From assembly GCF_024609765.1 (NCBI RefSeq), contig NZ_JANFDG010000035.1, forward strand, positions 1 through 51,624: 51,624 bases of DNA. Reading direction: 5' to 3'. The DNA comes from Shinella pollutisoli (GTDB lineage Bacteria; Pseudomonadota; Alphaproteobacteria; Rhizobiales; Rhizobiaceae). The notes under the pieces are model-generated. The model was not told the DNA's origin. It did not search any database and saw only the letters and a program-made list of their open reading frames with translations. The translations under genes and the position numbers were made by a program. How positions within the stretch are numbered: the first letter of the stretch is position 1; the number at the start of each line of letters is the position of its first letter. Below are positions 1-51,624 of this stretch, in pieces.

Positions 1-171
1 TGATCAGCAGGTCGTCAGACGTTATATCCGTAATCAGGAAAAGGCCGACAAAGCTTCCGACTTTGCCGACCTCTTTAATCGTAGCTACTAACTTATAACA
101 AAACCGCTTCTAGCGGTTCAAGCGCAGCGTTTCAAACCTCCACCTCTGGTGGAGGTCATGGCTTTTTCAAC
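1..171 (+). mobile_element. Right end of an IS200/IS605-like insertion sequence
   Basis: The first 91 bases are the tail of an open frame resembling a Y1 (HUH) transposase. Two short perfect hairpins follow, each with a TCT loop: AACCGCT/AGCGGTT at 102-118 and ACCTCCACC/GGTGGAGGT at 136-156. IS200/IS605 elements lack inverted terminal repeats and carry subterminal hairpins of this kind; a TCAA tetramer at 168-171 could be the right cleavage point, as in IS608. The left end is outside the window, so the boundary and family are inferred. It sits between the expected pal gene and ybgF. Confidence 0.5.
2..91 (+). CDS. C-terminal fragment of an IS200/IS605-like TnpA transposase (partial)
   Basis: An open frame enters from the left edge and ends with TAA; only 29 residues are visible (VVRRYIRNQEKADKASDF is the core). 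The helix with the pattern RYI-NQEK resembles the last helix of small IS200-type TnpA proteins, single-strand DNA transposases with one catalytic tyrosine. The catalytic HUH and tyrosine motifs would lie to the left. The hairpins just downstream support the call, but a 29-residue match is weak on its own. Confidence 0.45.
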   Translation, partial: DQQVVRRYIRNQEKADKASDFADLFNRSY

Positions 172-266
172 ATACTTTGGCCGAACTCCGTTGCTTTTTG
201 AGAGCATTTGGAAAACTCTTGCGCCTGCGCTCCGGCGCGTTTTCAAGACCAACAGGACGAAGACAT

Positions 267-1256
267 ATGAAGAAACTTGTCGCGGCAGGCGTTCTCAGTC
301 TCGCAGCGGTGGCAGGCATGGTCGGGCCGATCAGTGCATCGCCGCTGTCGGGCCTGGTGAACGGCTTCCTGCCGCCCGATGGCGGCCGGTCGGCCAGGGG
401 TGACGTGGTCCTCGCGCAGGCCATGGATCCGCGCGTCGGCCAGCTCGAGGAGGAGATCCGCTCGCTCAACGGCCGGATCGAGGAAATGAGCTTCCAGCTC
501 CTGCAGATGCAGGAACAGATCCGCAAGGCGCAGGAAGACAACGAGTACCGCTTCCAGGAACTCGAAAGCGGCAAGGCGAAGGGCCAGAGCGGCGCGCTCG
601 AAAAGCCCGTCAACGGCGGCACGGCCGACGAACAGATCGCCTCGAACAGGCTTCCGGCGGATTCGTCCGCCGGGGGCGTCACGCCGGACGCCGGCACCGG
701 CGCCGGCGCGCTGCCGCAGGAGCTGGGCTCGATCCGCTTCGACGAGAACGGCAACCCGGTCGGCGCCGACGTCAATCCCGGCCTCGACAACGAGAGCGCC
801 TCGCTCGGCAACGAGCTGCCCGGCGTCGACACCGGCCTGCCGCAGGCCTCGCAGCAGGCGACGGCCTCGCTCGACAATCCCGACGACATCTACCAGGCCG
901 CCTACGGCCACGTGCTGTCCGGCGACTACCAGCTCGCCGAGCGCGAGTTCCGCGACTATCTCGACATCTTCCCGAACGGCGACAAGGCGGCCGACGCGAC
1001 CTTCTGGCTCGGCGAGGCGCAATATTCCCAGGGCAATTTCAACGAGGCGGCGAAGACCTTCCTCAACGCCCACCAGGCCTACGGCAAGTCGAAGAAGGCG
1101 CCGGAAATGCTTCTGAAGCTCGGCATGTCGCTCGCCGCGCTCGACAACCGCGAGACCGCCTGCGCCACGCTGCGCGAGGTCAACAAGCGCTATCCCAACG
1201 CGTCCAAGGCCGTGAAGAGCAAGGTCTCGTCCGAACAGAGCCGGCTGTCCTGCTGA
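267..1256 (+). CDS. ybgF: Tol-Pal system protein YbgF (CpoB)
   Basis: Periplasmic Tol-Pal partner that coordinates outer-membrane constriction with peptidoglycan synthesis at division. The 329-residue protein starts MKKLVAAGVLSLAAVAG, a signal peptide of about 25 residues. A coiled coil follows (about residues 52-95, starting DPRVGQLEEEIRSLNGRIEE), then a low-complexity acidic linker, then about 125 residues of tetratricopeptide repeats (YQAAYGHVLSGDYQLAEREF is the first). This is the standard YbgF layout. The start was chosen because it opens the signal peptide and has AGGACGA upstream; the frame is open further 5' but that part is not protein-like. Its stop overlaps the presumed tilS start. 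The usual upstream neighbour pal is not next to it because IS-like DNA intervenes. Confidence 0.93.
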   Translation: MKKLVAAGVLSLAAVAGMVGPISASPLSGLVNGFLPPDGGRSARGDVVLAQAMDPRVGQLEEEIRSLNGRIEEMSFQLLQMQEQIRKAQEDNEYRFQELESGKAKGQSGALEKPVNGGTADEQIASNRLPADSSAGGVTPDAGTGAGALPQELGSIRFDENGNPVGADVNPGLDNESASLGNELPGVDTGLPQASQQATASLDNPDDIYQAAYGHVLSGDYQLAEREFRDYLDIFPNGDKAADATFWLGEAQYSQGNFNEAAKTFLNAHQAYGKSKKAPEMLLKLGMSLAALDNRETACATLREVNKRYPNASKAVKSKVSSEQSRLSC

Positions 1257-2536
1257 CGTCCTCCGCAACCGACGGCAGCGTCGCCGCGGCGGCCGACCGT
1301 TTCCTTTCCCGTTTCCGGCGCCCCGTCAAGTTTCTCCTCGCCGTTTCCGGCGGCAGCGATTCGACCGGGCTTCTCGTGGCGCTCGCCACGCTCGTCGCGA
1401 CCGGGCGCTACCCGGGCATCTCCCTTGCCGCCTGCACCGTCGACCATGCGCTGCGCCCGCGATCGGCGGACGAGGCCCGCGCCGTCGCGGCTCTCTGCGC
1501 ACGCTACGGCATTCCCCATTCCGTTCGCCGCTGGGACGGCCCGAAGCCCGTTACCGGCCTCCAGGCCGCGGCGCGGACGAAGCGCTACGACCTTCTTCTC
1601 GATGCCGCCGCCGGGCATGGCGCGGATGCGATCCTGACGGCCCACACCGGCGACGACCAGCGCGAGACGATCGCCATGCGCGCCGGCCGCGCCGCCGGGG
1701 GCGTCGGCTTGTCCGGCATGGCGGATGCCGTGCTGCTCGGCGGCCGGGTCTGGCTGTTCCGGCCGCTCCTGTCGGTGGACCGGGCGGAGATCCGGCGCTT
1801 TCTGGAAAGCGCGGGGGAGGAATGGATCGACGATCCGAGCAATGCCAATCCCCGTTTCGAGCGCGTGCGCGTCCGCGAAGGCCGGCCGGAGGCGATGGCG
1901 GAGGCCGTCGACCGGCTCGCCCTGTCGCGGCGGGCGGCGGAGTTCCTCGACGCCCATGTGCGGGCGCTTTCGCCGCTGCTCTTCCTGCTGCCGCCCGAGG
2001 GCATCGCGACAGCGCTTGCCGATCCCGCCGCATGGCGCGGGCTGATGCTGCTCGCGGCGACGACCGGCGGCCGCGTCCATGCGCCGGAGACGGCCTCGGC
2101 CGACCGCATCCGCACCTTTCTCGCCGACGGCACATTGTCGCGGCTGACGGCCGGCCGGGTCGTGTTCGACCGGCGGCGGGCGGGGCTCTTCCTCTACCGC
2201 GAGCGCCGGGGGATCGAGCCGCTCGTGCTTCCGGCCGGCGGGACGGCGACCTGGGACGGACGGCTGGGCGTCGCCAATCGCGGCTCCCGCCCGCTCGTCG
2301 TCTCGGCGGCGGGAGCCACGATCGATCCGGCACTCCGCGGTGCGGCCCGCCGGGCGGCCGAGGCCGCGCCGCGGTTCGGCTTTGCGGACGGCGGCCCGGC
2401 GCCGGCGGACCGCTTCACCGTGGAACCGCTGATTGCGCCCTATGCGCGCTTCCTGCCGGGATTCGACCTGCCGGTCGCCCAGGCGCTCGCCCGCCTCCTC
2501 GGCCGCGCGCCCTTTCCCTCTCCGCCGAACGGATGA
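1253..2536 (+). CDS. tilS: tRNA(Ile)-lysidine synthetase TilS
   Basis: ATP-dependent enzyme that converts C34 of the CAU-anticodon tRNA-Ile into lysidine, so that it reads AUA. The PP-loop signature SGGSDS is at residues 32-37, followed by DHALRPRSADEARAV and the HTGDDQRET motif typical of TilS. The C-terminal half is less conserved. No ATG or GTG precedes the PP-loop in this frame; the first GTG (at 1376) lies after it and would remove the catalytic motif. The likely start is therefore a CTG overlapping the ybgF stop as CTGA, giving about 427 residues, normal for the family. The alternative CTG is one codon upstream. Translation is probably coupled to ybgF. Confidence 0.88.
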   Translation: MTSSATDGSVAAAADRFLSRFRRPVKFLLAVSGGSDSTGLLVALATLVATGRYPGISLAACTVDHALRPRSADEARAVAALCARYGIPHSVRRWDGPKPVTGLQAAARTKRYDLLLDAAAGHGADAILTAHTGDDQRETIAMRAGRAAGGVGLSGMADAVLLGGRVWLFRPLLSVDRAEIRRFLESAGEEWIDDPSNANPRFERVRVREGRPEAMAEAVDRLALSRRAAEFLDAHVRALSPLLFLLPPEGIATALADPAAWRGLMLLAATTGGRVHAPETASADRIRTFLADGTLSRLTAGRVVFDRRRAGLFLYRERRGIEPLVLPAGGTATWDGRLGVANRGSRPLVVSAAGATIDPALRGAARRAAEAAPRFGFADGGPAPADRFTVEPLIAPYARFLPGFDLPVAQALARLLGRAPFPSPPNG

Positions 2537-2716
2537 GGGCGGCGGGCGGCGCTTTGTGGTAGGATGAATGAAACTGCGCCGCCGGCCGTTGACGATGTTG
2601 ACGAGAAATGCCGGTGCGCCGCGTGCTTTGCCTTGGCAAGGCCATGCCGCGACCCTATGTTAGCCGAGAATGAAGCGGTCGGGAGAACCCGGCCCGGAAA
2701 GTGCCCGGAAAGCCCG

Positions 2717-4639
<1,923 letters not shown>

Positions 4640-4665
4640 CCGATCCTGCTCACGGAATGCGGAAG

Positions 4666-4695
4666 CGGCCGGGAAATATTCCCGGCCGTTTTCTT
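4666..4695 (+). terminator. Rho-independent terminator after ftsH
   Basis: A perfect 10-bp stem (CGGCCGGGAA/TTCCCGGCCG) with a 3-base ATA loop is followed by TTTTCTTTC. It lies 26 bases after the ftsH stop and separates ftsH from glmM. Confidence 0.9.
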
Positions 4696-4923
4696 TCGGT
4701 AACGGGCTGTAATGATTTCTGATGCTTCAATGGATGCTCTCGGCCGCGTTTTGTGGCAGAGAAAAGCGTCCGTATGTCTCCGAGCGCCCCCGGGGAGGGG
4801 CGGTTTAACGTTAAGACCATACGGCGACGCCCTGTGTTGCGGCCCCCTTCACGCATCGTGTATGACGCGGGTCAGCAGGCAGGCGGGGATCGGGCGCAGC
4901 GCCGGCGGTTTTCAGGAGTGAAC

Positions 4924-6276
<1,353 letters not shown>

Positions 6277-6299
6277 GCGGCAGGATCGGCAAGTTCGCG

Positions 6300-6326
6300 A
6301 GGGCCGGAGCGAACGCCCCGGCCTTT
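6300..6326 (+). terminator. Possible weak terminator after glmM
   Basis: A GGCCGG/CCGGCC stem with a 10-base loop is followed by only TTTG. The U-tract is poor, so termination is probably partial or Rho-assisted. An AT-rich stretch (about 6330-6420) follows, ahead of the next gene. Confidence 0.4.
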
Positions 6327-6494
6327 GTCGTTCAAGTAAAACTTAACCGCGGTCGTAAACGGATTTTAACAAATACGGTAAATTTTCGTAGTTAATCGCA
6401 CCTTAACCTTTCCACTGCATTATCCATGCCTGATCGAGGGACTTGGAATCCGGCGTGCCGGGCGTGCCAAGCGAAAAGCTATCGGAGTCAGGCC

Positions 6495-7331
6495 ATGAGG
6501 AAAGTTTTGAGTGGCGTCGCAGCCGTCCTGCTCGCGGGCACGTCGGCCCACGCGGCAGATCTATACCAGCCGGAAGTCATCGAGGCGCCGCCGGTGCAGC
6601 AGGTCGCGATCGAGACGGGCGGCTGGTACCTGCGCGGCGACATGGGCTATTCCGTCAACAAGCTGCGCGGCGCCCGCTTCTTCCAGGGCAGCAACGGCAC
6701 CATGGAACAGTTCGACACGGCGAAGCTCAAGAACGGCTTCACGATCGGCGGCGGCGTCGGCTACCAGATCAACGACCACCTGCGCACGGACGCCACGCTC
6801 GACTACATGTTCAAGAGCGACTTCCGCGGCTCGACCTCGGGCGGCTGCGGCGTTGCCGTCGCCTGCACCTCGACGGACGTTTCCTCGCTGACGGCCCTCA
6901 GCCTGCTCGCCAACGCCTATGTCGACATCGGCACCTACGGCATCGTCACGCCCTATGTCGGCGGCGGTATCGGCGGCACCTACGTGCGCTGGGACGATCT
7001 CCGCAACACGTCCTGCGACGATACGGACCCGACCAACTGCGACCCGACGGTCACGCATGGCGGCAAGAAGAGCTGGCGCTTCACCTATGCGCTGATGGCC
7101 GGCGCCTCGATCGACGTCACCTGCAACCTCAAGGCCGACGTCGGCTACCGTTTCCGCCACGTCACCAAGGGCGACATGTTCGGCTACCGGATGAACGGCG
7201 GTCCCGGCTACGACAGGGGCTACTACAGCCACGAGGCACGGGCCGGCCTGCGCTATGCCTTCAACGGCTGCGACCAGCAGGCCTATATCCCGCCGGCCGA
7301 TATCCCGATCAGCGAGCCGGTCTACAAGTAA
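6495..7331 (+). CDS. Outer membrane beta-barrel protein (Omp25/Omp31/RopB-like)
   Basis: A 278-residue protein with a signal peptide (MRKVLSGVAAVLLAG, cleavage after SAHA) and alternating amphipathic strands typical of small outer-membrane barrels. Recognisable segments are GGWYLRGDMGYSVNK, GGGVGYQINDHLRTDATLDY, TPYVGGGIGGTYVRWDDL and the closing strand ARAGLRYAF. The family is common in Rhizobiales surface proteins; the substrate, if any, is unknown. The start is chosen for the signal peptide. It is a tandem paralogue of the next gene; both contain SWRFTYALMAGAS. An AT-rich upstream region suggests a strong promoter of its own. Confidence 0.85.
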   Translation: MRKVLSGVAAVLLAGTSAHAADLYQPEVIEAPPVQQVAIETGGWYLRGDMGYSVNKLRGARFFQGSNGTMEQFDTAKLKNGFTIGGGVGYQINDHLRTDATLDYMFKSDFRGSTSGGCGVAVACTSTDVSSLTALSLLANAYVDIGTYGIVTPYVGGGIGGTYVRWDDLRNTSCDDTDPTNCDPTVTHGGKKSWRFTYALMAGASIDVTCNLKADVGYRFRHVTKGDMFGYRMNGGPGYDRGYYSHEARAGLRYAFNGCDQQAYIPPADIPISEPVYK

Positions 7332-7357
7332 GCCGACAGCACCACCGGTTTTCGAGG

Positions 7358-7382
7358 GGCCGCCCGCAAGGGCGGCCTTTCC
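7358..7382 (+). terminator. Terminator after first outer-membrane gene
   Basis: A perfect 8-bp stem (GGCCGCCC/GGGCGGCC) with a GCAA tetraloop is followed by TTTCC. It lies 26 bases past the stop codon. Confidence 0.8.
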
Positions 7383-7511
7383 GCGTTCGGGGGCGCCGCC
7401 GCTTAACGGTTTCTTCATTCCTTAAGATTTATGGTTAACGAAGGGTGTCCTCTATCCGGCCGCCCGTCGTGCAACCGTCCGGGCCAAGTCCGGCTTCAGG
7501 GGAACAGGACC

Positions 7512-8351
7512 ATGCTTCGCCAGTGGGGAATTCTCGGCGTCGCCCTTCTTGCGGGCTGCGTCGCCACGGCCGCCGCGGCGGCGGACTTCGAGATCATCGA
7601 CGCACCGGAGATCAGGCTCGGCGGCGCTTCGGTCGCGCAGGGCTGGTACATCCGCGGCGATCTCGGCTATGCGGGCTGGGTGAAGGGCGGCAAGCCGTCC
7701 TATACCGTCTACCAGCCGGGCGGCACGGTCTTCTCCACGGAGACCTTCGACACCGCGCGCTTTTCCGAGCCCTTCTCCTACGGCGCCGGCATGGGCTACC
7801 AGTTCAACAATTTTCTGCGCGCCGACCTGACCACCGATTTCTTCAGCGGCAAGCTCAGCGGCCGCTCCGACGTTGCGCTGCCGTGCAGCGCCGCCGAGCC
7901 GGCCGGCACGGAATGCGGCTTCAACCACAAGGCGGGCTACAGCGCCATCAACGTCATGGCGAACGGCTATGTCGACCTTGGCACCTTCGCGGGCTTCACG
8001 CCCTATGTCGGCGCCGGCGCCGGCGTCACGAACCTGCGCTGGGACGACCTGAAGAGCACGCCCTACTGCATCGACGGCAGCGCGGCCTGCTCCGGCACGA
8101 CCTATGCCAGCGGCACGCTGCCCGGCTACGACAGCTGGCGCTTCACCTATGCCCTGATGGCCGGCGCCTCCTACGACATCACCGAGCGCGTCAAGCTAGA
8201 CCTCGGCTACCGTTTCACCGACATCGACGGCGGCAAGACCTTCGGCTACGGCGCGGCCGAACGCGGCTGGGGCGCCTCGGGCGCCAAGGGCCATGACGAG
8301 GGCTTCCAGAAGCACGAGATCCGCGCGGGCATCCGCATCACGACCTGGTGA
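7512..8351 (+). CDS. Outer membrane beta-barrel protein, second tandem copy
   Basis: A 279-residue paralogue of the preceding barrel: GWYIRGDLGYAGW, GAGMGYQFNNFLRADLTTDF, TPYVGAGAGVTNLRWDDL and SWRFTYALMAGASYDITE all have counterparts there. The N-terminus (MLRQWGILGVALLAGCVATAAAAAD) is an exported signal. It contains LLAGC, which looks like a lipobox, but the following AAAAAD also fits ordinary signal peptidase I cleavage, so lipidation is uncertain. The start has an AG-rich leader (CAGGGGAACAGG). It has its own AT-rich upstream region and a strong terminator, so it is probably monocistronic. Confidence 0.85.
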   Translation: MLRQWGILGVALLAGCVATAAAAADFEIIDAPEIRLGGASVAQGWYIRGDLGYAGWVKGGKPSYTVYQPGGTVFSTETFDTARFSEPFSYGAGMGYQFNNFLRADLTTDFFSGKLSGRSDVALPCSAAEPAGTECGFNHKAGYSAINVMANGYVDLGTFAGFTPYVGAGAGVTNLRWDDLKSTPYCIDGSAACSGTTYASGTLPGYDSWRFTYALMAGASYDITERVKLDLGYRFTDIDGGKTFGYGAAERGWGASGAKGHDEGFQKHEIRAGIRITTW

Positions 8352-8373
8352 TCCTCCCATTCATCGGTCCAGC

Positions 8374-8405
8374 ACGGCGCGCCCGCTCACCCGGCGCGCC
8401 GTTTC
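8374..8405 (+). terminator. Terminator after second outer-membrane gene
   Basis: A perfect 10-bp stem (ACGGCGCGCC/GGCGCGCCGT) with a 9-base loop is followed by TTCC. It may also slow leftward transcripts arriving from the prophage integrase operon. Confidence 0.7.
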
Positions 8406-8444
8406 CATTGCGCCGGATTATTTTTCGTTCGCGACATATTCGGC

Positions 8445-8473
8445 TTGACTCCGGGGCGCTGCTTCCATATCAG
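8445..8473 (+). promoter_or_regulatory. Sigma-70 promoter at the host-prophage boundary
   Basis: TTGACT and TATCAG are separated by exactly 17 bases, close to the rhizobial sigma-70 consensus. The transcript would start near 8480 and immediately run into the prophage. No host gene remains downstream in this window, so this is probably the promoter of the gene displaced to the far side of the prophage, likely serC. Confidence 0.65.
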
Positions 8474-8478
8474 CGGCG

Positions 8479-8530
8479 GCGGGACACCCTTCCCCAACGA
8501 AGGCGGCGTTGTGCCTACCTAACGTTTTGA
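8479..8530. other. Host leader RNA segment and attL junction (serC leader suspected)
   Basis: Downstream of the promoter a small hairpin (CCTTC, loop CCCAAC, GAAGG) is followed by GGCGGCGTTGTGCCTACC, where the integrase stop codon begins. In rhizobial genomes I recall the gene order glmM, outer-membrane gene, serC, serA, and a cis-regulatory serC leader RNA is known in alphaproteobacteria. The prophage therefore appears to have integrated in that leader. The att core cannot be defined because attR is outside the window. Confidence 0.45.
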
Positions 8531-9531
8531 TTTATCTCCTTTAATTCACGTTCATCATTGTCGCGTGTCTCTGACGTGTCAGTCAGGAGATTTGCAAGCC
8601 TTTTGTCCTCCTTCGCGTGCCCGTAGGTCTGGAAGACGTGTTGCGGCGATTTCCAGCCGCCCAGCTTGGCAACCGTGATCGGATCGACGCCCTTGTGTAG
8701 AAGGGTCGTAGCGAAGCCGTGTCGGCACGAATGGAACGATAGGGGCTTGTGCTTCTTCATGGCCCCGCGCCGGAGGACCTTGTTCCATTGCGGCTTCACC
8801 GTGTCGCGCGATGAGTATTTGAATACCTTCTCCTCCGGGTTCCTGTTGCTCTCGATATTGGCTATTGCAGCAACGAGAGCAGGCGGCATGTGAGCAACAC
8901 GCTCTGATCCTATCTTGGTCTCCCTGATCAAGACCGTTGCCGACGACAGGTCTACATCTCTCCACAGAACCTCTACCGCTTCGCCGACGCGCGCGCCGGT
9001 CAGGAACATGAAGCAGCACAGTGCGCCGAGGTGCGCATTTGCATGCGCCATGAAATCCTGAACCCATCCCCATGTCGCCGGTGTCTTCTTCTTCGATACG
9101 ACGGGGAATCGCTTCACCTTCAGATGAGGGCAAAGCTCCATCTCAGCCGCGAAGTTGATGATCGCCTGCGTCGGGGCTATGACCTGTCGATTGCGCGTTG
9201 CAGCGGAGGCTTTCGGATAGAGCGCAATCGCAGCCTTGTGGACGTGACCGGCCTTTATGTCCGAGACAAGCGTGTCCTGCCAGTAGTTCTCGATCTTCTC
9301 AAGGAAGCGCGTGGGTTTCTGCGCCTGGCGGTAGAGGATGGCGGCTTGGGCGAACGTCAGGACCGCTGCCGGTCCATCGAAATGACCTTTCCATTGCTTG
9401 TCTTCGAGATCCGAGACGAAGCGCTCGGCTGCTGCTTTCTTCGTAGTTCTTGTAGAGCCGCGAAGTCGCCGACCGGCAACCGTGCCCCGGTAGTGCCAGA
9501 TTTTGCCGCGCTTGTAGAGGGTGAGGGGCAT
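8515..9531 (-). CDS. int: Tyrosine-type site-specific integrase
   Basis: A 338-residue phage integrase that recombines attP and attB. The catalytic set is visible: Arg181 in TGARVGEAVE, a candidate Lys206 in the beta-turn, HxxR in FHSCRHG (His267, Arg270), Trp293 in GGWKS replacing the third histidine, and the nucleophile Tyr303 in QTYGHA. The N-terminal 60 residues form an arm-binding type domain (WHYRGTVAGRRLRGSTRTTK). It is the last gene of the early-left operon and its 5' end overlaps the excisionase by 175 bases. Its stop codon lies at the host junction. Confidence 0.95.
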   Translation of the reverse strand: MPLTLYKRGKIWHYRGTVAGRRLRGSTRTTKKAAAERFVSDLEDKQWKGHFDGPAAVLTFAQAAILYRQAQKPTRFLEKIENYWQDTLVSDIKAGHVHKAAIALYPKASAATRNRQVIAPTQAIINFAAEMELCPHLKVKRFPVVSKKKTPATWGWVQDFMAHANAHLGALCCFMFLTGARVGEAVEVLWRDVDLSSATVLIRETKIGSERVAHMPPALVAAIANIESNRNPEEKVFKYSSRDTVKPQWNKVLRRGAMKKHKPLSFHSCRHGFATTLLHKGVDPITVAKLGGWKSPQHVFQTYGHAKEDKRLANLLTDTSETRDNDERELKEINQNVR

Positions 9532-9701
9532 GGCCTACTGGCCTCCAGAATTGCGTCAATATCGGATTGCGTGAGGACCATTCGGTTTCCCAAAATCCTA
9601 CACGCTCCAATTCCTCTGGCAAACTCCCTCAGCTTTCGCGGAGACCAGCCGACGTGAGAAGCCACTTGCTCGGGGGTGAACACATCGGGGAGTGCCGTCA
9701 T
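9357..9701 (-). CDS. Excisionase-like helix-turn-helix protein
   Basis: 114 residues. The N-terminal 50 form a MerR/excisionase-type winged helix-turn-helix: FTPEQVASHVGWSPRKLREF, then a wing ending NRMVLTQSDIDAILEA. The rest is a basic, serine-rich tail that overlaps the integrase start in another frame; such xis-int overlap is common in lambda-like phages. It probably binds the attachment arms and directs excision. The start forms a 4-base overlap with the upstream gene. Confidence 0.75.
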   Translation of the reverse strand: MTALPDVFTPEQVASHVGWSPRKLREFARGIGACRILGNRMVLTQSDIDAILEASRPCPSPSTSAAKSGTTGARLPVGDFAALQELRRKQQPSASSRISKTSNGKVISMDRQRS

Positions 9702-10015
9702 TCTCGCGGCTCCTTCCTCGGCGTAGGGCGAAGGATTGGACGGGATGCCTGCTTGTGAAGGATTTCGGCCATGGCCTCCGTCTGATCCGATGAGTTGTCG
9801 AGCGTGAGGGTGACGCGGAATGGCTTGTATCCCATATCGCTCCAGCGCTGGACGAAGATAGGGAAATCACGGCTTGCGGCTTTCTCGGGTCCGACATGAC
9901 GCCGCCAAGTATCTGCCGTGGTGGCGGCAAGACTGCTCTTTCCCATCGCGAGCTTCACGTCATCGGGCCAGTCGCTGGCGGCGATGATGTATCCGGTGTA
10001 AGCTGCTGTGCTCAT
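9698..10015 (-). CDS. Hypothetical phage protein
   Basis: 105 residues, soluble, no signal or membrane segment. The middle (RDFPIFVQRWSDMGYKPFRV) followed by TLTLD suggests a small alpha/beta fold. I do not recognise the family. Overlapping start and stop codons with both neighbours place it inside the early-left operon. Confidence 0.65.
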   Translation of the reverse strand: MSTAAYTGYIIAASDWPDDVKLAMGKSSLAATTADTWRRHVGPEKAASRDFPIFVQRWSDMGYKPFRVTLTLDNSSDQTEAMAEILHKQASRPILRPTPRKEPRE

Positions 10016-10227
10016 CCCCGCTCCTTATCCAGTGCGTTGCGGCCGGCGGCTGTCCACCTGAAGTCCCTATTCTGACCGTCACCTCTGTATTCCAGCCAGC
10101 CTTTGCGCACGAAACGGTCATATGCCTTGCGCACAAAGGGTGGGTCGAAATTCGCCCACTCATTATCCGAGCCGGGCTCATGGGCCATTTCCGCTATGAA
10201 TTCCTCTTCGAGGCTAGTCAGCTTCAT
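10012..10227 (-). CDS. Hypothetical protein, winged-helix-like
   Basis: 71 residues. The pattern of two helices followed by FVRKAYDRFVRKGWLEYRGD and a short wing (NRDFRWTAAGRNAL) resembles a winged helix, in which case it might bind DNA. No firm family assignment. Coupled by 4-base overlaps on both sides. Confidence 0.65.
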   Translation of the reverse strand: MKLTSLEEEFIAEMAHEPGSDNEWANFDPPFVRKAYDRFVRKGWLEYRGDGQNRDFRWTAAGRNALDKERG

Positions 10228-10580
10228 TCGCTTTCTCCTCCAGAAAGTGCGTTGCGGGAGGAGGGGACGGTTCCAGAAGATGATGGGGCGGCAAGGATGC
10301 GCTCGCCGCGCTGGTGAAGCATCATCGCGAAATTGGCGACGTCGATAGGGTCACCCTTTTCGACGTGCTCGCGAAGCATCTGGGAAAGGAACAGAGCGGA
10401 GCAGGCCTCCTTGTCCTCCCATCCGCCGCGACCCTCGGCACGCTTCTTCGCCAGCTTCGCCTTCATCGCGATAGCAAAGCGATCAACGGCTATGGCGTCG
10501 GGGTGATTGCCTCCTATGGCCGATGGCAATCTGGCGGGGCTCGGAGATTTTTGCGGCACGCGAGGAAGATGCTTTTTCAT
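10224..10580 (-). CDS. Hypothetical phage protein, possible MazG-like nucleotide pyrophosphohydrolase relative
   Basis: 118 residues. The core AMKAKLAKKRAEGRGGW, then LSQMLREHVEKGDPIDVANF and AMMLHQRGERI, resembles a module widespread in phages of enterics and rhizobia. The arrangement LAxKRxxGRGGW ... DVANF resembles the C-terminal part of dATP/dGTP pyrophosphohydrolase-type phage proteins, but the metal-binding glutamates cannot be confirmed. The function remains open. Both ends overlap neighbours by 4 bases. Confidence 0.65.
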   Translation of the reverse strand: MKKHLPRVPQKSPSPARLPSAIGGNHPDAIAVDRFAIAMKAKLAKKRAEGRGGWEDKEACSALFLSQMLREHVEKGDPIDVANFAMMLHQRGERILAAPSSSGTVPSSRNALSGGESE

Positions 10581-10927
10581 TCCGCAGCTCCCGATTTAGC
10601 CGCGGCGTACCTCTTGCAGTCCTGCGCCGCCATTTCGTCACGGATTGCCCACCACTTCGGGCAAAGCCCCGTGGCGGCATCACCTGCGCTCTTGGCTTTC
10701 GGGCGGCCACAATCGGGGCAGGGCACCTCGACAGGTTTTTCGCGGACACGCGGCAAAGTGCCGAGCAGGTAGCAGTTCCATTTGACGCTTGCTTTTTCCC
10801 AGAAGGCGCGGGCCTTGTCCTCGTCATCGAACGTGGCGATGTCCTGCGATGGATCGTCAAAAAAAATGATGAATTGTCGCTTCGGCGCATTGCCGGGCTG
10901 GCACCAGATTTCCTGATGTTCGGTCAT
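10577..10927 (-). CDS. Hypothetical protein with zinc-knuckle-like cysteines
   Basis: 116 residues, starting MTEHQEIWCQPG. It contains FFDDPSQDIATFDDEDKARAF and a C-terminal CPDCGRP plus a later cysteine (TGLCPKW), consistent with a small zinc site. An upstream ATG in the same frame would add 35 very basic residues; the chosen start is favoured because it forms the same 4-base overlap seen throughout the operon. Function unknown. Confidence 0.68.
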   Translation of the reverse strand: MTEHQEIWCQPGNAPKRQFIIFFDDPSQDIATFDDEDKARAFWEKASVKWNCYLLGTLPRVREKPVEVPCPDCGRPKAKSAGDAATGLCPKWWAIRDEMAAQDCKRYAAAKSGAAE

Positions 10928-11517
10928 TCGGCGCACCCCTTCTGAGTAGTGACGGAACCGCTGCGCGTGGCGGCGAGGGCGGCGTCGGTCTCGTCCTGCG
11001 CCGCCTTGATGAATGCGCTTTGCGCGTCCCACATTGCGCGAGCTTCGTCATCAACGCGCATGGACCAATTGCCCTTAGCCCTCTCGCTATTCACGAGCGC
11101 AAGGCGGGTGTTGTAGGTCTCGGTGGCATCGACATATGCCTTACGGGCCGCGACGATCCGAGCGAAAGCCTCCGCGCTGTCCTCTCCTTCTCGGGAGATG
11201 GGTGGGGATTTCGGGCCAGAAAGTTCGAGCGCGGACTCCGGGTAGATCTGGACAGGGCCGTTTTCCACCGTATCCAACTGGACGCAGTAACCGGCCGGGG
11301 TTTGCGATGTGCTGTAGAATCCGACTACGCTGCCTTCCCACCATGATCCGCTGTGCTTGCGGACACGTTCGCCCATCTTGAACTTGCGGGGCTCTCCCGC
11401 CGGCACATCGACAAAGGCGGCGGTGAGAGCGGCGCGCATGGCCTTGGCGGGGATCATCACGTTCAGCGCGTCAGCCGCCAGCTGCGCGCGCTCGATCATC
11501 TCTTCAGTTACCTGCAT
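10924..11517 (-). CDS. Phage protein with a type II DHFR (DfrB/R67-like) SH3-fold domain
   Basis: 197 residues. Residues 46-99 align by eye with R67 dihydrofolate reductase: FKMGERVRKHSGSWWEG, GFYSTSQTPAGYCVQ and GPVQIYPESALE. The R67 active-site residues are kept: VQIY at 89-92 and the lysine equivalent to Lys32 at residue 54. A helical N-terminal segment and a long C-terminal helical region (from about 105) flank the domain, unlike the 78-residue R67 protein. Whether it reduces dihydrofolate, or uses the fold to bind something else, is unknown. The start has GGAGGTG upstream, making the 24-residue longer frame unlikely. Confidence 0.8.
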   Translation of the reverse strand: MQVTEEMIERAQLAADALNVMIPAKAMRAALTAAFVDVPAGEPRKFKMGERVRKHSGSWWEGSVVGFYSTSQTPAGYCVQLDTVENGPVQIYPESALELSGPKSPPISREGEDSAEAFARIVAARKAYVDATETYNTRLALVNSERAKGNWSMRVDDEARAMWDAQSAFIKAAQDETDAALAATRSGSVTTQKGCAE

Positions 11518-12052
11518 TTTCACCTCCGAGGAGTGCGAGGTCGGCAATTTCTCCGCAGGTGGCGAGCGCCTTGTAGACTGAACGACCAATAGGTTCGTTG
11601 CTCTCCTTCGTTTCGGCGGAGATCATTTCGAGAGCCGTTCGCAACTCCGAAATCTTGTCCTCAAGTATGATGATGCGGTCGGAGTATTCTCCGCGTTTCA
11701 TGGCGTGGATGTCCTTAAACGCCGTCATGTTCTCAAGTTGCTCGCGCAGCTCCGCATTCTCCCGCTGCAACGCCTCTGCCTGGCGGGCGATGGCGAGGAC
11801 TTCACGCATGGCGACAGGGTTGCAGGCGGCGATGTAGGCGGCGTTGGCTCGATCCTCATATGGCAGCAGGTTTCCCTTCGATGCAGATGCGATAATCCGG
11901 GGCTCAGGGACTTTTTCACGCCATTTTCCATCATGGTGCTCAATGTCGTCGGCGTGCCAGACCATGTCGAAAGGACCAAGTATCCACTCTCCCGGCGTCA
12001 CGCCTTCCATCGCCTTCTCTATTGCCTCTATGGCGGATACTGGGGAGGTCAT
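11504..12052 (-). CDS. Ea22-like phage protein
   Basis: 182 residues. DRANAAYIAACNPVAMREVL is the signature of the Ea22/Ead-type accessory proteins of lambdoid early-left operons. A coiled coil follows (LQRENAELREQLENM and a second heptad run near ILEDKISELRTALEM). Role unknown; these genes are dispensable modules in known phages. Its start overlaps the upstream gene by 4 bases. Confidence 0.72.
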   Translation of the reverse strand: MTSPVSAIEAIEKAMEGVTPGEWILGPFDMVWHADDIEHHDGKWREKVPEPRIIASASKGNLLPYEDRANAAYIAACNPVAMREVLAIARQAEALQRENAELREQLENMTAFKDIHAMKRGEYSDRIIILEDKISELRTALEMISAETKESNEPIGRSVYKALATCGEIADLALLGGENAGN

Positions 12053-12396
12053 AGCGGCACCCCGACTTTGCGGAACACGTTCTCGATCCGACCGCGCACC
12101 TTGCCAAAGGTCTGGCAGAGTTCGCCGTCACGCGTTCTAGCGCTGCCGTGGATGCGATTGAAGGCGAAGGCCAAGGCAGTGTACGCCTCGCGCAACGTGG
12201 CCAACGTTTCGTCGTGGGCATTGACGGCCTTCACGATCAGTTCGGCGTCAGCCGCGCGCGTATCGCAATTTGCTTGATAGTCCTCCTCGTCTTGAAGCGT
12301 GGTCGCCACAATCTGCCGGTCAGGCCCGAGGATAAGGGTTTCATCCGGCGAGTTGGTGTTCCACGGCGTCGGCGTATGCTTGACGTTCTCACCCAT
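12049..12396 (-). CDS. Hypothetical phage protein
   Basis: 115 residues starting MGENVKHTPTPW. The segment AADAELIVKAVNAHDETLAT is a motif often seen in small phage early proteins next to Ea22-like genes. It then has a helical C-terminus. No enzymatic motif visible. Overlaps neighbours on both sides. Confidence 0.68.
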   Translation of the reverse strand: MGENVKHTPTPWNTNSPDETLILGPDRQIVATTLQDEEDYQANCDTRAADAELIVKAVNAHDETLATLREAYTALAFAFNRIHGSARTRDGELCQTFGKVRGRIENVFRKVGVPL

Positions 12397-12739
12397 TGGA
12401 GGAGCCTTTCTGCTGAAGAGCGCGGAGGGTGGCGAGGCAGATGAAACGCGGTAGCATTTGCGGGACTTGGTGCCCTTCCCAGCCGCCGCGCTCGTACATA
12501 AGCTCCTTAGCCGCCGAGAGAATCGACATGCAGCGGCCCGGCAGCACTCGCTCTGCCAGAGATACGGCGGCGTCGATGGAGATGGTGTAGCGACCGATTA
12601 CGTCCGATTTCAAGTAGTCGATTGACCACCATTCACGATCAGGAATGATGCCGAGTGCCATGGCAATCTCGGTATCCATTTTCCGGCTCGGCCCTTCCGC
12701 CGCTTCCAGTCGTGCGATGAGTGAGGACAGGTCGCTCAT
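12389..12739 (-). CDS. Hypothetical phage protein
   Basis: 116 residues. The opening LSSLIARLEAAEGPSRKMD, with later AERVLPGR and PRFICLATLRAL, is characteristic of a protein common in rhizobial and other proteobacterial prophages. No catalytic residues are recognisable. Overlapping start and stop with its neighbours. Confidence 0.7.
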   Translation of the reverse strand: MSDLSSLIARLEAAEGPSRKMDTEIAMALGIIPDREWWSIDYLKSDVIGRYTISIDAAVSLAERVLPGRCMSILSAAKELMYERGGWEGHQVPQMLPRFICLATLRALQQKGSSNG

Positions 12740-13392
12740 GCTTCACCGCCTGACTTGCCGATAGGGCAATTTCGCTCGGCTTGGCGTTCCTGATAGATCC
12801 AGTCGGGAGCAAGGGAGTGATTGATCGAATTCCCGCGAAGCGCATAGCGGTGGCGCGAGACGCTAACTTTGACGAAAGTCCGCACGCCGGGCTTGATGCT
12901 CGTATCGACCTTGTGAAGTACGGTTTGGTCGAGGCGAAGCAGGTGCTTCACCGGGTACGTCCGATAATGAGCGGAACGCCGCACGCAAAGCTCGTCCATT
13001 TCGGAAAGCGAGGAACTGTGATCGGCACTGAATGCGTGCCGCTGTCCGTCGTCAAAAAAGATCGTCGGGTTGGCATCACACCAGATGTAATTCAGATCAT
13101 CGGTCAGGAAGCCGTCACTATGCCAGCCGGGGCGATTGCCGGGGTTCTCGGCCGTCGCCCACAGCGTTTTAGCCGTGAGATAGATATAGCTTTCGAACGC
13201 GCGGTCAGAGCAGTCCGACATTGCGGCGCTGACCAGTGGGTAGAATTGCTCAAGATTGGCTGGGAGAACCGGCGCTACGTGTCCTGCCAGTTTGATGGGG
13301 CAATACAGCCAGAACATCATCTCGACCGGGGAAAGATCGACAAGCCCGAGATCGATAGGGGGAGCGCCATAGATCGCGTCAGTCCGCTGCAT
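12736..13392 (-). CDS. Probable Fe(II)/2-oxoglutarate-dependent dioxygenase-like protein
   Basis: 218 residues. The central part carries the spacing of the double-stranded beta-helix dioxygenases: HxD in PGWHSDGF (His91, Asp93), a distal histidine in TVLHKVD (His160) and an arginine 11 residues on (GVRTFVKV, Arg171) where 2-oxoglutarate would bind. Strands between (LNYIWCDANPTIFF) fit the fold. The substrate is unknown; phage members of this superfamily can act on DNA bases or proteins. The start is taken from the short overlap with the upstream gene; the frame is open much further 5' but reads as non-coding. Confidence 0.65.
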   Translation of the reverse strand: MQRTDAIYGAPPIDLGLVDLSPVEMMFWLYCPIKLAGHVAPVLPANLEQFYPLVSAAMSDCSDRAFESYIYLTAKTLWATAENPGNRPGWHSDGFLTDDLNYIWCDANPTIFFDDGQRHAFSADHSSSLSEMDELCVRRSAHYRTYPVKHLLRLDQTVLHKVDTSIKPGVRTFVKVSVSRHRYALRGNSINHSLAPDWIYQERQAERNCPIGKSGGEA

Positions 13393-13780
13393 GGCTGACC
13401 TCCTCGTAGATGTAGAGGCCAAGTTCCTGCTGGACGAAGACCGCGCAGAAGCCGATATACTTGATGTTGATGTCATCCGGGATTTTGCCGCCGCACTTGA
13501 AGGCCCAGAAATGGCGTTCCTCGTCTGGAACATCAGTGCGAACCTCTGCCCACAGCCAGAACATGCCACCCTGATCCGCCATGCGGATGATCTTCGCGCC
13601 GATCGGCAGGCGCATAGTGAAGCGCTCCAGCACCGGCATCTGGTATTTGTAGATGACCCTGCCTGACGCGTTGGACATCTTCTTGCCGCGCGTCTTCTCG
13701 TCCCACTGGTCGGACTGGAGGCCAGCGGTCCATGAATCATCAACGGGGACCGTCCCGCCGTCTTCTATCTTCTTGGTCAT
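13379..13780 (-). CDS. DUF7352-like phage protein
   Basis: 133 residues. MPVLERFTMRLPIGAKIIRM and MFWLWAEVRTD are typical of a small beta-rich phage family, with a hydrophobic C-terminal strand pair (YIGFCAVFVQQELGLYIYE). Function unknown. The start forms a 4-base overlap with the nuclease-like gene upstream; an internal ATG (MSNASG) is possible. Confidence 0.7.
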   Translation of the reverse strand: MTKKIEDGGTVPVDDSWTAGLQSDQWDEKTRGKKMSNASGRVIYKYQMPVLERFTMRLPIGAKIIRMADQGGMFWLWAEVRTDVPDEERHFWAFKCGGKIPDDINIKYIGFCAVFVQQELGLYIYEEVSHAAD

Positions 13781-14205
13781 GCGGAATCCCTCGTAGGATA
13801 GCGTCCAGCGGCAGCGAGACCGGAAAGAATCCGTGCCGTTGCGCGCTCGGTTGCTTCGTATCGGTCGTAATCGTTGAAGATGCCGAAGAGCGTCAGCGCG
13901 AGAAGGTGCGGCTCTATGCCGATGCCCCTCCAGTACGCTTCCTCGTTCATGCTGTGCTGTCTGGCATGCTCTTCCGGGCAAAGGGGCAGCGCGAAACGAT
14001 CCGGGGCTTTCGTGCCCTTCGCCCTTCCGTAGTGTCCGTGCCATGGAGAGGCATAGGATAGATGAGCCGCTTGCACTCCGGTCCTGCCGGTAACACAGCA
14101 CGGCAGTTCGTGGAGCCACGCTAGATAGTCGGCACGCTTTGCCGGACGCTTCTTCGGCGGTTCGGGATCGCGCTGGAAATATGCGAGGTTGATGCGGGCC
14201 ATCAC
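13777..14205 (-). CDS. HNH-type (DUF968/Ref-like) phage nuclease
   Basis: 142 residues. The zinc/HNH-like core is visible: WLHELPCCVTGRTGVQAAHL, then DRFALPLCPEEHARQHS. This matches the DUF968/Ref group of phage-encoded HNH proteins; P1 Ref is a RecA-dependent nuclease. Position in the recombination operon a few genes downstream of Bet makes a role in recombination or processing plausible. Starts with two adjacent methionine codons; the second alone would also overlap the upstream stop. Confidence 0.75.
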   Translation of the reverse strand: MMARINLAYFQRDPEPPKKRPAKRADYLAWLHELPCCVTGRTGVQAAHLSYASPWHGHYGRAKGTKAPDRFALPLCPEEHARQHSMNEEAYWRGIGIEPHLLALTLFGIFNDYDRYEATERATARILSGLAAAGRYPTRDSA

Positions 14206-14396
14206 ACCCTCCTCAGGTCATCGAGGACGGCCTTGCGCATGTCCTTGCGGGCACGGCCGATGTCCTGGGTGCAGCCGCGCCGCTTGGCGATGGCATAGGC
14301 ATCTGCCGCACGACGCCAGTTCGGGAGCTTGCGGAGCGTCGGATGGCTCTTGCGCCACCACCACATGATATCGCTGATGATGTGGGAGAGGGTCAT
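14202..14396 (-). CDS. Small basic hypothetical protein
   Basis: 64 residues, strongly basic, tryptophan-rich N-terminus (IMWWWRKSH) and helical arginine/lysine-rich C-terminus. It could bind nucleic acid; no family recognised. Both ends overlap neighbouring genes by 4 bases, which supports that it is translated. Confidence 0.65.
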   Translation of the reverse strand: MTLSHIISDIMWWWRKSHPTLRKLPNWRRAADAYAIAKRRGCTQDIGRARKDMRKAVLDDLRRV

Positions 14397-14908
14397 GCTG
14401 CCTCCGATCTGGCGGTAGAACCGCGCTCGACGCCCAGCAGGTCATCAACGAAATCGAGAACATCGCTCTTGCTCTGCTGAAAATCCCGGTTGCCCATCGC
14501 CTTCATGGACTGGCTCTTCGCCGTCCATACGCGAACAACCGCCTCGCGGAAGGTGACGATGGCGTAATCGTCCATGGGCTTGATGAAAGCTGCCATCCGC
14601 TCAGCTTCGGCCTTGGACGCGCATACGATAGAGCGCTCATCGCGATATCCCTTATTGATCAAGGCCTTCTTTCGCAGATGCTCTACGGTCGGATACACTT
14701 CCAGAAGCTCATCCGGGAGGGACGCCCAAGCATTAGCGAGGCTGGCGAAGTAGTGGTTGTGGCTTGCTGTCGAGCGGTCGTGATGTTCGACCATGCGGTA
14801 GGTTTCACCGACCACAAAGCTCCTGTCCGCACGAGCGGCCCAGAAGCCGGAGACGGCGCGAAATTCGCCGTCTCCTTCATATCGAAGCGTGACAGGGGCG
14901 CTACTCAT
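14393..14908 (-). CDS. Conserved prophage protein of the Bet operon
   Basis: 171 residues. The blocks LRKKALINKGYRDERSIVCA, FIKPMDDYAIVTFREAVVRV and WTAKSQSMKAMGNRDFQQSK define a family frequently found beside recT/bet in alphaproteobacterial prophages. Its conserved partnership suggests a part in recombination or replication, but no catalytic motif is evident and I do not know its function. Confidence 0.72.
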   Translation of the reverse strand: MSSAPVTLRYEGDGEFRAVSGFWAARADRSFVVGETYRMVEHHDRSTASHNHYFASLANAWASLPDELLEVYPTVEHLRKKALINKGYRDERSIVCASKAEAERMAAFIKPMDDYAIVTFREAVVRVWTAKSQSMKAMGNRDFQQSKSDVLDFVDDLLGVERGSTARSEAA

Positions 14909-14910
14909 GA

Positions 14911-15837
14911 CTAGCCCGCCATCAGCACGTTGTTACCGGCAATTTTGGCCTCAACCGCCTTTTTGAGGTAGGCAGCATCGCCGGGCGCGCGCGCCCAGAA
15001 TTCGCGCAGAGGTTCCCGGTTCGCATCGCGCCACTTCGCAACCTTCTCCGGCGTCTCGTTCTTGATGAATTCCATCGCGCGGTCGGCAAGCTGTCCGACC
15101 GGAACATTCTCCAGCGTCCAGTTATCGCCCCAAGTGATGGTGATGGCGTCCTTGGCCCCGGCTACTTTGAGCCGGTGCTCTTCGCGCTCGTGCTCGACGA
15201 TTTCCGTCGCGGAAAGGTCAAGCACCTTCGCGCGGTCCATTTCTTCCTCACCGTAAAGGCCGGTGAACTGTTCCGGCCACCCGGCGCGAAGAGCCTGCAT
15301 CTCGGCGCACTTCGAAATCATGAGCCTGGGCATGCGGCACCAGTTGCCCGAGCTATCGAGAACCTTCTTTCCGCTCGGCTTCCGCTTCCCAGCCTCCTGG
15401 TCGTAGACCCATTCGTCAGATACGGGCGCAAACTCTTCCCAGAATGCTTGGCCGACAACCTCGTACCAGTCGCTGGTCTTCGGGTCCTGCTTCCAGAGAT
15501 AGACCGTTGCCGAAACGATGCCCTGAGGGTTGAGCGGCGAAATCATCGCCTTGTCCGTTTCGTATGTCGTCGGCTTGGACGCAGCACGATAATCACCGCA
15601 GCGCTGCGCAATGACACGCTGACCGTCGCGAGTGATGATGATCGTCAGCTTTCGCTTGTCGGGCTTGTCCTTAGCGAACACCATCGGGATGATCTGGCCG
15701 AGGAATGGATCCAGTCCCTTGGCGCGCGCCACCTCCATAAAAAGATTGAATTCGTCGGCGTTGCAGTCCTTCGCGACGGTGTCCTTGACGAGCGCGATTT
15801 GTTTCGGAGACAAGTCAAATTTCGTGAGGGCGCTCAT
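14911..15837 (-). CDS. bet: Phage recombination protein Bet (RecT family)
   Basis: 308-residue single-strand annealing protein. It anneals complementary strands during phage recombination and replication. Family blocks: FMEVARAKGLDPFLGQI, ITRDGQRVIAQRCGDYRA, then GTVYL-type strand and RMPRLMISKCAEMQALRAGW, which is highly characteristic of Bet/RecT. The expected partner exonuclease (YqaJ or RecE type) is not recognised in the operon. Sits between the Gp157-like gene and the conserved 171-residue gene. Confidence 0.92.
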   Translation of the reverse strand: MSALTKFDLSPKQIALVKDTVAKDCNADEFNLFMEVARAKGLDPFLGQIIPMVFAKDKPDKRKLTIIITRDGQRVIAQRCGDYRAASKPTTYETDKAMISPLNPQGIVSATVYLWKQDPKTSDWYEVVGQAFWEEFAPVSDEWVYDQEAGKRKPSGKKVLDSSGNWCRMPRLMISKCAEMQALRAGWPEQFTGLYGEEEMDRAKVLDLSATEIVEHEREEHRLKVAGAKDAITITWGDNWTLENVPVGQLADRAMEFIKNETPEKVAKWRDANREPLREFWARAPGDAAYLKKAVEAKIAGNNVLMAG

Positions 15838-15838
15838 G

Positions 15839-16363
15839 TCACTTCCTCCGCAGCGTCAGGCTGTAACTGCCGTTGTCGAGCGTGGCGCCGGCGACGGTCT
15901 TGTTTTCCTTGAGGTCGGAAAGTAGGGTTTTCTTGTCGAGCTTCGGCGCGGGTCGCTCCTGCTCGATCCAATAGTCGGCGGGAATGTCCGCTTCATTCGT
16001 GATGATGAGGCCCGGCGCGCGCTTCGATAGTGTGATGGTGGCGGTCGGCAGCCGAAGCGTCGTTTGCTCTGTCGCAATCATCGCCTGTTCGATGGCGGCG
16101 CGGATACGGTCGTTCCGCTTCTTCGTTGCCGAAACGCGGCCCTGAATTTGTTCGATCTTGGCTTCGCCACCTGCAATGAGAACGTCGTTCTCATCGATTT
16201 CGTTCAGCGCCTCGCCAATGGCTTCGAGAAGGTCTGTCTCGCCCTCGATGGTGTCAGCGATCAGATCAACGTCATCGCCGTCTCCGCCGGCGCGAATGTT
16301 TGCCAGAAGTTTTTTGGCGGCTTCGGTGTTGCGCGCGATCATGTGTTCGGCGGGTGACATCAA
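15839..16363 (-). CDS. Siphovirus Gp157-like protein
   Basis: 174 residues. The long helical first half (EAIGEALNEIDENDVLIAGG, then IEQIQGRVSATKKRNDRIRA) followed by a beta-rich second half (LPTATITLSKRAPGLIITNE, IPADYW) is the Gp157 family pattern. Members are early siphovirus proteins of unknown biochemical role, often paired with recT. Starts with a double methionine; translation is coupled to the small gene upstream. Confidence 0.85.
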   Translation of the reverse strand: MMSPAEHMIARNTEAAKKLLANIRAGGDGDDVDLIADTIEGETDLLEAIGEALNEIDENDVLIAGGEAKIEQIQGRVSATKKRNDRIRAAIEQAMIATEQTTLRLPTATITLSKRAPGLIITNEADIPADYWIEQERPAPKLDKKTLLSDLKENKTVAGATLDNGSYSLTLRRK

Positions 16364-16518
16364 ACCCTCCCTGCAATTTCATAAGCCCGCTCCACCCGAG
16401 CAAGGCTGTGATCCGCTATGATGATGATCCCGGCGACAATCGAGGCGAGGACAGCAAGTCCAAGTGCTCCTCGGTTGGCGGAGTGGTTGAGGCGGGAGAG
16501 GATGGTGTAGGTGTCCAT
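16360..16518 (-). CDS. Small single-pass membrane protein
   Basis: 52 residues, MDTYTILSRLNHSANRG then a hydrophobic segment (ALGLAVLASIVAGIIIIA) and a short charged tail. A GGAGTAG leader precedes the ATG and the stop overlaps the Gp157-like gene by 4 bases. Function unknown. Confidence 0.65.
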   Translation of the reverse strand: MDTYTILSRLNHSANRGALGLAVLASIVAGIIIIADHSLARVERAYEIAGRV

Positions 16519-16550
16519 CGCCGCTACTCCTTTTGGTGGATAGTTGGTGG

Positions 16551-16940
16551 TCAGCGGCCGAACTGCTGGCGATGATTGAGAGTGCCGTGGCCGCGGGCCG
16601 TGAAGGCGAGACCGTTCTCGACGGTGAAATCGGAACACCAGTCGTCCCAGGCTTGCGAGGTTCGGACATAGGCCGGAAGCTGATCCTCGTCTTCGGGAGA
16701 GCCACGGAAGGTGCGGAGCCATTCGGCGGCAAACTCTTCCGTGACATCTTCAGCCGTCAGCGTGTCGAGATCGAAGCGGAGGTAGGAGACCGCGTTGTCC
16801 ATCGTCAGACGGGTGACGGCATGGCGGATGTTCTCGTAGACCTTGCCGTGGCGCTCGCCTTCCTCGAAATAGAAACCGGTCGAGGTCGCGAGCTTGATCA
16901 TGATCGTCTCGCGCGAGGTGCAGAACTGAGTGCGGTGCAT
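16551..16940 (-). CDS. Hypothetical protein, first gene of the early-left operon
   Basis: 129 residues, acidic, starting MHRTQFCTSRETIMIKLATS; an internal ATG (MIKLAT) is an alternative start. No membrane segment or known motif; the pattern DLDTLTAEDVTEEFAAEW suggests a helical globular protein. It lies about 50 bases downstream of the predicted left promoter start, so it should be the first gene expressed on induction. Confidence 0.7.
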   Translation of the reverse strand: MHRTQFCTSRETIMIKLATSTGFYFEEGERHGKVYENIRHAVTRLTMDNAVSYLRFDLDTLTAEDVTEEFAAEWLRTFRGSPEDEDQLPAYVRTSQAWDDWCSDFTVENGLAFTARGHGTLNHRQQFGR

Positions 16941-16995
16941 TCCCCATTCTCCTCATCTTCCCGAAGCCAGAGGGCTTGTCGGTGGGTATGGGGAG

Positions 16996-17024
16996 ACTAT
17001 GCGTTATGCATAAATCAAAGTCAA
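16996..17024 (-). promoter_or_regulatory. Early-left promoter (PL)
   Basis: On the minus strand TTGACT (17024-17019) and CATAGT (17001-16996) are spaced by 17 bases. Predicted transcription start is near 16989, upstream of the whole recombination/integration operon. One operator lies across the spacer and -10, another just upstream of the -35. Confidence 0.75.
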
Positions 17025-17047
17025 CATGAATTATGCGAAAAGCATAA
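16997..17047. promoter_or_regulatory. Two repressor operators at PL
   Basis: Two 17-bp sites of the form yTATGC-N5-GCATAA: CTATGCGTTATGCATAA (16997-17013) and TTATGCGAAAAGCATAA (17031-17047). The same sequence occurs three times at the repressor/cro intergenic region, so these are probably bound by the phage repressor and Cro. Confidence 0.8.
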
Positions 17048-17092
17048 CCTTTCTTGCCCCGCCCGCCAAACCTGCTAGAATCACCAACGCAA

Positions 17093-17118
17093 GAAGCCCC
17101 CGCGTGAGCGAGGGCTTC
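17093..17118 (-). terminator. Terminator-like hairpin, leftward
   Basis: GAAGCCC and GGGCTTC form a 7-bp stem; read on the minus strand it is followed by TTGCG after a TTC. It lies 5 bases beyond the stop of the micro-gene on that strand. The U-tract is weak. Confidence 0.5.
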
Positions 17119-17122
17119 GAGG

Positions 17123-17215
17123 TCAGAGCAGCACTTTCAGGATGGCGGCGATGCCGAAGAGGCAAGGAGCCAGATTGATCGTGATGGTGACACGGATCGT
17201 GGTTCTCTTCCACAT
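17123..17215 (-). CDS. Micro-protein, hydrophobic
   Basis: 30 residues: a basic start (MWKRTTIRVTITINL) then a hydrophobic stretch (APCLFGIAAILKVLL). GAGGG stands 8 bases before the ATG and a hairpin follows the stop. It has the look of a small membrane peptide, such as a phage toxin-like or inhibitor peptide, but no family is recognised and expression is unproven. Confidence 0.45.
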   Translation of the reverse strand: MWKRTTIRVTITINLAPCLFGIAAILKVLL

Positions 17216-17507
17216 GGGTTAAGCCCTCGATCCCGTGCGCACGGAACCAGAAGGTTTCGTGTGACATGCGTGATGAACGGAAAAGCCGCCGTTCGCACGA
17301 TTACCGGCCCGCCTCTGGGTGTGCGCACACCTTTTGGCGGCCCCGTGTCGGCTCCCGATTCCTGATCCGGTTGTCCCGGTAGGGTTCCATAGCAGGATCG
17401 GGCACAGGCAGCGGACTACCGGCGTGGATTCTCCGATTGCCAAATCGGGACCACGCCGGGGCCGCATCGGAATACAATCATCGATAGGGCAGGGAGTCCA
17501 TCGCACG
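17216..17507. other. Gene-poor structured region, possible non-coding RNA
   Basis: No convincing gene. Two structural signals stand out: a perfect 14-bp palindrome GGTGTGCGCACACC (17318-17331), and a long interrupted hairpin at 17419-17459 with outer stem CCGGCGTGG/CCACGCCGG and inner stem CCGATT/AATCGG closed by a GCCA loop. A minus-strand frame spans the region but its predicted product is low-complexity and not protein-like. The region could hold a small RNA that acts in the lysogeny switch, or protein-binding sites. Confidence 0.4.
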
Positions 17508-17533
17508 CAAAAAGCCCGCCGGTGAGGGCGGGC
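17508..17533 (-). terminator. Terminator of the membrane-protein pair
   Basis: Read leftward: GCCCGCC, loop CTCACC, GGCGGGC, then TTTTTGCG. A strong intrinsic terminator about 30 bases past the stop of the two-gene minus-strand unit. Confidence 0.85.
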
Positions 17534-17562
17534 CGGGACAGATTGTCTTGGTTAAGGCGAGC

Positions 17563-18186
17563 CTAGCCTTGTTTATACTGAAAGTGCTCCGTTAGTTCGA
17601 CAATCTTAATGTCGAAAGTCCGGCGCATCGATGAAACGAGAGAGCCTACAACAGATGGCTTGAAAACAGATACCCCGAGGGCGAACGGCAAACTCGCGAG
17701 CCCAATTATAAAGGCCGGGAAAGTGCAAGCGAATACGAGCATGAACATCGGGAAAGCATTGAACAATCCCACGGATATGGAATGATGCATGAGCCGCGAG
17801 GAAGTCTCTGATCCCCACCATGCCCCCGTTGCCGGGTCTGCCCCAGATAGCTTCGCAATGCGGGCCGCTAGGTTTTTTTCATAGTCATCGCTAACCCTGT
17901 TTAATCGTCCGGCGCGAAAAGCCGAGATCATGCGAGGGACAATAGTCAACGAAGCCGTAAACAAGGCGGGAATATGGTTCAACTTCAGAAGCTTCCCATA
18001 GGCGGCCTGGGTGAATGCGAAGTCAACCCACGCTCTATCTCCAGCACTAGATTGGGGATGCGCGACAATCGTCTCAGCAAGCTTCACCATTCTGGAGAAA
18101 TGGTATCGTCGCACACAGAGAAATGAGGCGTAATTCATGCCTATGAAGATTAGGCCATATAGAGCGATTTGCCCTGCTTCCATCAC
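17563..18186 (-). CDS. Multi-pass membrane protein of unknown function
   Basis: 207 residues with at least three hydrophobic segments: IALYGLIFIGMNYASFLCV, PALFTASLTIVPRM, and a long one including FPMFMLVFACTFPAFIIG. The C-terminus is charged. Codon choice is more AT-rich than the neighbours. It forms a two-gene unit with the upstream small membrane gene (4-base overlap) and has its own terminator. Location beside the repressor, outside the lytic operons, is where lysogenic-conversion or superinfection-exclusion genes often sit; this role is inference. Confidence 0.7.
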   Translation of the reverse strand: MMEAGQIALYGLIFIGMNYASFLCVRRYHFSRMVKLAETIVAHPQSSAGDRAWVDFAFTQAAYGKLLKLNHIPALFTASLTIVPRMISAFRAGRLNRVSDDYEKNLAARIAKLSGADPATGAWWGSETSSRLMHHSISVGLFNAFPMFMLVFACTFPAFIIGLASLPFALGVSVFKPSVVGSLVSSMRRTFDIKIVELTEHFQYKQG

Positions 18187-18443
18187 GTTTCTCCAGAGCC
18201 TTCCAAAACCCTACGTCGAGCGGCCTCGATTTCACTGGTCTCGATACGTGCCACTTCACCTATTAAAAACGATATCGCGTGAACCGCAACTGCGACGGCT
18301 GCCGCAGCCCTATTATTCTCAAAGTACGTCTGCAGTTGGCCGTACCTGCCGAGAAACCACGATATCGACACTACCCCGCCAGCGTACACACCGATATGGG
18401 CGAAATACCTATATAGTATTCCGTCTTTCGAAAAAAAATTCAC
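18183..18443 (-). CDS. Small membrane protein, partner of the downstream membrane gene
   Basis: 86 residues: two hydrophobic segments (IGVYAGGVVSISWFLG and AAAAVAVAVHAISFLIG) then a charged helix (IETSEIEAARRRVLEGSG). Poorly conserved-looking and AT-rich. It overlaps the following membrane gene by 4 bases, suggesting the two products act together. Its promoter would lie in the AT-rich 18444-18658 gap, which also holds a CCCTC/GAGGG hairpin. Confidence 0.65.
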   Translation of the reverse strand: MNFFSKDGILYRYFAHIGVYAGGVVSISWFLGRYGQLQTYFENNRAAAAVAVAVHAISFLIGEVARIETSEIEAARRRVLEGSGET

Positions 18444-18658
18444 GAATTCCCCTCGATAGCTCGCCCTCTGCGCGAGGGATCCCTGTGATCACAATATCGC
18501 GATTCTGCTCACGCACAAGAGAAAGCGACTCTCATAACGTGCATTCGCTACATCTTGTAGCCGTTAACGAGTGTGACTATTTTCCTAATTATGTTCTTGT
18601 TTCGTTCTCGATTTGGAGTCATGCTTAGCCCAGCTTCAAGCGTACAGGGAGAACGAAC

Positions 18659-18907
18659 ATGGCAGCGTATTTTGTGGTTCAGTCCTACACGTCCGGCAAG
18701 AACGGCATGACGGCCGACGCGCCGATCCAGGCGCAAAGCATCCTGCATGCCCGTCGAGTGGCGGAGCGCCTGGCGGAGCGCAAGCCGATGGTCCTTGCGT
18801 TCACGCGAGACGGGAATCCCAAAACGGGGGACTATGGAGAACCAAAGTTGATCTTCGCACACGGCAACAATCTGCCGGAGGAAGTCAACGAGATGGAGCG
18901 GGTGTAG
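18659..18907 (+). CDS. Hypothetical protein
   Basis: 82 residues starting MAAYFVVQSYTSGKNGM, with ARRVAERLAERKPMVLAFTR resembling a small alpha/beta protein. GGGAGAACGAAC precedes the start. Lies between the membrane pair and the repressor on the opposite strand to both, so it may be expressed in the lysogen. Function unknown. Confidence 0.65.
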   Translation: MAAYFVVQSYTSGKNGMTADAPIQAQSILHARRVAERLAERKPMVLAFTRDGNPKTGDYGEPKLIFAHGNNLPEEVNEMERV

Positions 18908-18920
18908 GGAGGCCGTCGAC

Positions 18921-19166
18921 GTGGCTATCATCCATCAGGTCAGACGGAAGTACGCGAATAAGACCGAGGAGACCGTTGGGGAGCTGATCAACTTTGCAGG
19001 TGCGGTTTCCTCAACCGATCCGATGGGAATCATCAAGAAGAAGGCGGCAGAAGTGGCAGATATTATGTCGATTTTGCACGGTGGCGATTGGAGGGTAGAG
19101 ATTGATCACGATAAGCGCTTTGTTCTGATCGCGCCGTGCCTGCCTTCTGGACGAAAGTCTCTATGA
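18921..19166 (+). CDS. Hypothetical protein, convergent with the repressor
   Basis: 81 residues from a GTG start. Helical first half (GIIKKKAAEVADIMSILHGG) and beta second half (WRVEIDHDKRFVLIAP). Its 3' end overlaps the 3' end of the repressor gene on the other strand by about 100 bases, an unusually long convergent overlap, so transcription of one could interfere with the other. Function unknown. Confidence 0.6.
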   Translation: MAIIHQVRRKYANKTEETVGELINFAGAVSSTDPMGIIKKKAAEVADIMSILHGGDWRVEIDHDKRFVLIAPCLPSGRKSL

Positions 19167-19506
19167 GGCCAAAGGCTATCTCAAGTTGAGATTCATGCAC
19201 TCCGAAGCCGAGGAGGGCTGATTTCAGGATGGAGGCCGGGGTGTCGGAATTGCTGACGCTCCGGCCTCGCTCTGTCGGCCCCTCTCCCGCGCCGCGAAGA
19301 AGCCAATCCAGGGACACCTTATAACGCCGGGCATACTTCTCAGCTGCCCGTACGACACCTCTGCTCCCATTCTCGTGAGCTGCATAGGTTGGATACTTCA
19401 TACCGAGCGCTGCCGCAGCTTGTGCCGCCGTATCAAAACCGGCGTTCTTCCGCGCTATTTTCAGGCGCTCGCCTACAGCGATGTCATCAATGTCATCCAT
19501 ACGCAT
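19063..19506 (-). CDS. Phage repressor, Xre-family helix-turn-helix
   Basis: 147 residues. The N-terminal HTH is clear (GERLKIARKNAGFDTAAQAA, then MKYPTYAAHENGSRGV) with a KYARRYKVSLDWLLRGAG extension typical of alphaproteobacterial prophage repressors. The C-terminus lacks the Ser/Lys self-cleavage domain of LexA/CI, so induction probably does not use RecA-stimulated autocleavage. The first ATG codons (19506 or 19500) have no Shine-Dalgarno and lie within or beside an operator, suggesting leaderless or autoregulated translation. Divergent from the Cro-like gene across three operators. Confidence 0.88.
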   Translation of the reverse strand: MRMDDIDDIAVGERLKIARKNAGFDTAAQAAAALGMKYPTYAAHENGSRGVVRAAEKYARRYKVSLDWLLRGAGEGPTERGRSVSNSDTPASILKSALLGFGVHESQLEIAFGLIETFVQKAGTARSEQSAYRDQSLPSNRHRAKST

Positions 19507-19565
19507 GCGTTTCGCATAAATATCTATGCGTTAGGCATTGACGTTTATCTATGCGTAACGCATAA
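19503..19565. promoter_or_regulatory. Three repressor/Cro operators
   Basis: Sites at 19503-19519 (GCATGCGTTTCGCATAA), 19524-19540 (CTATGCGTTAGGCATTG) and 19549-19565 (CTATGCGTAACGCATAA), centre spacings 21 and 25 bases. They match the two sites at the early-left promoter. The third is the best palindrome and covers the spacer and -10 of the rightward promoter; the first overlaps the repressor start codon. Confidence 0.85.
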
Positions 19566-19566
19566 T
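19538..19566 (+). promoter_or_regulatory. Early-right promoter (PR) with leaderless start
   Basis: TTGACG and CATAAT are spaced by 17 bases. The -10 ends 6 bases before the ATG of the Cro-like gene, so the expected transcription start falls on the start codon itself and the mRNA would be leaderless. Two operators overlap the -35 and the -10. Confidence 0.8.
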
Positions 19567-19572
19567 GGCGTC

Positions 19573-19788
19573 ATGACAAGCGCAATCGACATAAAATCCT
19601 TGAGGGAATGCCGAGGCTGGAGCCAGCAGGAGCTGGCCGAGCATCTCGGCGTTGACCAGGCGACGGTTTCTAGGCTTGAGCGAGGTGCAGAGCCGAGCGG
19701 CCCTGTGGCAAAGCTTCTCCGCCTCATCAGCGCGTCTCCCGCACAACGCCCCGACATCTTCGGCCACCGCCCGGAGGGTGAGCGATGA
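19573..19788 (+). CDS. Cro-like helix-turn-helix protein
   Basis: 71 residues, MTSAIDIKSLRECRGWSQQE then LAEHLGVDQATVSRLERGAE, a canonical Xre helix-turn-helix, with a short tail. First gene of the rightward early operon and divergent from the repressor, the position of Cro. No Shine-Dalgarno is present and the predicted transcript begins at the ATG. Probably represses the repressor promoter and dampens both early promoters through the shared operators. Confidence 0.85.
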   Translation: MTSAIDIKSLRECRGWSQQELAEHLGVDQATVSRLERGAEPSGPVAKLLRLISASPAQRPDIFGHRPEGER

Positions 19789-20051
19789 GCTCCGAGACTG
19801 TCCTCCTCATCGTGATAAATTGCGCAAACCTCTGGTTCTGCCTTTGCCTTCTCGCCGCACAGAACGTGCGCCGCAAGATGCTCGACGCCATGAGCGATAT
19901 GCTCGTTACGGCTCAGGCTCGCCGCGTTGGTGGGCTCCTTGATGATTTCGAGAAAGTCTCTCTGCTTCGGCATGCCGTCCACTACGTTTTCCTCCTCAAC
20001 GCCATGAGGCTGTATTCGCCACATCTTCGCGCGCTCGTAGGTGCCGCATGA
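19785..20051 (+). CDS. Small protein with N-terminal membrane segment
   Basis: 88 residues. The N-terminus is hydrophobic (VLLIVINCANLWFCLCLLAA), followed by a charged helical region (RRKMLDAMSDMLVTAQARRV) and a second moderately hydrophobic helix. Coupled to the Cro-like gene by a 4-base overlap. Function unknown. Confidence 0.65.
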   Translation: MSSETVLLIVINCANLWFCLCLLAAQNVRRKMLDAMSDMLVTAQARRVGGLLDDFEKVSLLRHAVHYVFLLNAMRLYSPHLRALVGAA

Positions 20052-20341
20052 GCACCAACACCAAAGCCTCCCCAGCCGAATTCGTAAAGACGGCCGAACA
20101 AGTCGTTGATCGGATTTCGAGGACGCACATATGGCAAGGCGACTGTGTGGCCGATGTCGCCAAAGCCATCCACGACGCCGTTATGGCGGAGAGGGAGCGG
20201 TGCGCCCGTTTGATCGAGGAAGGATATGAGCGCGGCATAGCGACTAAGCGCGATAGATGCGCGCACAGCAAATTCGAATGGGAGGACTGCGACGAATGCG
20301 CAGTCGCCGCCATCCGCGCCGCACCGAAGGCGGAGGGCTGA
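20048..20341 (+). CDS. Hypothetical phage protein
   Basis: 97 residues, helical, with DVAKAIHDAVMAERERCARL, a motif common in phage early proteins, and a C-terminal Cys/His cluster (CAHSKFEWEDCDEC) that might bind zinc. Overlaps the upstream gene by 4 bases. Confidence 0.65.
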   Translation: MSTNTKASPAEFVKTAEQVVDRISRTHIWQGDCVADVAKAIHDAVMAERERCARLIEEGYERGIATKRDRCAHSKFEWEDCDECAVAAIRAAPKAEG

Positions 20342-20344
20342 GAC

Positions 20345-21373
20345 ATGAGTGCTGACGCCAAGCTGAAAGCCTACATCGATCGCATCCTTCGTTGCCGCGA
20401 GGCCGAGGACGCGGCCAAGGAGGATACGAAGGCCGTCTATGCCGAGCTCGCGGGCGATGGCTACGAGAAGGCCATCGTCGGACAGGTCGTCACGTTCCTG
20501 CGCAAGCGCGAAAAGGACAGCGATAAGGTTGCCGAACAGTCGGCCAAGTTCGACCTGTATCTGGAAGCCTACGAGCGCCCCTCGCACGCGCATACGCGTG
20601 AGGACCGCTCCGACGCCGGCCTGAATATCCTCACCAAGCACACTGAAATCACAGCTTCGGACGGCGCTTCCCCCGCCGTTCGCCAACTCGCTGGCAGCGC
20701 GCGAGACGAAGAAAGCGCTGCATCCTATTCCGAGATGGACCGCGCCACGGAAGGCTCTTTCGAGACCGGAAGTGAGGCAGCGGAAAAGGGGCGCAAGGCA
20801 ATCCCGGCTGGACCGGAAGGCGCTGACCTGAACCATGCTGGAGCCGGTGAAAGCCCGGCAACCGATCAACCTCTCGTAGGAGGCGATCATGAAGTAACCG
20901 GCATCGCGTCGCGCGAACGGGATATGGACCCGACCTCGAACACAGGGGAGGGTGCCGCCTGCGCTCTCCCCGATATCTCCGGCGTCACCATGGAATACGT
21001 GCCGCCGTGCGGCATGAAGCGCCCGCCGTTCGCGCAGTGCTTCCCGGATCTGTCCAAAGCCGATTACGACAAGCTGGAGCGGGATATTGCCGCCAATCGT
21101 GTCAAGGCTCCGATCATCCGCAAGGGTGACGTCATCCTTGACGGCTGGAACCGGTACACCATCGCCCGCAAGTACGGCATGGATTACCCCGTCCGAGAAT
21201 ACACCGGGACCGACGTGCTCCTCGACGTGATCGAGTGGCAGCGCGCGTCTCGCCATTTCACCCCGGCACAGGAAAAGAAGATTGCCGCCGATTTGGCGAA
21301 GGAAATCCCGCACCGCGCCGACGATATCTTCGCCGCCTTCAGGCTGGCGGAAGCTCTGGAGGCTGCTCAATGA
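20345..21373 (+). CDS. GapR-like (DUF2312) and ParB-like domain fusion
   Basis: 342 residues. Residues 5-78 match the DUF2312/GapR family (AYIDRILRCREAEDAAKEDT, then KAVYAELAGDGYEK, ending KFDLYLEAYE); GapR binds overtwisted DNA and supports alphaproteobacterial replication. A disordered Ser/Gly/Glu-rich linker covers about 80-210. Residues 215-320 look like a ParB/Srx-type domain: KLERDIAANRVKAPIIRKGD, VILDGWNRY (263-271) and a helical tail after the R-rich RASRHF. No helix-turn-helix of plasmid ParB is obvious. Such a fusion could place a ParB-type activity on replicating or supercoiled DNA; function inferred. Confidence 0.75.
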   Translation: MSADAKLKAYIDRILRCREAEDAAKEDTKAVYAELAGDGYEKAIVGQVVTFLRKREKDSDKVAEQSAKFDLYLEAYERPSHAHTREDRSDAGLNILTKHTEITASDGASPAVRQLAGSARDEESAASYSEMDRATEGSFETGSEAAEKGRKAIPAGPEGADLNHAGAGESPATDQPLVGGDHEVTGIASRERDMDPTSNTGEGAACALPDISGVTMEYVPPCGMKRPPFAQCFPDLSKADYDKLERDIAANRVKAPIIRKGDVILDGWNRYTIARKYGMDYPVREYTGTDVLLDVIEWQRASRHFTPAQEKKIAADLAKEIPHRADDIFAAFRLAEALEAAQ

Positions 21374-21702
21374 GGTGGCTCGACAATCTGAAGGCGCGCT
21401 ATCGCTGGTCATGGGTTGGCACGGTCGAAGGGAAGTCGATCCTCGTCGATGATTCCGGCAAGATGGTAAAGGGCGGGGACCGATCCAGTTACTGGAACCT
21501 CTATGTTCGAGGCGACGGGAAGCGCCGCGCCGCCCTGATTGCTGACAGCTACTCGGATTCTCGCGCCGCCAGAGTAGCCCGTGCAGAGGTCCGGGCATGG
21601 GAAAACGGTGGTCCGCTTCCGGACCTCTACAAATCGCCATCTCCGCCCCGTCCGAAACCGTCGCTGGTCGTCTTCCCAGGCGGAAGGGATGGTGCCGCAT
21701 GA
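21370..21702 (+). CDS. Hypothetical protein
   Basis: 110 residues starting MRWLDNLKARYRWSWVGTVE; a small beta-rich N-terminus with aromatic residues (SSYWNLYVRGDGKRRAALI) and a proline-rich tail. The start overlaps the preceding stop by 4 bases; an upstream in-frame ATG is rejected because that part lies inside the previous gene. Function unknown. Confidence 0.65.
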   Translation: MRWLDNLKARYRWSWVGTVEGKSILVDDSGKMVKGGDRSSYWNLYVRGDGKRRAALIADSYSDSRAARVARAEVRAWENGGPLPDLYKSPSPPRPKPSLVVFPGGRDGAA

Positions 21703-21881
21703 ACTCCCAATCCTCCATCGAACATCATCATGGCCTCCAAGAGAGCAGGGCGGATGTCTATGCGGTTGAGGTCGCGAACGGCATCCCGCTCCCGACCGAT
21801 CAGTTCGATCGCGCCGTTATGCTCCACGTCGAGCGCGGCGGCGTCCGCTCCAACCAGGCTCGCCCGAGGAAAGCAGCATGA
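21699..21881 (+). CDS. Small hypothetical protein
   Basis: 60 residues, MNSQSSIEHHHGLQESRADV and a basic C-terminus (VRSNQARPRKAA). Supported mainly by 4-base overlaps on both sides within the operon. No motif recognised. Confidence 0.55.
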   Translation: MNSQSSIEHHHGLQESRADVYAVEVANGIPLPTDQFDRAVMLHVERGGVRSNQARPRKAA

Positions 21882-22060
21882 CGCCTCTCGTTGCCCTTTC
21901 CATTGCCTGCGCGGCCTTCATCGTGGGTTTCTCTGCGGGCCTCGGGGCCTTCGCTCTTGCCTGGCAGATCCTCGCTCCGAAGATTCCCGAGGAAGACAAT
22001 TCCGGCGCTGTCGAAGGCGCCTATCCACTCGATCAGTCCGGCTCCTCCTCCCCCGGTTGA
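21878..22060 (+). CDS. Small single-pass membrane protein
   Basis: 60 residues with one strong hydrophobic segment (LVALSIACAAFIVGFSAGLG and onward to ALAW) and an acidic cytoplasmic or periplasmic tail. Overlaps the upstream gene by 4 bases. Its 3' end overlaps a gene on the opposite strand by 28 bases. Confidence 0.6.
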   Translation: MTPLVALSIACAAFIVGFSAGLGAFALAWQILAPKIPEEDNSGAVEGAYPLDQSGSSSPG

Positions 22061-22356
22061 TCGACGGGAGGCGCGGCTACCCTCCTCCCGGCTGCGCCTC
22101 CCACCCTCAATTTCGGAAGTCCCTGCTTGATGCGCAACACGACTGCGCGCGCAGGGACGCCGAGATGAACGAACGAGGACGCCGAAGCCGAGGAAACCCC
22201 GGCGCCCTCCTGATCCCCGGCTGATGCGGCGGCGGAAACACCGGGGAACTGAATTACGGTCCCGCCAGCGGCGGACCTGAGAGACGGCGGGGAAGTGGGC
22301 TCCCGCATGAAGCCTTGGGCCTCGCCGTCTCCGTCTGAATTTGAAGGTCGTTTCAT
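22033..22356 (-). CDS. Antisense-oriented hypothetical gene inside the early-right operon
   Basis: 107 residues. Evidence for translation is the near-perfect Shine-Dalgarno AAGGAGAT 4 bases before the ATG. The product starts MKRPSNSDGDGEAQGF, contains GGTVIQFPG, a pattern seen in many alphaproteobacterial small proteins, and ends acidic after a basic stretch (VVLRIKQGLPKLRVGGAAGR). Reading against the operon, it would be silenced or would produce antisense RNA to the membrane gene upstream. A longer frame upstream is not supported. Confidence 0.6.
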   Translation of the reverse strand: MKRPSNSDGDGEAQGFMREPTSPPSLRSAAGGTVIQFPGVSAAASAGDQEGAGVSSASASSFVHLGVPARAVVLRIKQGLPKLRVGGAAGRRVAAPPVDQPGEEEPD

Positions 22357-22410
22357 GTGTATCTCCTTCGTCTCTAAGCAAGACCGAAGTTCGCACAGAA
22401 GGACGACAAG

Positions 22411-22848
22411 ATGTTGGGAAGTGACGACAAGAGCTTGGGGAAATCTCCCAAGGCGAAACGCACCAAGGCAAGAGCAATGAGTCCGGTAGCAGAAGCACAG
22501 ATGGATATGAGGTTGGCTTTTCCCCCTGCGCGGTACGGGAAGCTGGAGAACGTCTATTATCACGCTGTCAGGTTCATCGCTCCTCGTGTCGATAAGCATT
22601 TCACTCTTCGCCGCGCCCGCGCGATCTGGGAAGGGACCGCCCGCCGGATCGACAGTGAAGAAATGGACGCCCTCAGGCAGGCGAAGATCGAGGAGACCCG
22701 CCGTGAACAGAAGGAACTTCGTGCCCGTTTGGCTGCGCTGGATGAGATGCTTGCCTCAGTCGATGCGGCTCTCGCTTGCCCGCCGTTGGCAGGGGAAGGC
22801 GAACGGGTACGCGGCGCTGGCGGAATGGATCGCTCCGGAACTCCGTGA
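22411..22848 (+). CDS. Hypothetical protein
   Basis: 145 residues. Basic N-terminus, then GKLENVYYHAVRFIAPRVDK and FTLRRARAIWEGTARRID, followed by a coiled coil (EETRREQKELRARLAALDEM). Resembles a small prophage family with a DNA-binding look, but I cannot name it. AGAAGGACGAC precedes the start. The last 25 residues are low-complexity and another frame takes over there. Confidence 0.65.
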   Translation: MLGSDDKSLGKSPKAKRTKARAMSPVAEAQMDMRLAFPPARYGKLENVYYHAVRFIAPRVDKHFTLRRARAIWEGTARRIDSEEMDALRQAKIEETRREQKELRARLAALDEMLASVDAALACPPLAGEGERVRGAGGMDRSGTP

Positions 22849-22870
22849 AGAGATCGGGGAGGGCGAGTGA
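22742..22870 (+). CDS. Possible small overlapping gene
   Basis: About 42 residues in a frame overlapping the end of the previous gene. The second half (GYAALAEWIAPELREEIGEG) looks like a real helix, and its TGA overlaps the ATG of the next gene as TGATG. It may be a separate coupled gene, or the original C-terminus of the preceding gene displaced by a frameshift. Confidence 0.4.
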   Translation: MRCLPQSMRLSLARRWQGKANGYAALAEWIAPELREEIGEGE

Positions 22871-23034
22871 TGCAGAACATCGGAAAGATGCTCCGCTTTC
22901 TCGACGGCGAAATCGCCGGCCTTCAGGCCCGTATGTCGTCCTACGGCAACGCCGCTCAAGAGGCGAAGCTCGTCATGCTCAAGGACATCCGCGCGCTTGT
23001 CGCCTCCCTCGATGACAGGAGGGCGAGCGCATGA
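22870..23034 (+). CDS. Small helical hypothetical protein
   Basis: 54 residues, MQNIGKMLRFLDGEIAGLQA then a second helix (EAKLVMLKDIRALVASLDDR); likely a coiled coil or helical hairpin. It fits exactly between its neighbours with a TGATG junction upstream and a 4-base overlap downstream. No family recognised. Confidence 0.6.
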   Translation: MQNIGKMLRFLDGEIAGLQARMSSYGNAAQEAKLVMLKDIRALVASLDDRRASA

Positions 23035-23294
23035 CCTGGTTGGACGAAGCCCGCGCGATCATCAAGCGCTATGACGCCGAGACGCCCGGCACGACCTCGC
23101 TTACCGACCGCAAGCGGCACCTCCGCCAGCTTTGCCCTGCGCACTTCCGCTCGACGAGCTGGGGCCGGAAGGTCTGGCCGAAGGCCTGCAAGGAACATCT
23201 CAAGCGCTTCGAGCCTGTAGCGAAATCGGATGCTGCTATTCCGGTCGGCCATCTATCTCCGCTTGAGCGCATGATGCGGAGGGCAGGGGCATGA
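23031..23294 (+). CDS. Hypothetical basic protein
   Basis: 87 residues, basic and helical: KRHLRQLCPAHFRSTSWGRK and KACKEHLKRFEPV. It could bind nucleic acid or a partner of the helicase that follows; overlaps the helicase start by 4 bases. No motif recognised. Confidence 0.65.
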   Translation: MTWLDEARAIIKRYDAETPGTTSLTDRKRHLRQLCPAHFRSTSWGRKVWPKACKEHLKRFEPVAKSDAAIPVGHLSPLERMMRRAGA

Positions 23295-24676
23295 ACTATA
23301 ACGAATTCCTTTTGCAGAAGAGCATATCCGATCCGCCCACTGGCATCACCCGGCGCATTGAGCTTCCCGAATATCTTAAGCCGCACCAGCACGATATTAC
23401 CGCATGGGCGCTTCGCCGCGGCCGATCCGCCATCTTCGCCGGCACTGGCCTGGGGAAGACGTTGATGGAGCTCGTATGGGCTAAGGAAGTGGCGCAGGAG
23501 ACGCGGCGCCCGGTCCTTATCCTCGCTCCGCTTGCCGTCAGTCATCAGCACGTCCGCGAAGGCAATAAGTTCGGCATATCAGCGACCGTGGTTGCAGCGC
23601 CATCTAGCGAGACCATCGATATCACGAACTATCAGAAGGTCGATCGCTTCGATCTTTCAGCCTTTGGCGGTATCGCTCTCGATGAGAGCTCGATCCTCAA
23701 AAACACCGACGGCAAGTACCGCAACCAGCTGATTGCTGAGTGCGCCTCCGTACCATTCCGCTTGGCAGCAACTGCCACACCGGCCCCGAACGATTTCATG
23801 GAGCTCGGCAACCATGCGGAGTTCCTCGGCGTAATGTCCTACACCGACATGCTCTCAACATTCTTCACCCATGATGGCGGCGATACGCAGAAATGGCGGT
23901 TGAAAGGGCATGCAGAGTCCGAGTTCTGGAAGTGGATGGCATCATGGGCCGTCATGCTGCGCATGCCCTCAGATCTAGGGTACGACAATACCGGATACGA
24001 TCTGCCGCCGCTCCGCTACCATCAGCACACGGTAAGCGTCGATTATGCACCGAGCATGGAAACCGGCCTCCTATTCCCGATGGAAGCCAGAACGATGCAA
24101 GAGCGTATCGCTGCTCGTCGCGACAGCGTCGAAGAACGCGTTGAGCTCGCAGCATCGATGACGCCGGCTGACAGGCCTTTTGTATGGTGGTGCAATCTCA
24201 ACAGCGAAGCCGAAGCCCTCACGAAAGCCATACCGGGCGCCGTCAATCTGCATGGCGGTCTCAAGGATGCTGAGAAAGAGCGCATCCTAATCGATTTCAG
24301 CGAAGGCAAGATCGAAAAGCTGATCACGAAGGCATCGCTCGCAGGGTTCGGCATGAACTGGCAGCACTGCGCAGACACGGGATTTGTCGGCCTGAATGAC
24401 AGTTACGAGCAGCTTTATCAGGCGGTCCGCAGGTTTTGGCGCTTCGGGCAAACGAAGCCCGTCAATGCCCACATCATCGCATCGGAAATGGAAGGCGCCA
24501 CCGTGGCGAATATCCGCCGCAAGGATCATGACGCCGAACGCATGGCCGCGGCGATGGTGATGCATATGGCTGACCTTTCCAGCCAGGAAGTGCGCGGCAT
24601 GGTCCGCGACCGACCTGACTACGACCCTCAACTTCCAATGACAGTTCCGGCATGGCTTACGGGAGAAGCAGCATGA
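23291..24676 (+). CDS. Superfamily 2 (SNF2/DEAD-like) DNA helicase/translocase
   Basis: 461 residues. Motif I is GTGLGKT (51-57), motif II DESS (131-134, in IALDESSILKN), motif III ATATPAPND (about 160-168), and motif VI YQAVRRFWRFGQ near residue 385, all in order of SNF2-type translocases. The C-terminal half contains the second RecA-like domain (ILIDFSEGKIEKLITKASLA). No nuclease or methylase domain is fused. Immediately followed, with a 4-base overlap, by a DNA methyltransferase, so they probably work together in DNA modification, anti-restriction or replication. Confidence 0.88.
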   Translation: MNYNEFLLQKSISDPPTGITRRIELPEYLKPHQHDITAWALRRGRSAIFAGTGLGKTLMELVWAKEVAQETRRPVLILAPLAVSHQHVREGNKFGISATVVAAPSSETIDITNYQKVDRFDLSAFGGIALDESSILKNTDGKYRNQLIAECASVPFRLAATATPAPNDFMELGNHAEFLGVMSYTDMLSTFFTHDGGDTQKWRLKGHAESEFWKWMASWAVMLRMPSDLGYDNTGYDLPPLRYHQHTVSVDYAPSMETGLLFPMEARTMQERIAARRDSVEERVELAASMTPADRPFVWWCNLNSEAEALTKAIPGAVNLHGGLKDAEKERILIDFSEGKIEKLITKASLAGFGMNWQHCADTGFVGLNDSYEQLYQAVRRFWRFGQTKPVNAHIIASEMEGATVANIRRKDHDAERMAAAMVMHMADLSSQEVRGMVRDRPDYDPQLPMTVPAWLTGEAA

Positions 24677-25647
24677 ATATCAAAGCAGTCGATCAGGTCG
24701 TGACAGATCGCTATGCCATTTACCAGGGCGATAGCTGTGAGCTGATCCGCGGCATCCCAAGCGACACGATCCACTTCGGGATTCACTCCCCGCCGTTCGA
24801 GGGGCTGTATAAGTTCAGCAACTTCGACCGCGACATATCCAACAACGACACCCAGAGTTTCTGGACCCACTACCAGTTTCTTATCCAGGAGCTTCTCCGC
24901 GTCACCATGCCGGGCCGCATCCACGCAGTTCACTGCATGCAGCTTCCAACATCGAAGATCAGGCACGGGCATATAGGAATGCGTGACTTCCGCGGTGAGA
25001 TCGTACGGGCATACGAGGATGCCGGCTGGATTTTCCACTCTGAGGTCTGCATCTGGAAGGACCCCGTCGTCGCTCAGCAGCGCACGAAATCGATCCGCCT
25101 GCTTCATAAGCAAATCACAAAGGACAGTACAATCAGCGGGCAGGGCCTCGCTGACTACATGCTGATGTTCCGTAAGCCCGGCGAAAACCCTGAGCCAGTC
25201 GACGGGATGTTTGATCGATACGTCGGTTATGGCAACGAGCCAACTAGCATCGACAGCCGCATTGCGTCTGGCAAGTCATCGGATGATGCGCAGAAATGGT
25301 TCTCGATCGAAGTTTGGCAGCGATACGCCTCACCGGTTTGGATGGATATCAACCAATCCAGGACCCTACAGTATCGCGCGGGTCGTGATGAGAAAGACGA
25401 GCAGCACATTTCCCCGCTGCAACTCGACGTGATCGAGCGTTGCATCGAGTTGTGGAGCAATCCCGGCGACGTGGTTCTAACCCCATTTCTCGGCATCGGC
25501 AGCGAGGTTTATGGGGCCGTTGCTGCCGGTCGTAAGGGGGTTGGGTTCGAGCTCAAGCCTTCCTATTTCCGACAGGCAGTTCGGAACATCGCAGAGCTGG
25601 ACGAGGAAAAGACGGTCAACCTCTTTGCCATGGACGGCGCGGCATGA
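24673..25647 (+). CDS. DNA methyltransferase (N4-cytosine/N6-adenine type)
   Basis: 324 residues starting MNIKAVDQVVTDRYAIYQGD. Catalytic motif IV is SPPF (residues 39-42) and the AdoMet-binding motif I comes later (TPFLGIGSEVYGA, then GVGFELKPSYF), the order of beta-class amino-methyltransferases. SPPF rather than DPPY leans to N4-cytosine, but adenine enzymes with S also exist. A long insert between the motifs probably holds the target recognition domain. No restriction endonuclease is adjacent, so it is an orphan phage enzyme, perhaps for self-protection. The upstream ATG at 24652 is rejected. Confidence 0.88.
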   Translation: MNIKAVDQVVTDRYAIYQGDSCELIRGIPSDTIHFGIHSPPFEGLYKFSNFDRDISNNDTQSFWTHYQFLIQELLRVTMPGRIHAVHCMQLPTSKIRHGHIGMRDFRGEIVRAYEDAGWIFHSEVCIWKDPVVAQQRTKSIRLLHKQITKDSTISGQGLADYMLMFRKPGENPEPVDGMFDRYVGYGNEPTSIDSRIASGKSSDDAQKWFSIEVWQRYASPVWMDINQSRTLQYRAGRDEKDEQHISPLQLDVIERCIELWSNPGDVVLTPFLGIGSEVYGAVAAGRKGVGFELKPSYFRQAVRNIAELDEEKTVNLFAMDGAA

Positions 25648-25874
25648 CCTTCTGCGAAGCCTACGCCCTCTACGGCCGTGACAGCATGGCAATTGCCAAA
25701 GCCTGCGGAATTACCGAGGCCAAGGCCTACAACCTCATGGCAGCGCGTGCTGATCGCGACCGCGGCGTCATGCCGTATGCGGAGCGAAAAGCGAGAGAGA
25801 AGAAAAGCAAGCGCGCCTGGTACCTGAAGAACAAGGCTCGCCTCGCTGAGATGCAGAGGGAGGGGCTGGCATGA
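25644..25874 (+). CDS. Small helix-turn-helix-like protein
   Basis: 76 residues. MTFCEAYALYGRDSMAIAKA followed by CGITEAKAYNLMAARAD has the look of a short HTH, then a basic helix (ERKAREKKSKRAWYLKNKAR). Overlaps methyltransferase and RusA genes by 4 bases each. Role unknown. Confidence 0.65.
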   Translation: MTFCEAYALYGRDSMAIAKACGITEAKAYNLMAARADRDRGVMPYAERKAREKKSKRAWYLKNKARLAEMQREGLA

Positions 25875-26269
25875 GCACCAAACCGTCTTGCATCCGCATC
25901 CCCATCACAGACATGCCGCCGTCGGCCAACGCCATGCGGTCGCATTTCTACGACGGCGAGAAGGTGCGCAGCGTCAAGAGCAAGCCCTATGCCGCCTGGA
26001 AGAAGGCTGCGGCGTGGGAGATTGCTGCTGCTCGCCCCGGCCGGATCTGTGGCCCGTATCGGCTCTACATCGCTGTCCAGCGCGACTGGCGCAGCAAGCG
26101 CGCCCGCGACATCGACAACATTATCAAGCCCGTATCCGATGCCCTGGTGGCCGCCGGCGTGCTCTCGGATGATCACTTGGCCGAAGAAGTGAATGCGAAG
26201 TGGGCTGACGATCTGGGAGGCCCTGCTGTCATCGCCTCGATCTATGTAGCCGGACTGGGGGTATCATGA
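25871..26269 (+). CDS. rusA: RusA-like Holliday junction resolvase
   Basis: 132 residues. RusA resolves four-way junctions arising during phage replication and recombination. The active-site block RDIDNIIKPVSDAL provides Asp80, Asp82, Lys86 and Asp90, with the same D-x-D and plus-four lysine spacing as RusA. N-terminal IPITDMPPSANAM fits the first strand. Part of the continuous early-right operon with 4-base overlaps. Confidence 0.9.
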   Translation: MSTKPSCIRIPITDMPPSANAMRSHFYDGEKVRSVKSKPYAAWKKAAAWEIAAARPGRICGPYRLYIAVQRDWRSKRARDIDNIIKPVSDALVAAGVLSDDHLAEEVNAKWADDLGGPAVIASIYVAGLGVS

Positions 26270-26988
26270 CAAACCCATGCCTCGAAGCTGTTACCAACGA
26301 GCTCGACAACGCATCCGTGCCGTATCGTATAGAGCACGGCGGAAAGCATATCCGCGTCCTTTATGGAGAGGATTATCAGCACCTTCATGTTGTTGCCGCC
26401 ACGCCTAGCGACTGGCGCGCGCCGCTCAACGATCGGGCGCAGATTCGCCGCGATATGGCGAAGCATGGTTTCGTCGCCGCAAACGATGACTCCGGTGCGC
26501 CGGAAGGCGCGCTGATCTCGTTGACGGACGGAAAGCCATGCTGCTTCAGTTATGATCTGGCTGACCGGTTCAGAAAAGCGCATAAAAACGTGCTTCGCGA
26601 CATCGACAAAATCAGATCGGAATGCGGGGCGGAATTTGATCGGCTCAATTTTGAGCCGATTGACTATCTCGATGCGAAAGGTCGAAAGCAGCGGGCATAC
26701 CGCCTCACGCGTGATGGATTTTCTCTCGTCGTAATGGGCTTCACCGGGTCTGAGGCGACGACGTGGAAAATCAAATACATCGACGCTTTCAACGCGATGG
26801 AGGATGAGCTTCGGCGTTTATCCGTCGTTGACCACAGCGATGAAATCAAGGCGATCCGTGAGGAAGTCGACGCCGCTGTAACGCTGATGCTCGAAGCATC
26901 AGCGCCGGCTGTTCGTCACAAGAAGCCTCCGTTCATTCGTCCATCGATCATCCGCCGACAGAAGCAGATGATGAGGGCGAGGTCATGA
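26266..26988 (+). CDS. Rha-family phage regulatory protein with extra N-terminal domain
   Basis: 240 residues. About 85-190 is the Rha domain: RKAHKNVLRDIDKI, FEPIDYLDAKGRKQRAYRLT, RDGFSLVVMGFTGSEATTWK and YIDAFNAMEDEL. Rha proteins block growth in hosts lacking IHF and act as early regulators. Residues 1-70 form a separate small alpha/beta domain (EHGGKHIRVLYGEDYQHLHV, then RAQIRRDMAKHGF), reminiscent of HicA-like RNA-binding modules. The C-terminus is a basic helix. The coupling is unusual. Confidence 0.82.
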   Translation: MTNPCLEAVTNELDNASVPYRIEHGGKHIRVLYGEDYQHLHVVAATPSDWRAPLNDRAQIRRDMAKHGFVAANDDSGAPEGALISLTDGKPCCFSYDLADRFRKAHKNVLRDIDKIRSECGAEFDRLNFEPIDYLDAKGRKQRAYRLTRDGFSLVVMGFTGSEATTWKIKYIDAFNAMEDELRRLSVVDHSDEIKAIREEVDAAVTLMLEASAPAVRHKKPPFIRPSIIRRQKQMMRARS

Positions 26989-27827
26989 GTAACCGGGCCT
27001 GGATGCCGCTCCACATTGCCGATTATCTCGCTGACACCGGACATCTGACGGCAGCCGAGCATGGCGCCTATCTGCTTATGATTATGCATTATTGGCAGAA
27101 CGGTAATTTGCCTGAGAACGAGCGCCTTATAGCCCGTATTGCCAAACTGAGCGCCGAGCAGTGGGAGGAGAGCAGGGACATTCTTGCCATGCTCTTCGGC
27201 CCCGGTTGGTCGCATAAGCGCATCGACGCTGAATTGTCGAAAGCAGACGAGATCATTGAAAAGCGCCGCGCCGCCGCATCCGTGAGGCATGGGAAGGGCA
27301 AGACCGAAGCAAATGCAGAGCATGTGCAGAGCATGTGCAGTGATACGCGCGTGCCACCTTTAACCGATAACCTATCTACATCCTCACTTCGTTCGGATGT
27401 TTGCCCGGAGACGGAAAAATCCGCTCCTGCCCCGCAGTCACCTTCGGTGATCGATCTCCCTGCCACTCAAGGCATGGTCGTCAGCATCACGGAAGCCGAC
27501 GTTGCCGAGTGGCGAGATGCTTTCCCCGCCGTCGACGTTCCGCAGCAGCTTCGGGCCATGCGGCAATGGCTCCTCGCCAACGAGCGGAACCGCAAGACCG
27601 TTCGCGGCATGCGGAAATTCGTCGTGTCATGGCTTGCCCGAGATCAGGACCGGGGCGGCGCTCGCCAGCACAACGGACACCATTCCCAAGCCCCTCCGCT
27701 GACCCTGCACCAGCAGCGGCACCAGGCCGCCCTCGATGCCTGCGACCGAATCCTCGGAGAGAAACGCGATGACGAACTTACCGGCAACACTCTCGACCTT
27801 GAACGCGGAGATTACCGCGCTCACTGA
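26985..27827 (+). CDS. DUF1376 (YdaU-like) phage replication protein
   Basis: 280 residues. The first 95 residues match DUF1376: RAWMPLHIADYLADTGHLTA, EHGAYLLMIMHYWQNGNLPE and SHKRIDAELSKADEI. Proteins with this winged-helix-like domain occupy the replication-initiation position in lambdoid phages. The second half has a helical segment (VPQQLRAMRQWLLANERNRK) typical of replication organisers that bind a helicase. No origin repeats are evident to me. Confidence 0.82.
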   Translation: MSNRAWMPLHIADYLADTGHLTAAEHGAYLLMIMHYWQNGNLPENERLIARIAKLSAEQWEESRDILAMLFGPGWSHKRIDAELSKADEIIEKRRAAASVRHGKGKTEANAEHVQSMCSDTRVPPLTDNLSTSSLRSDVCPETEKSAPAPQSPSVIDLPATQGMVVSITEADVAEWRDAFPAVDVPQQLRAMRQWLLANERNRKTVRGMRKFVVSWLARDQDRGGARQHNGHHSQAPPLTLHQQRHQAALDACDRILGEKRDDELTGNTLDLERGDYRAH

Positions 27828-28404
27828 CCGGTTGGCTCCAGCACAGGAAACGCATGTGACGGAAGCCATCCGCTCGTTGCTCTCCGCAGGGCTCTCGCTG
27901 CCGGGCAACATGGACGCTTCCAAGTCCCCGGAGATTTACGCCTATGCCTTGTCCAAGGTTTCGGCCACGGGTGTCCGCAAGGCCGTCGCCAAGCTTGTGC
28001 GCGGCGAATACGACCTCCGCAACAAGGCGTTCATCCCGACGCCGCCGGAATTTGCCGATCTCGCCCGGCACGAGACGCGGGAAATCGTGGATGATCTTTC
28101 GAGGCTCAAGGCTCGTCGGGAGGCTCTGACCGCTGAGAAGGCCCCGGACCACGACGAGGCGACGAAGGCCCGTATCCGCCAGCTCCTCAAGAATTTCCGC
28201 TCCTCCCGCGAGGCGGAGAAGGTGCAGAACCGCGAGCTTGCCGAGCCCATGGACGATGACCGGGCGGAATATTGGCGATCCATCATGGCATTGAAGGACG
28301 CGGACAACGTGACGGAAGAGCAGATGCAATTCCGCCGCCGGATTGAAAAGCGCGTGTCAGATACCGAGGCGACAGCGGAATTGAACGATAGGAGCGCGGC
28401 ATGA
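27769..28404 (+). CDS. Possible helicase-loader-type replication protein
   Basis: 211 residues, mostly helical, overlapping the DUF1376 gene by about 60 bases. The segment SPEIYAYALSKVSATGVRKA and YDLRNKAFIPTPPEFADLAR resembles phage proteins found right after replication initiators, but no ATPase motif is present. The start MTNLPATLSTLN has a GGAGAGAAAC leader; the longer upstream start is less likely. Function inferred from position only. Confidence 0.62.
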   Translation: MTNLPATLSTLNAEITALTDRLAPAQETHVTEAIRSLLSAGLSLPGNMDASKSPEIYAYALSKVSATGVRKAVAKLVRGEYDLRNKAFIPTPPEFADLARHETREIVDDLSRLKARREALTAEKAPDHDEATKARIRQLLKNFRSSREAEKVQNRELAEPMDDDRAEYWRSIMALKDADNVTEEQMQFRRRIEKRVSDTEATAELNDRSAA

Positions 28405-28922
28405 ACATCCACATTCCCGAGAAAAAGACTTCCAGGCGTACGAAGGTATGGACCGAGGAGCACATCGCCATCGCCGAACAGATGTGGGCAGAGGGATACA
28501 GCGGCGCCAGCATCGGAGAGAGGTTTGGCGTCTCCCGAGGAAGCGTCACGGCGATGGCCTGCATGTATCGTGATCGGTTTCCTTCGCGGGTCGGATCTGG
28601 CGCGGAGGACCGAGACGAGGAGCGGGTGGAATGGCTGAAGAAAGCCTCCGCTCTCTGGATGGAAGGCAAGACGGCTCATGCCATCGCGGTTGCGACCGGC
28701 ATCAGCAGCGGGGCTGCGTATCATCGGATCAAGAAGCAGCATCCAGAACTGTTTCCGGCGCAGCGGTGCGCAGCACTCGTAGTCGAGAAGCAGGCCGAGT
28801 CTCCCGAGCCGAGATCATACATCGGCAACGGAAGATGGGTTGATCGGGTGCCCTACACGACACTGGCAGGATCGGTCGTCACTCTGCCGAGGGTTTCGAT
28901 GATCAATGGCACGGAGGCATAA
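28401..28922 (+). CDS. GcrA-like DNA-binding regulator
   Basis: 173 residues. The first block VWTEEHIAIAEQMWAEGYSG with ASIGERFGVSRGSVTAMACM resembles the N-terminal HTH of GcrA, the alphaproteobacterial cell-cycle regulator that works with sigma-70 at CcrM-methylated promoters. A second HTH-like repeat follows (WMEGKTAHAIAVATGISSGA). The C-terminal RNA polymerase-contacting domain of GcrA is not evident. It may retune host or phage promoters. The phage also encodes a DNA methyltransferase. Confidence 0.7.
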   Translation: MNIHIPEKKTSRRTKVWTEEHIAIAEQMWAEGYSGASIGERFGVSRGSVTAMACMYRDRFPSRVGSGAEDRDEERVEWLKKASALWMEGKTAHAIAVATGISSGAAYHRIKKQHPELFPAQRCAALVVEKQAESPEPRSYIGNGRWVDRVPYTTLAGSVVTLPRVSMINGTEA

Positions 28923-28924
28923 CC

Positions 28925-29287
28925 ATGGCAGAGATGAGCAAGGTAGAGCAGGTGGCGAGGGCAATAGAACCACGCGCTTTTTCTCAGTTTGAAAGCCTGC
29001 GGGACTACTGCCTGAAAAACGGTGATGACGAGGCAGAATCGCACCGCACCGCTGAGTGGGCGCATGGTCATGAAATCAGGCAGGCATTGGAAAAGGCCCG
29101 CGCGGCCATAGAGGCGATGCGGGAGCCGACAGAGGCGATGATGAGCGCTGCGATAGAGAAGATTGGCTACGAGGTCGATTGGGTCGGCGGGCTCATGGGC
29201 AGTTCCTACAGTGCAGGTGTGCAAGTCCTGGCTGATGGATACCGAGCATCGATCGGCGCCGCCCTTAACGAAGAGGTGGCGGGATGA
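28925..29287 (+). CDS. Hypothetical phage protein
   Basis: 120 residues. VEQVARAIEPRAF near the start and a helix (EIRQALEKARAAIEAMREPT) followed by MMSAAIEKIGYEVDW are typical of an accessory protein common in proteobacterial phages. Function unknown. Confidence 0.68.
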   Translation: MAEMSKVEQVARAIEPRAFSQFESLRDYCLKNGDDEAESHRTAEWAHGHEIRQALEKARAAIEAMREPTEAMMSAAIEKIGYEVDWVGGLMGSSYSAGVQVLADGYRASIGAALNEEVAG

Positions 29288-29577
29288 GCAAGCCGCTCCA
29301 CTATCTACGAGATTACGCGCGTGGGCTCTACCCGTTCTTGGCGTGCCTTGTTGGAGGGTTCTTCTTCACGGCGTTGGCCTTTGAAACATCTCTGGCTGTT
29401 CGGCTCATCTGCATTGCTTTCGGTTGTTGCTGTTACGCATGGGCAATCGACATGGCCGAGGCGCGGTCGAAAGCTCAAGGATCGTTCGACACGGCGGATC
29501 GCCTCATCACCGCGCTAACGAACGGGATGGACACGCAGATCACCGTCACCATCACGGAAAAGCGGCAAGCAGACTGA
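29284..29577 (+). CDS. Small membrane protein with two hydrophobic helices
   Basis: 97 residues. Hydrophobic segments PFLACLVGGFFFTALAF and AVRLICIAFGCCCYAWAI form a hairpin, followed by a charged tail. Overlaps the previous gene by 4 bases. It sits far from the expected lysis cassette, so it is not called a holin. Confidence 0.65.
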   Translation: MSKPLHYLRDYARGLYPFLACLVGGFFFTALAFETSLAVRLICIAFGCCCYAWAIDMAEARSKAQGSFDTADRLITALTNGMDTQITVTITEKRQAD

Positions 29578-29606
29578 AATCGAACGGCGGAACACGAGGA
29601 ACAGGA

Positions 29607-30212
29607 ATGGCAAGAGCGAAAGCAGGAAGAAAACGTGATCACTCGGCGATGCGGACGCCGAGCGGTCAGAAGTCCAGATCGAAGGAAAGCCTTGGCCTAG
29701 AAGCCCGTCTCACATTAGAGGCTGCAACGTGGAAGCGTCGTCGGGATAACCCGGAACTGACCATCTCCGAAGCCAGACTTCCGGAATATGGGTCGGTGAT
29801 CGAGCGCTGGCATCAGGAATGGCTACGGATGATGAAGAAGAATCCTGACAAGGCGCACGACAACATGTTCTCGCAGATGCATAAAGATGCGGCGGAGCGC
29901 TTTCAGGAACTTCATCGCCGCTGGCTTGCTGTTATTGGAGCAAGAGGGCAGCGCTCCGCAACAGATTTCGGCGGTGTAGGTGGCTACGACGGAAGTGACC
30001 CTTTCGAACAAAGCCGAGCGGAACGTGATGCCAACATCGAAGCGGACTTCAAGGCTGCCAGGACCGCAATTTTGGAATCTGGCCCATTCGGCATGATGGC
30101 GGTTGAGGCCATTGTCATCGAAAACCAGCCGGTAGAGAGTTTGCGCGGTGATCTCCGCCTCGCCCTCAACAGATTGGCTGTTTTGTGGAAAATGATGGCA
30201 GATGCGGCTTGA
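29607..30212 (+). CDS. Hypothetical protein, last gene of the early-right operon
   Basis: 201 residues: basic N-terminus (MARAKAGRKRDHSAMRTPSG), helical middle (ERWHQEWLRMMKKNPDKAHD) and a C-terminus with VESLRGDLRLALNRLAVLWK. GAGGAACAGGA precedes the start; a longer frame upstream is rejected because it overlaps the membrane gene and is not protein-like. Possible late regulator given its place before the terminator, but no motif supports that. Confidence 0.65.
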   Translation: MARAKAGRKRDHSAMRTPSGQKSRSKESLGLEARLTLEAATWKRRRDNPELTISEARLPEYGSVIERWHQEWLRMMKKNPDKAHDNMFSQMHKDAAERFQELHRRWLAVIGARGQRSATDFGGVGGYDGSDPFEQSRAERDANIEADFKAARTAILESGPFGMMAVEAIVIENQPVESLRGDLRLALNRLAVLWKMMADAA

Positions 30213-30286
30213 CAAAGCCTTCGGCTTTGCGCATGAAATGGGAAAAGGCGATTTGCGGCTGGAAACTGCTTCGGCCGCTTTTTTTT
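30213..30286 (+). terminator. Double hairpin terminator of the early-right operon
   Basis: A CAAAGCC/GGCTTTG hairpin with TTC loop begins directly after the stop codon, and a second stem GCGGC/GCCGC (30255-30278) is followed by eight T residues. This is the strongest intrinsic terminator in the phage. An antiterminated or new transcript must serve the late genes beyond it. Confidence 0.88.
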
Positions 30287-30480
30287 GATTCCGCCCCGTA
30301 TCCAGAGCCGAAAGGCCGGGAAGCTTAGTGTCACAAGCGTTATGAGGCATCGAGCCGACGGTGCGCAAAGGACATATCGGCACGAATACCAGGGGAAGCC
30401 GCTGCGCCCCGCCCATCGAAGTGACGGGTACGCAACCGTCGCCAGCGGCCAAGCCGGGAGGGTAGCCCGGCAATCAGTTT
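30287..30480 (+). other. Non-coding spacer before the tRNA, with hairpins
   Basis: No gene seen. Two hairpins occur: GACGG/CCGTC around 30424-30441 and GCCGGG/CCCGGC with a 7-base loop at 30453-30471, just 5' of the tRNA. They may be processing or promoter-proximal structures of the tRNA transcript. No second tRNA can be folded here. Confidence 0.4.
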
Positions 30481-30555
30481 CGCGGGAAACAGCACTGGGA
30501 GCTGATCGGTCTCATAAACCGAAACAGGCTGGTTCAATTCCAGCTCCCGCAACCA
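30481..30555 (+). tRNA. tRNA-Met (CAT anticodon), initiator-like
   Basis: A complete cloverleaf of 75 bases with encoded CCA. Acceptor CGCGGGA pairs with TCCCGCA except for a first-pair C-A mismatch, the hallmark of bacterial initiator tRNA. D-stem is CAGC/GCTG with a GGG-containing loop, anticodon stem TCGGT/ACCGA with loop CTCATAA (CAT), variable loop of 5, T-stem GCTGG/CCAGC with TTCAATT loop. Oddities: A in place of T at position 8, and only two of the three anticodon-stem G-C pairs that mark initiators. It lies between the early terminator and the micro-protein genes. Confidence 0.85.
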
Positions 30556-30559
30556 GTTT

Positions 30560-30615
30560 GGGAAGGCGGATAGTCATTCGTGAAGGTCGGGGTTTGTGCC
30601 CGACCGTTCCTTCCC
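30560..30615 (+). other. Nested hairpin downstream of the tRNA
   Basis: An outer stem GGGAAGG/CCTTCCC encloses an inner 7-bp stem GGTCGGG/CCCGACC with loop GTTTGTG. No T-run follows, and the loop is not a T-loop, so it is neither a clear terminator nor a tRNA. It may be a processing signal or small structured RNA co-transcribed with the tRNA. Confidence 0.45.
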
Positions 30616-30711
30616 GAGCCGAGAGGGTGACATCTATCCCGCCCGCACTACGGTGCGGCTCGGCCCATATCTACTCATGGACCGGCCGCTTTCTCATTCC
30701 AGGAGGCAGCA

Positions 30712-30789
30712 ATGAGCGCAGAACGCTTCCGCGAATGGCTCCGCAAGCTCGTTGGGAAGATCGCCGGTCAGCAGCCGGTAGCGGCGTAG
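30712..30789 (+). CDS. 25-residue micro-protein
   Basis: A perfect AGGAGG stands 5 bases before ATG. The product MSAERFREWLRKLVGKIAGQ plus a short tail is a basic amphipathic helix, with hydrophobic residues F, W, L, L, V and I spaced every 3 to 4 positions. Such peptides can be antimicrobial-like, membrane-active, or protein-binding. The Shine-Dalgarno is the best in this part of the phage, which argues that it is translated. No known family. Confidence 0.55.
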   Translation: MSAERFREWLRKLVGKIAGQQPVAA

Positions 30790-30797
30790 AGGGCGAC

Positions 30798-31088
30798 ATG
30801 AGCAAGACCGTCATCCTCGACGACGCCGAGCGCGACCGCCGCCTCGTGAACCACATCAACGAGATCCTGCGCCATTGCAGGATCGGTCGGGTGGAGCCGA
30901 AGGCTCGGCCGGCGGTCTCGCCACGGATCGCGGACATCATGTTGCCGTACCCCGTCATGCCTGCGTGGCCCTTCGACAGCCCGAGCCCGCCGACGCCGAT
31001 GTTCATGGACAAGTGCGGCTGCAAGGTTGGTTCTGTCTGCATGAATGCCGCCTGCCCTCATGCGGTCCAGGTGACTTGCGCCGCCTAA
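30798..31088 (+). CDS. Cysteine-rich small protein
   Basis: 96 residues, MSKTVILDDAERDRRLVNHI then a proline-rich middle and a C-terminus with five or six cysteines (KCGCKVGSVCMNAACPHAVQ), suggesting a zinc ribbon or disulfide-bonded knot. Follows the micro-protein by 8 bases, preceded by GAGGGCGAC. The frame runs open far upstream across the tRNA, which is not coding. Function unknown. Confidence 0.6.
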   Translation: MSKTVILDDAERDRRLVNHINEILRHCRIGRVEPKARPAVSPRIADIMLPYPVMPAWPFDSPSPPTPMFMDKCGCKVGSVCMNAACPHAVQVTCAA

Positions 31089-31120
31089 ACCCTCCACCCC
31101 AGCAGAAAGGAACCAGCCCC

Positions 31121-31282
31121 ATGAGCGCAGGATGGCAGACGGCCGTCGTGAAGCAACTCGCCGACAGCTATGAGTTCCTTTTCAACGCCCGCCTTGGCTC
31201 TGGCGACGACGGCCACGTAGAACTTTGGGAGTGTTACGAGCAATACCAGTGCGCCATTCGTCGAGCGCGAAGTACCGCCTAA
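31121..31282 (+). CDS. Small hypothetical protein
   Basis: 53 residues, MSAGWQTAVVKQLADSYEFL and LWECYEQYQCAIRRAR. AGAAAGGA lies 10 bases upstream of the start. Compact and helical; no family recognised. Confidence 0.55.
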   Translation: MSAGWQTAVVKQLADSYEFLFNARLGSGDDGHVELWECYEQYQCAIRRARSTA

Positions 31283-31303
31283 CCCCCGCATCCCCAAAAC
31301 GAG

Positions 31304-31325
31304 AGCCGGGCTTAGGTCCGGCTTC
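31304..31325 (+). terminator. Hairpin after the small-protein cluster
   Basis: AGCCGG/CCGGCT with an 8-base loop, followed by TCTCAAAA. No strong T-run in the rightward sense; possible weak terminator 22 bases after a stop codon. Confidence 0.45.
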
Positions 31326-31406
31326 TCAAAACCAATTCCACGCCATCCAGAAGCAAGCGTAGGCCAAGACACCTATCACAATCAGCCACGCAATCCGCCG
31401 AGCCAT
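31326..31406 (-). CDS. 26-residue membrane micro-protein
   Basis: MARRIAWLIVIGVLAYACFW then MAWNWF: a basic start and one hydrophobic helix, the layout of a single-pass peptide. AGAGGAG lies about 9 bases upstream. It is opposite in orientation to the flanking small genes and lies about 100 bases beyond the 3' end of the minus-strand membrane gene. Function unknown; translation supported only by the ribosome binding site. Confidence 0.4.
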   Translation of the reverse strand: MARRIAWLIVIGVLAYACFWMAWNWF

Positions 31407-31513
31407 GACGCAACACTCCTCTGGTTCAAGCGGAAGCAGAATGACTGGTTAGGCCGCGAGAGTCGACCCGATGCTTCTCTCTGTATCCTCGGTGGAGGGT
31501 AGAGACAGAGATA

Positions 31514-32035
31514 TCACGACGCTGGTCGGCAGTGGATTAGGACTTCCGCGTAACCCCTGTTGGCCCCCTCATTGACACCCTTCATGAGGGTGAGCGAGCA
31601 ACGTTCCGCAGGTGCGGGCAGCGTCACAGGTTTTGCTAAAGGAAACTCAGTCTTTTCTCCTGCAAGGGTCCCGATGGCTGTGTCTTCCCTCACGAAGTAA
31701 AGCCCTAACGGCAACTTGTACGGTGTGATTTGATACGCGACGTCTGTTTTGAGTTTCAGAGTTTCATCCTGTTCGGGCAGGGCAACGAGTTCCAGCGCGG
31801 AGGTTATGGCCTCTGAGGCATTTCCGCCAGAAAGGTGTTCTTGTGCCTTTGTCAGATCAAAGCCAAGAGCTTTCATCTGTTCAACGACGCCGGCAGCGAT
31901 GCGCATCTCTGTTTCCCGGCTTGCATCGAGCGCGGCCTGAGCGCGCTCTGCCGGCATGACGAAAGTGTATATGCTGATCGCGCTAGAAACCGCTCCGAGC
32001 AACCCTACCGCTCCGCTTAACAACCACTTGCCCAT
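31514..32035 (-). CDS. Membrane-anchored periplasmic or cytoplasmic protein, likely moron
   Basis: 173 residues. MGKWLLSGAVGLLGAVSSAI is a signal-anchor helix, followed by a helical segment (ALDASRETEMRIAAGVVEQM) and a beta-rich C-terminal domain (AYQITPYKLPLGLYFVREDT). AGGGGGTAAGG precedes this ATG; an earlier in-frame ATG 9 codons upstream lacks such a site. Opposite orientation to the structural operon suggests independent expression in the lysogen. No family recognised. Confidence 0.65.
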   Translation of the reverse strand: MGKWLLSGAVGLLGAVSSAISIYTFVMPAERAQAALDASRETEMRIAAGVVEQMKALGFDLTKAQEHLSGGNASEAITSALELVALPEQDETLKLKTDVAYQITPYKLPLGLYFVREDTAIGTLAGEKTEFPLAKPVTLPAPAERCSLTLMKGVNEGANRGYAEVLIHCRPAS

Positions 32036-32098
32036 CCTTACCCCCTGTATGTGATCGGACACTGCCTAAGCGTTTGGTGCGGAGGTAAGGATTAGTCA

Positions 32099-32164
32099 AT
32101 GCCAGTTTTGAAAAATGCCCGGCATGAAAAGTTCGCGCAGGCCGTTGCCAAAGGCAAGTCATGA
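32099..32164 (+). pseudogene. Truncated start of a terminase small subunit
   Basis: After GGAGGTAAGG a 21-codon frame reads MPVLKNARHEKFAQAVAKGK then S and stop. This is the characteristic opening of many terminase small subunits (RHEKFAQ-ALAKGKS-EAY), cut off before the helix-turn-helix. Its TGA overlaps the ATG of the metallopeptidase. A complete, unrelated small subunit (DUF2280) follows further on, so this looks like the remnant of a replaced terminase, possibly kept as a translation leader. Confidence 0.55.
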
Positions 32165-32784
32165 TTGAACGCCCACAACCACCGGAGAGCGTGTTCGCAG
32201 TGGATGGATCGCCTTTCACCCCCGCGCTCGACATGCCGGAATGGGTGCAGGTTACGTTCCTGGATGAGGCCTCGCCGGTGGCCAACCCCGAGCATGGTCA
32301 TCTCGCAGAGGCTCGCATCGGCTACCTCTGGGCCGCCGTCGAAAACACCCGCAAGGGCAAGCGCGTCATAGGCCAATGTGAGACCGGAACGCCGCAGGGC
32401 GCGATGGGCAAGTGGGCAAAGGCCCGCGTTGAGCAGCAGATCAGGGAATGGTTCGGCTCAGTGCCGGATTTCATCATCACGCTCGATGCCAACTATTGCG
32501 CCGCCTGCGGTGATGCGGAGTTCATGGCTCTGGTGGAGCACGAGCTTTACCACGCCGCCCAGGACGTCGACAGTTTCGGCGCCCCGAAGTTCAACAGTCA
32601 GACCGGCCGCCCGGTCTTCACCATTCGTGGACATGACGTAGAGCAGTTCATCGGCGTGGTTCGGCGCTACGGGGCAGATGCCGCCGGAGTGCGCGAGCTC
32701 GTAGATGCTGCCAGCAGGCCGCCTGAGGTTGCCCGAGCCCACATCGAGCATGCATGCGGCACATGCAATCTGCGTGTGGCTTAA
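32161..32784 (+). CDS. Putative phage zinc metallopeptidase
   Basis: 207 residues. HELYH (127-131, in LVEHELYHAAQD) is a gluzincin-type HExxH zinc site, preceded by PDFIITLDANYCAACGDAEF, the pattern of the putative phage metallopeptidase family found next to terminase genes. The downstream ligand is uncertain; GHDVEQFIGVVRRYG contains a candidate histidine. Substrate unknown, possibly head maturation or host protein cleavage. Coupled by overlap to the truncated terminase start. Confidence 0.8.
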   Translation: MIERPQPPESVFAVDGSPFTPALDMPEWVQVTFLDEASPVANPEHGHLAEARIGYLWAAVENTRKGKRVIGQCETGTPQGAMGKWAKARVEQQIREWFGSVPDFIITLDANYCAACGDAEFMALVEHELYHAAQDVDSFGAPKFNSQTGRPVFTIRGHDVEQFIGVVRRYGADAAGVRELVDAASRPPEVARAHIEHACGTCNLRVA

Positions 32785-33026
32785 CCCAGGTCGATCTGAC
32801 CACTTATCACGAGGTCGGTGACATCGAGGTCGAAGCGTTGCACTCCGGTTGCCCCTTTGCCCGCCTTCTGGGTTGCCAAGTGCAGGAAGTAGGAAAACAG
32901 CCGGTTCCGTTGTCTCTCGATCTCGGTGTCCGAGATTTTCTGACCGACGTAGACCCCATCGCTGACCCTGTGCCCATCGACCACGACAGGCTGCTTCACT
33001 CTGTATTTCACGGGCCGGATAGTCAT
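32781..33026 (-). CDS. Small hypothetical protein on the opposite strand
   Basis: 81 residues: MTIRPVKYRVKQPVVVDGHR, then YVGQKISDTEIERQRNRLFS, a beta then alpha layout. GGGAGAT lies 6 bases before the ATG. It faces the metallopeptidase with a 4-base convergent overlap and diverges from the terminase genes, leaving only 34 bases for promoters. No family recognised. Confidence 0.6.
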   Translation of the reverse strand: MTIRPVKYRVKQPVVVDGHRVSDGVYVGQKISDTEIERQRNRLFSYFLHLATQKAGKGATGVQRFDLDVTDLVISGQIDLG

Positions 33027-33060
33027 CGCTTATCTCCCTTGACTGGACTTTGACACGAAG

Positions 33061-33525
33061 ATGGCAAAAGCGAAACTCTCCGATGAGGTGAAAACCTACA
33101 TCGTCCAAGCCCTGGCATGTTTCGATAGCCCGTCGATCGTTGCTGCTTCAGTCAAGAAGGAATTCGGCGTCGAAATCAGCCGGCAGCTTGTCGAGAGCCA
33201 CGACCCGAACAAGAAGGCGGCGTCGGGCCTCGCGCCCAAATGGCGTGCGCTGTTCGAGGAGACGCGCAAGACGTTTCTTGAGGATACGGCATCCATTGGT
33301 ATCAGCCACCGCGCGGTTCGCCTTCGCGCTCTGCAGCGCATGGTCGACAAGGCTGAGACGCAGGGCAACATGGTGTTGGCGTCGTCACTGCTCAAGCAGG
33401 CGGCGGAGGAAGTAGGCGGCAGTTATACGAACCGGCGCGAGCTGACAGGGAAGGATGGAAAGGATTTGCCGGTGCCCGTATCACCGGTGACGATCTTCCA
33501 GTTGCCCGATAATGGCAGGGGATGA
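33061..33525 (+). CDS. terS: Terminase small subunit (DUF2280)
   Basis: 154 residues. The DUF2280 signature is clear: KLSDEVKTYIVQALACFDSP, EFGVEISRQLVESHDPNKKA and KWRALFEETRKTFLED. These proteins take the small-subunit position, recognising the packaging site; the first 60 residues form a helix-turn-helix. Overlaps the large terminase start by 14 bases. Confidence 0.82.
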   Translation: MAKAKLSDEVKTYIVQALACFDSPSIVAASVKKEFGVEISRQLVESHDPNKKAASGLAPKWRALFEETRKTFLEDTASIGISHRAVRLRALQRMVDKAETQGNMVLASSLLKQAAEEVGGSYTNRRELTGKDGKDLPVPVSPVTIFQLPDNGRG

Positions 33526-34939
33526 GAAGGGCGCGGCAGCAGCCCAGACGGTAATCAGGCCGCAGGAAGGGCCGCAGACGCAGTTCCTCGGGTCTTCGGC
33601 CGATATCGCGATCTACGGCGGCTCGGCAGGTGGCGGCAAGACGTGGGCACTCCTGATGGAGCCGCTGCGCCATATTGCCAACCCGCAGTTCGGCGCAGTG
33701 TTCTTCCGCCGCACGCTGGTGCAGGTCAGAAATGAGGGCGGCCTTTGGGACGAGAGCGAAAAGCTCTACCCCTGCCTCAACGCCAAGCCGCGGGTGGCGC
33801 CAGATCTGTCGTGGACATTTCCGTCCGGCTCGTCGGTCAGCTTTGCGCACCTCGAGCACGACAAGACGGTATCAAACTGGCAGGGCTCGCAAATCCCGCT
33901 CATCTGCTTCGATGAGTTGACGCACTTCACCCAGAAGCAATTCTGGTATCTGTTGTCGCGCAACCGCTCTATGTGCGGTGTTCGGCCCTACGTCAGGGCA
34001 ACGTGCAACCCCGATGCGGATAGCTGGGTGGCGGAGTTCATATCCTGGTGGATCAATCAGGAAACGGGGCTTCCTATCCCGGAGCGTGCCGGCAAACTCC
34101 GCTGGTTCGTGCGGATCGGCGACAAGATCATCTGGGGCGATACGCCGGCGGACCTCGCCGACTACACCGCGCCAGACGAAAACGGCGAGCAAAAGCCGAT
34201 CGAGCCGAAGTCGGTGACATTCGTCCCGGCCAAGCTGACCGACAACAAGGCGCTGATGGCGGCCGATCCCGGCTACCTAGCGAACCTCATGGCGCTGCCT
34301 ACGGTCGAGCGGGAACGTCTTCTCGGCGGCAACTGGAAAATCCGGCCCGCCGCGGGGCTCCTGTTCCGGCGTGGTTGGTGCCAGGTTGTGGACGCCGTTC
34401 CCGCAAACGTCGTTCGCTGGATGCGGGGCTGGGACTTGGCGTCGACGCCGAAGGTTGAGGGAACGGACCCTGATGCGACGTCCGGGACAAAGATCGGGAA
34501 GCTTGCCGATGGCAGGTACATCGTAGCGCACAGCACAAGCGATTGGCTTTCCCCGAATGGCGTGGAAACGCTGATCAAGAATACGGCTGCTGCAGACGGC
34601 AAGGAAGTCCACATCTCGCTCCCGCAGGATCCGGGGCAGGCCGGCAAGTCGCAGGTGGCGAGCCTCGTCAAGATGCTCTCGGGCTACACAGCGCGGGCGA
34701 CGCCTGAATCCGGGGATAAGGTCACGCGGTTCTCCCCGTTTTCCGCGCAGGCTGAGGCCGGAAACGTGCTCGTTCTGCGAGGACCATGGAATGAATCTTG
34801 GTTCACGAGCCTGGAAGGGTTTCCGGAAGCCAAGCACGATGATGATGCTGACAGCACGAGCCGCGCATTCAACGCTCTCATCACGAGCTTTGAGCCAGCC
34901 GCTCCCCTTTTCGGCACATACGGAAGGCAATCACGCTGA
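33512..34939 (+). CDS. terL: Terminase large subunit
   Basis: 475-residue DNA packaging motor. Walker A is GGSAGGGKT (36-44), Walker B ICFDE (131-135) in the ATPase half. The C-terminal RNase H-like nuclease shows RGWDLAS, LPQDPGQAGK and AKHDDDADS, which supply the metal-binding aspartates. All motor and nuclease motifs are intact. The stop overlaps the portal start as TGATG. Confidence 0.95.
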   Translation: MAGDEKGAAAAQTVIRPQEGPQTQFLGSSADIAIYGGSAGGGKTWALLMEPLRHIANPQFGAVFFRRTLVQVRNEGGLWDESEKLYPCLNAKPRVAPDLSWTFPSGSSVSFAHLEHDKTVSNWQGSQIPLICFDELTHFTQKQFWYLLSRNRSMCGVRPYVRATCNPDADSWVAEFISWWINQETGLPIPERAGKLRWFVRIGDKIIWGDTPADLADYTAPDENGEQKPIEPKSVTFVPAKLTDNKALMAADPGYLANLMALPTVERERLLGGNWKIRPAAGLLFRRGWCQVVDAVPANVVRWMRGWDLASTPKVEGTDPDATSGTKIGKLADGRYIVAHSTSDWLSPNGVETLIKNTAAADGKEVHISLPQDPGQAGKSQVASLVKMLSGYTARATPESGDKVTRFSPFSAQAEAGNVLVLRGPWNESWFTSLEGFPEAKHDDDADSTSRAFNALITSFEPAAPLFGTYGRQSR

Positions 34940-36471
34940 TGGCTGACAATACCGATCTGCTGTCCACCAGCGGAGACTATCAAGCAATGGTGCCGTACTG
35001 GACGATGGTAGGCACCATCATGCATGGCGCTGCTGCGATGCGGAAGGTTCCGAAGTTCCTGCCGCAGTTCCCGAACGAGAGCAACGCGAACTACAAGTAC
35101 CGTCGAGAGAACGCGAAGTTCACGAACATCTATCGCGACATCGTGGAGAACCTGGCGTCGAAGCCGTTCACGAAAGAGGTGCGGCTGGTCAATGAGAGCG
35201 TGCCTGAGCCGATCAAGGCCGTTGTCGAGGACGTGGACGGGCAAGGCAATCATCTTCACGCCTTTGCGACGCAATATTTCTTCAACGGCGTGAACAGCGC
35301 GATTGATTGGCTGCTGGTCGATCATACGCGGTTGCCAGAGGGCGCTACGCTGGCCGATGAGCGCAAGATGGGTGCGCGTCCGTTCTGGGTCAGGATCGCC
35401 GCCACGGATATGCTGGCGGTCTATTCCGCTGTGGTCGCGGGCAAGGAGCAGTTCGTCTACGCCCGAATGAACGAGACCTATGTGCGCCGGGCCGAAAACG
35501 GCATTGACGAGGAGACCGTCAGCCGCGTTCGCGTTCTCGTTCGTGATCCCATTGCCGATGAGGCGGGCCACGTTACCGACTACGCCCCAGCCCGCTACGA
35601 GGTGTGGGAGAAGGGCAGCGATGCTGGCGATGCATGGCAATTGATTGAGGAAGGGCCGATCACCATCGGCGTCATTGCCCTCGTTCCGTTCATCACCGGC
35701 CGGCGCGATGGTTCGTCGTGGCGTGTCTTGCCGCCGCTCAACGATGTGGCGGAACTCCAGATCGAGCACTATCAGGCGGAAACGAACCTGAAGATGGCGA
35801 AGGAGCAGACGGCGTTCCCGATGCTCGCCGGCAACGGCATCACGCCTCCCATGGAGGTCTACGAGAAGGACGATGGGACACGAGGCCAGCGGCCTGTTAC
35901 CGTTCCGATCGGGCCAGCGTCGGTCCTCTACGCCCCGATGAACGACCAGGGGCAGCACGGCCAATGGCAGTACATCGAGCCGACCGCGGCGTCCCTCAAG
36001 TTCCTCTCCGATGAGGTGGATAAGCTGGAGCGCCAGATGCGCGAGATAGGCCGCATACCGCTCACCGCTGGCACGGCCGGCATGACGCAGATCACGGCCA
36101 TGCTTCAGTCGCAGAAGGTTTCCAGCGCTGTGCAGGCATGGGCTTGGCTGCTTAAGGACGCTCTGGAAAAGGCGTTCAAATTCACGGCGATGTGGTTGAA
36201 TATCAACGTGGAGCCCACCGTCTTCGTTAATACGAACATCGCCATCGACATCGGGACCGACAAGGCACCTGAGATCCTGCGCGGGATGCGACAGGATGGC
36301 GACCTCAGCCAGCAGACTTACTGGGAGGAGATGCGGGAACGCGGCGTTCTCAGCCAGGAGTTTGAAGCCGACAGAGAGATCAAGCGCCTCGAAGAGGAGT
36401 TGCCCGGTGACCCCGGCGACGACGAGCTCGCCGCGGCGATGACACCCCCGGCCCGGATTGCGGCGGAATGA
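34939..36471 (+). CDS. Portal protein (DUF4055)
   Basis: 510 residues. DUF4055 blocks include NIYRDIVENLASKPFTKEV, PFWVRIAATDMLAVYS, and LKFLSDEVDKLERQMREIGR in the long C-terminal helix. Position directly after the large terminase and the length fit a portal, the dodecameric ring at the head vertex through which DNA enters. The end overlaps the glycosyltransferase start by 4 bases. Confidence 0.88.
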   Translation: MADNTDLLSTSGDYQAMVPYWTMVGTIMHGAAAMRKVPKFLPQFPNESNANYKYRRENAKFTNIYRDIVENLASKPFTKEVRLVNESVPEPIKAVVEDVDGQGNHLHAFATQYFFNGVNSAIDWLLVDHTRLPEGATLADERKMGARPFWVRIAATDMLAVYSAVVAGKEQFVYARMNETYVRRAENGIDEETVSRVRVLVRDPIADEAGHVTDYAPARYEVWEKGSDAGDAWQLIEEGPITIGVIALVPFITGRRDGSSWRVLPPLNDVAELQIEHYQAETNLKMAKEQTAFPMLAGNGITPPMEVYEKDDGTRGQRPVTVPIGPASVLYAPMNDQGQHGQWQYIEPTAASLKFLSDEVDKLERQMREIGRIPLTAGTAGMTQITAMLQSQKVSSAVQAWAWLLKDALEKAFKFTAMWLNINVEPTVFVNTNIAIDIGTDKAPEILRGMRQDGDLSQQTYWEEMRERGVLSQEFEADREIKRLEEELPGDPGDDELAAAMTPPARIAAE

Positions 36472-37136
36472 TCACTGTTGCTTGCGTCTTGAAGTCCGGC
36501 GGGGTCTACACTGCGGACTGGGTGCGGAAGCTGCGCGCCGGCGTGGCGCGACATCTTAGCACCGCTCATCGTTTCGCCTGCCTGACAGACATGGAGCAAG
36601 AAGTCGATGCGGCCGGAGTTGAGGCAATTTCCCTGCCAGAGTTGTGGCCGGGGTGGTGGTCCAAAATTTGCCTGTGGCATCCGTCTGTCGGGCTAACCGG
36701 CCGGGTCCTTTATTTCGACCTGGACAGCATTGTCGTTGGGTCGCTCGACCGGATCGCATCATTTCCACATCGGTTTACGATGGCGCACGATTTCAGCGTC
36801 GGGCATGCGTGCTCGACTGCCATGGCATGGAACGGGGATTTCTCCTTCATCACCGAGGCATTCAGGGCAGACCCGAAAGGGATTGCTCGCCGATACGACC
36901 GCATGCTGGCGAGCGAAAAGCGGATCGGTGACCAGGCCTTTATCGAGGACCAGCTCCTCTCCCATGGGGAGGAGATCTTGCTTTTCGACCAGGTCGCTGG
37001 CGAGCGTTCGATCGCCTCCTACAAGGTTGACCGGTGCCAGGGGGCACCGTGCATCGGCGCGGCCGTTGTGGCCTTCCACGGCAAGCCGAAGCCGCACGAG
37101 ATCAAAACAGGATGGGTGCCCGAAATATGGCGGTAA
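36468..37136 (+). CDS. Glycosyltransferase (GT-A fold, DxD) in the head operon
   Basis: 222 residues. The nucleotide-sugar motif DLD is in RVLYFDLDSIVVGSLDRI (Asp84, Asp86), preceded by WWSKICLWHPSVGLTGR as in GT8-like and related enzymes, and a late histidine motif AAVVAFHGKPKPHEI. It probably transfers a sugar to a virion protein or cell-surface glycan. Coupled to the portal gene by a 4-base overlap, so it is expressed with the late structural genes rather than from its own promoter. Confidence 0.82.
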   Translation: MITVACVLKSGGVYTADWVRKLRAGVARHLSTAHRFACLTDMEQEVDAAGVEAISLPELWPGWWSKICLWHPSVGLTGRVLYFDLDSIVVGSLDRIASFPHRFTMAHDFSVGHACSTAMAWNGDFSFITEAFRADPKGIARRYDRMLASEKRIGDQAFIEDQLLSHGEEILLFDQVAGERSIASYKVDRCQGAPCIGAAVVAFHGKPKPHEIKTGWVPEIWR

Positions 37137-37699
37137 AACACGGCGCCGTGCATCAACGCGGCATGGCAATCCTTTCCCGCCTTCCGACTGGCAACGTCAT
37201 CGGCGTTGAAGTCGGGGTTTATCAGGGGCAGTTATCCGCGTTCCTTCTGCGAAACCGGAATGATCTCCAACTGATCATGGTGGATAGCTGGCTGCCAGAG
37301 CACGAGCAGCCGGACCATTACCGCGAGACGCGCGACTTCCTCGCCATGCAGGACGCGGAGACATGTTCGGCCAATAAGGCTGCAGCCATCATGGCGGTAT
37401 CCTCGTTCGGAAGGCGTGGAACTGTCATCCATATGCCGTCTGTGGACGCGGCGGCACAATTCGACGACGGGTCGCTGGATTTCGTCTTCATCGACGCTGA
37501 CCACAGCTATGAGGGCTGCAAGGCCGACATTCATGCGTGGGAGAGCAAGGTCCGAAAGGGCGGTTGGCTGTGCGGGCACGATTACCGCAACCCGCTGCAG
37601 ACGGCTGATATGTCTGGAGTTGACCGAGCCGTGGGTGAATGGGCCGGCGGTAGGGCTGTCGAGACAGGCGAGAATTTCACATGGTTCGTCCAGCTTTAA
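37127..37699 (+). CDS. Class I SAM-dependent methyltransferase
   Basis: 190 residues. AdoMet motif I is GNVIGVEVGVYQGQLS (about 22-37), the acidic loop VDSWLPEHEQ follows, then LDFVFIDADHSYEGCKADIH and KGGWLCGHDY. This is the Methyltransf_24-type fold often found in glycan and peptide-modification clusters, not a DNA methylase. The start MAVKHGAVHQ overlaps the glycosyltransferase end by 10 bases; the longer frame upstream is not used. Confidence 0.82.
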   Translation: MAVKHGAVHQRGMAILSRLPTGNVIGVEVGVYQGQLSAFLLRNRNDLQLIMVDSWLPEHEQPDHYRETRDFLAMQDAETCSANKAAAIMAVSSFGRRGTVIHMPSVDAAAQFDDGSLDFVFIDADHSYEGCKADIHAWESKVRKGGWLCGHDYRNPLQTADMSGVDRAVGEWAGGRAVETGENFTWFVQL

Positions 37700-38253
37700 T
37701 CGTCGGGAGCGCGCTCAGCGTCTGGAAGGACGTCGAGGACGCGCTTGCTATGGGAGAGTTCGCAGAGGTCGTAACGTGCAACGACACGATCCCGAACTGG
37801 CCCGGCGAGTGCGTCGTCGTCACATTCCACCCGGAGAAGCTCATAGCGTGGCTGGAGGCAAGAGACCGGCGGGGCTTCCCCAAGCCGGCTGCGCTCTACG
37901 TCAAATCGGAGTGGCGGGAGAAGCAACCGCCGAACGTTGTTCGCGAAATTGAGGCGCTCGACATCATCGAAACCGATTATCGGTTTCCGGGGCAAACACA
38001 CAGCGGCTCTTCTGGGCTCTTCTGCACCAAGGTAGCGCTTGTCAACCGAGGCCACGAAAGAGCCCTGTGTTGCGGAGTGCCTATGTCACCAGATGCCATG
38101 CATATCGTGCGGCAACGACGCTGGGGCGGCGCCGCGACGATGCAAGCCGGATGGCAGGAAGCCTATCCGGTGATCAAAGACAGCGTCCGGTCGATGTCTG
38201 GGTGGACGCGTGAACTTCTCGGCAAGCCGACGCCGGACTGGCTGCTAGGATAG
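37681..38253 (+). CDS. MptE-like / GT29-like sugar or nucleotide enzyme
   Basis: 190 residues. Opens with a Rossmann-type strand-loop (ALIVGSALSVWKDVEDALAM), then CNDTIPNWPGECVVVTFHPE and TDYRFPGQTHSGSSGLFCTK with ALCCGVPMSP. This resembles DUF115/MptE-like and sialyltransferase-like (GT29) proteins that act with glycosyltransferases on flagellins or surface glycans. The specific reaction cannot be read. Overlaps the methyltransferase by 19 bases and closes the three-gene cassette. Confidence 0.68.
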   Translation: MVRPALIVGSALSVWKDVEDALAMGEFAEVVTCNDTIPNWPGECVVVTFHPEKLIAWLEARDRRGFPKPAALYVKSEWREKQPPNVVREIEALDIIETDYRFPGQTHSGSSGLFCTKVALVNRGHERALCCGVPMSPDAMHIVRQRRWGGAATMQAGWQEAYPVIKDSVRSMSGWTRELLGKPTPDWLLG

Positions 38254-38337
38254 CAGCGGTCGAAGCCGGCACTCACTGGCCCATACGGGCCGAACCCCGC
38301 GCGGGACGCGCAATCATCAATCCGGGATGGATTAGAA

Positions 38338-39123
38338 ATGGCACTGAAAGCGATCGTTGATGCGGTCGACTCCCTGCCGGAGTCGGCGCGTGAATTCTAT
38401 GTGAAGGACGAAACGTCGGGAAAATTTCGCCTCGATGTGGAAAGCGTCGACGGGTTCGCCCTTGAGGACGTGTCGGGCCTCAAGACAGCGCTCGGTAAGG
38501 AGCGTACGACGCGCGAGGGGCTGGAGCGCCAAGTGGTGAGGTTCAAAGACCTCGATCCCGACAAGGCCCGCGAAGCGCTGGCGAAGCTGGAGGAGCTGAC
38601 CGCAATAGATCCGGCCAAGGAAGCCGACAAGATCGCCAACACGAAATTCGAGGCCGCCAAGTCGCAGCTTCTGGAGAAGCATAGCGGCGAACTGTCGAGC
38701 CGAGACGAGCGGATCAAGGGCCTGACCGGCACCATCGACGGCCTGCTGCGCGAACAGCGCGCTACCACGGCAATTGCCGAGGCCAAGGGCTCGGTTGATC
38801 TGCTGCTGCCGCACGTCCTCAATGCCACCCGCACCGTCGAAAAGGACGGCAAGTTTGAGGTCGAGGTCGTCGACAGGAACGGCAACGTCCGGATCGACGG
38901 CAAGGGCAACAACATGGATATCAAAGGCCTCATCGCCGAGATGAAGGCCTCTGAAGTTTTCGGCCGAGCCTTCGAGGCTTCCGGCCAGAGTGGAAGCGGG
39001 AAGCTTCCGGGCAATGGCGGCGGGGATCGCGGCCAGTTGAAGCGCAGCCAAATGACCAATGCCGACAAGGCGAATTACATCGCCGAGCACGGTCAGGAGG
39101 CATTCCTGAAACTGCCGAAGTAG
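38338..39123 (+). CDS. Scaffold-like head assembly protein
   Basis: 261 residues, highly charged, with a long coiled coil (ALGKERTTREGLERQVVRFK, DKAREALAKLEELTAIDPAK) and a later ordered region (LLPHVLNATRTVEKDGKFEV). This is the usual organisation of siphovirus scaffolds, placed immediately before the capsid gene. No protease domain is present. The 84-base gap before it holds a short hairpin (GGCCC/GGGCC). Confidence 0.78.
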   Translation: MALKAIVDAVDSLPESAREFYVKDETSGKFRLDVESVDGFALEDVSGLKTALGKERTTREGLERQVVRFKDLDPDKAREALAKLEELTAIDPAKEADKIANTKFEAAKSQLLEKHSGELSSRDERIKGLTGTIDGLLREQRATTAIAEAKGSVDLLLPHVLNATRTVEKDGKFEVEVVDRNGNVRIDGKGNNMDIKGLIAEMKASEVFGRAFEASGQSGSGKLPGNGGGDRGQLKRSQMTNADKANYIAEHGQEAFLKLPK

Positions 39124-39133
39124 GAGAACCCCC

Positions 39134-40102
39134 ATGGCAGACGAAACCACCCTCAACTCGGACATGGTGATCTATAATCGCCAGGCACAGACCGCTTACC
39201 TGGAGCGCATCCAGGACGTGCTCGCCGTCTTCAATCAGAACTCTCAGGGCGCGGTTGTCATGCGCTCCGAGGCGATCGAAGGCGATCTCGACAAGCAGGC
39301 CTTCTACAAGATCGGCGGCGAAGTCGAGCACCGCAATGTGAACTCCTCTGCCTCCGTCGAAGGCAAAGCCATTGGCTCCGATGAGATCGTCGGCGTCAAG
39401 GCCCCGTGGAAGTACGGTCCGTACAAGACCACGGAAGAAGCCTTCAAGCGCCGCGCACGTTCCGTGTCGGAATTCGCCATGCTGGTCGGGCAGGACGCCG
39501 CTGATGCGACGATGGCCTACATGGTCCAGGCGGCGTTTGCCTCGCTCGAAGCCGCTATCGGCGGCAACACCGACATGGTGGCGACTGGCAGCTTCGCCAC
39601 GGATCACAAGAAGGTGCTGACCAAGGGCATGCGGAAGTTCGGCGACCGGTTCAACCGTATCGCGATCTTCGGCATGGACTCTTCGGTCTACTTCGACCTC
39701 GTGGACGACGCGATCGATCAGAAGATCTACGAGGAAGCCGGCCTTGTGATCTACGGTGGAACGCCCGGCACCATGGGCAAGCCGGTCCTCGTCTCCGACC
39801 GCATCCCGGCCGATACGATCTTCGGTCTCCAGTCCGGCGCCGTCGAAATCGTGGAGAGCCAGCCGCCCGGCTTCCGCCTCTACAACATCGATGACCAGGA
39901 GAACCTCGCGATCGGCTACCGCTCGGAAGGTACGTTCAACGTCAATCTTCTGGGCTACTCGTGGGCCTACGATGCCTCCCCGCCGGCGCCGTCGAACCCG
40001 AACCTGACGCAGCTTGGCACCGCCGCGAACTGGCGCAAGTACGCAGACAGCGACAAGGCCACGGCAGGTGTGTTGATCGACGTCACCCCGGCGTCGACCT
40101 GA
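39134..40102 (+). CDS. Major capsid protein
   Basis: 322 residues, lacking Cys, following the scaffold with a strong AGGAG leader. Recognisable capsid segments: TAYLERIQDVLAVFNQNSQG, then MRKFGDRFNRIAIFGMDSSV and FGLQSGAVEIVESQPPGF. The high use of optimal GC-ending codons fits a heavily translated gene. It belongs to the family with HK97-like fold found in rhizobial siphoviruses; fold is inferred. Confidence 0.85.
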   Translation: MADETTLNSDMVIYNRQAQTAYLERIQDVLAVFNQNSQGAVVMRSEAIEGDLDKQAFYKIGGEVEHRNVNSSASVEGKAIGSDEIVGVKAPWKYGPYKTTEEAFKRRARSVSEFAMLVGQDAADATMAYMVQAAFASLEAAIGGNTDMVATGSFATDHKKVLTKGMRKFGDRFNRIAIFGMDSSVYFDLVDDAIDQKIYEEAGLVIYGGTPGTMGKPVLVSDRIPADTIFGLQSGAVEIVESQPPGFRLYNIDDQENLAIGYRSEGTFNVNLLGYSWAYDASPPAPSNPNLTQLGTAANWRKYADSDKATAGVLIDVTPAST

Positions 40103-40109
40103 TGACGTC

Positions 40110-40134
40110 GCGGGGCGGCCCAAGGTCGCCCCGC
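40110..40134 (+). terminator. Hairpin after the capsid gene
   Basis: GCGGGGCG/CGCCCCGC, an 8-bp perfect stem with 9-base loop, no T-run. Likely a transcript-stabilising or attenuating structure that sets the level of downstream genes relative to capsid. Confidence 0.5.
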
Positions 40135-40172
40135 CCATCGACCACTACCGCACTCCCGACAAGGAGAATTTC

Positions 40173-40832
40173 ATGTCCGGAACCGTGATCTATTCCACCC
40201 AGCGCTCGGGGTTCGAGCCCGGCATGACCTATCGCAATCCTCGCTTCTTTCAGAAGGCGCTTGCCTCCGGTGTGTCGAAGGTGATCGTGGTGGGGGACTG
40301 GCCGAAAGTGGTCAAGGCATATGAGGCGATCGGGATTGCCGTCGAAAGATATGGCCAAGGTCCGACTTCGCCTCACGGCGCACAGGATGCAGATACCGCC
40401 ATCCCCGACGGTTGGCGCGATCTGCCGTGGCCCGAAAAGCGGCTTCTCGCGTTAGCCTTCTCTTCTGCGCCCGTCATCAACAGTTTGCAGGCGCATGAGG
40501 TGATTGAGGGCGAGATCGTGAAACGCGGCGGCGCCCTGAAGGCCGAAATCGGCACGGACAGCGGCGACCAGCTTTCCGACGATCAACTCCGCGTCGCGAT
40601 CAAGGAAGCCACCGGCAAAGCTCCGCATCACAAGCTCGGGCGCGAGAAGCTGATTGAGGCATTCAACGTGCTCAACAAGCCGGCCGATCAGGACGAAGAG
40701 GCATCGAATGGCCTCACCCGTCGCGAGATCGAGGCCGACCTGACGGCCATGCATGTAGATTTCGACCCGCGCGACCCGCTGGAAGACCTCGCGGCTCTCC
40801 GCGATCTGGCTCGTGAAGAGCGCGGCGCATGA
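40173..40832 (+). CDS. Hypothetical head-region protein with LEM/HeH-like helices
   Basis: 219 residues. The N-terminal part (FQKALASGVSKVIVVGDWPK) is alpha/beta and the C-terminus has two helix-extended-helix-like motifs: SDDQLRVAIKEATGKAP with LGREKLIEAF, and TRREIEADLTAMHVDFDPRD. HeH/LEM modules bind DNA or proteins in phage. It sits where head-tail joining or decoration proteins lie. Function inferred from position. Confidence 0.65.
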   Translation: MSGTVIYSTQRSGFEPGMTYRNPRFFQKALASGVSKVIVVGDWPKVVKAYEAIGIAVERYGQGPTSPHGAQDADTAIPDGWRDLPWPEKRLLALAFSSAPVINSLQAHEVIEGEIVKRGGALKAEIGTDSGDQLSDDQLRVAIKEATGKAPHHKLGREKLIEAFNVLNKPADQDEEASNGLTRREIEADLTAMHVDFDPRDPLEDLAALRDLAREERGA

Positions 40833-41257
40833 CGACCGTTGCGTATCGCGACGGCGTGCTCGCCGCTGACAGTCGCTTCATGGTCAATGGCTGGAAACAG
40901 CCGCACCCGGCGAAGAAGCTATTCAGAATGAAGGACGGTGCGGTCTGCGCTGTCACAGGAGATTACGCAATTTCTGTCGAGTTCGTCCGTTGGCTTGATG
41001 GGGATCGCGCTCAACCTGCTCCGCAACTCGGCGATATGGGCAGGGTCATCCACATGGCCAAAGACGGTACTCTGACCATCTACGAGATGTCCGGCTCATT
41101 TGAGGTGAGCTGCGAGTTCACCGCGTTCGGCTCCGGCTCACCGGCGGCGCAGGCTGCCATGTACATGGGGGCGGATGCCATCAAGGCCGTGGAGATTGCC
41201 GCGCTGTTGGACGATGCGACCGGCGGGAACGTCTGCCACATGAAGTGCGAGGAATGA
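40829..41257 (+). CDS. Proteasome-like Ntn-hydrolase
   Basis: 142 residues starting MTTVAYRDGVLAADSR, the pattern of proteasome beta/HslV-type N-terminal nucleophile hydrolases; removal of the methionine would expose the catalytic threonine. Supporting motifs are AVTGDYAISVEFVRW and FGSGSPAAQAAMYMGADAIK with DDATGGNVC. Phage members of this group occur in head operons, and a virion or assembly protein is a plausible target. The catalytic lysine is not certain by eye. Confidence 0.75.
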   Translation: MTTVAYRDGVLAADSRFMVNGWKQPHPAKKLFRMKDGAVCAVTGDYAISVEFVRWLDGDRAQPAPQLGDMGRVIHMAKDGTLTIYEMSGSFEVSCEFTAFGSGSPAAQAAMYMGADAIKAVEIAALLDDATGGNVCHMKCEE

Positions 41258-41260
41258 CCG

Positions 41261-41683
41261 ATGCTTTCCTTCACGACGCTCGCGGTCACCTTGGAAGAAG
41301 CCGACGCCTACGCTACTGCGCGCGCCTGGGCGAACTGGATCGGCACGGATGACGCAAAGACTGCCGCGCTTCGTAGAGGCCAGGATTTCATTGCTTCGGC
41401 CTACAATTCCCGCTGGATTGATGAATGGGACAATGACCATGCGCCGGAGGAGGTCAAATTCAGCATCATTGAGGCGGCGCGGCGCGAATTGGTCAAGCCC
41501 GGCAGCATGTCGCCCGACCTGAAGCGGGGTGGGAAGATCAAGGCGGTTGGCGCTGGGTCGGCTCGGGTCGAGTTCGCCGATGGAGCGCCGGCCGAAACGA
41601 CATTCTCGATCATAGACGGGTTGCTGGCCGGGCTGGTGGCACCGAAGAGCGGAACGCTTGTCGGATTTGCAGCGAGGGCGTGA
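41261..41683 (+). CDS. DnaT-like head-tail connector protein
   Basis: 140 residues. AVTLEEADAYATARAWANWI with ALRRGQDFIASAYNSRWIDE resembles the putative DnaT-like domain family, which in phages occupies the head-completion position. C-terminus is basic and beta-rich. Its end overlaps the next gene by 4 bases. Confidence 0.72.
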   Translation: MLSFTTLAVTLEEADAYATARAWANWIGTDDAKTAALRRGQDFIASAYNSRWIDEWDNDHAPEEVKFSIIEAARRELVKPGSMSPDLKRGGKIKAVGAGSARVEFADGAPAETTFSIIDGLLAGLVAPKSGTLVGFAARA

Positions 41684-42087
41684 TGAGCCTGCTGATCGAC
41701 GAAATCGCCGAGATGGTCGCCGACGGCCTTCAAGCCGCGGACGTGGCCTACGAGCTGACGTTGACCCGCATTACGCCGGGCGAGGTCGATGAAGATGCGC
41801 CGTGGGTGCCGGTGCCTCCTGATGTGGTGGAAACGTTCGACTGCATGGGATGGGAAGAGGAATGGTCGGCATTCTATCTCGCCAACGACCTTGTGCAGTC
41901 CGGCAGCAAGAAAGTCTGCATTCTCGTGCCGACGTTGGCTGTTGAGCCGCAGCTCGGCGATGAAATCATCGTCCGTGGCCTGACCTATACGATTGTCGGC
42001 CCATCGAAGACTGACCCGGCCCGGGCGGTTTGGGAGATCGAGGCGAAACAGGGCAGTGCCGGCCCGCTAGATGAGGTGTCCTCGTAA
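41680..42087 (+). CDS. Head-tail joining protein
   Basis: 135 residues beginning at one of two tandem ATG codons. Mainly beta (LTRITPGEVDEDAPWVPVPP, LGDEIIVRGLTYTIVGPSKT), the profile of small head-tail stoppers. Assignment is by position and fold impression. Confidence 0.7.
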   Translation: MMSLLIDEIAEMVADGLQAADVAYELTLTRITPGEVDEDAPWVPVPPDVVETFDCMGWEEEWSAFYLANDLVQSGSKKVCILVPTLAVEPQLGDEIIVRGLTYTIVGPSKTDPARAVWEIEAKQGSAGPLDEVSS

Positions 42088-42242
42088 TGGCGCTCGGCAG
42101 ACGGTTCCTCAAGACGGAGCATGCCGGCGCAAAGAACGGCGGCGGAGCTTGGGATAAGCGTGCCGACGCGAAGCGCAAGGCCAAACGGCTCCGGAGGATA
42201 CAGAGCCGCAAGCTGGCTCAGTCAGAGGCGTCGAAATGCTGA
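42087..42242 (+). CDS. Small basic protein
   Basis: 51 residues: MALGRRFLKTEHAGAKNGGG, AWDKRADAKRKAKRLRRIQS and a short tail, very rich in Arg and Lys. Its stop/start overlaps on both sides (TAATG upstream, 7 bases downstream) and conservation-like opening motif support translation. Possibly a nucleic-acid-binding or connector accessory peptide. Confidence 0.6.
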   Translation: MALGRRFLKTEHAGAKNGGGAWDKRADAKRKAKRLRRIQSRKLAQSEASKC

Positions 42243-43342
42243 AGCGTCTCTCTGAGCGTGAAATCCTTGAGCAGCTTGCCGCCGATTGGGAGCCGGCTAT
42301 CCGCGCGGCATGGCGGGAGGCGCTGGCCAAAATCTCATCCAGCATTATCCTTGCCCGGCTCATTGAGCTTCTGGAGAAGGGCGACGTAGCCGGCGCGATC
42401 GATGCGCTGAACCTCGAACCTGAGATGTTCTCCCGCGTCGAGGTTGCTATCGTTCAGGCTTACAATGCGGGCGGGCTGGCCACGGTGGACGCCATGCCAC
42501 ACCTGATGGATCCGCAGGGCAACCGCGTCGTCTTCACCTGGGGCGTCCGCAACCTTGCCGGCGAGCAGGAAATTCGTCGTCATGCCGCTGATCTGGTCCG
42601 CGGGATATCGCAGGATATGAAGGATGGCATCCGCGAGGTGCTGACGAAAAACCTCGCCGAAGGCCGTAGTCCGAACGCGGCGGTTCGCGCCGTCGTCGGC
42701 CGGGGAAAGGTCGATCCTACAACCGGGATGCGCCAAGGCGGTGTTCTCGGGCTAACTCGCCAGCAAATGGAGCACGGCGAAACCCTCCGCGAAGCGCTGA
42801 CAGCGGGCGATATCGCCAAGATGCGCGAGATTATCGGCATGCGCGCAGACGGCACCATCGATCCCGAAAAGGGGTGGAAGCTACGAGACAAGCGGTTCGA
42901 TCGCTCCATAGCAAAGGCAATCAGGGAAGAGGCCGGCTTGCCGGCGGATACCGTTGCCCGCGCCGTGGGGCAGTACCAAGCACGGTCGCTCGACTTTCGC
43001 GGACGTGTCCTCTCGCGGCACGAAACCATGGTCGCCCTCGATAAGAGCCGGGACGATGCGTTTCGCCAGCAGATCAACGAAGGCAAAATCATCGCGGCGG
43101 ACATCACAAAGACATGGAGACACACGCCGCGCCAGACAGAACGTTGGCAGCACCGGCAGATGGCAGGGCAGGAAGTCGGCTTCGAAGAGCCGTTCGTCGC
43201 GCCGGATGGAACGAAGCTGCGTTATCCGCGAGACCCTGAGGCTCCGGCGAAACACACGCTCAATTGTTTCTGCCGGGCTGAGTACCGTCTAAACTATACG
43301 GATATCGCCCTCCGCCGCTATCGCCAGAGGACGGGGCAGTAA
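42236..43342 (+). CDS. Phage head morphogenesis protein (MuF/SPP1 gp7-like)
   Basis: 368 residues. The C-terminal 130 residues carry the minor head domain: SRHETMVALDKSRDDAFRQQ, TKTWRHTPRQTERWQHRQM and the closing KHTLNCFCRAEYRLNY. N-terminal half is helical. MuF-like proteins bind portal or DNA and enter the virion. Location after the connectors rather than next to the portal is a variation from the classical order. Confidence 0.85.
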   Translation: MLKRLSEREILEQLAADWEPAIRAAWREALAKISSSIILARLIELLEKGDVAGAIDALNLEPEMFSRVEVAIVQAYNAGGLATVDAMPHLMDPQGNRVVFTWGVRNLAGEQEIRRHAADLVRGISQDMKDGIREVLTKNLAEGRSPNAAVRAVVGRGKVDPTTGMRQGGVLGLTRQQMEHGETLREALTAGDIAKMREIIGMRADGTIDPEKGWKLRDKRFDRSIAKAIREEAGLPADTVARAVGQYQARSLDFRGRVLSRHETMVALDKSRDDAFRQQINEGKIIAADITKTWRHTPRQTERWQHRQMAGQEVGFEEPFVAPDGTKLRYPRDPEAPAKHTLNCFCRAEYRLNYTDIALRRYRQRTGQ

Positions 43343-43797
43343 TGGCAAAGCTCTCTTTCTCCGCTCAGGTCGGGGACTGGATACTCCGCGTCAAGGAAGC
43401 GCAGGAGGCGGTTTTCAAGGAATCGGTGCAGGAGCTTGCCATCCAGTTGAGCGACCAACTGGAAACGATGATCTACGAGACGCCGGAGAGCCCGAACTAC
43501 AAGCGGACCAAGTTCCTTCAGGCTTCCCTCATGGCGTCGAACGGCGAAATGCCGCGGCTTAGCATCGACAACCCCGGCGTGCCGGTCACGCCAGATTTCG
43601 GGCAGATCGAGCTCGTCATCAACAATGCCGAGATTGGGGAAACGATCTACCTCGGCTATACGGCTCGCTATGGAGCATACGTTGCATATGGAACTGAGCA
43701 CATGCCTCCTCGTCCGTGGGTCCAACTCGTGGCCCAACGCTGGCAATCCATTGTCGCGGCGAAGGCCGCTGATGTGAAAGCCCGGTTCGGGCTTTGA
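43342..43797 (+). CDS. HK97 gp10-like tail component
   Basis: 151 residues. The tail-completion pattern is visible: ELAIQLSDQLETMIYETPES with YKRTKFLQASL and the C-terminal TARYGAYVAYGTEHMPPRPW, typical of gp10-like proteins, which join the tail to the head. Overlaps the upstream stop by one base. Confidence 0.85.
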   Translation: MAKLSFSAQVGDWILRVKEAQEAVFKESVQELAIQLSDQLETMIYETPESPNYKRTKFLQASLMASNGEMPRLSIDNPGVPVTPDFGQIELVINNAEIGETIYLGYTARYGAYVAYGTEHMPPRPWVQLVAQRWQSIVAAKAADVKARFGL

Positions 43798-43804
43798 GGT
43801 GACC

Positions 43805-44221
43805 ATGCCCTCGATAGAGACAAATATCTGGATGGCGATCAAGGCCCGCATCCAGTCCCTTACCCTGTCGCCCGCGCTGCCGGTGGTCTGGCCGAAAGGT
43901 TCGGCTCCAACGTCTGGAAAATACCTCACGGTCCACTGGATGCCGAACGTCACCCAGCGCCGCGCCGTGTCGAGCAATGGAGCCCATCGCCGGCCGGGCA
44001 TATTGCAGTTGACGATATTCTCGCCACTCAGCCTCAACCAGGCACCGGAAGTCGACACGGAACTCGCCGGTCAGATTGCTGAACATTTCCCGACCGATCA
44101 CCGGATGACCTTCGGTGGTGTCTCCGTCCGTGTCCAGAGGGCACCGAGCATCTCGCAGGCATATCGGTCGGACGCATACTGGATCACTCCCGTCTCGGTC
44201 TTCGTGGAGACCTTGGCCTAG
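43805..44221 (+). CDS. Tail terminator-like protein (DUF4128-type)
   Basis: 138 residues. IETNIWMAIKARIQSLTLSP and QLTIFSPLSLNQAPEVDTEL belong to small tail-terminator/minor tail proteins; the C-terminus is beta (YWITPVSVFVETL). A GTG two codons upstream is an alternative start, but GAGGTG is placed for this ATG. Confidence 0.75.
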   Translation: MPSIETNIWMAIKARIQSLTLSPALPVVWPKGSAPTSGKYLTVHWMPNVTQRRAVSSNGAHRRPGILQLTIFSPLSLNQAPEVDTELAGQIAEHFPTDHRMTFGGVSVRVQRAPSISQAYRSDAYWITPVSVFVETLA

Positions 44222-44308
44222 TCACCACATTCCATTCCCGGCGCTGACCGGGTAACTGCCCTGGCTGACCCGCCGGGGTTCCCTTCATGCCATCAAAGGA
44301 GACCCCAA

Positions 44309-44821
44309 ATGGCAGTCAATACCGCATCCGGCACCAAGATTTTCGTCGGGCCGGCGACCGCGCTCTCCAGCATCGACTGGACCACTGACGAAACGGCACT
44401 TGCCAATTTCGAAGCCATTGCCGAAGGCAGTTGGAAGGTTGTCGGCGAGGTCGAGGACTTCGGCGAGCACGGCGACTCCGCTTCCGACGTCACGTTCACC
44501 TCGGTCGGTGACGCTCGTGTTCGCCACCTGAAGGGCGCCCGAGACGCCGGCACGCTGGCGCTGGTCGTCGGCGACGATCCGCTTGACGAGGGCCAGATCG
44601 CTCTCATCGCCGCGGAAAAGACCAACTTCCTGTACGCTTTCCGCATCGAATACGCCGACGCCCGCGACGAGAACCACACCGACTCGGTCGAATACTTCCT
44701 GGGTCTCGTCATGTCTCGCGCCAAGAACGTCGGCACGAACGACAACGTCGTCCGCAGGACGTTCAGCATCGGCATCTCGTCGGACATTATCGAAGTCCTC
44801 TCCGAGCCGATCTCTTCGTAA
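44309..44821 (+). CDS. Major tail tube protein
   Basis: 170 residues: MAVNTASGTKIFVGPATALS, SWKVVGEVEDFGEHGDSASD and VKNVGTNDN-like end (AKNVGTNDNVVRRTFSIGIS). The beta-barrel profile, acidic pI and position upstream of the chaperones identify the tail tube subunit. Preceded by AAAGGAGAC. Confidence 0.85.
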   Translation: MAVNTASGTKIFVGPATALSSIDWTTDETALANFEAIAEGSWKVVGEVEDFGEHGDSASDVTFTSVGDARVRHLKGARDAGTLALVVGDDPLDEGQIALIAAEKTNFLYAFRIEYADARDENHTDSVEYFLGLVMSRAKNVGTNDNVVRRTFSIGISSDIIEVLSEPISS

Positions 44822-44909
44822 GCCATTCGCGCGTGAATAGGGCCGCCTTGTCGTCGGGGCAAGGCGGTCCACCCCGACAACCCGACGTATTCCCCGAAAG
44901 GATTGAACA

Positions 44910-45314
44910 ATGGATCTTGCATCGATCGACACGAAGGAACTGGCCGAGACCGGCGCCGTCATGACCGTGGAGCACCCCGGCACTGGCGCGCCGGTCCTCG
45001 ATGAAGCCGGCAAGGAGACGACGATCACCCTCTTGGGCGCCGATAGCGCCAAGCTGCGCAAGCGGCAGAACGATCTCATCAATGACGTGATGAAGAAGGG
45101 CTTCCGGCCGAAATCCGTCACGGCCGAGAAGTCCGAGGAAGACAAGATCGTCACGCTTGCTCTGGCAACCGTCGCTTGGTCCGGCATCAAGGTCGACGGC
45201 GAGGCGCTGGAATGCAATTTCGAGAATGCGAAGCGGCTGTACCGTCGACTTCCGTGGCTGAAGGATCAGGCGGATTCGTTCGTCGGTGACCGGGCCAATT
45301 TTACGAAGGCATAG
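44910..45314 (+). CDS. Tail assembly chaperone, short form (gpG-like)
   Basis: 134 residues, following the tube protein. MDLASIDTKELAETGAVMTV, EHPGTGAPVLDEAG and LRKRQNDLINDVMKKGF are typical of the first tail assembly chaperone that coats the tape measure. It ends at TAG soon after a run of four T (AAT TTT ACG). The adjoining -1 frame continues open, as in the lambda G/GT pair. Confidence 0.82.
   Translation: MDLASIDTKELAETGAVMTVEHPGTGAPVLDEAGKETTITLLGADSAKLRKRQNDLINDVMKKGFRPKSVTAEKSEEDKIVTLALATVAWSGIKVDGEALECNFENAKRLYRRLPWLKDQADSFVGDRANFTKA
45297..45305 (+). other. Putative -1 programmed frameshift site
   Basis: The zero-frame codons read AAT TTT ACG; tRNA-Phe on TTT can slip back one base onto the same TTT because the preceding base is T. 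After slipping the reading frame runs TAC GAA GGC and stays open to 45703. It is not the classic XXXYYYZ heptamer. A downstream stimulatory structure was not established. Confidence 0.6.
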
Positions 45315-45703
45315 CCTCGGAGATCGTTGAAGAACTCTGCGACTATGCCGTCGAGTACGCGAAGCGCGGTAGGTCAAACGACTTTGCCGCGCTCCCGCCT
45401 TGGGACGGTCGGCACGTATGGGACTGGTTCCAAGACCTGATGGCGACACGACAGGTCGGTATGGATGAGTGCCCAATCAGCTATCAGGAGATCGAGGCCT
45501 ATTGCCGCCTGACCGACACGTTGATGCGCCCCTGGGAAGTCAAGGCGATCGTCTCGCTGTTCTGGGCTCTAAAAACGTCCAAACCTAAAGGTAAGGGCGA
45601 AAAGGGTGTCCGAGAGATTACGGACGCTGACGATGTCGCGGGTGTCAAAGACCTTACTGCTGGGCTCGGGAAGAAGCGGACGGTCGTCAGGAGATCGAAA
45701 TGA
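45302..45703 (+). CDS. Tail assembly chaperone extension (gpGT-type frameshift product)
   Basis: The -1 frame gives YEGIASEIVEELCDYAVEYA, then PWDGRHVWDWFQDLMATRQ and GMDECPISYQEIEAYCRLTD, with a charged tail (about 133 residues after the slip). Gene-like composition continues straight from the frameshift site, though the only ATG is at 45440, so most of this sequence would be lost without frameshifting. In the lambda system gpGT is made at a few percent of gpG and binds the tail tube; the same role is inferred. The tail overlaps the next gene by a few bases. Confidence 0.72.
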   Translation, partial: YEGIASEIVEELCDYAVEYAKRGRSNDFAALPPWDGRHVWDWFQDLMATRQVGMDECPISYQEIEAYCRLTDTLMRPWEVKAIVSLFWALKTSKPKGKGEKGVREITDADDVAGVKDLTAGLGKKRTVVRRSK

Positions 45704-45768
45704 ACATGAACGTTGCAATCCTCGCCACGATGAAGAAGCTTGACCATGTCCAGGGGAGGGGAACGGAC

Positions 45769-46140
45769 ATGCGGAGAGATATGGAACTCGTGCGGGAAAT
45801 CTTTCGCGTCGTGATCGCGAAGGAAGGCCTTGAGGGGAAGGAGATTTCAATCCCCGGCTATGACGCGAAGATCGTAAACCGCCATGTGTCAATGCTTTAT
45901 CGGGCGGGGTACATAGACGGCACGCCCTTCATGGGTGACGAGCGCATTCTAGCGGTCGATCTTTCGTGGCAAGGCCACGAGTTTGCAGGGGCGCTCCTTA
46001 CCGAGGAAACCGTCTGGGTGAAGATAAAGGATGCGCTTGGCCCTGAAAAGCTCGCGACGGTCCCGCTGAAGTACATCGAGGCCGTTGCAATGGAAGCCTT
46101 GATCGCATGGGGCAAGGCGAAGCTGGGGCTCGGTGGGTAA
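45769..46140 (+). CDS. DUF2513 protein
   Basis: 123 residues: MRRDMELVREIFRVVIAKEG, then MLYRAGYIDGTPFMGDERIL and LSWQGHEFAGALL, the DUF2513 pattern, a small winged-helix-like family often found on mobile elements. The usual family start is this ATG, preceded by GAGGGGAACGG; an upstream ATG at 45700 overlapping the chaperone is possible and would add 23 residues. Unusual in a tail operon, so probably an acquired cargo gene. Confidence 0.78.
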   Translation: MRRDMELVREIFRVVIAKEGLEGKEISIPGYDAKIVNRHVSMLYRAGYIDGTPFMGDERILAVDLSWQGHEFAGALLTEETVWVKIKDALGPEKLATVPLKYIEAVAMEALIAWGKAKLGLGG

Positions 46141-46153
46141 GGCAATACAGGTA

Positions 46154-46176
46154 GGCGCTCCTAAGAGCGCCTTTTC
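46154..46176 (+). terminator. Terminator after the DUF2513 gene
   Basis: GGCGCTC/GAGCGCC, loop CTAA, followed by TTTTCT. Perfect 7-bp stem. It separates the tail chaperone unit from the tape measure unless antitermination or read-through occurs. Confidence 0.85.
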
Positions 46177-46270
46177 TATCGGCAGATCGTTTAAGCTCAT
46201 CTTCGGCCAGCATTGGACTTCCTCCCTCCCGTTCGGAAGGATTGAACCAAGCCAATGTGAGGTTGTCGAG

Positions 46271-46666
46271 TCAGTCGAAAGTCTCTTTGGTGCCGTCTTC
46301 GTAGAGAACGGCCCGAATGCAGGTATAGGGCTCAACTTCTTCTTTCTTGAGCCTGAGAAGCCTCTCGAAGGTGTAGCGACCCCACAAACCCTTATCTGTA
46401 AACGTCCCGCCGGCCGGAATAACCGTGTCGCGTTCAATTTGAAGCGGACCAATCCGGCCACCCAAAGCATCTCGAAACCCGAGTTGGCCATCAATCATCC
46501 GAATGTCTTTCGCAGCGTTGGAACGAATTGAATATGACAATTCGTTCGTGTCGGCGTCGATTGCTTGGATGTTCCAAGCCGTGATTTCCAACAGCGATTC
46601 GTTGCAGGCAGCATTCGCATGGAATGTTCCCGCCAACATCAATACTGCCACCAAAATCGACCGCAT
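46271..46666 (-). CDS. Secreted protein encoded antisense to the tail operon (moron)
   Basis: 131 residues. MRSILVAVLMLAGTFHANAA is a clear signal peptide with ANA cleavage; the mature part is beta-rich with two cysteines (CNESLLEITAWNIQAIDADT, then PYTCIRAVLYEDGTK) that could form a disulfide. Its Shine-Dalgarno GGGAGGA is strong. On the opposite strand from all surrounding tail genes, it must have its own promoter and is probably expressed by the lysogen, perhaps altering the envelope. Family not recognised. Confidence 0.72.
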   Translation of the reverse strand: MRSILVAVLMLAGTFHANAACNESLLEITAWNIQAIDADTNELSYSIRSNAAKDIRMIDGQLGFRDALGGRIGPLQIERDTVIPAGGTFTDKGLWGRYTFERLLRLKKEEVEPYTCIRAVLYEDGTKETFD

Positions 46667-46723
46667 CGTATCCTCCCTTGAAAAGTGAGGACGATAACGC
46701 GACCCTATCTCAGAGGTAAAGCC

Positions 46724-49700
46724 TTGACAGATCTCGCAACTCTTGGTCTCGCAGTCGAATCCAGCCAAGTTGAGCGCGCGCGCGATGAGCTTGGCCGGCT
46801 CGTCAAGTCTGCTGAGGACGCGGAGCGCGCTACTGATGGCCTCGCTAAAGGGTCTCGGAAGGTTGAGACTGCAACCCAACGCATGAACCGCGAAATGGCG
46901 GCGGCCCGGCAGGCCATGGCAGTATTGGCGCGTATGGCGGCGGCTCTTGGTGCGGTATTCGCTGGTTCTGCTTTCATCCGGTACGCCGACACCTGGACCG
47001 ACATCACGGGGCGAGTGAACATCGCCGCAGGCTCGATGGCGAATGGCGCGGCCGTGATGAAGCGCCTCGATGATATGGCGCGACGAACGTATTCATCGCT
47101 TGGGCAGACGGCCGACAGCTATCTGCTCAACGCGACGGCAATGCGGGAGCTTGGCTACTCGACCAACGAGACCCTGAACTTTGTCGAGGCGATCAACAAT
47201 GCCCTCGTGATCAGCGGAGCCAAGGGGGATCGGGCCGCGTCCGTGATGAATGCGCTGTCCAAGGCAATGGCCATGGGCAAGCTTTCGGGAGACGAGTTGA
47301 ACACCGTCATTTCGACCGGTGGACGCGTCGCCGAAGCACTGGCGGCCGGTATGGGCGTCACGACGAACCAGCTTCGAACGCTGGGCACACAGGGCAAGAT
47401 AACCGGGGATGTGCTGGCGAAATCGCTGATCGGGCAATTGGATACGCTCCGCGAGGAGGCTGACGGCATGAGCGCTACCGTGGGCGATGGGATGCTGCTG
47501 ATCGGCAACTCCATCCTCAGCGTTGTCGGTCGGTTTGATGAAGCAACTGGCGCATCTGCTGCACTTGCATCTGCTCTTGTAAAGATCGCCGACGGGATCA
47601 AGGTATTCGGAGATTACGCTATCAAGGCGGCGGCACTGGCGTCCACGGCATTGTCGCCTCTCGGTTCGATTATCGACACAATCGGCGCAGCCTTCGAAGC
47701 TGTCGCGGACAACATTGATACGTTCGCCGTCGCCGCCACGACGGCAGGCGCGGCTATGCTGGCGTCTTTCGGCCCGGCAATTCTTGGCAGCATTGCCTCG
47801 GCCTTTGTGGCCGTGGGGATCGCTGGCGTCAACGCAATCCGGGCGATCACGGCAGCCATGATGGCAAATCCGCTGGGGTTGATCGTTGTCGGCATCACTG
47901 CGGCCGTCACAGCCATCTATCACTTCCGCGATGAGATTGAGCAGGCCATCGGTATCGATGCATGGGGCATCATCAAAGACACCGTGAACCTGATTATCAA
48001 TTCGTTCCGCGCTGCCTACGAGGATGTGAAGTTTGTCTTTGGAAACCTTAGCGCATTCGTTGAGGGCGTGTTCGTTGCCGCTGCGAATGTAGCGATCGAT
48101 GCCGTCAATAAACTCATCCAGAAGATGGTTGACGGAATGAACTGGTTCCACAGCAAAATCAATGAGGTACTTGGGACAAGTATCCCGATGTTCGACAAGG
48201 TTGGCGACGTCATCGAAAAGATGGCTCCTTCCAAGAAGGTCGTCGAAAAATGGAAAGAGCACGGCGAGAACATCAAGAAAATCATGTCGGAAGACACCCT
48301 TGGCAACATGGGGGAAGCCATCGCGTCGTCCTTCCGAACTGCCGAGGAAGCAACCGCTGATCTCGATGCGAAAATCAAAGGAACAGGCGCGTCTATCGGC
48401 GAAGTAGACAAGAAGGCCGCGAAGCTGGCGAAGGCCTACGAAAACATCGTCGAGGGCGCCCGCGATTTCATCGCGCAGCAGGAGCTTGAGCGCAGCGTGC
48501 TCGGCATGTCGGAGGAGGCCGCGAACCGTCTCCGCTACGAGATGGACCTTCTGAACCAGGCCCGAAGCGCGGGGATCGATCTTAGTCCGAAGCAATCCGC
48601 GGAACTGAAGGACCTCGCCGCGCAGATGTCCGCCGCAGAGGCCGAAACGAAGCGCCTCAAGGAAGCGTTCGATGCGCAGAAAAAGGCGGGCGAGGAGTTT
48701 GCCAAGACGCTGTCCTCCGCCTTGTCCGACCTGTTCACGGAGCCGATGAAGGATGCCGATGCCTTTTTCGACACGCTGACGAGAGGCTTCGCCCAACTCG
48801 GCGCGAACAACCTGCAAACCGGCCTTGACCGACTGTTCTCGGGACAGGGCTTCGGCCCGGCGGCGAACGACAACGACCGCTGGGCAGGCCTTCGTGAGGT
48901 CGGGAAGGCTGTCGAGAAGGGCGCGTTCGCCGGCACGGAGGCCGGAGCACAGAACGGGATCGGGGCGCTCTTCGGCGGCAAGCTCTCCGAAGGGGCGATG
49001 AAGAACCTCTCGGCCGGTCTCGGCGGCTTCGGCATGGGCTACCAGGCGCAGGACCCGGCGATGGGCGGCATCGGCGGCGCGCTGTCCGGCTTCATGGCCG
49101 GCGGACCGATCGGCGCCGTCGTCGGCGGGATCGGCGGTCTTCTGGGCGGGCTGTTCGGCGGATCGTCCCGGCGGGACAAGGAGCGGAAAGAGGCGCGGCA
49201 GAGCCTCTGGGACAACGCCGCCTCTGTCCGCTCGACCCTCGACCGTGGTCTTGGTGTCGGCGCCGGCAACTATCGCAGTGAGTTTGCCGCATACGAGGCG
49301 GAGGCGATGAAGATCCGCCGCACGGCGATGAAGGCCGGCAACTGGGCCATGGAGCGGGAGGCCCGCGAGGCGATCAGCCGCTTCCGCGCCACGCTGAAGA
49401 GCGACTTCCGCTCCGCCTTCGACGGGACGGTCGAGGCGATGCGCTCCGGCCTCGGCTCCAACTCGCCCTTCGTGCAGGCGCAGCAGAGCGTCATCGGGCT
49501 GCGCGACGAGCTGAAGAACTTCATCGCCGACGCCAAATGGGCCGGGGAAAGCACGCGGGTCGCGACCCGGGCGGCGCGGGACTACGCGCTGTCGCAGCTG
49601 GCCGGGTCGAAGGAGCTGTCGCCGATGGAGACCGAGATGCAGCGCATCCGCGGCACGGCGGCAGGCCTGCGCAACACGCTGAAGGAGCTCGGCATGAGCT

Positions 49701-51295
49701 CCAGCCAGGCGGACAAGGCGATCAGGGACGGGCTGGTGAAGGCGGTCGCCGGCCTGCGCGACCAGTACCGCACGGATGTCCGCGGCTCGATCAACGAGCT
49801 TTCCGGCAAGGGCTATCTCAACGAGATGGCCGACGCGCAGAAGCTCTACAATGAGCGCCTGAAGGACGCGAAAGCGCTCGGGCTCTCGGCCTCGCTCGCC
49901 AACAGGGAGTTCTCGCTGTCGATCGCCAGCATCGCCATGCAGTCCGGCCTGACCGGCAAGCAGCTGCGCAGGTATGCCGACCAGCTCGATATCCCGTCGA
50001 AGCTGCTCAAGGGGATTCTCAAGGACCTGAGTGTCCAGAACGCGGAGAAGTGGTCCTCGACGGTCTCCGATCTGCGGCTGCGTCGCGCGCAGGCGACCAC
50101 GGATACGTCGGGGCTGAAGGGGCAACTCCAGCTCTTCGACATGCAGGCGAAGCTCGAACGCCAGCGGCTGAAGGAGGCCGGGGCGACGGGCGCGGCACTC
50201 GTGGCGCTGGACAGGGCGACGGGCGCGGAGCGTATCCGGCTGATCAAGGAATTCAACAAGCAGCAGGTCGCGCTGCAGCAGGATTTCGGGGTGAGGTATC
50301 TCCAGGCGACGGTCGATGCGTCGGGGCTGAAGGGGCAACTCCAGCTCTTCGACGCGCAGGCGAAGATGGAGCGCCAGCGGCTGAAGGAGAGCGGCGCGAC
50401 GACGCAGACGCTGATCGCGCTCGAGCGCGCGCTCGGCGCCGAGCGCCAGGCGCTCATCGACGATTTCAACCGGCAGAAGATCGACGAGGCGAAGTCGGCG
50501 CTCGACGAGGCGCTCGACGCCTGGCGCAACTTCGCGAAGGGCGTGCGCGAGTTCCGCGACGGCCTGCGGCTCGACAGCAACCTCTCCGTCCTCTCGCCGC
50601 AGGACCGCCTGACGGAGGCGCGGCGGCAGTACGAGGAGACGCTGCGGCTCGCCATGGTCGGCGACCGCGACGCGATGAACCGCCTGACCTCGATCAGCCA
50701 GTCCTATCTGGAGGAGGCGAAGAGCTACTTCGCCTCGACCGAGGACTATGCGGCGATCTTCAACAGCGTGAACACGGCGCTTGCGCAGGCCGAGACGAGC
50801 GCCACCAGCCAGGTGTCCGCGGCCGAGAAACAGATCACCCTCCTGTCGAAGCAGGTGAGCACGCTCGCATCGGTCGACAAGACCTTGCTCACCGTCTCGC
50901 AGCTCACGAAGGAACTGACCACCTCGGTGACGAAGTATCTCGCTGCCGGCGGCAAGCCTTTCTCGTCGGGCGGGTACACCGGCGACCTCGGCGTCCACCA
51001 GATCGCCGGTGTCGTCCATGGTCGCGAGTTCGTGGCCAATGCCTCGACCACGGCCCGCTACCGCCCGCAGCTTGAGGCAATGCAGGCGGGAACCTATCGC
51101 CCGCAGCAGATCGTCACCAACGACAACCGCGCCGGCTTCCGCGAGCTGGCGACGGTCTTCGCGGCCGGACAGTCGAAGATGATCGAGGCGCTGAAGGAGG
51201 AGCTTGCCGAGGTGCGCGGTGAGTTGCGCCGCCTCACCAACGAGACGCGCATCTCCGGCGACAAGAAGAGCCGCATCACGGCCGCGGGCCGATAG
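46724..51295 (+). CDS. Tail tape measure protein
   Basis: About 1523 residues; the tail length set by such proteins is roughly 0.15 nm per residue, so near 230 nm. The start is taken as TTG after AGAGGTAAAGCC (LTDLATLGLAVESSQVERAR); a GTG 13 codons earlier is possible. Order: coiled coil, tape-measure N-terminal domain (TWTDITGRVNIAAG, MNALSKAMAMGKLSGDELNT), two hydrophobic stretches around residues 340-405, long coiled coils, a Gly-rich zipper (GGPIGAVVGGIGGLLGGLFG), a tandem repeat of 71 residues, and a closing SSGGYTGDLGVHQIAGVVHG motif. Base and codon usage shift visibly toward higher GC near 48.4 kb. Confidence 0.93.
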   Translation: MTDLATLGLAVESSQVERARDELGRLVKSAEDAERATDGLAKGSRKVETATQRMNREMAAARQAMAVLARMAAALGAVFAGSAFIRYADTWTDITGRVNIAAGSMANGAAVMKRLDDMARRTYSSLGQTADSYLLNATAMRELGYSTNETLNFVEAINNALVISGAKGDRAASVMNALSKAMAMGKLSGDELNTVISTGGRVAEALAAGMGVTTNQLRTLGTQGKITGDVLAKSLIGQLDTLREEADGMSATVGDGMLLIGNSILSVVGRFDEATGASAALASALVKIADGIKVFGDYAIKAAALASTALSPLGSIIDTIGAAFEAVADNIDTFAVAATTAGAAMLASFGPAILGSIASAFVAVGIAGVNAIRAITAAMMANPLGLIVVGITAAVTAIYHFRDEIEQAIGIDAWGIIKDTVNLIINSFRAAYEDVKFVFGNLSAFVEGVFVAAANVAIDAVNKLIQKMVDGMNWFHSKINEVLGTSIPMFDKVGDVIEKMAPSKKVVEKWKEHGENIKKIMSEDTLGNMGEAIASSFRTAEEATADLDAKIKGTGASIGEVDKKAAKLAKAYENIVEGARDFIAQQELERSVLGMSEEAANRLRYEMDLLNQARSAGIDLSPKQSAELKDLAAQMSAAEAETKRLKEAFDAQKKAGEEFAKTLSSALSDLFTEPMKDADAFFDTLTRGFAQLGANNLQTGLDRLFSGQGFGPAANDNDRWAGLREVGKAVEKGAFAGTEAGAQNGIGALFGGKLSEGAMKNLSAGLGGFGMGYQAQDPAMGGIGGALSGFMAGGPIGAVVGGIGGLLGGLFGGSSRRDKERKEARQSLWDNAASVRSTLDRGLGVGAGNYRSEFAAYEAEAMKIRRTAMKAGNWAMEREAREAISRFRATLKSDFRSAFDGTVEAMRSGLGSNSPFVQAQQSVIGLRDELKNFIADAKWAGESTRVATRAARDYALSQLAGSKELSPMETEMQRIRGTAAGLRNTLKELGMSSSQADKAIRDGLVKAVAGLRDQYRTDVRGSINELSGKGYLNEMADAQKLYNERLKDAKALGLSASLANREFSLSIASIAMQSGLTGKQLRRYADQLDIPSKLLKGILKDLSVQNAEKWSSTVSDLRLRRAQATTDTSGLKGQLQLFDMQAKLERQRLKEAGATGAALVALDRATGAERIRLIKEFNKQQVALQQDFGVRYLQATVDASGLKGQLQLFDAQAKMERQRLKESGATTQTLIALERALGAERQALIDDFNRQKIDEAKSALDEALDAWRNFAKGVREFRDGLRLDSNLSVLSPQDRLTEARRQYEETLRLAMVGDRDAMNRLTSISQSYLEEAKSYFASTEDYAAIFNSVNTALAQAETSATSQVSAAEKQITLLSKQVSTLASVDKTLLTVSQLTKELTTSVTKYLAAGGKPFSSGGYTGDLGVHQIAGVVHGREFVANASTTARYRPQLEAMQAGTYRPQQIVTNDNRAGFRELATVFAAGQSKMIEALKEELAEVRGELRRLTNETRISGDKKSRITAAGR
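50108..50533 (+). repeat. Tandem 213-base repeat within the tape measure gene
   Basis: Two direct copies with period 213 bases (71 codons), beginning SGLKGQLQLFDMQAKLERQR and SGLKGQLQLFDAQAKMERQR. The first 33 bases are identical and the rest diverged but in register (KEAGATGAALVALDRATGAE against KESGATTQTLIALERALGAE). Gain or loss of a unit would change tail length by about 10 nm. Confidence 0.85.
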
Positions 51296-51307
51296 CAGGA
51301 GCCTCCC

Positions 51308-51624
51308 ATGCCCTTGACCTTGCACACGGCGAAGCTCATCGCCGACCACATGCTCGACCGTACGACATGGGTGCCGCCGGACGAACTCTGGCTTGCCCTG
51401 CATCTCGGCAATCCGACCAATGCCGGGCTGTTCGACAGCGAGCTTTCGACGGCGGATACCGGCTATGCGCGAGCCGATATCACCGGAAAGTTCTCGGCCG
51501 CCGATCCGCTGACGGGCCTTTCGGTGCTGACCGACGTCGTCAATATCGGCCCGGCCGAGGCGGACTGGGGGACGATCCGCTACGTCTCGGTCTGCAACGC
51601 CCAGGCGGGCGGGACGATGCTGTT
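51308..51624 (+). CDS. Tail protein (partial, runs off the window)
   Basis: The first 105 residues are visible: MPLTLHTAKLIADHMLDRTT, WVPPDELWLALHLGNPTNAG and a beta-rich continuation (ADWGTIRYVSVCNAQAGGTM). The opening, with WLALHLGNPT, is like small tail proteins that follow the tape measure in alphaproteobacterial siphoviruses. AGGAGCC precedes the ATG. End and exact role cannot be determined. Confidence 0.75.
   Translation, partial: MPLTLHTAKLIADHMLDRTTWVPPDELWLALHLGNPTNAGLFDSELSTADTGYARADITGKFSAADPLTGLSVLTDVVNIGPAEADWGTIRYVSVCNAQAGGTML

Follow-up and report, generated by a model that had tools for sequence, protein, structure and literature searches.

Proteins of the DfrB type are the small enzymes behind high-level trimethoprim resistance, and their origin and native function are described as open in the available text of two articles (PMC9835603, PMC11662351). 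The locus presented here raises the question of why a phage gene carries a domain of this type and what the rest of that gene does. It lies in a 51,624-nt stretch of Shinella pollutisoli DNA (contig NZ_JANFDG010000035.1, positions 1 to 51,624), referred to here as the window. We propose, with a probability of about 0.7, that this accessory gene is a domain-exchange platform: four short DNA joints frame three slots, DfrB occupies slot B, a phage annealase would recombine the joints, and the DfrB module would act as a homotetrameric reductase. The swappable-slot architecture lay outside the view of an earlier note on this DNA, and it is a more telling feature than the DfrB homology.

Gene and prophage setting

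The gene and the neighbors needed to place it are the following.

8515..9531, minus strand: tyrosine phage integrase, at the far end of the leftward genes
10577..10927, minus strand: downstream gene, sharing an ATGA overlap with the 197-aa gene; phrog_27027
10924..11517, minus strand: DfrB-bearing gene, 197 aa; slot A helices, DfrB/R67-type SH3 domain, linker and long helical hairpin
11504..12052, minus strand: upstream gene, lying 14 nt over the start of the 197-aa gene, with mosaic patches inside
14911..15837, minus strand: RecT-family annealase, the presumed driver of joint recombination

The reading frame opens with ATG at 11517, just behind a Shine-Dalgarno-like GGAGGTG, and closes with TGA at 10926-10924, exactly where the earlier note had placed it. 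That note also called the product a phage early protein. The description is fair, since the gene lies between the integrase and the RecT/Gp157 genes (14911-16363), all on one strand, with the RecT gene 3.4 kb away. It is probably an accessory early gene of a Rhizobiaceae prophage whose host genus is probably Shinella.

The DfrB domain

11224..11385, minus strand: DfrB (PF06442) domain, residues 45-98; WQQLP subfamily; slot B

By sequence, this domain is truly related to R67/DfrB, the trimethoprim-insensitive enzyme, as the earlier note had claimed. Residues 45-98 match PF06442 at 1.1e-15 (57.6 bits against a curated cut-off of 25) and R67 chains at E ~1e-12. The nearest fold is the R67-like SH3 barrel, and the type II dihydrofolate reductase R67 is the nearest solved structure; a stronger similarity to another SH3 family, which that note had named among the findings that would speak against its interpretation, was looked for and not found. 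K32, W38, Y46, G64 and V66-Q67-I68-Y69 are kept relative to R67, among them the pore residues (Lys32 and Val-Gln-Ile-Tyr) to which attention had already been drawn. The changes are S65 to P, S59 to L, E58 to Q and A37 to W, with one residue inserted in the stretch ahead of G64. The extra N- and C-terminal regions reported earlier appear in a predicted monomer model as one helical hairpin on each side of the barrel, which itself has a pLDDT of 90-96. Two comparisons speak against counting it among the resistance enzymes themselves: the match to NCBIfam DfrB NF000331 (5e-18) reaches 64.8 bits, below the cut-off of 137, and the protein has 197 aa, not the ~78-aa single-domain form. Unlike R67, the window domain is embedded in a mosaic protein and carries WQQLP at positions 37/50/58/59/65, and its gene sits in a prophage operon, not in an integron cassette.

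Multidomain relatives have been described. The available text of one study (PMC9835603) reports DfrB-H homologues whose DfrB-like fold is accompanied by unrelated extra domains; two of these homologues come from phage genomes (Pseudomonas and Vibrio). Four of five tested gave trimethoprim resistance in Escherichia coli, including the one from the Vibrio phage; the Pseudomonas-phage homologue, H3, is not among them, and the H3 protein was not visible in that work. DfrB-H5, which has extra domains, is reported there to tetramerize and to reduce dihydrofolate. By homology to this published multidomain protein, the DfrB module of the window would assemble as a homotetramer, its K32/Q67/I68/Y69 pore would bind NADPH and a pterin or folate, and the pore would reduce dihydrofolate or a dihydropterin at least weakly; slots A and C would add helices around the tetramer. 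The subfamily, the exchange joints and the FolE-QueD-QueE link described below are features of the present analysis, as compared with the available part of PMC9835603.

Distribution and pore conservation

Within the genus, 3 of 21 genomes have PF06442; samples of the order and of the phylum gave 5 of 397 and 2 of 398, the second phylum match being below the cut-off, and the window's own genome is counted each time. The full protein (tblastn, E 0.01) matched 25 of 50,697 phage records, some of them duplicates of each other, and 98 of 72,556 plasmid records, where at least one match covers the C-terminal part only. A search of IMG/VR with an alignment of the domain gave 238 relatives, of which the best 80 were kept. 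Collapsing near-identical loci left 150 unique DfrB loci, drawn from 246 DfrB open reading frames (ORFs). None of the 246 holds two DfrB domains at E 1e-5; one domain per protein is what a homotetramer would allow. Ochrobactrum phage ZX86 (L019, 4656-6236) encodes a DfrB protein with an N terminus that looks membrane-like by eye, and an annotated macro-domain gene lies close downstream.

As judged from the aligned sequences, the pore residues are under purifying selection with both synonymous codons in use, a result that we present as new. Q67 is found in 150 of 150 unique loci (codons CAG in 98 and CAA in 52) and K32 in 148 of 149 (AAG in 82 and AAA in 66); Y69 is kept in 147 of 150 and W38 in 149 of 149. 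Positions 29, 31, 33 and 37, close to pore residues, vary widely. Only 18 of the 150 loci were found without motif patterns, and these have Q67 and Y69 in 18/18 and, where aligned, K32 in 16/17 and W38 in 17/17. Near-invariance that extends to the pattern-free loci argues for selection on the pore and not on the barrel alone. The available text of PMC9835603 assigns W38 to the tetramer interface and K32 to ligand binding. One locus (L009, 1489-1959) has Ser in place of K32 and retains VQIY; its C-terminal extension is unrelated to the other extensions.

Positions 37/50/58/59/65 change together. The pattern xLESS occurs in 131 loci, and 8 further loci retain E58-S59 with position 50 or 65 changed; WQQLP or YQQLP occurs in nine loci and near variants in two. 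The 11 rows with Q58 among the 150 unique loci, the window included, form one branch with a support of 97 in a quick tree built on few columns. We present this "WQQLP" subfamily, with the window domain in it, as new. Its changes at 37, 58, 59 and 65 may count against the proposed reading of the gene. Another WQQLP domain (L106, 7581-8180) follows an N-terminal part that resembles an HNH endonuclease by eye; Pfam at E 0.01 does not list HNH for that part.

In the same quick tree, R67 groups with phage domains L061, L063 and L069 (support 80-84), apart from the window's group. The suggestion in the earlier note that such phage proteins could be a reservoir for resistance genes thus gains from the place of R67 among phage domains, and loses as far as this protein is concerned: R67, to which the window's subfamily is 50% identical, lies outside that subfamily, so the window protein is unlikely to be the direct source. 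The reservoir idea for putative and phage DfrB homologues is already in print (PMC9835603, available text). Passages available from other reports mention DfrB2-like ORFs on four freshwater viral contigs (PMC7265639), eight dfrB candidates in lytic phages (PMC12466917) and dfrB6 in a phage bin (PMC10580818).

Possible pterin, folate and binding roles

What phage DfrB does for its carriers could be answered in two ways. A tentative answer, which we rate below even odds, is that it serves as an auxiliary pterin/folate reductase, acting on FolE-QueD-QueE pterins in some phages and elsewhere topping up tetrahydrofolate for thymidylate synthesis. Clear FolE/QueD/QueE relatives lie in 27 of the 150 unique DfrB loci, an association presented here as new; three more loci with only a distant FolE bring the number to 30, and in 26 of these DfrB is at most 150 bp from such a frame. 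Its position varies, after FolE, after QueD or before QueE. It is the immediate neighbor of one of the three genes in 22 of 27 loci. Drawing any gene of the locus at random would give 5.7, but the loci are centered on DfrB, and drawing only from the cluster span would give 17.5, so that the excess over that is weak (P 0.044). Pfam bears out FolE and QueD, assigning GTP cyclohydrolase I to 7 and PTPS to 7 among 95 neighbor proteins from seven loci; Radical_SAM was matched in 1 of the 95, and the gene that we take to be QueE otherwise owes its name to a motif.

In these loci, DfrB is short and stand-alone (59-64 aa in four loci), and the carriers look like one related phage group (L123-L165 and related IMG/VR loci), which counts against this answer. 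Searches that did not start from DfrB also temper the link: when the search starts from FolE (best 80 loci), 42 unique loci have the three genes together and only 8 of these hold DfrB, and a second set started from QueE (best 80 loci) gives 5 of 24. QueC, just over the cut-off, was found in 1 of 24 records, and QueF over the cut-off in 0 of 24. Among 50 chosen DfrB-bearing records, FolE is present in 2, ThyA in 7 and ThyX in 1, with the ThyX of L088 and a ThyA of L070 within 2 kb of DfrB; on the other side, 42 of the 50, some of them fragments, have no thymidylate synthase. The window gave no match to the FolE, QueD, QueE or Thy queries. A pterin role for phage DfrB is thus plausible but not general, and the window shows no sign of it. 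The phage 7-deazaguanine pathway FolE-QueD-QueE (PMC6884629) would be the one to which the neighbors of stand-alone DfrB belong; the available part of that article has 0 occurrences of DfrB, DHFR or dihydrofolate. No prior report of a DfrB-FolE/Que link was found in one library of open-access literature, which is weak evidence of novelty.

The other answer, that the domain is a binding or oligomerization module only, is slightly less probable. Dihydrofolate reduction would then be incidental, and the tetramer would gather partner domains or its pore would capture a nucleotide, for example as a counter-defense sponge. Fusion is indeed promiscuous, as 45 of 63 extensions of at least 30 aa are unrelated to all the others at E 0.01, and Lar is among the fusion partners (2/52). 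An Acb2/Tad1 hairpin domain, of a counter-defense family, occurs in one DfrB neighbor (1/142, E 1.3e-12), and the 140 first neighbors include one Dam, one C5 methylase and one Vsr protein. Against this, the sponge idea is based on that one neighbor, and the residues that bind NADPH and dihydrofolate in R67 are nearly invariant. Moreover, in the first set of 107 proteins, with starts chosen by rule, 45 exceed 120 aa but 47 are no longer than 80 aa, which leaves almost no partner to gather. The locus of the neighbor with Acb2/Tad1 is in alignment A10 (L159-L193, L053-L088).

Joints and slots

We return to the proposal that the 197-aa gene is a domain-exchange platform. Its joints J0-J3 and the slots A and C on either side of the DfrB slot are as follows.

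11512..11537, minus strand: joint J0, with the Shine-Dalgarno sequence and start codon
11421..11511, minus strand: slot A, predicted helical hairpin TEEMIERA...AMRAALTAAF
11390..11420, minus strand: joint J1, FVDVPAGEP; SALVDVPVEPVA in relatives
11169..11208, minus strand: joint J2, PPISREGEDSAE
10984..11168, minus strand: slot C, predicted coiled helical hairpin
10924..10983, minus strand: joint J3, LAATRSGSxTT, stop codon and ribosome-binding site of the next gene

Eighteen nucleotides of the tail were searched in viral contigs and fetched 23. Six of these (L429, L434, L441, L446, L447 and L448) show an in-frame gene tail with the upstream linker, and 17 do not show the gene. A seventh contig, L002, was found by PF06442 without the use of any joint; J0 and J1 were not used for fetching. 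The window gene gave 25 blastn matches to the seven contigs, in the joints only. Of these, 24 are colinear; the remaining one, further along in L447, repeats the final 19 nt of the tail. Codon-shuffled genes gave 0.015 matches each (200 shuffles).

J3 matches at 89-100% over 29-55 nt in 7/7 contigs; because six of the seven were fetched by a piece of it, J3 is there by construction and is no evidence. J2 matches at 92.5-100% over 23-40 nt in 7/7 contigs and J1 at 90-95% over 21-31 nt in 6/7, the exception being L429. J0 is identical at 25/26 nt in L434 and at 26/26 in L447 and L448, and its match extends to 34/34 in L446; blastn found none in L002, L429 or L441, and this presence in 4/7 contigs counts against an exchange scaffold. 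Median DNA identity is 0.85 for J1 (7 proteins), 0.96 for J2 (8) and 0.97 for J3 (8), and 0.51 and 0.57 for the modules, at the level of shuffled modules (0.55, at most 0.62). In these seven to eight proteins, DNA conservation is thus higher in the joints than in the modules. Because the set was assembled with J-motif patterns applied to protein sequences, the joint identity partly reflects that choice; the codon identity does not.

The slots differ in content. Slot B holds DfrB in the window, HNH_3 with AP2 (AP2 below the cut-off) in L434 and NUMOD4 with HNH_3 in L448, all by Pfam, which also places a Lar zinc ribbon N-terminal of J1 in L434 and L441 and finds no family over the cut-off in L446, L447 or L429. 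The same-genus DfrB gene of L002 shares two near-identical stretches with the window gene (23/23 and 34/36 nt), but carries its DfrB domain at another place, in slot C; this domain is 74% identical to that of the window over the 82 nt that align. A relative of slot C without DfrB is an open frame in a prophage-like region of Sinorhizobium meliloti pSymB (P0002). The same module also occurs with different partners across a joint: L434 and L447 have a common J2-J3 module (0.94) and differ before J2. The J2-J3 modules of L441 and L448 are plainly alike in protein and weakly so in DNA, at 0.68, hardly above the 0.66 of the pair L441/L447; shuffled modules reach 0.62. We present this candidate scaffold of joints and slots around mostly unrelated modules as new.

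Annealases of phages, among them the RecT encoded by this prophage, would recombine the joints and thereby shift domains between proteins in frame. According to the available text of PMC3945230, Rad52-like phage recombinases act on short, diverged homology, with a minimum of 30 bp given for Redbeta, and some joint matches (21-29 nt) are shorter than that. As in the phage mosaicism described there, short homology would guide segment exchange here, but the joints lie within a single reading frame and flank individual protein domains.

Joint conservation could instead serve translation coupling, not recombination. It is improbable that the joints are ordinary conserved linkers or translation signals of a fast-evolving homologous gene family: ribosome-binding, start and stop signals do lie inside J0 and J3, and the genes overlap, but the internal J1 and J2 keep their DNA identity around modules mostly at shuffled background, one module pair recurs in different contexts, and slot B changes its Pfam content.

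In lambdoid phages, "boundary sequences" are known as short homologies that direct the exchange of segments. No prior report of joint-framed domain exchange was found in one library of open-access literature, again weak evidence. If the exchange reading holds, the joint scaffold would let phages remodel their proteins one domain at a time. The joints and slots suggest a route for DfrB-type domains between phage proteins, and in-frame exchange suggests how DfrB could be extracted. Phages are suggested as a concrete source pool by the nesting of R67 there in the quick tree; the pore conservation suggests selection in phages with no sign of a drug context; and the FolE-QueD-QueE loci suggest pterins as a testable class of native substrates. 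A wider and more speculative picture, to which we give less than even odds, is that Rhizobiaceae phages keep a standing exchange platform with joints approximately long enough for RecT/Red-type annealing, swapping DfrB, homing-endonuclease-like HNH/NUMOD4/AP2, Lar and helical modules in frame, and that DfrB entered the resistome from such a phage pool, its ancestral task being pterin chemistry. A joint-like patchwork may extend across the whole early operon.

Elsewhere in the early region (11741-12753, 13755-14207 and 20157-20208), patches of 36-100 nt are 82-100% identical to L434, L448, L429 and L441, and between many of them there is no match at E 1e-10. In the comparison with L434 and L448, patches of 36-97 nt sit at gene edges and inside genes, and one is longer, 437 nt at 93%.
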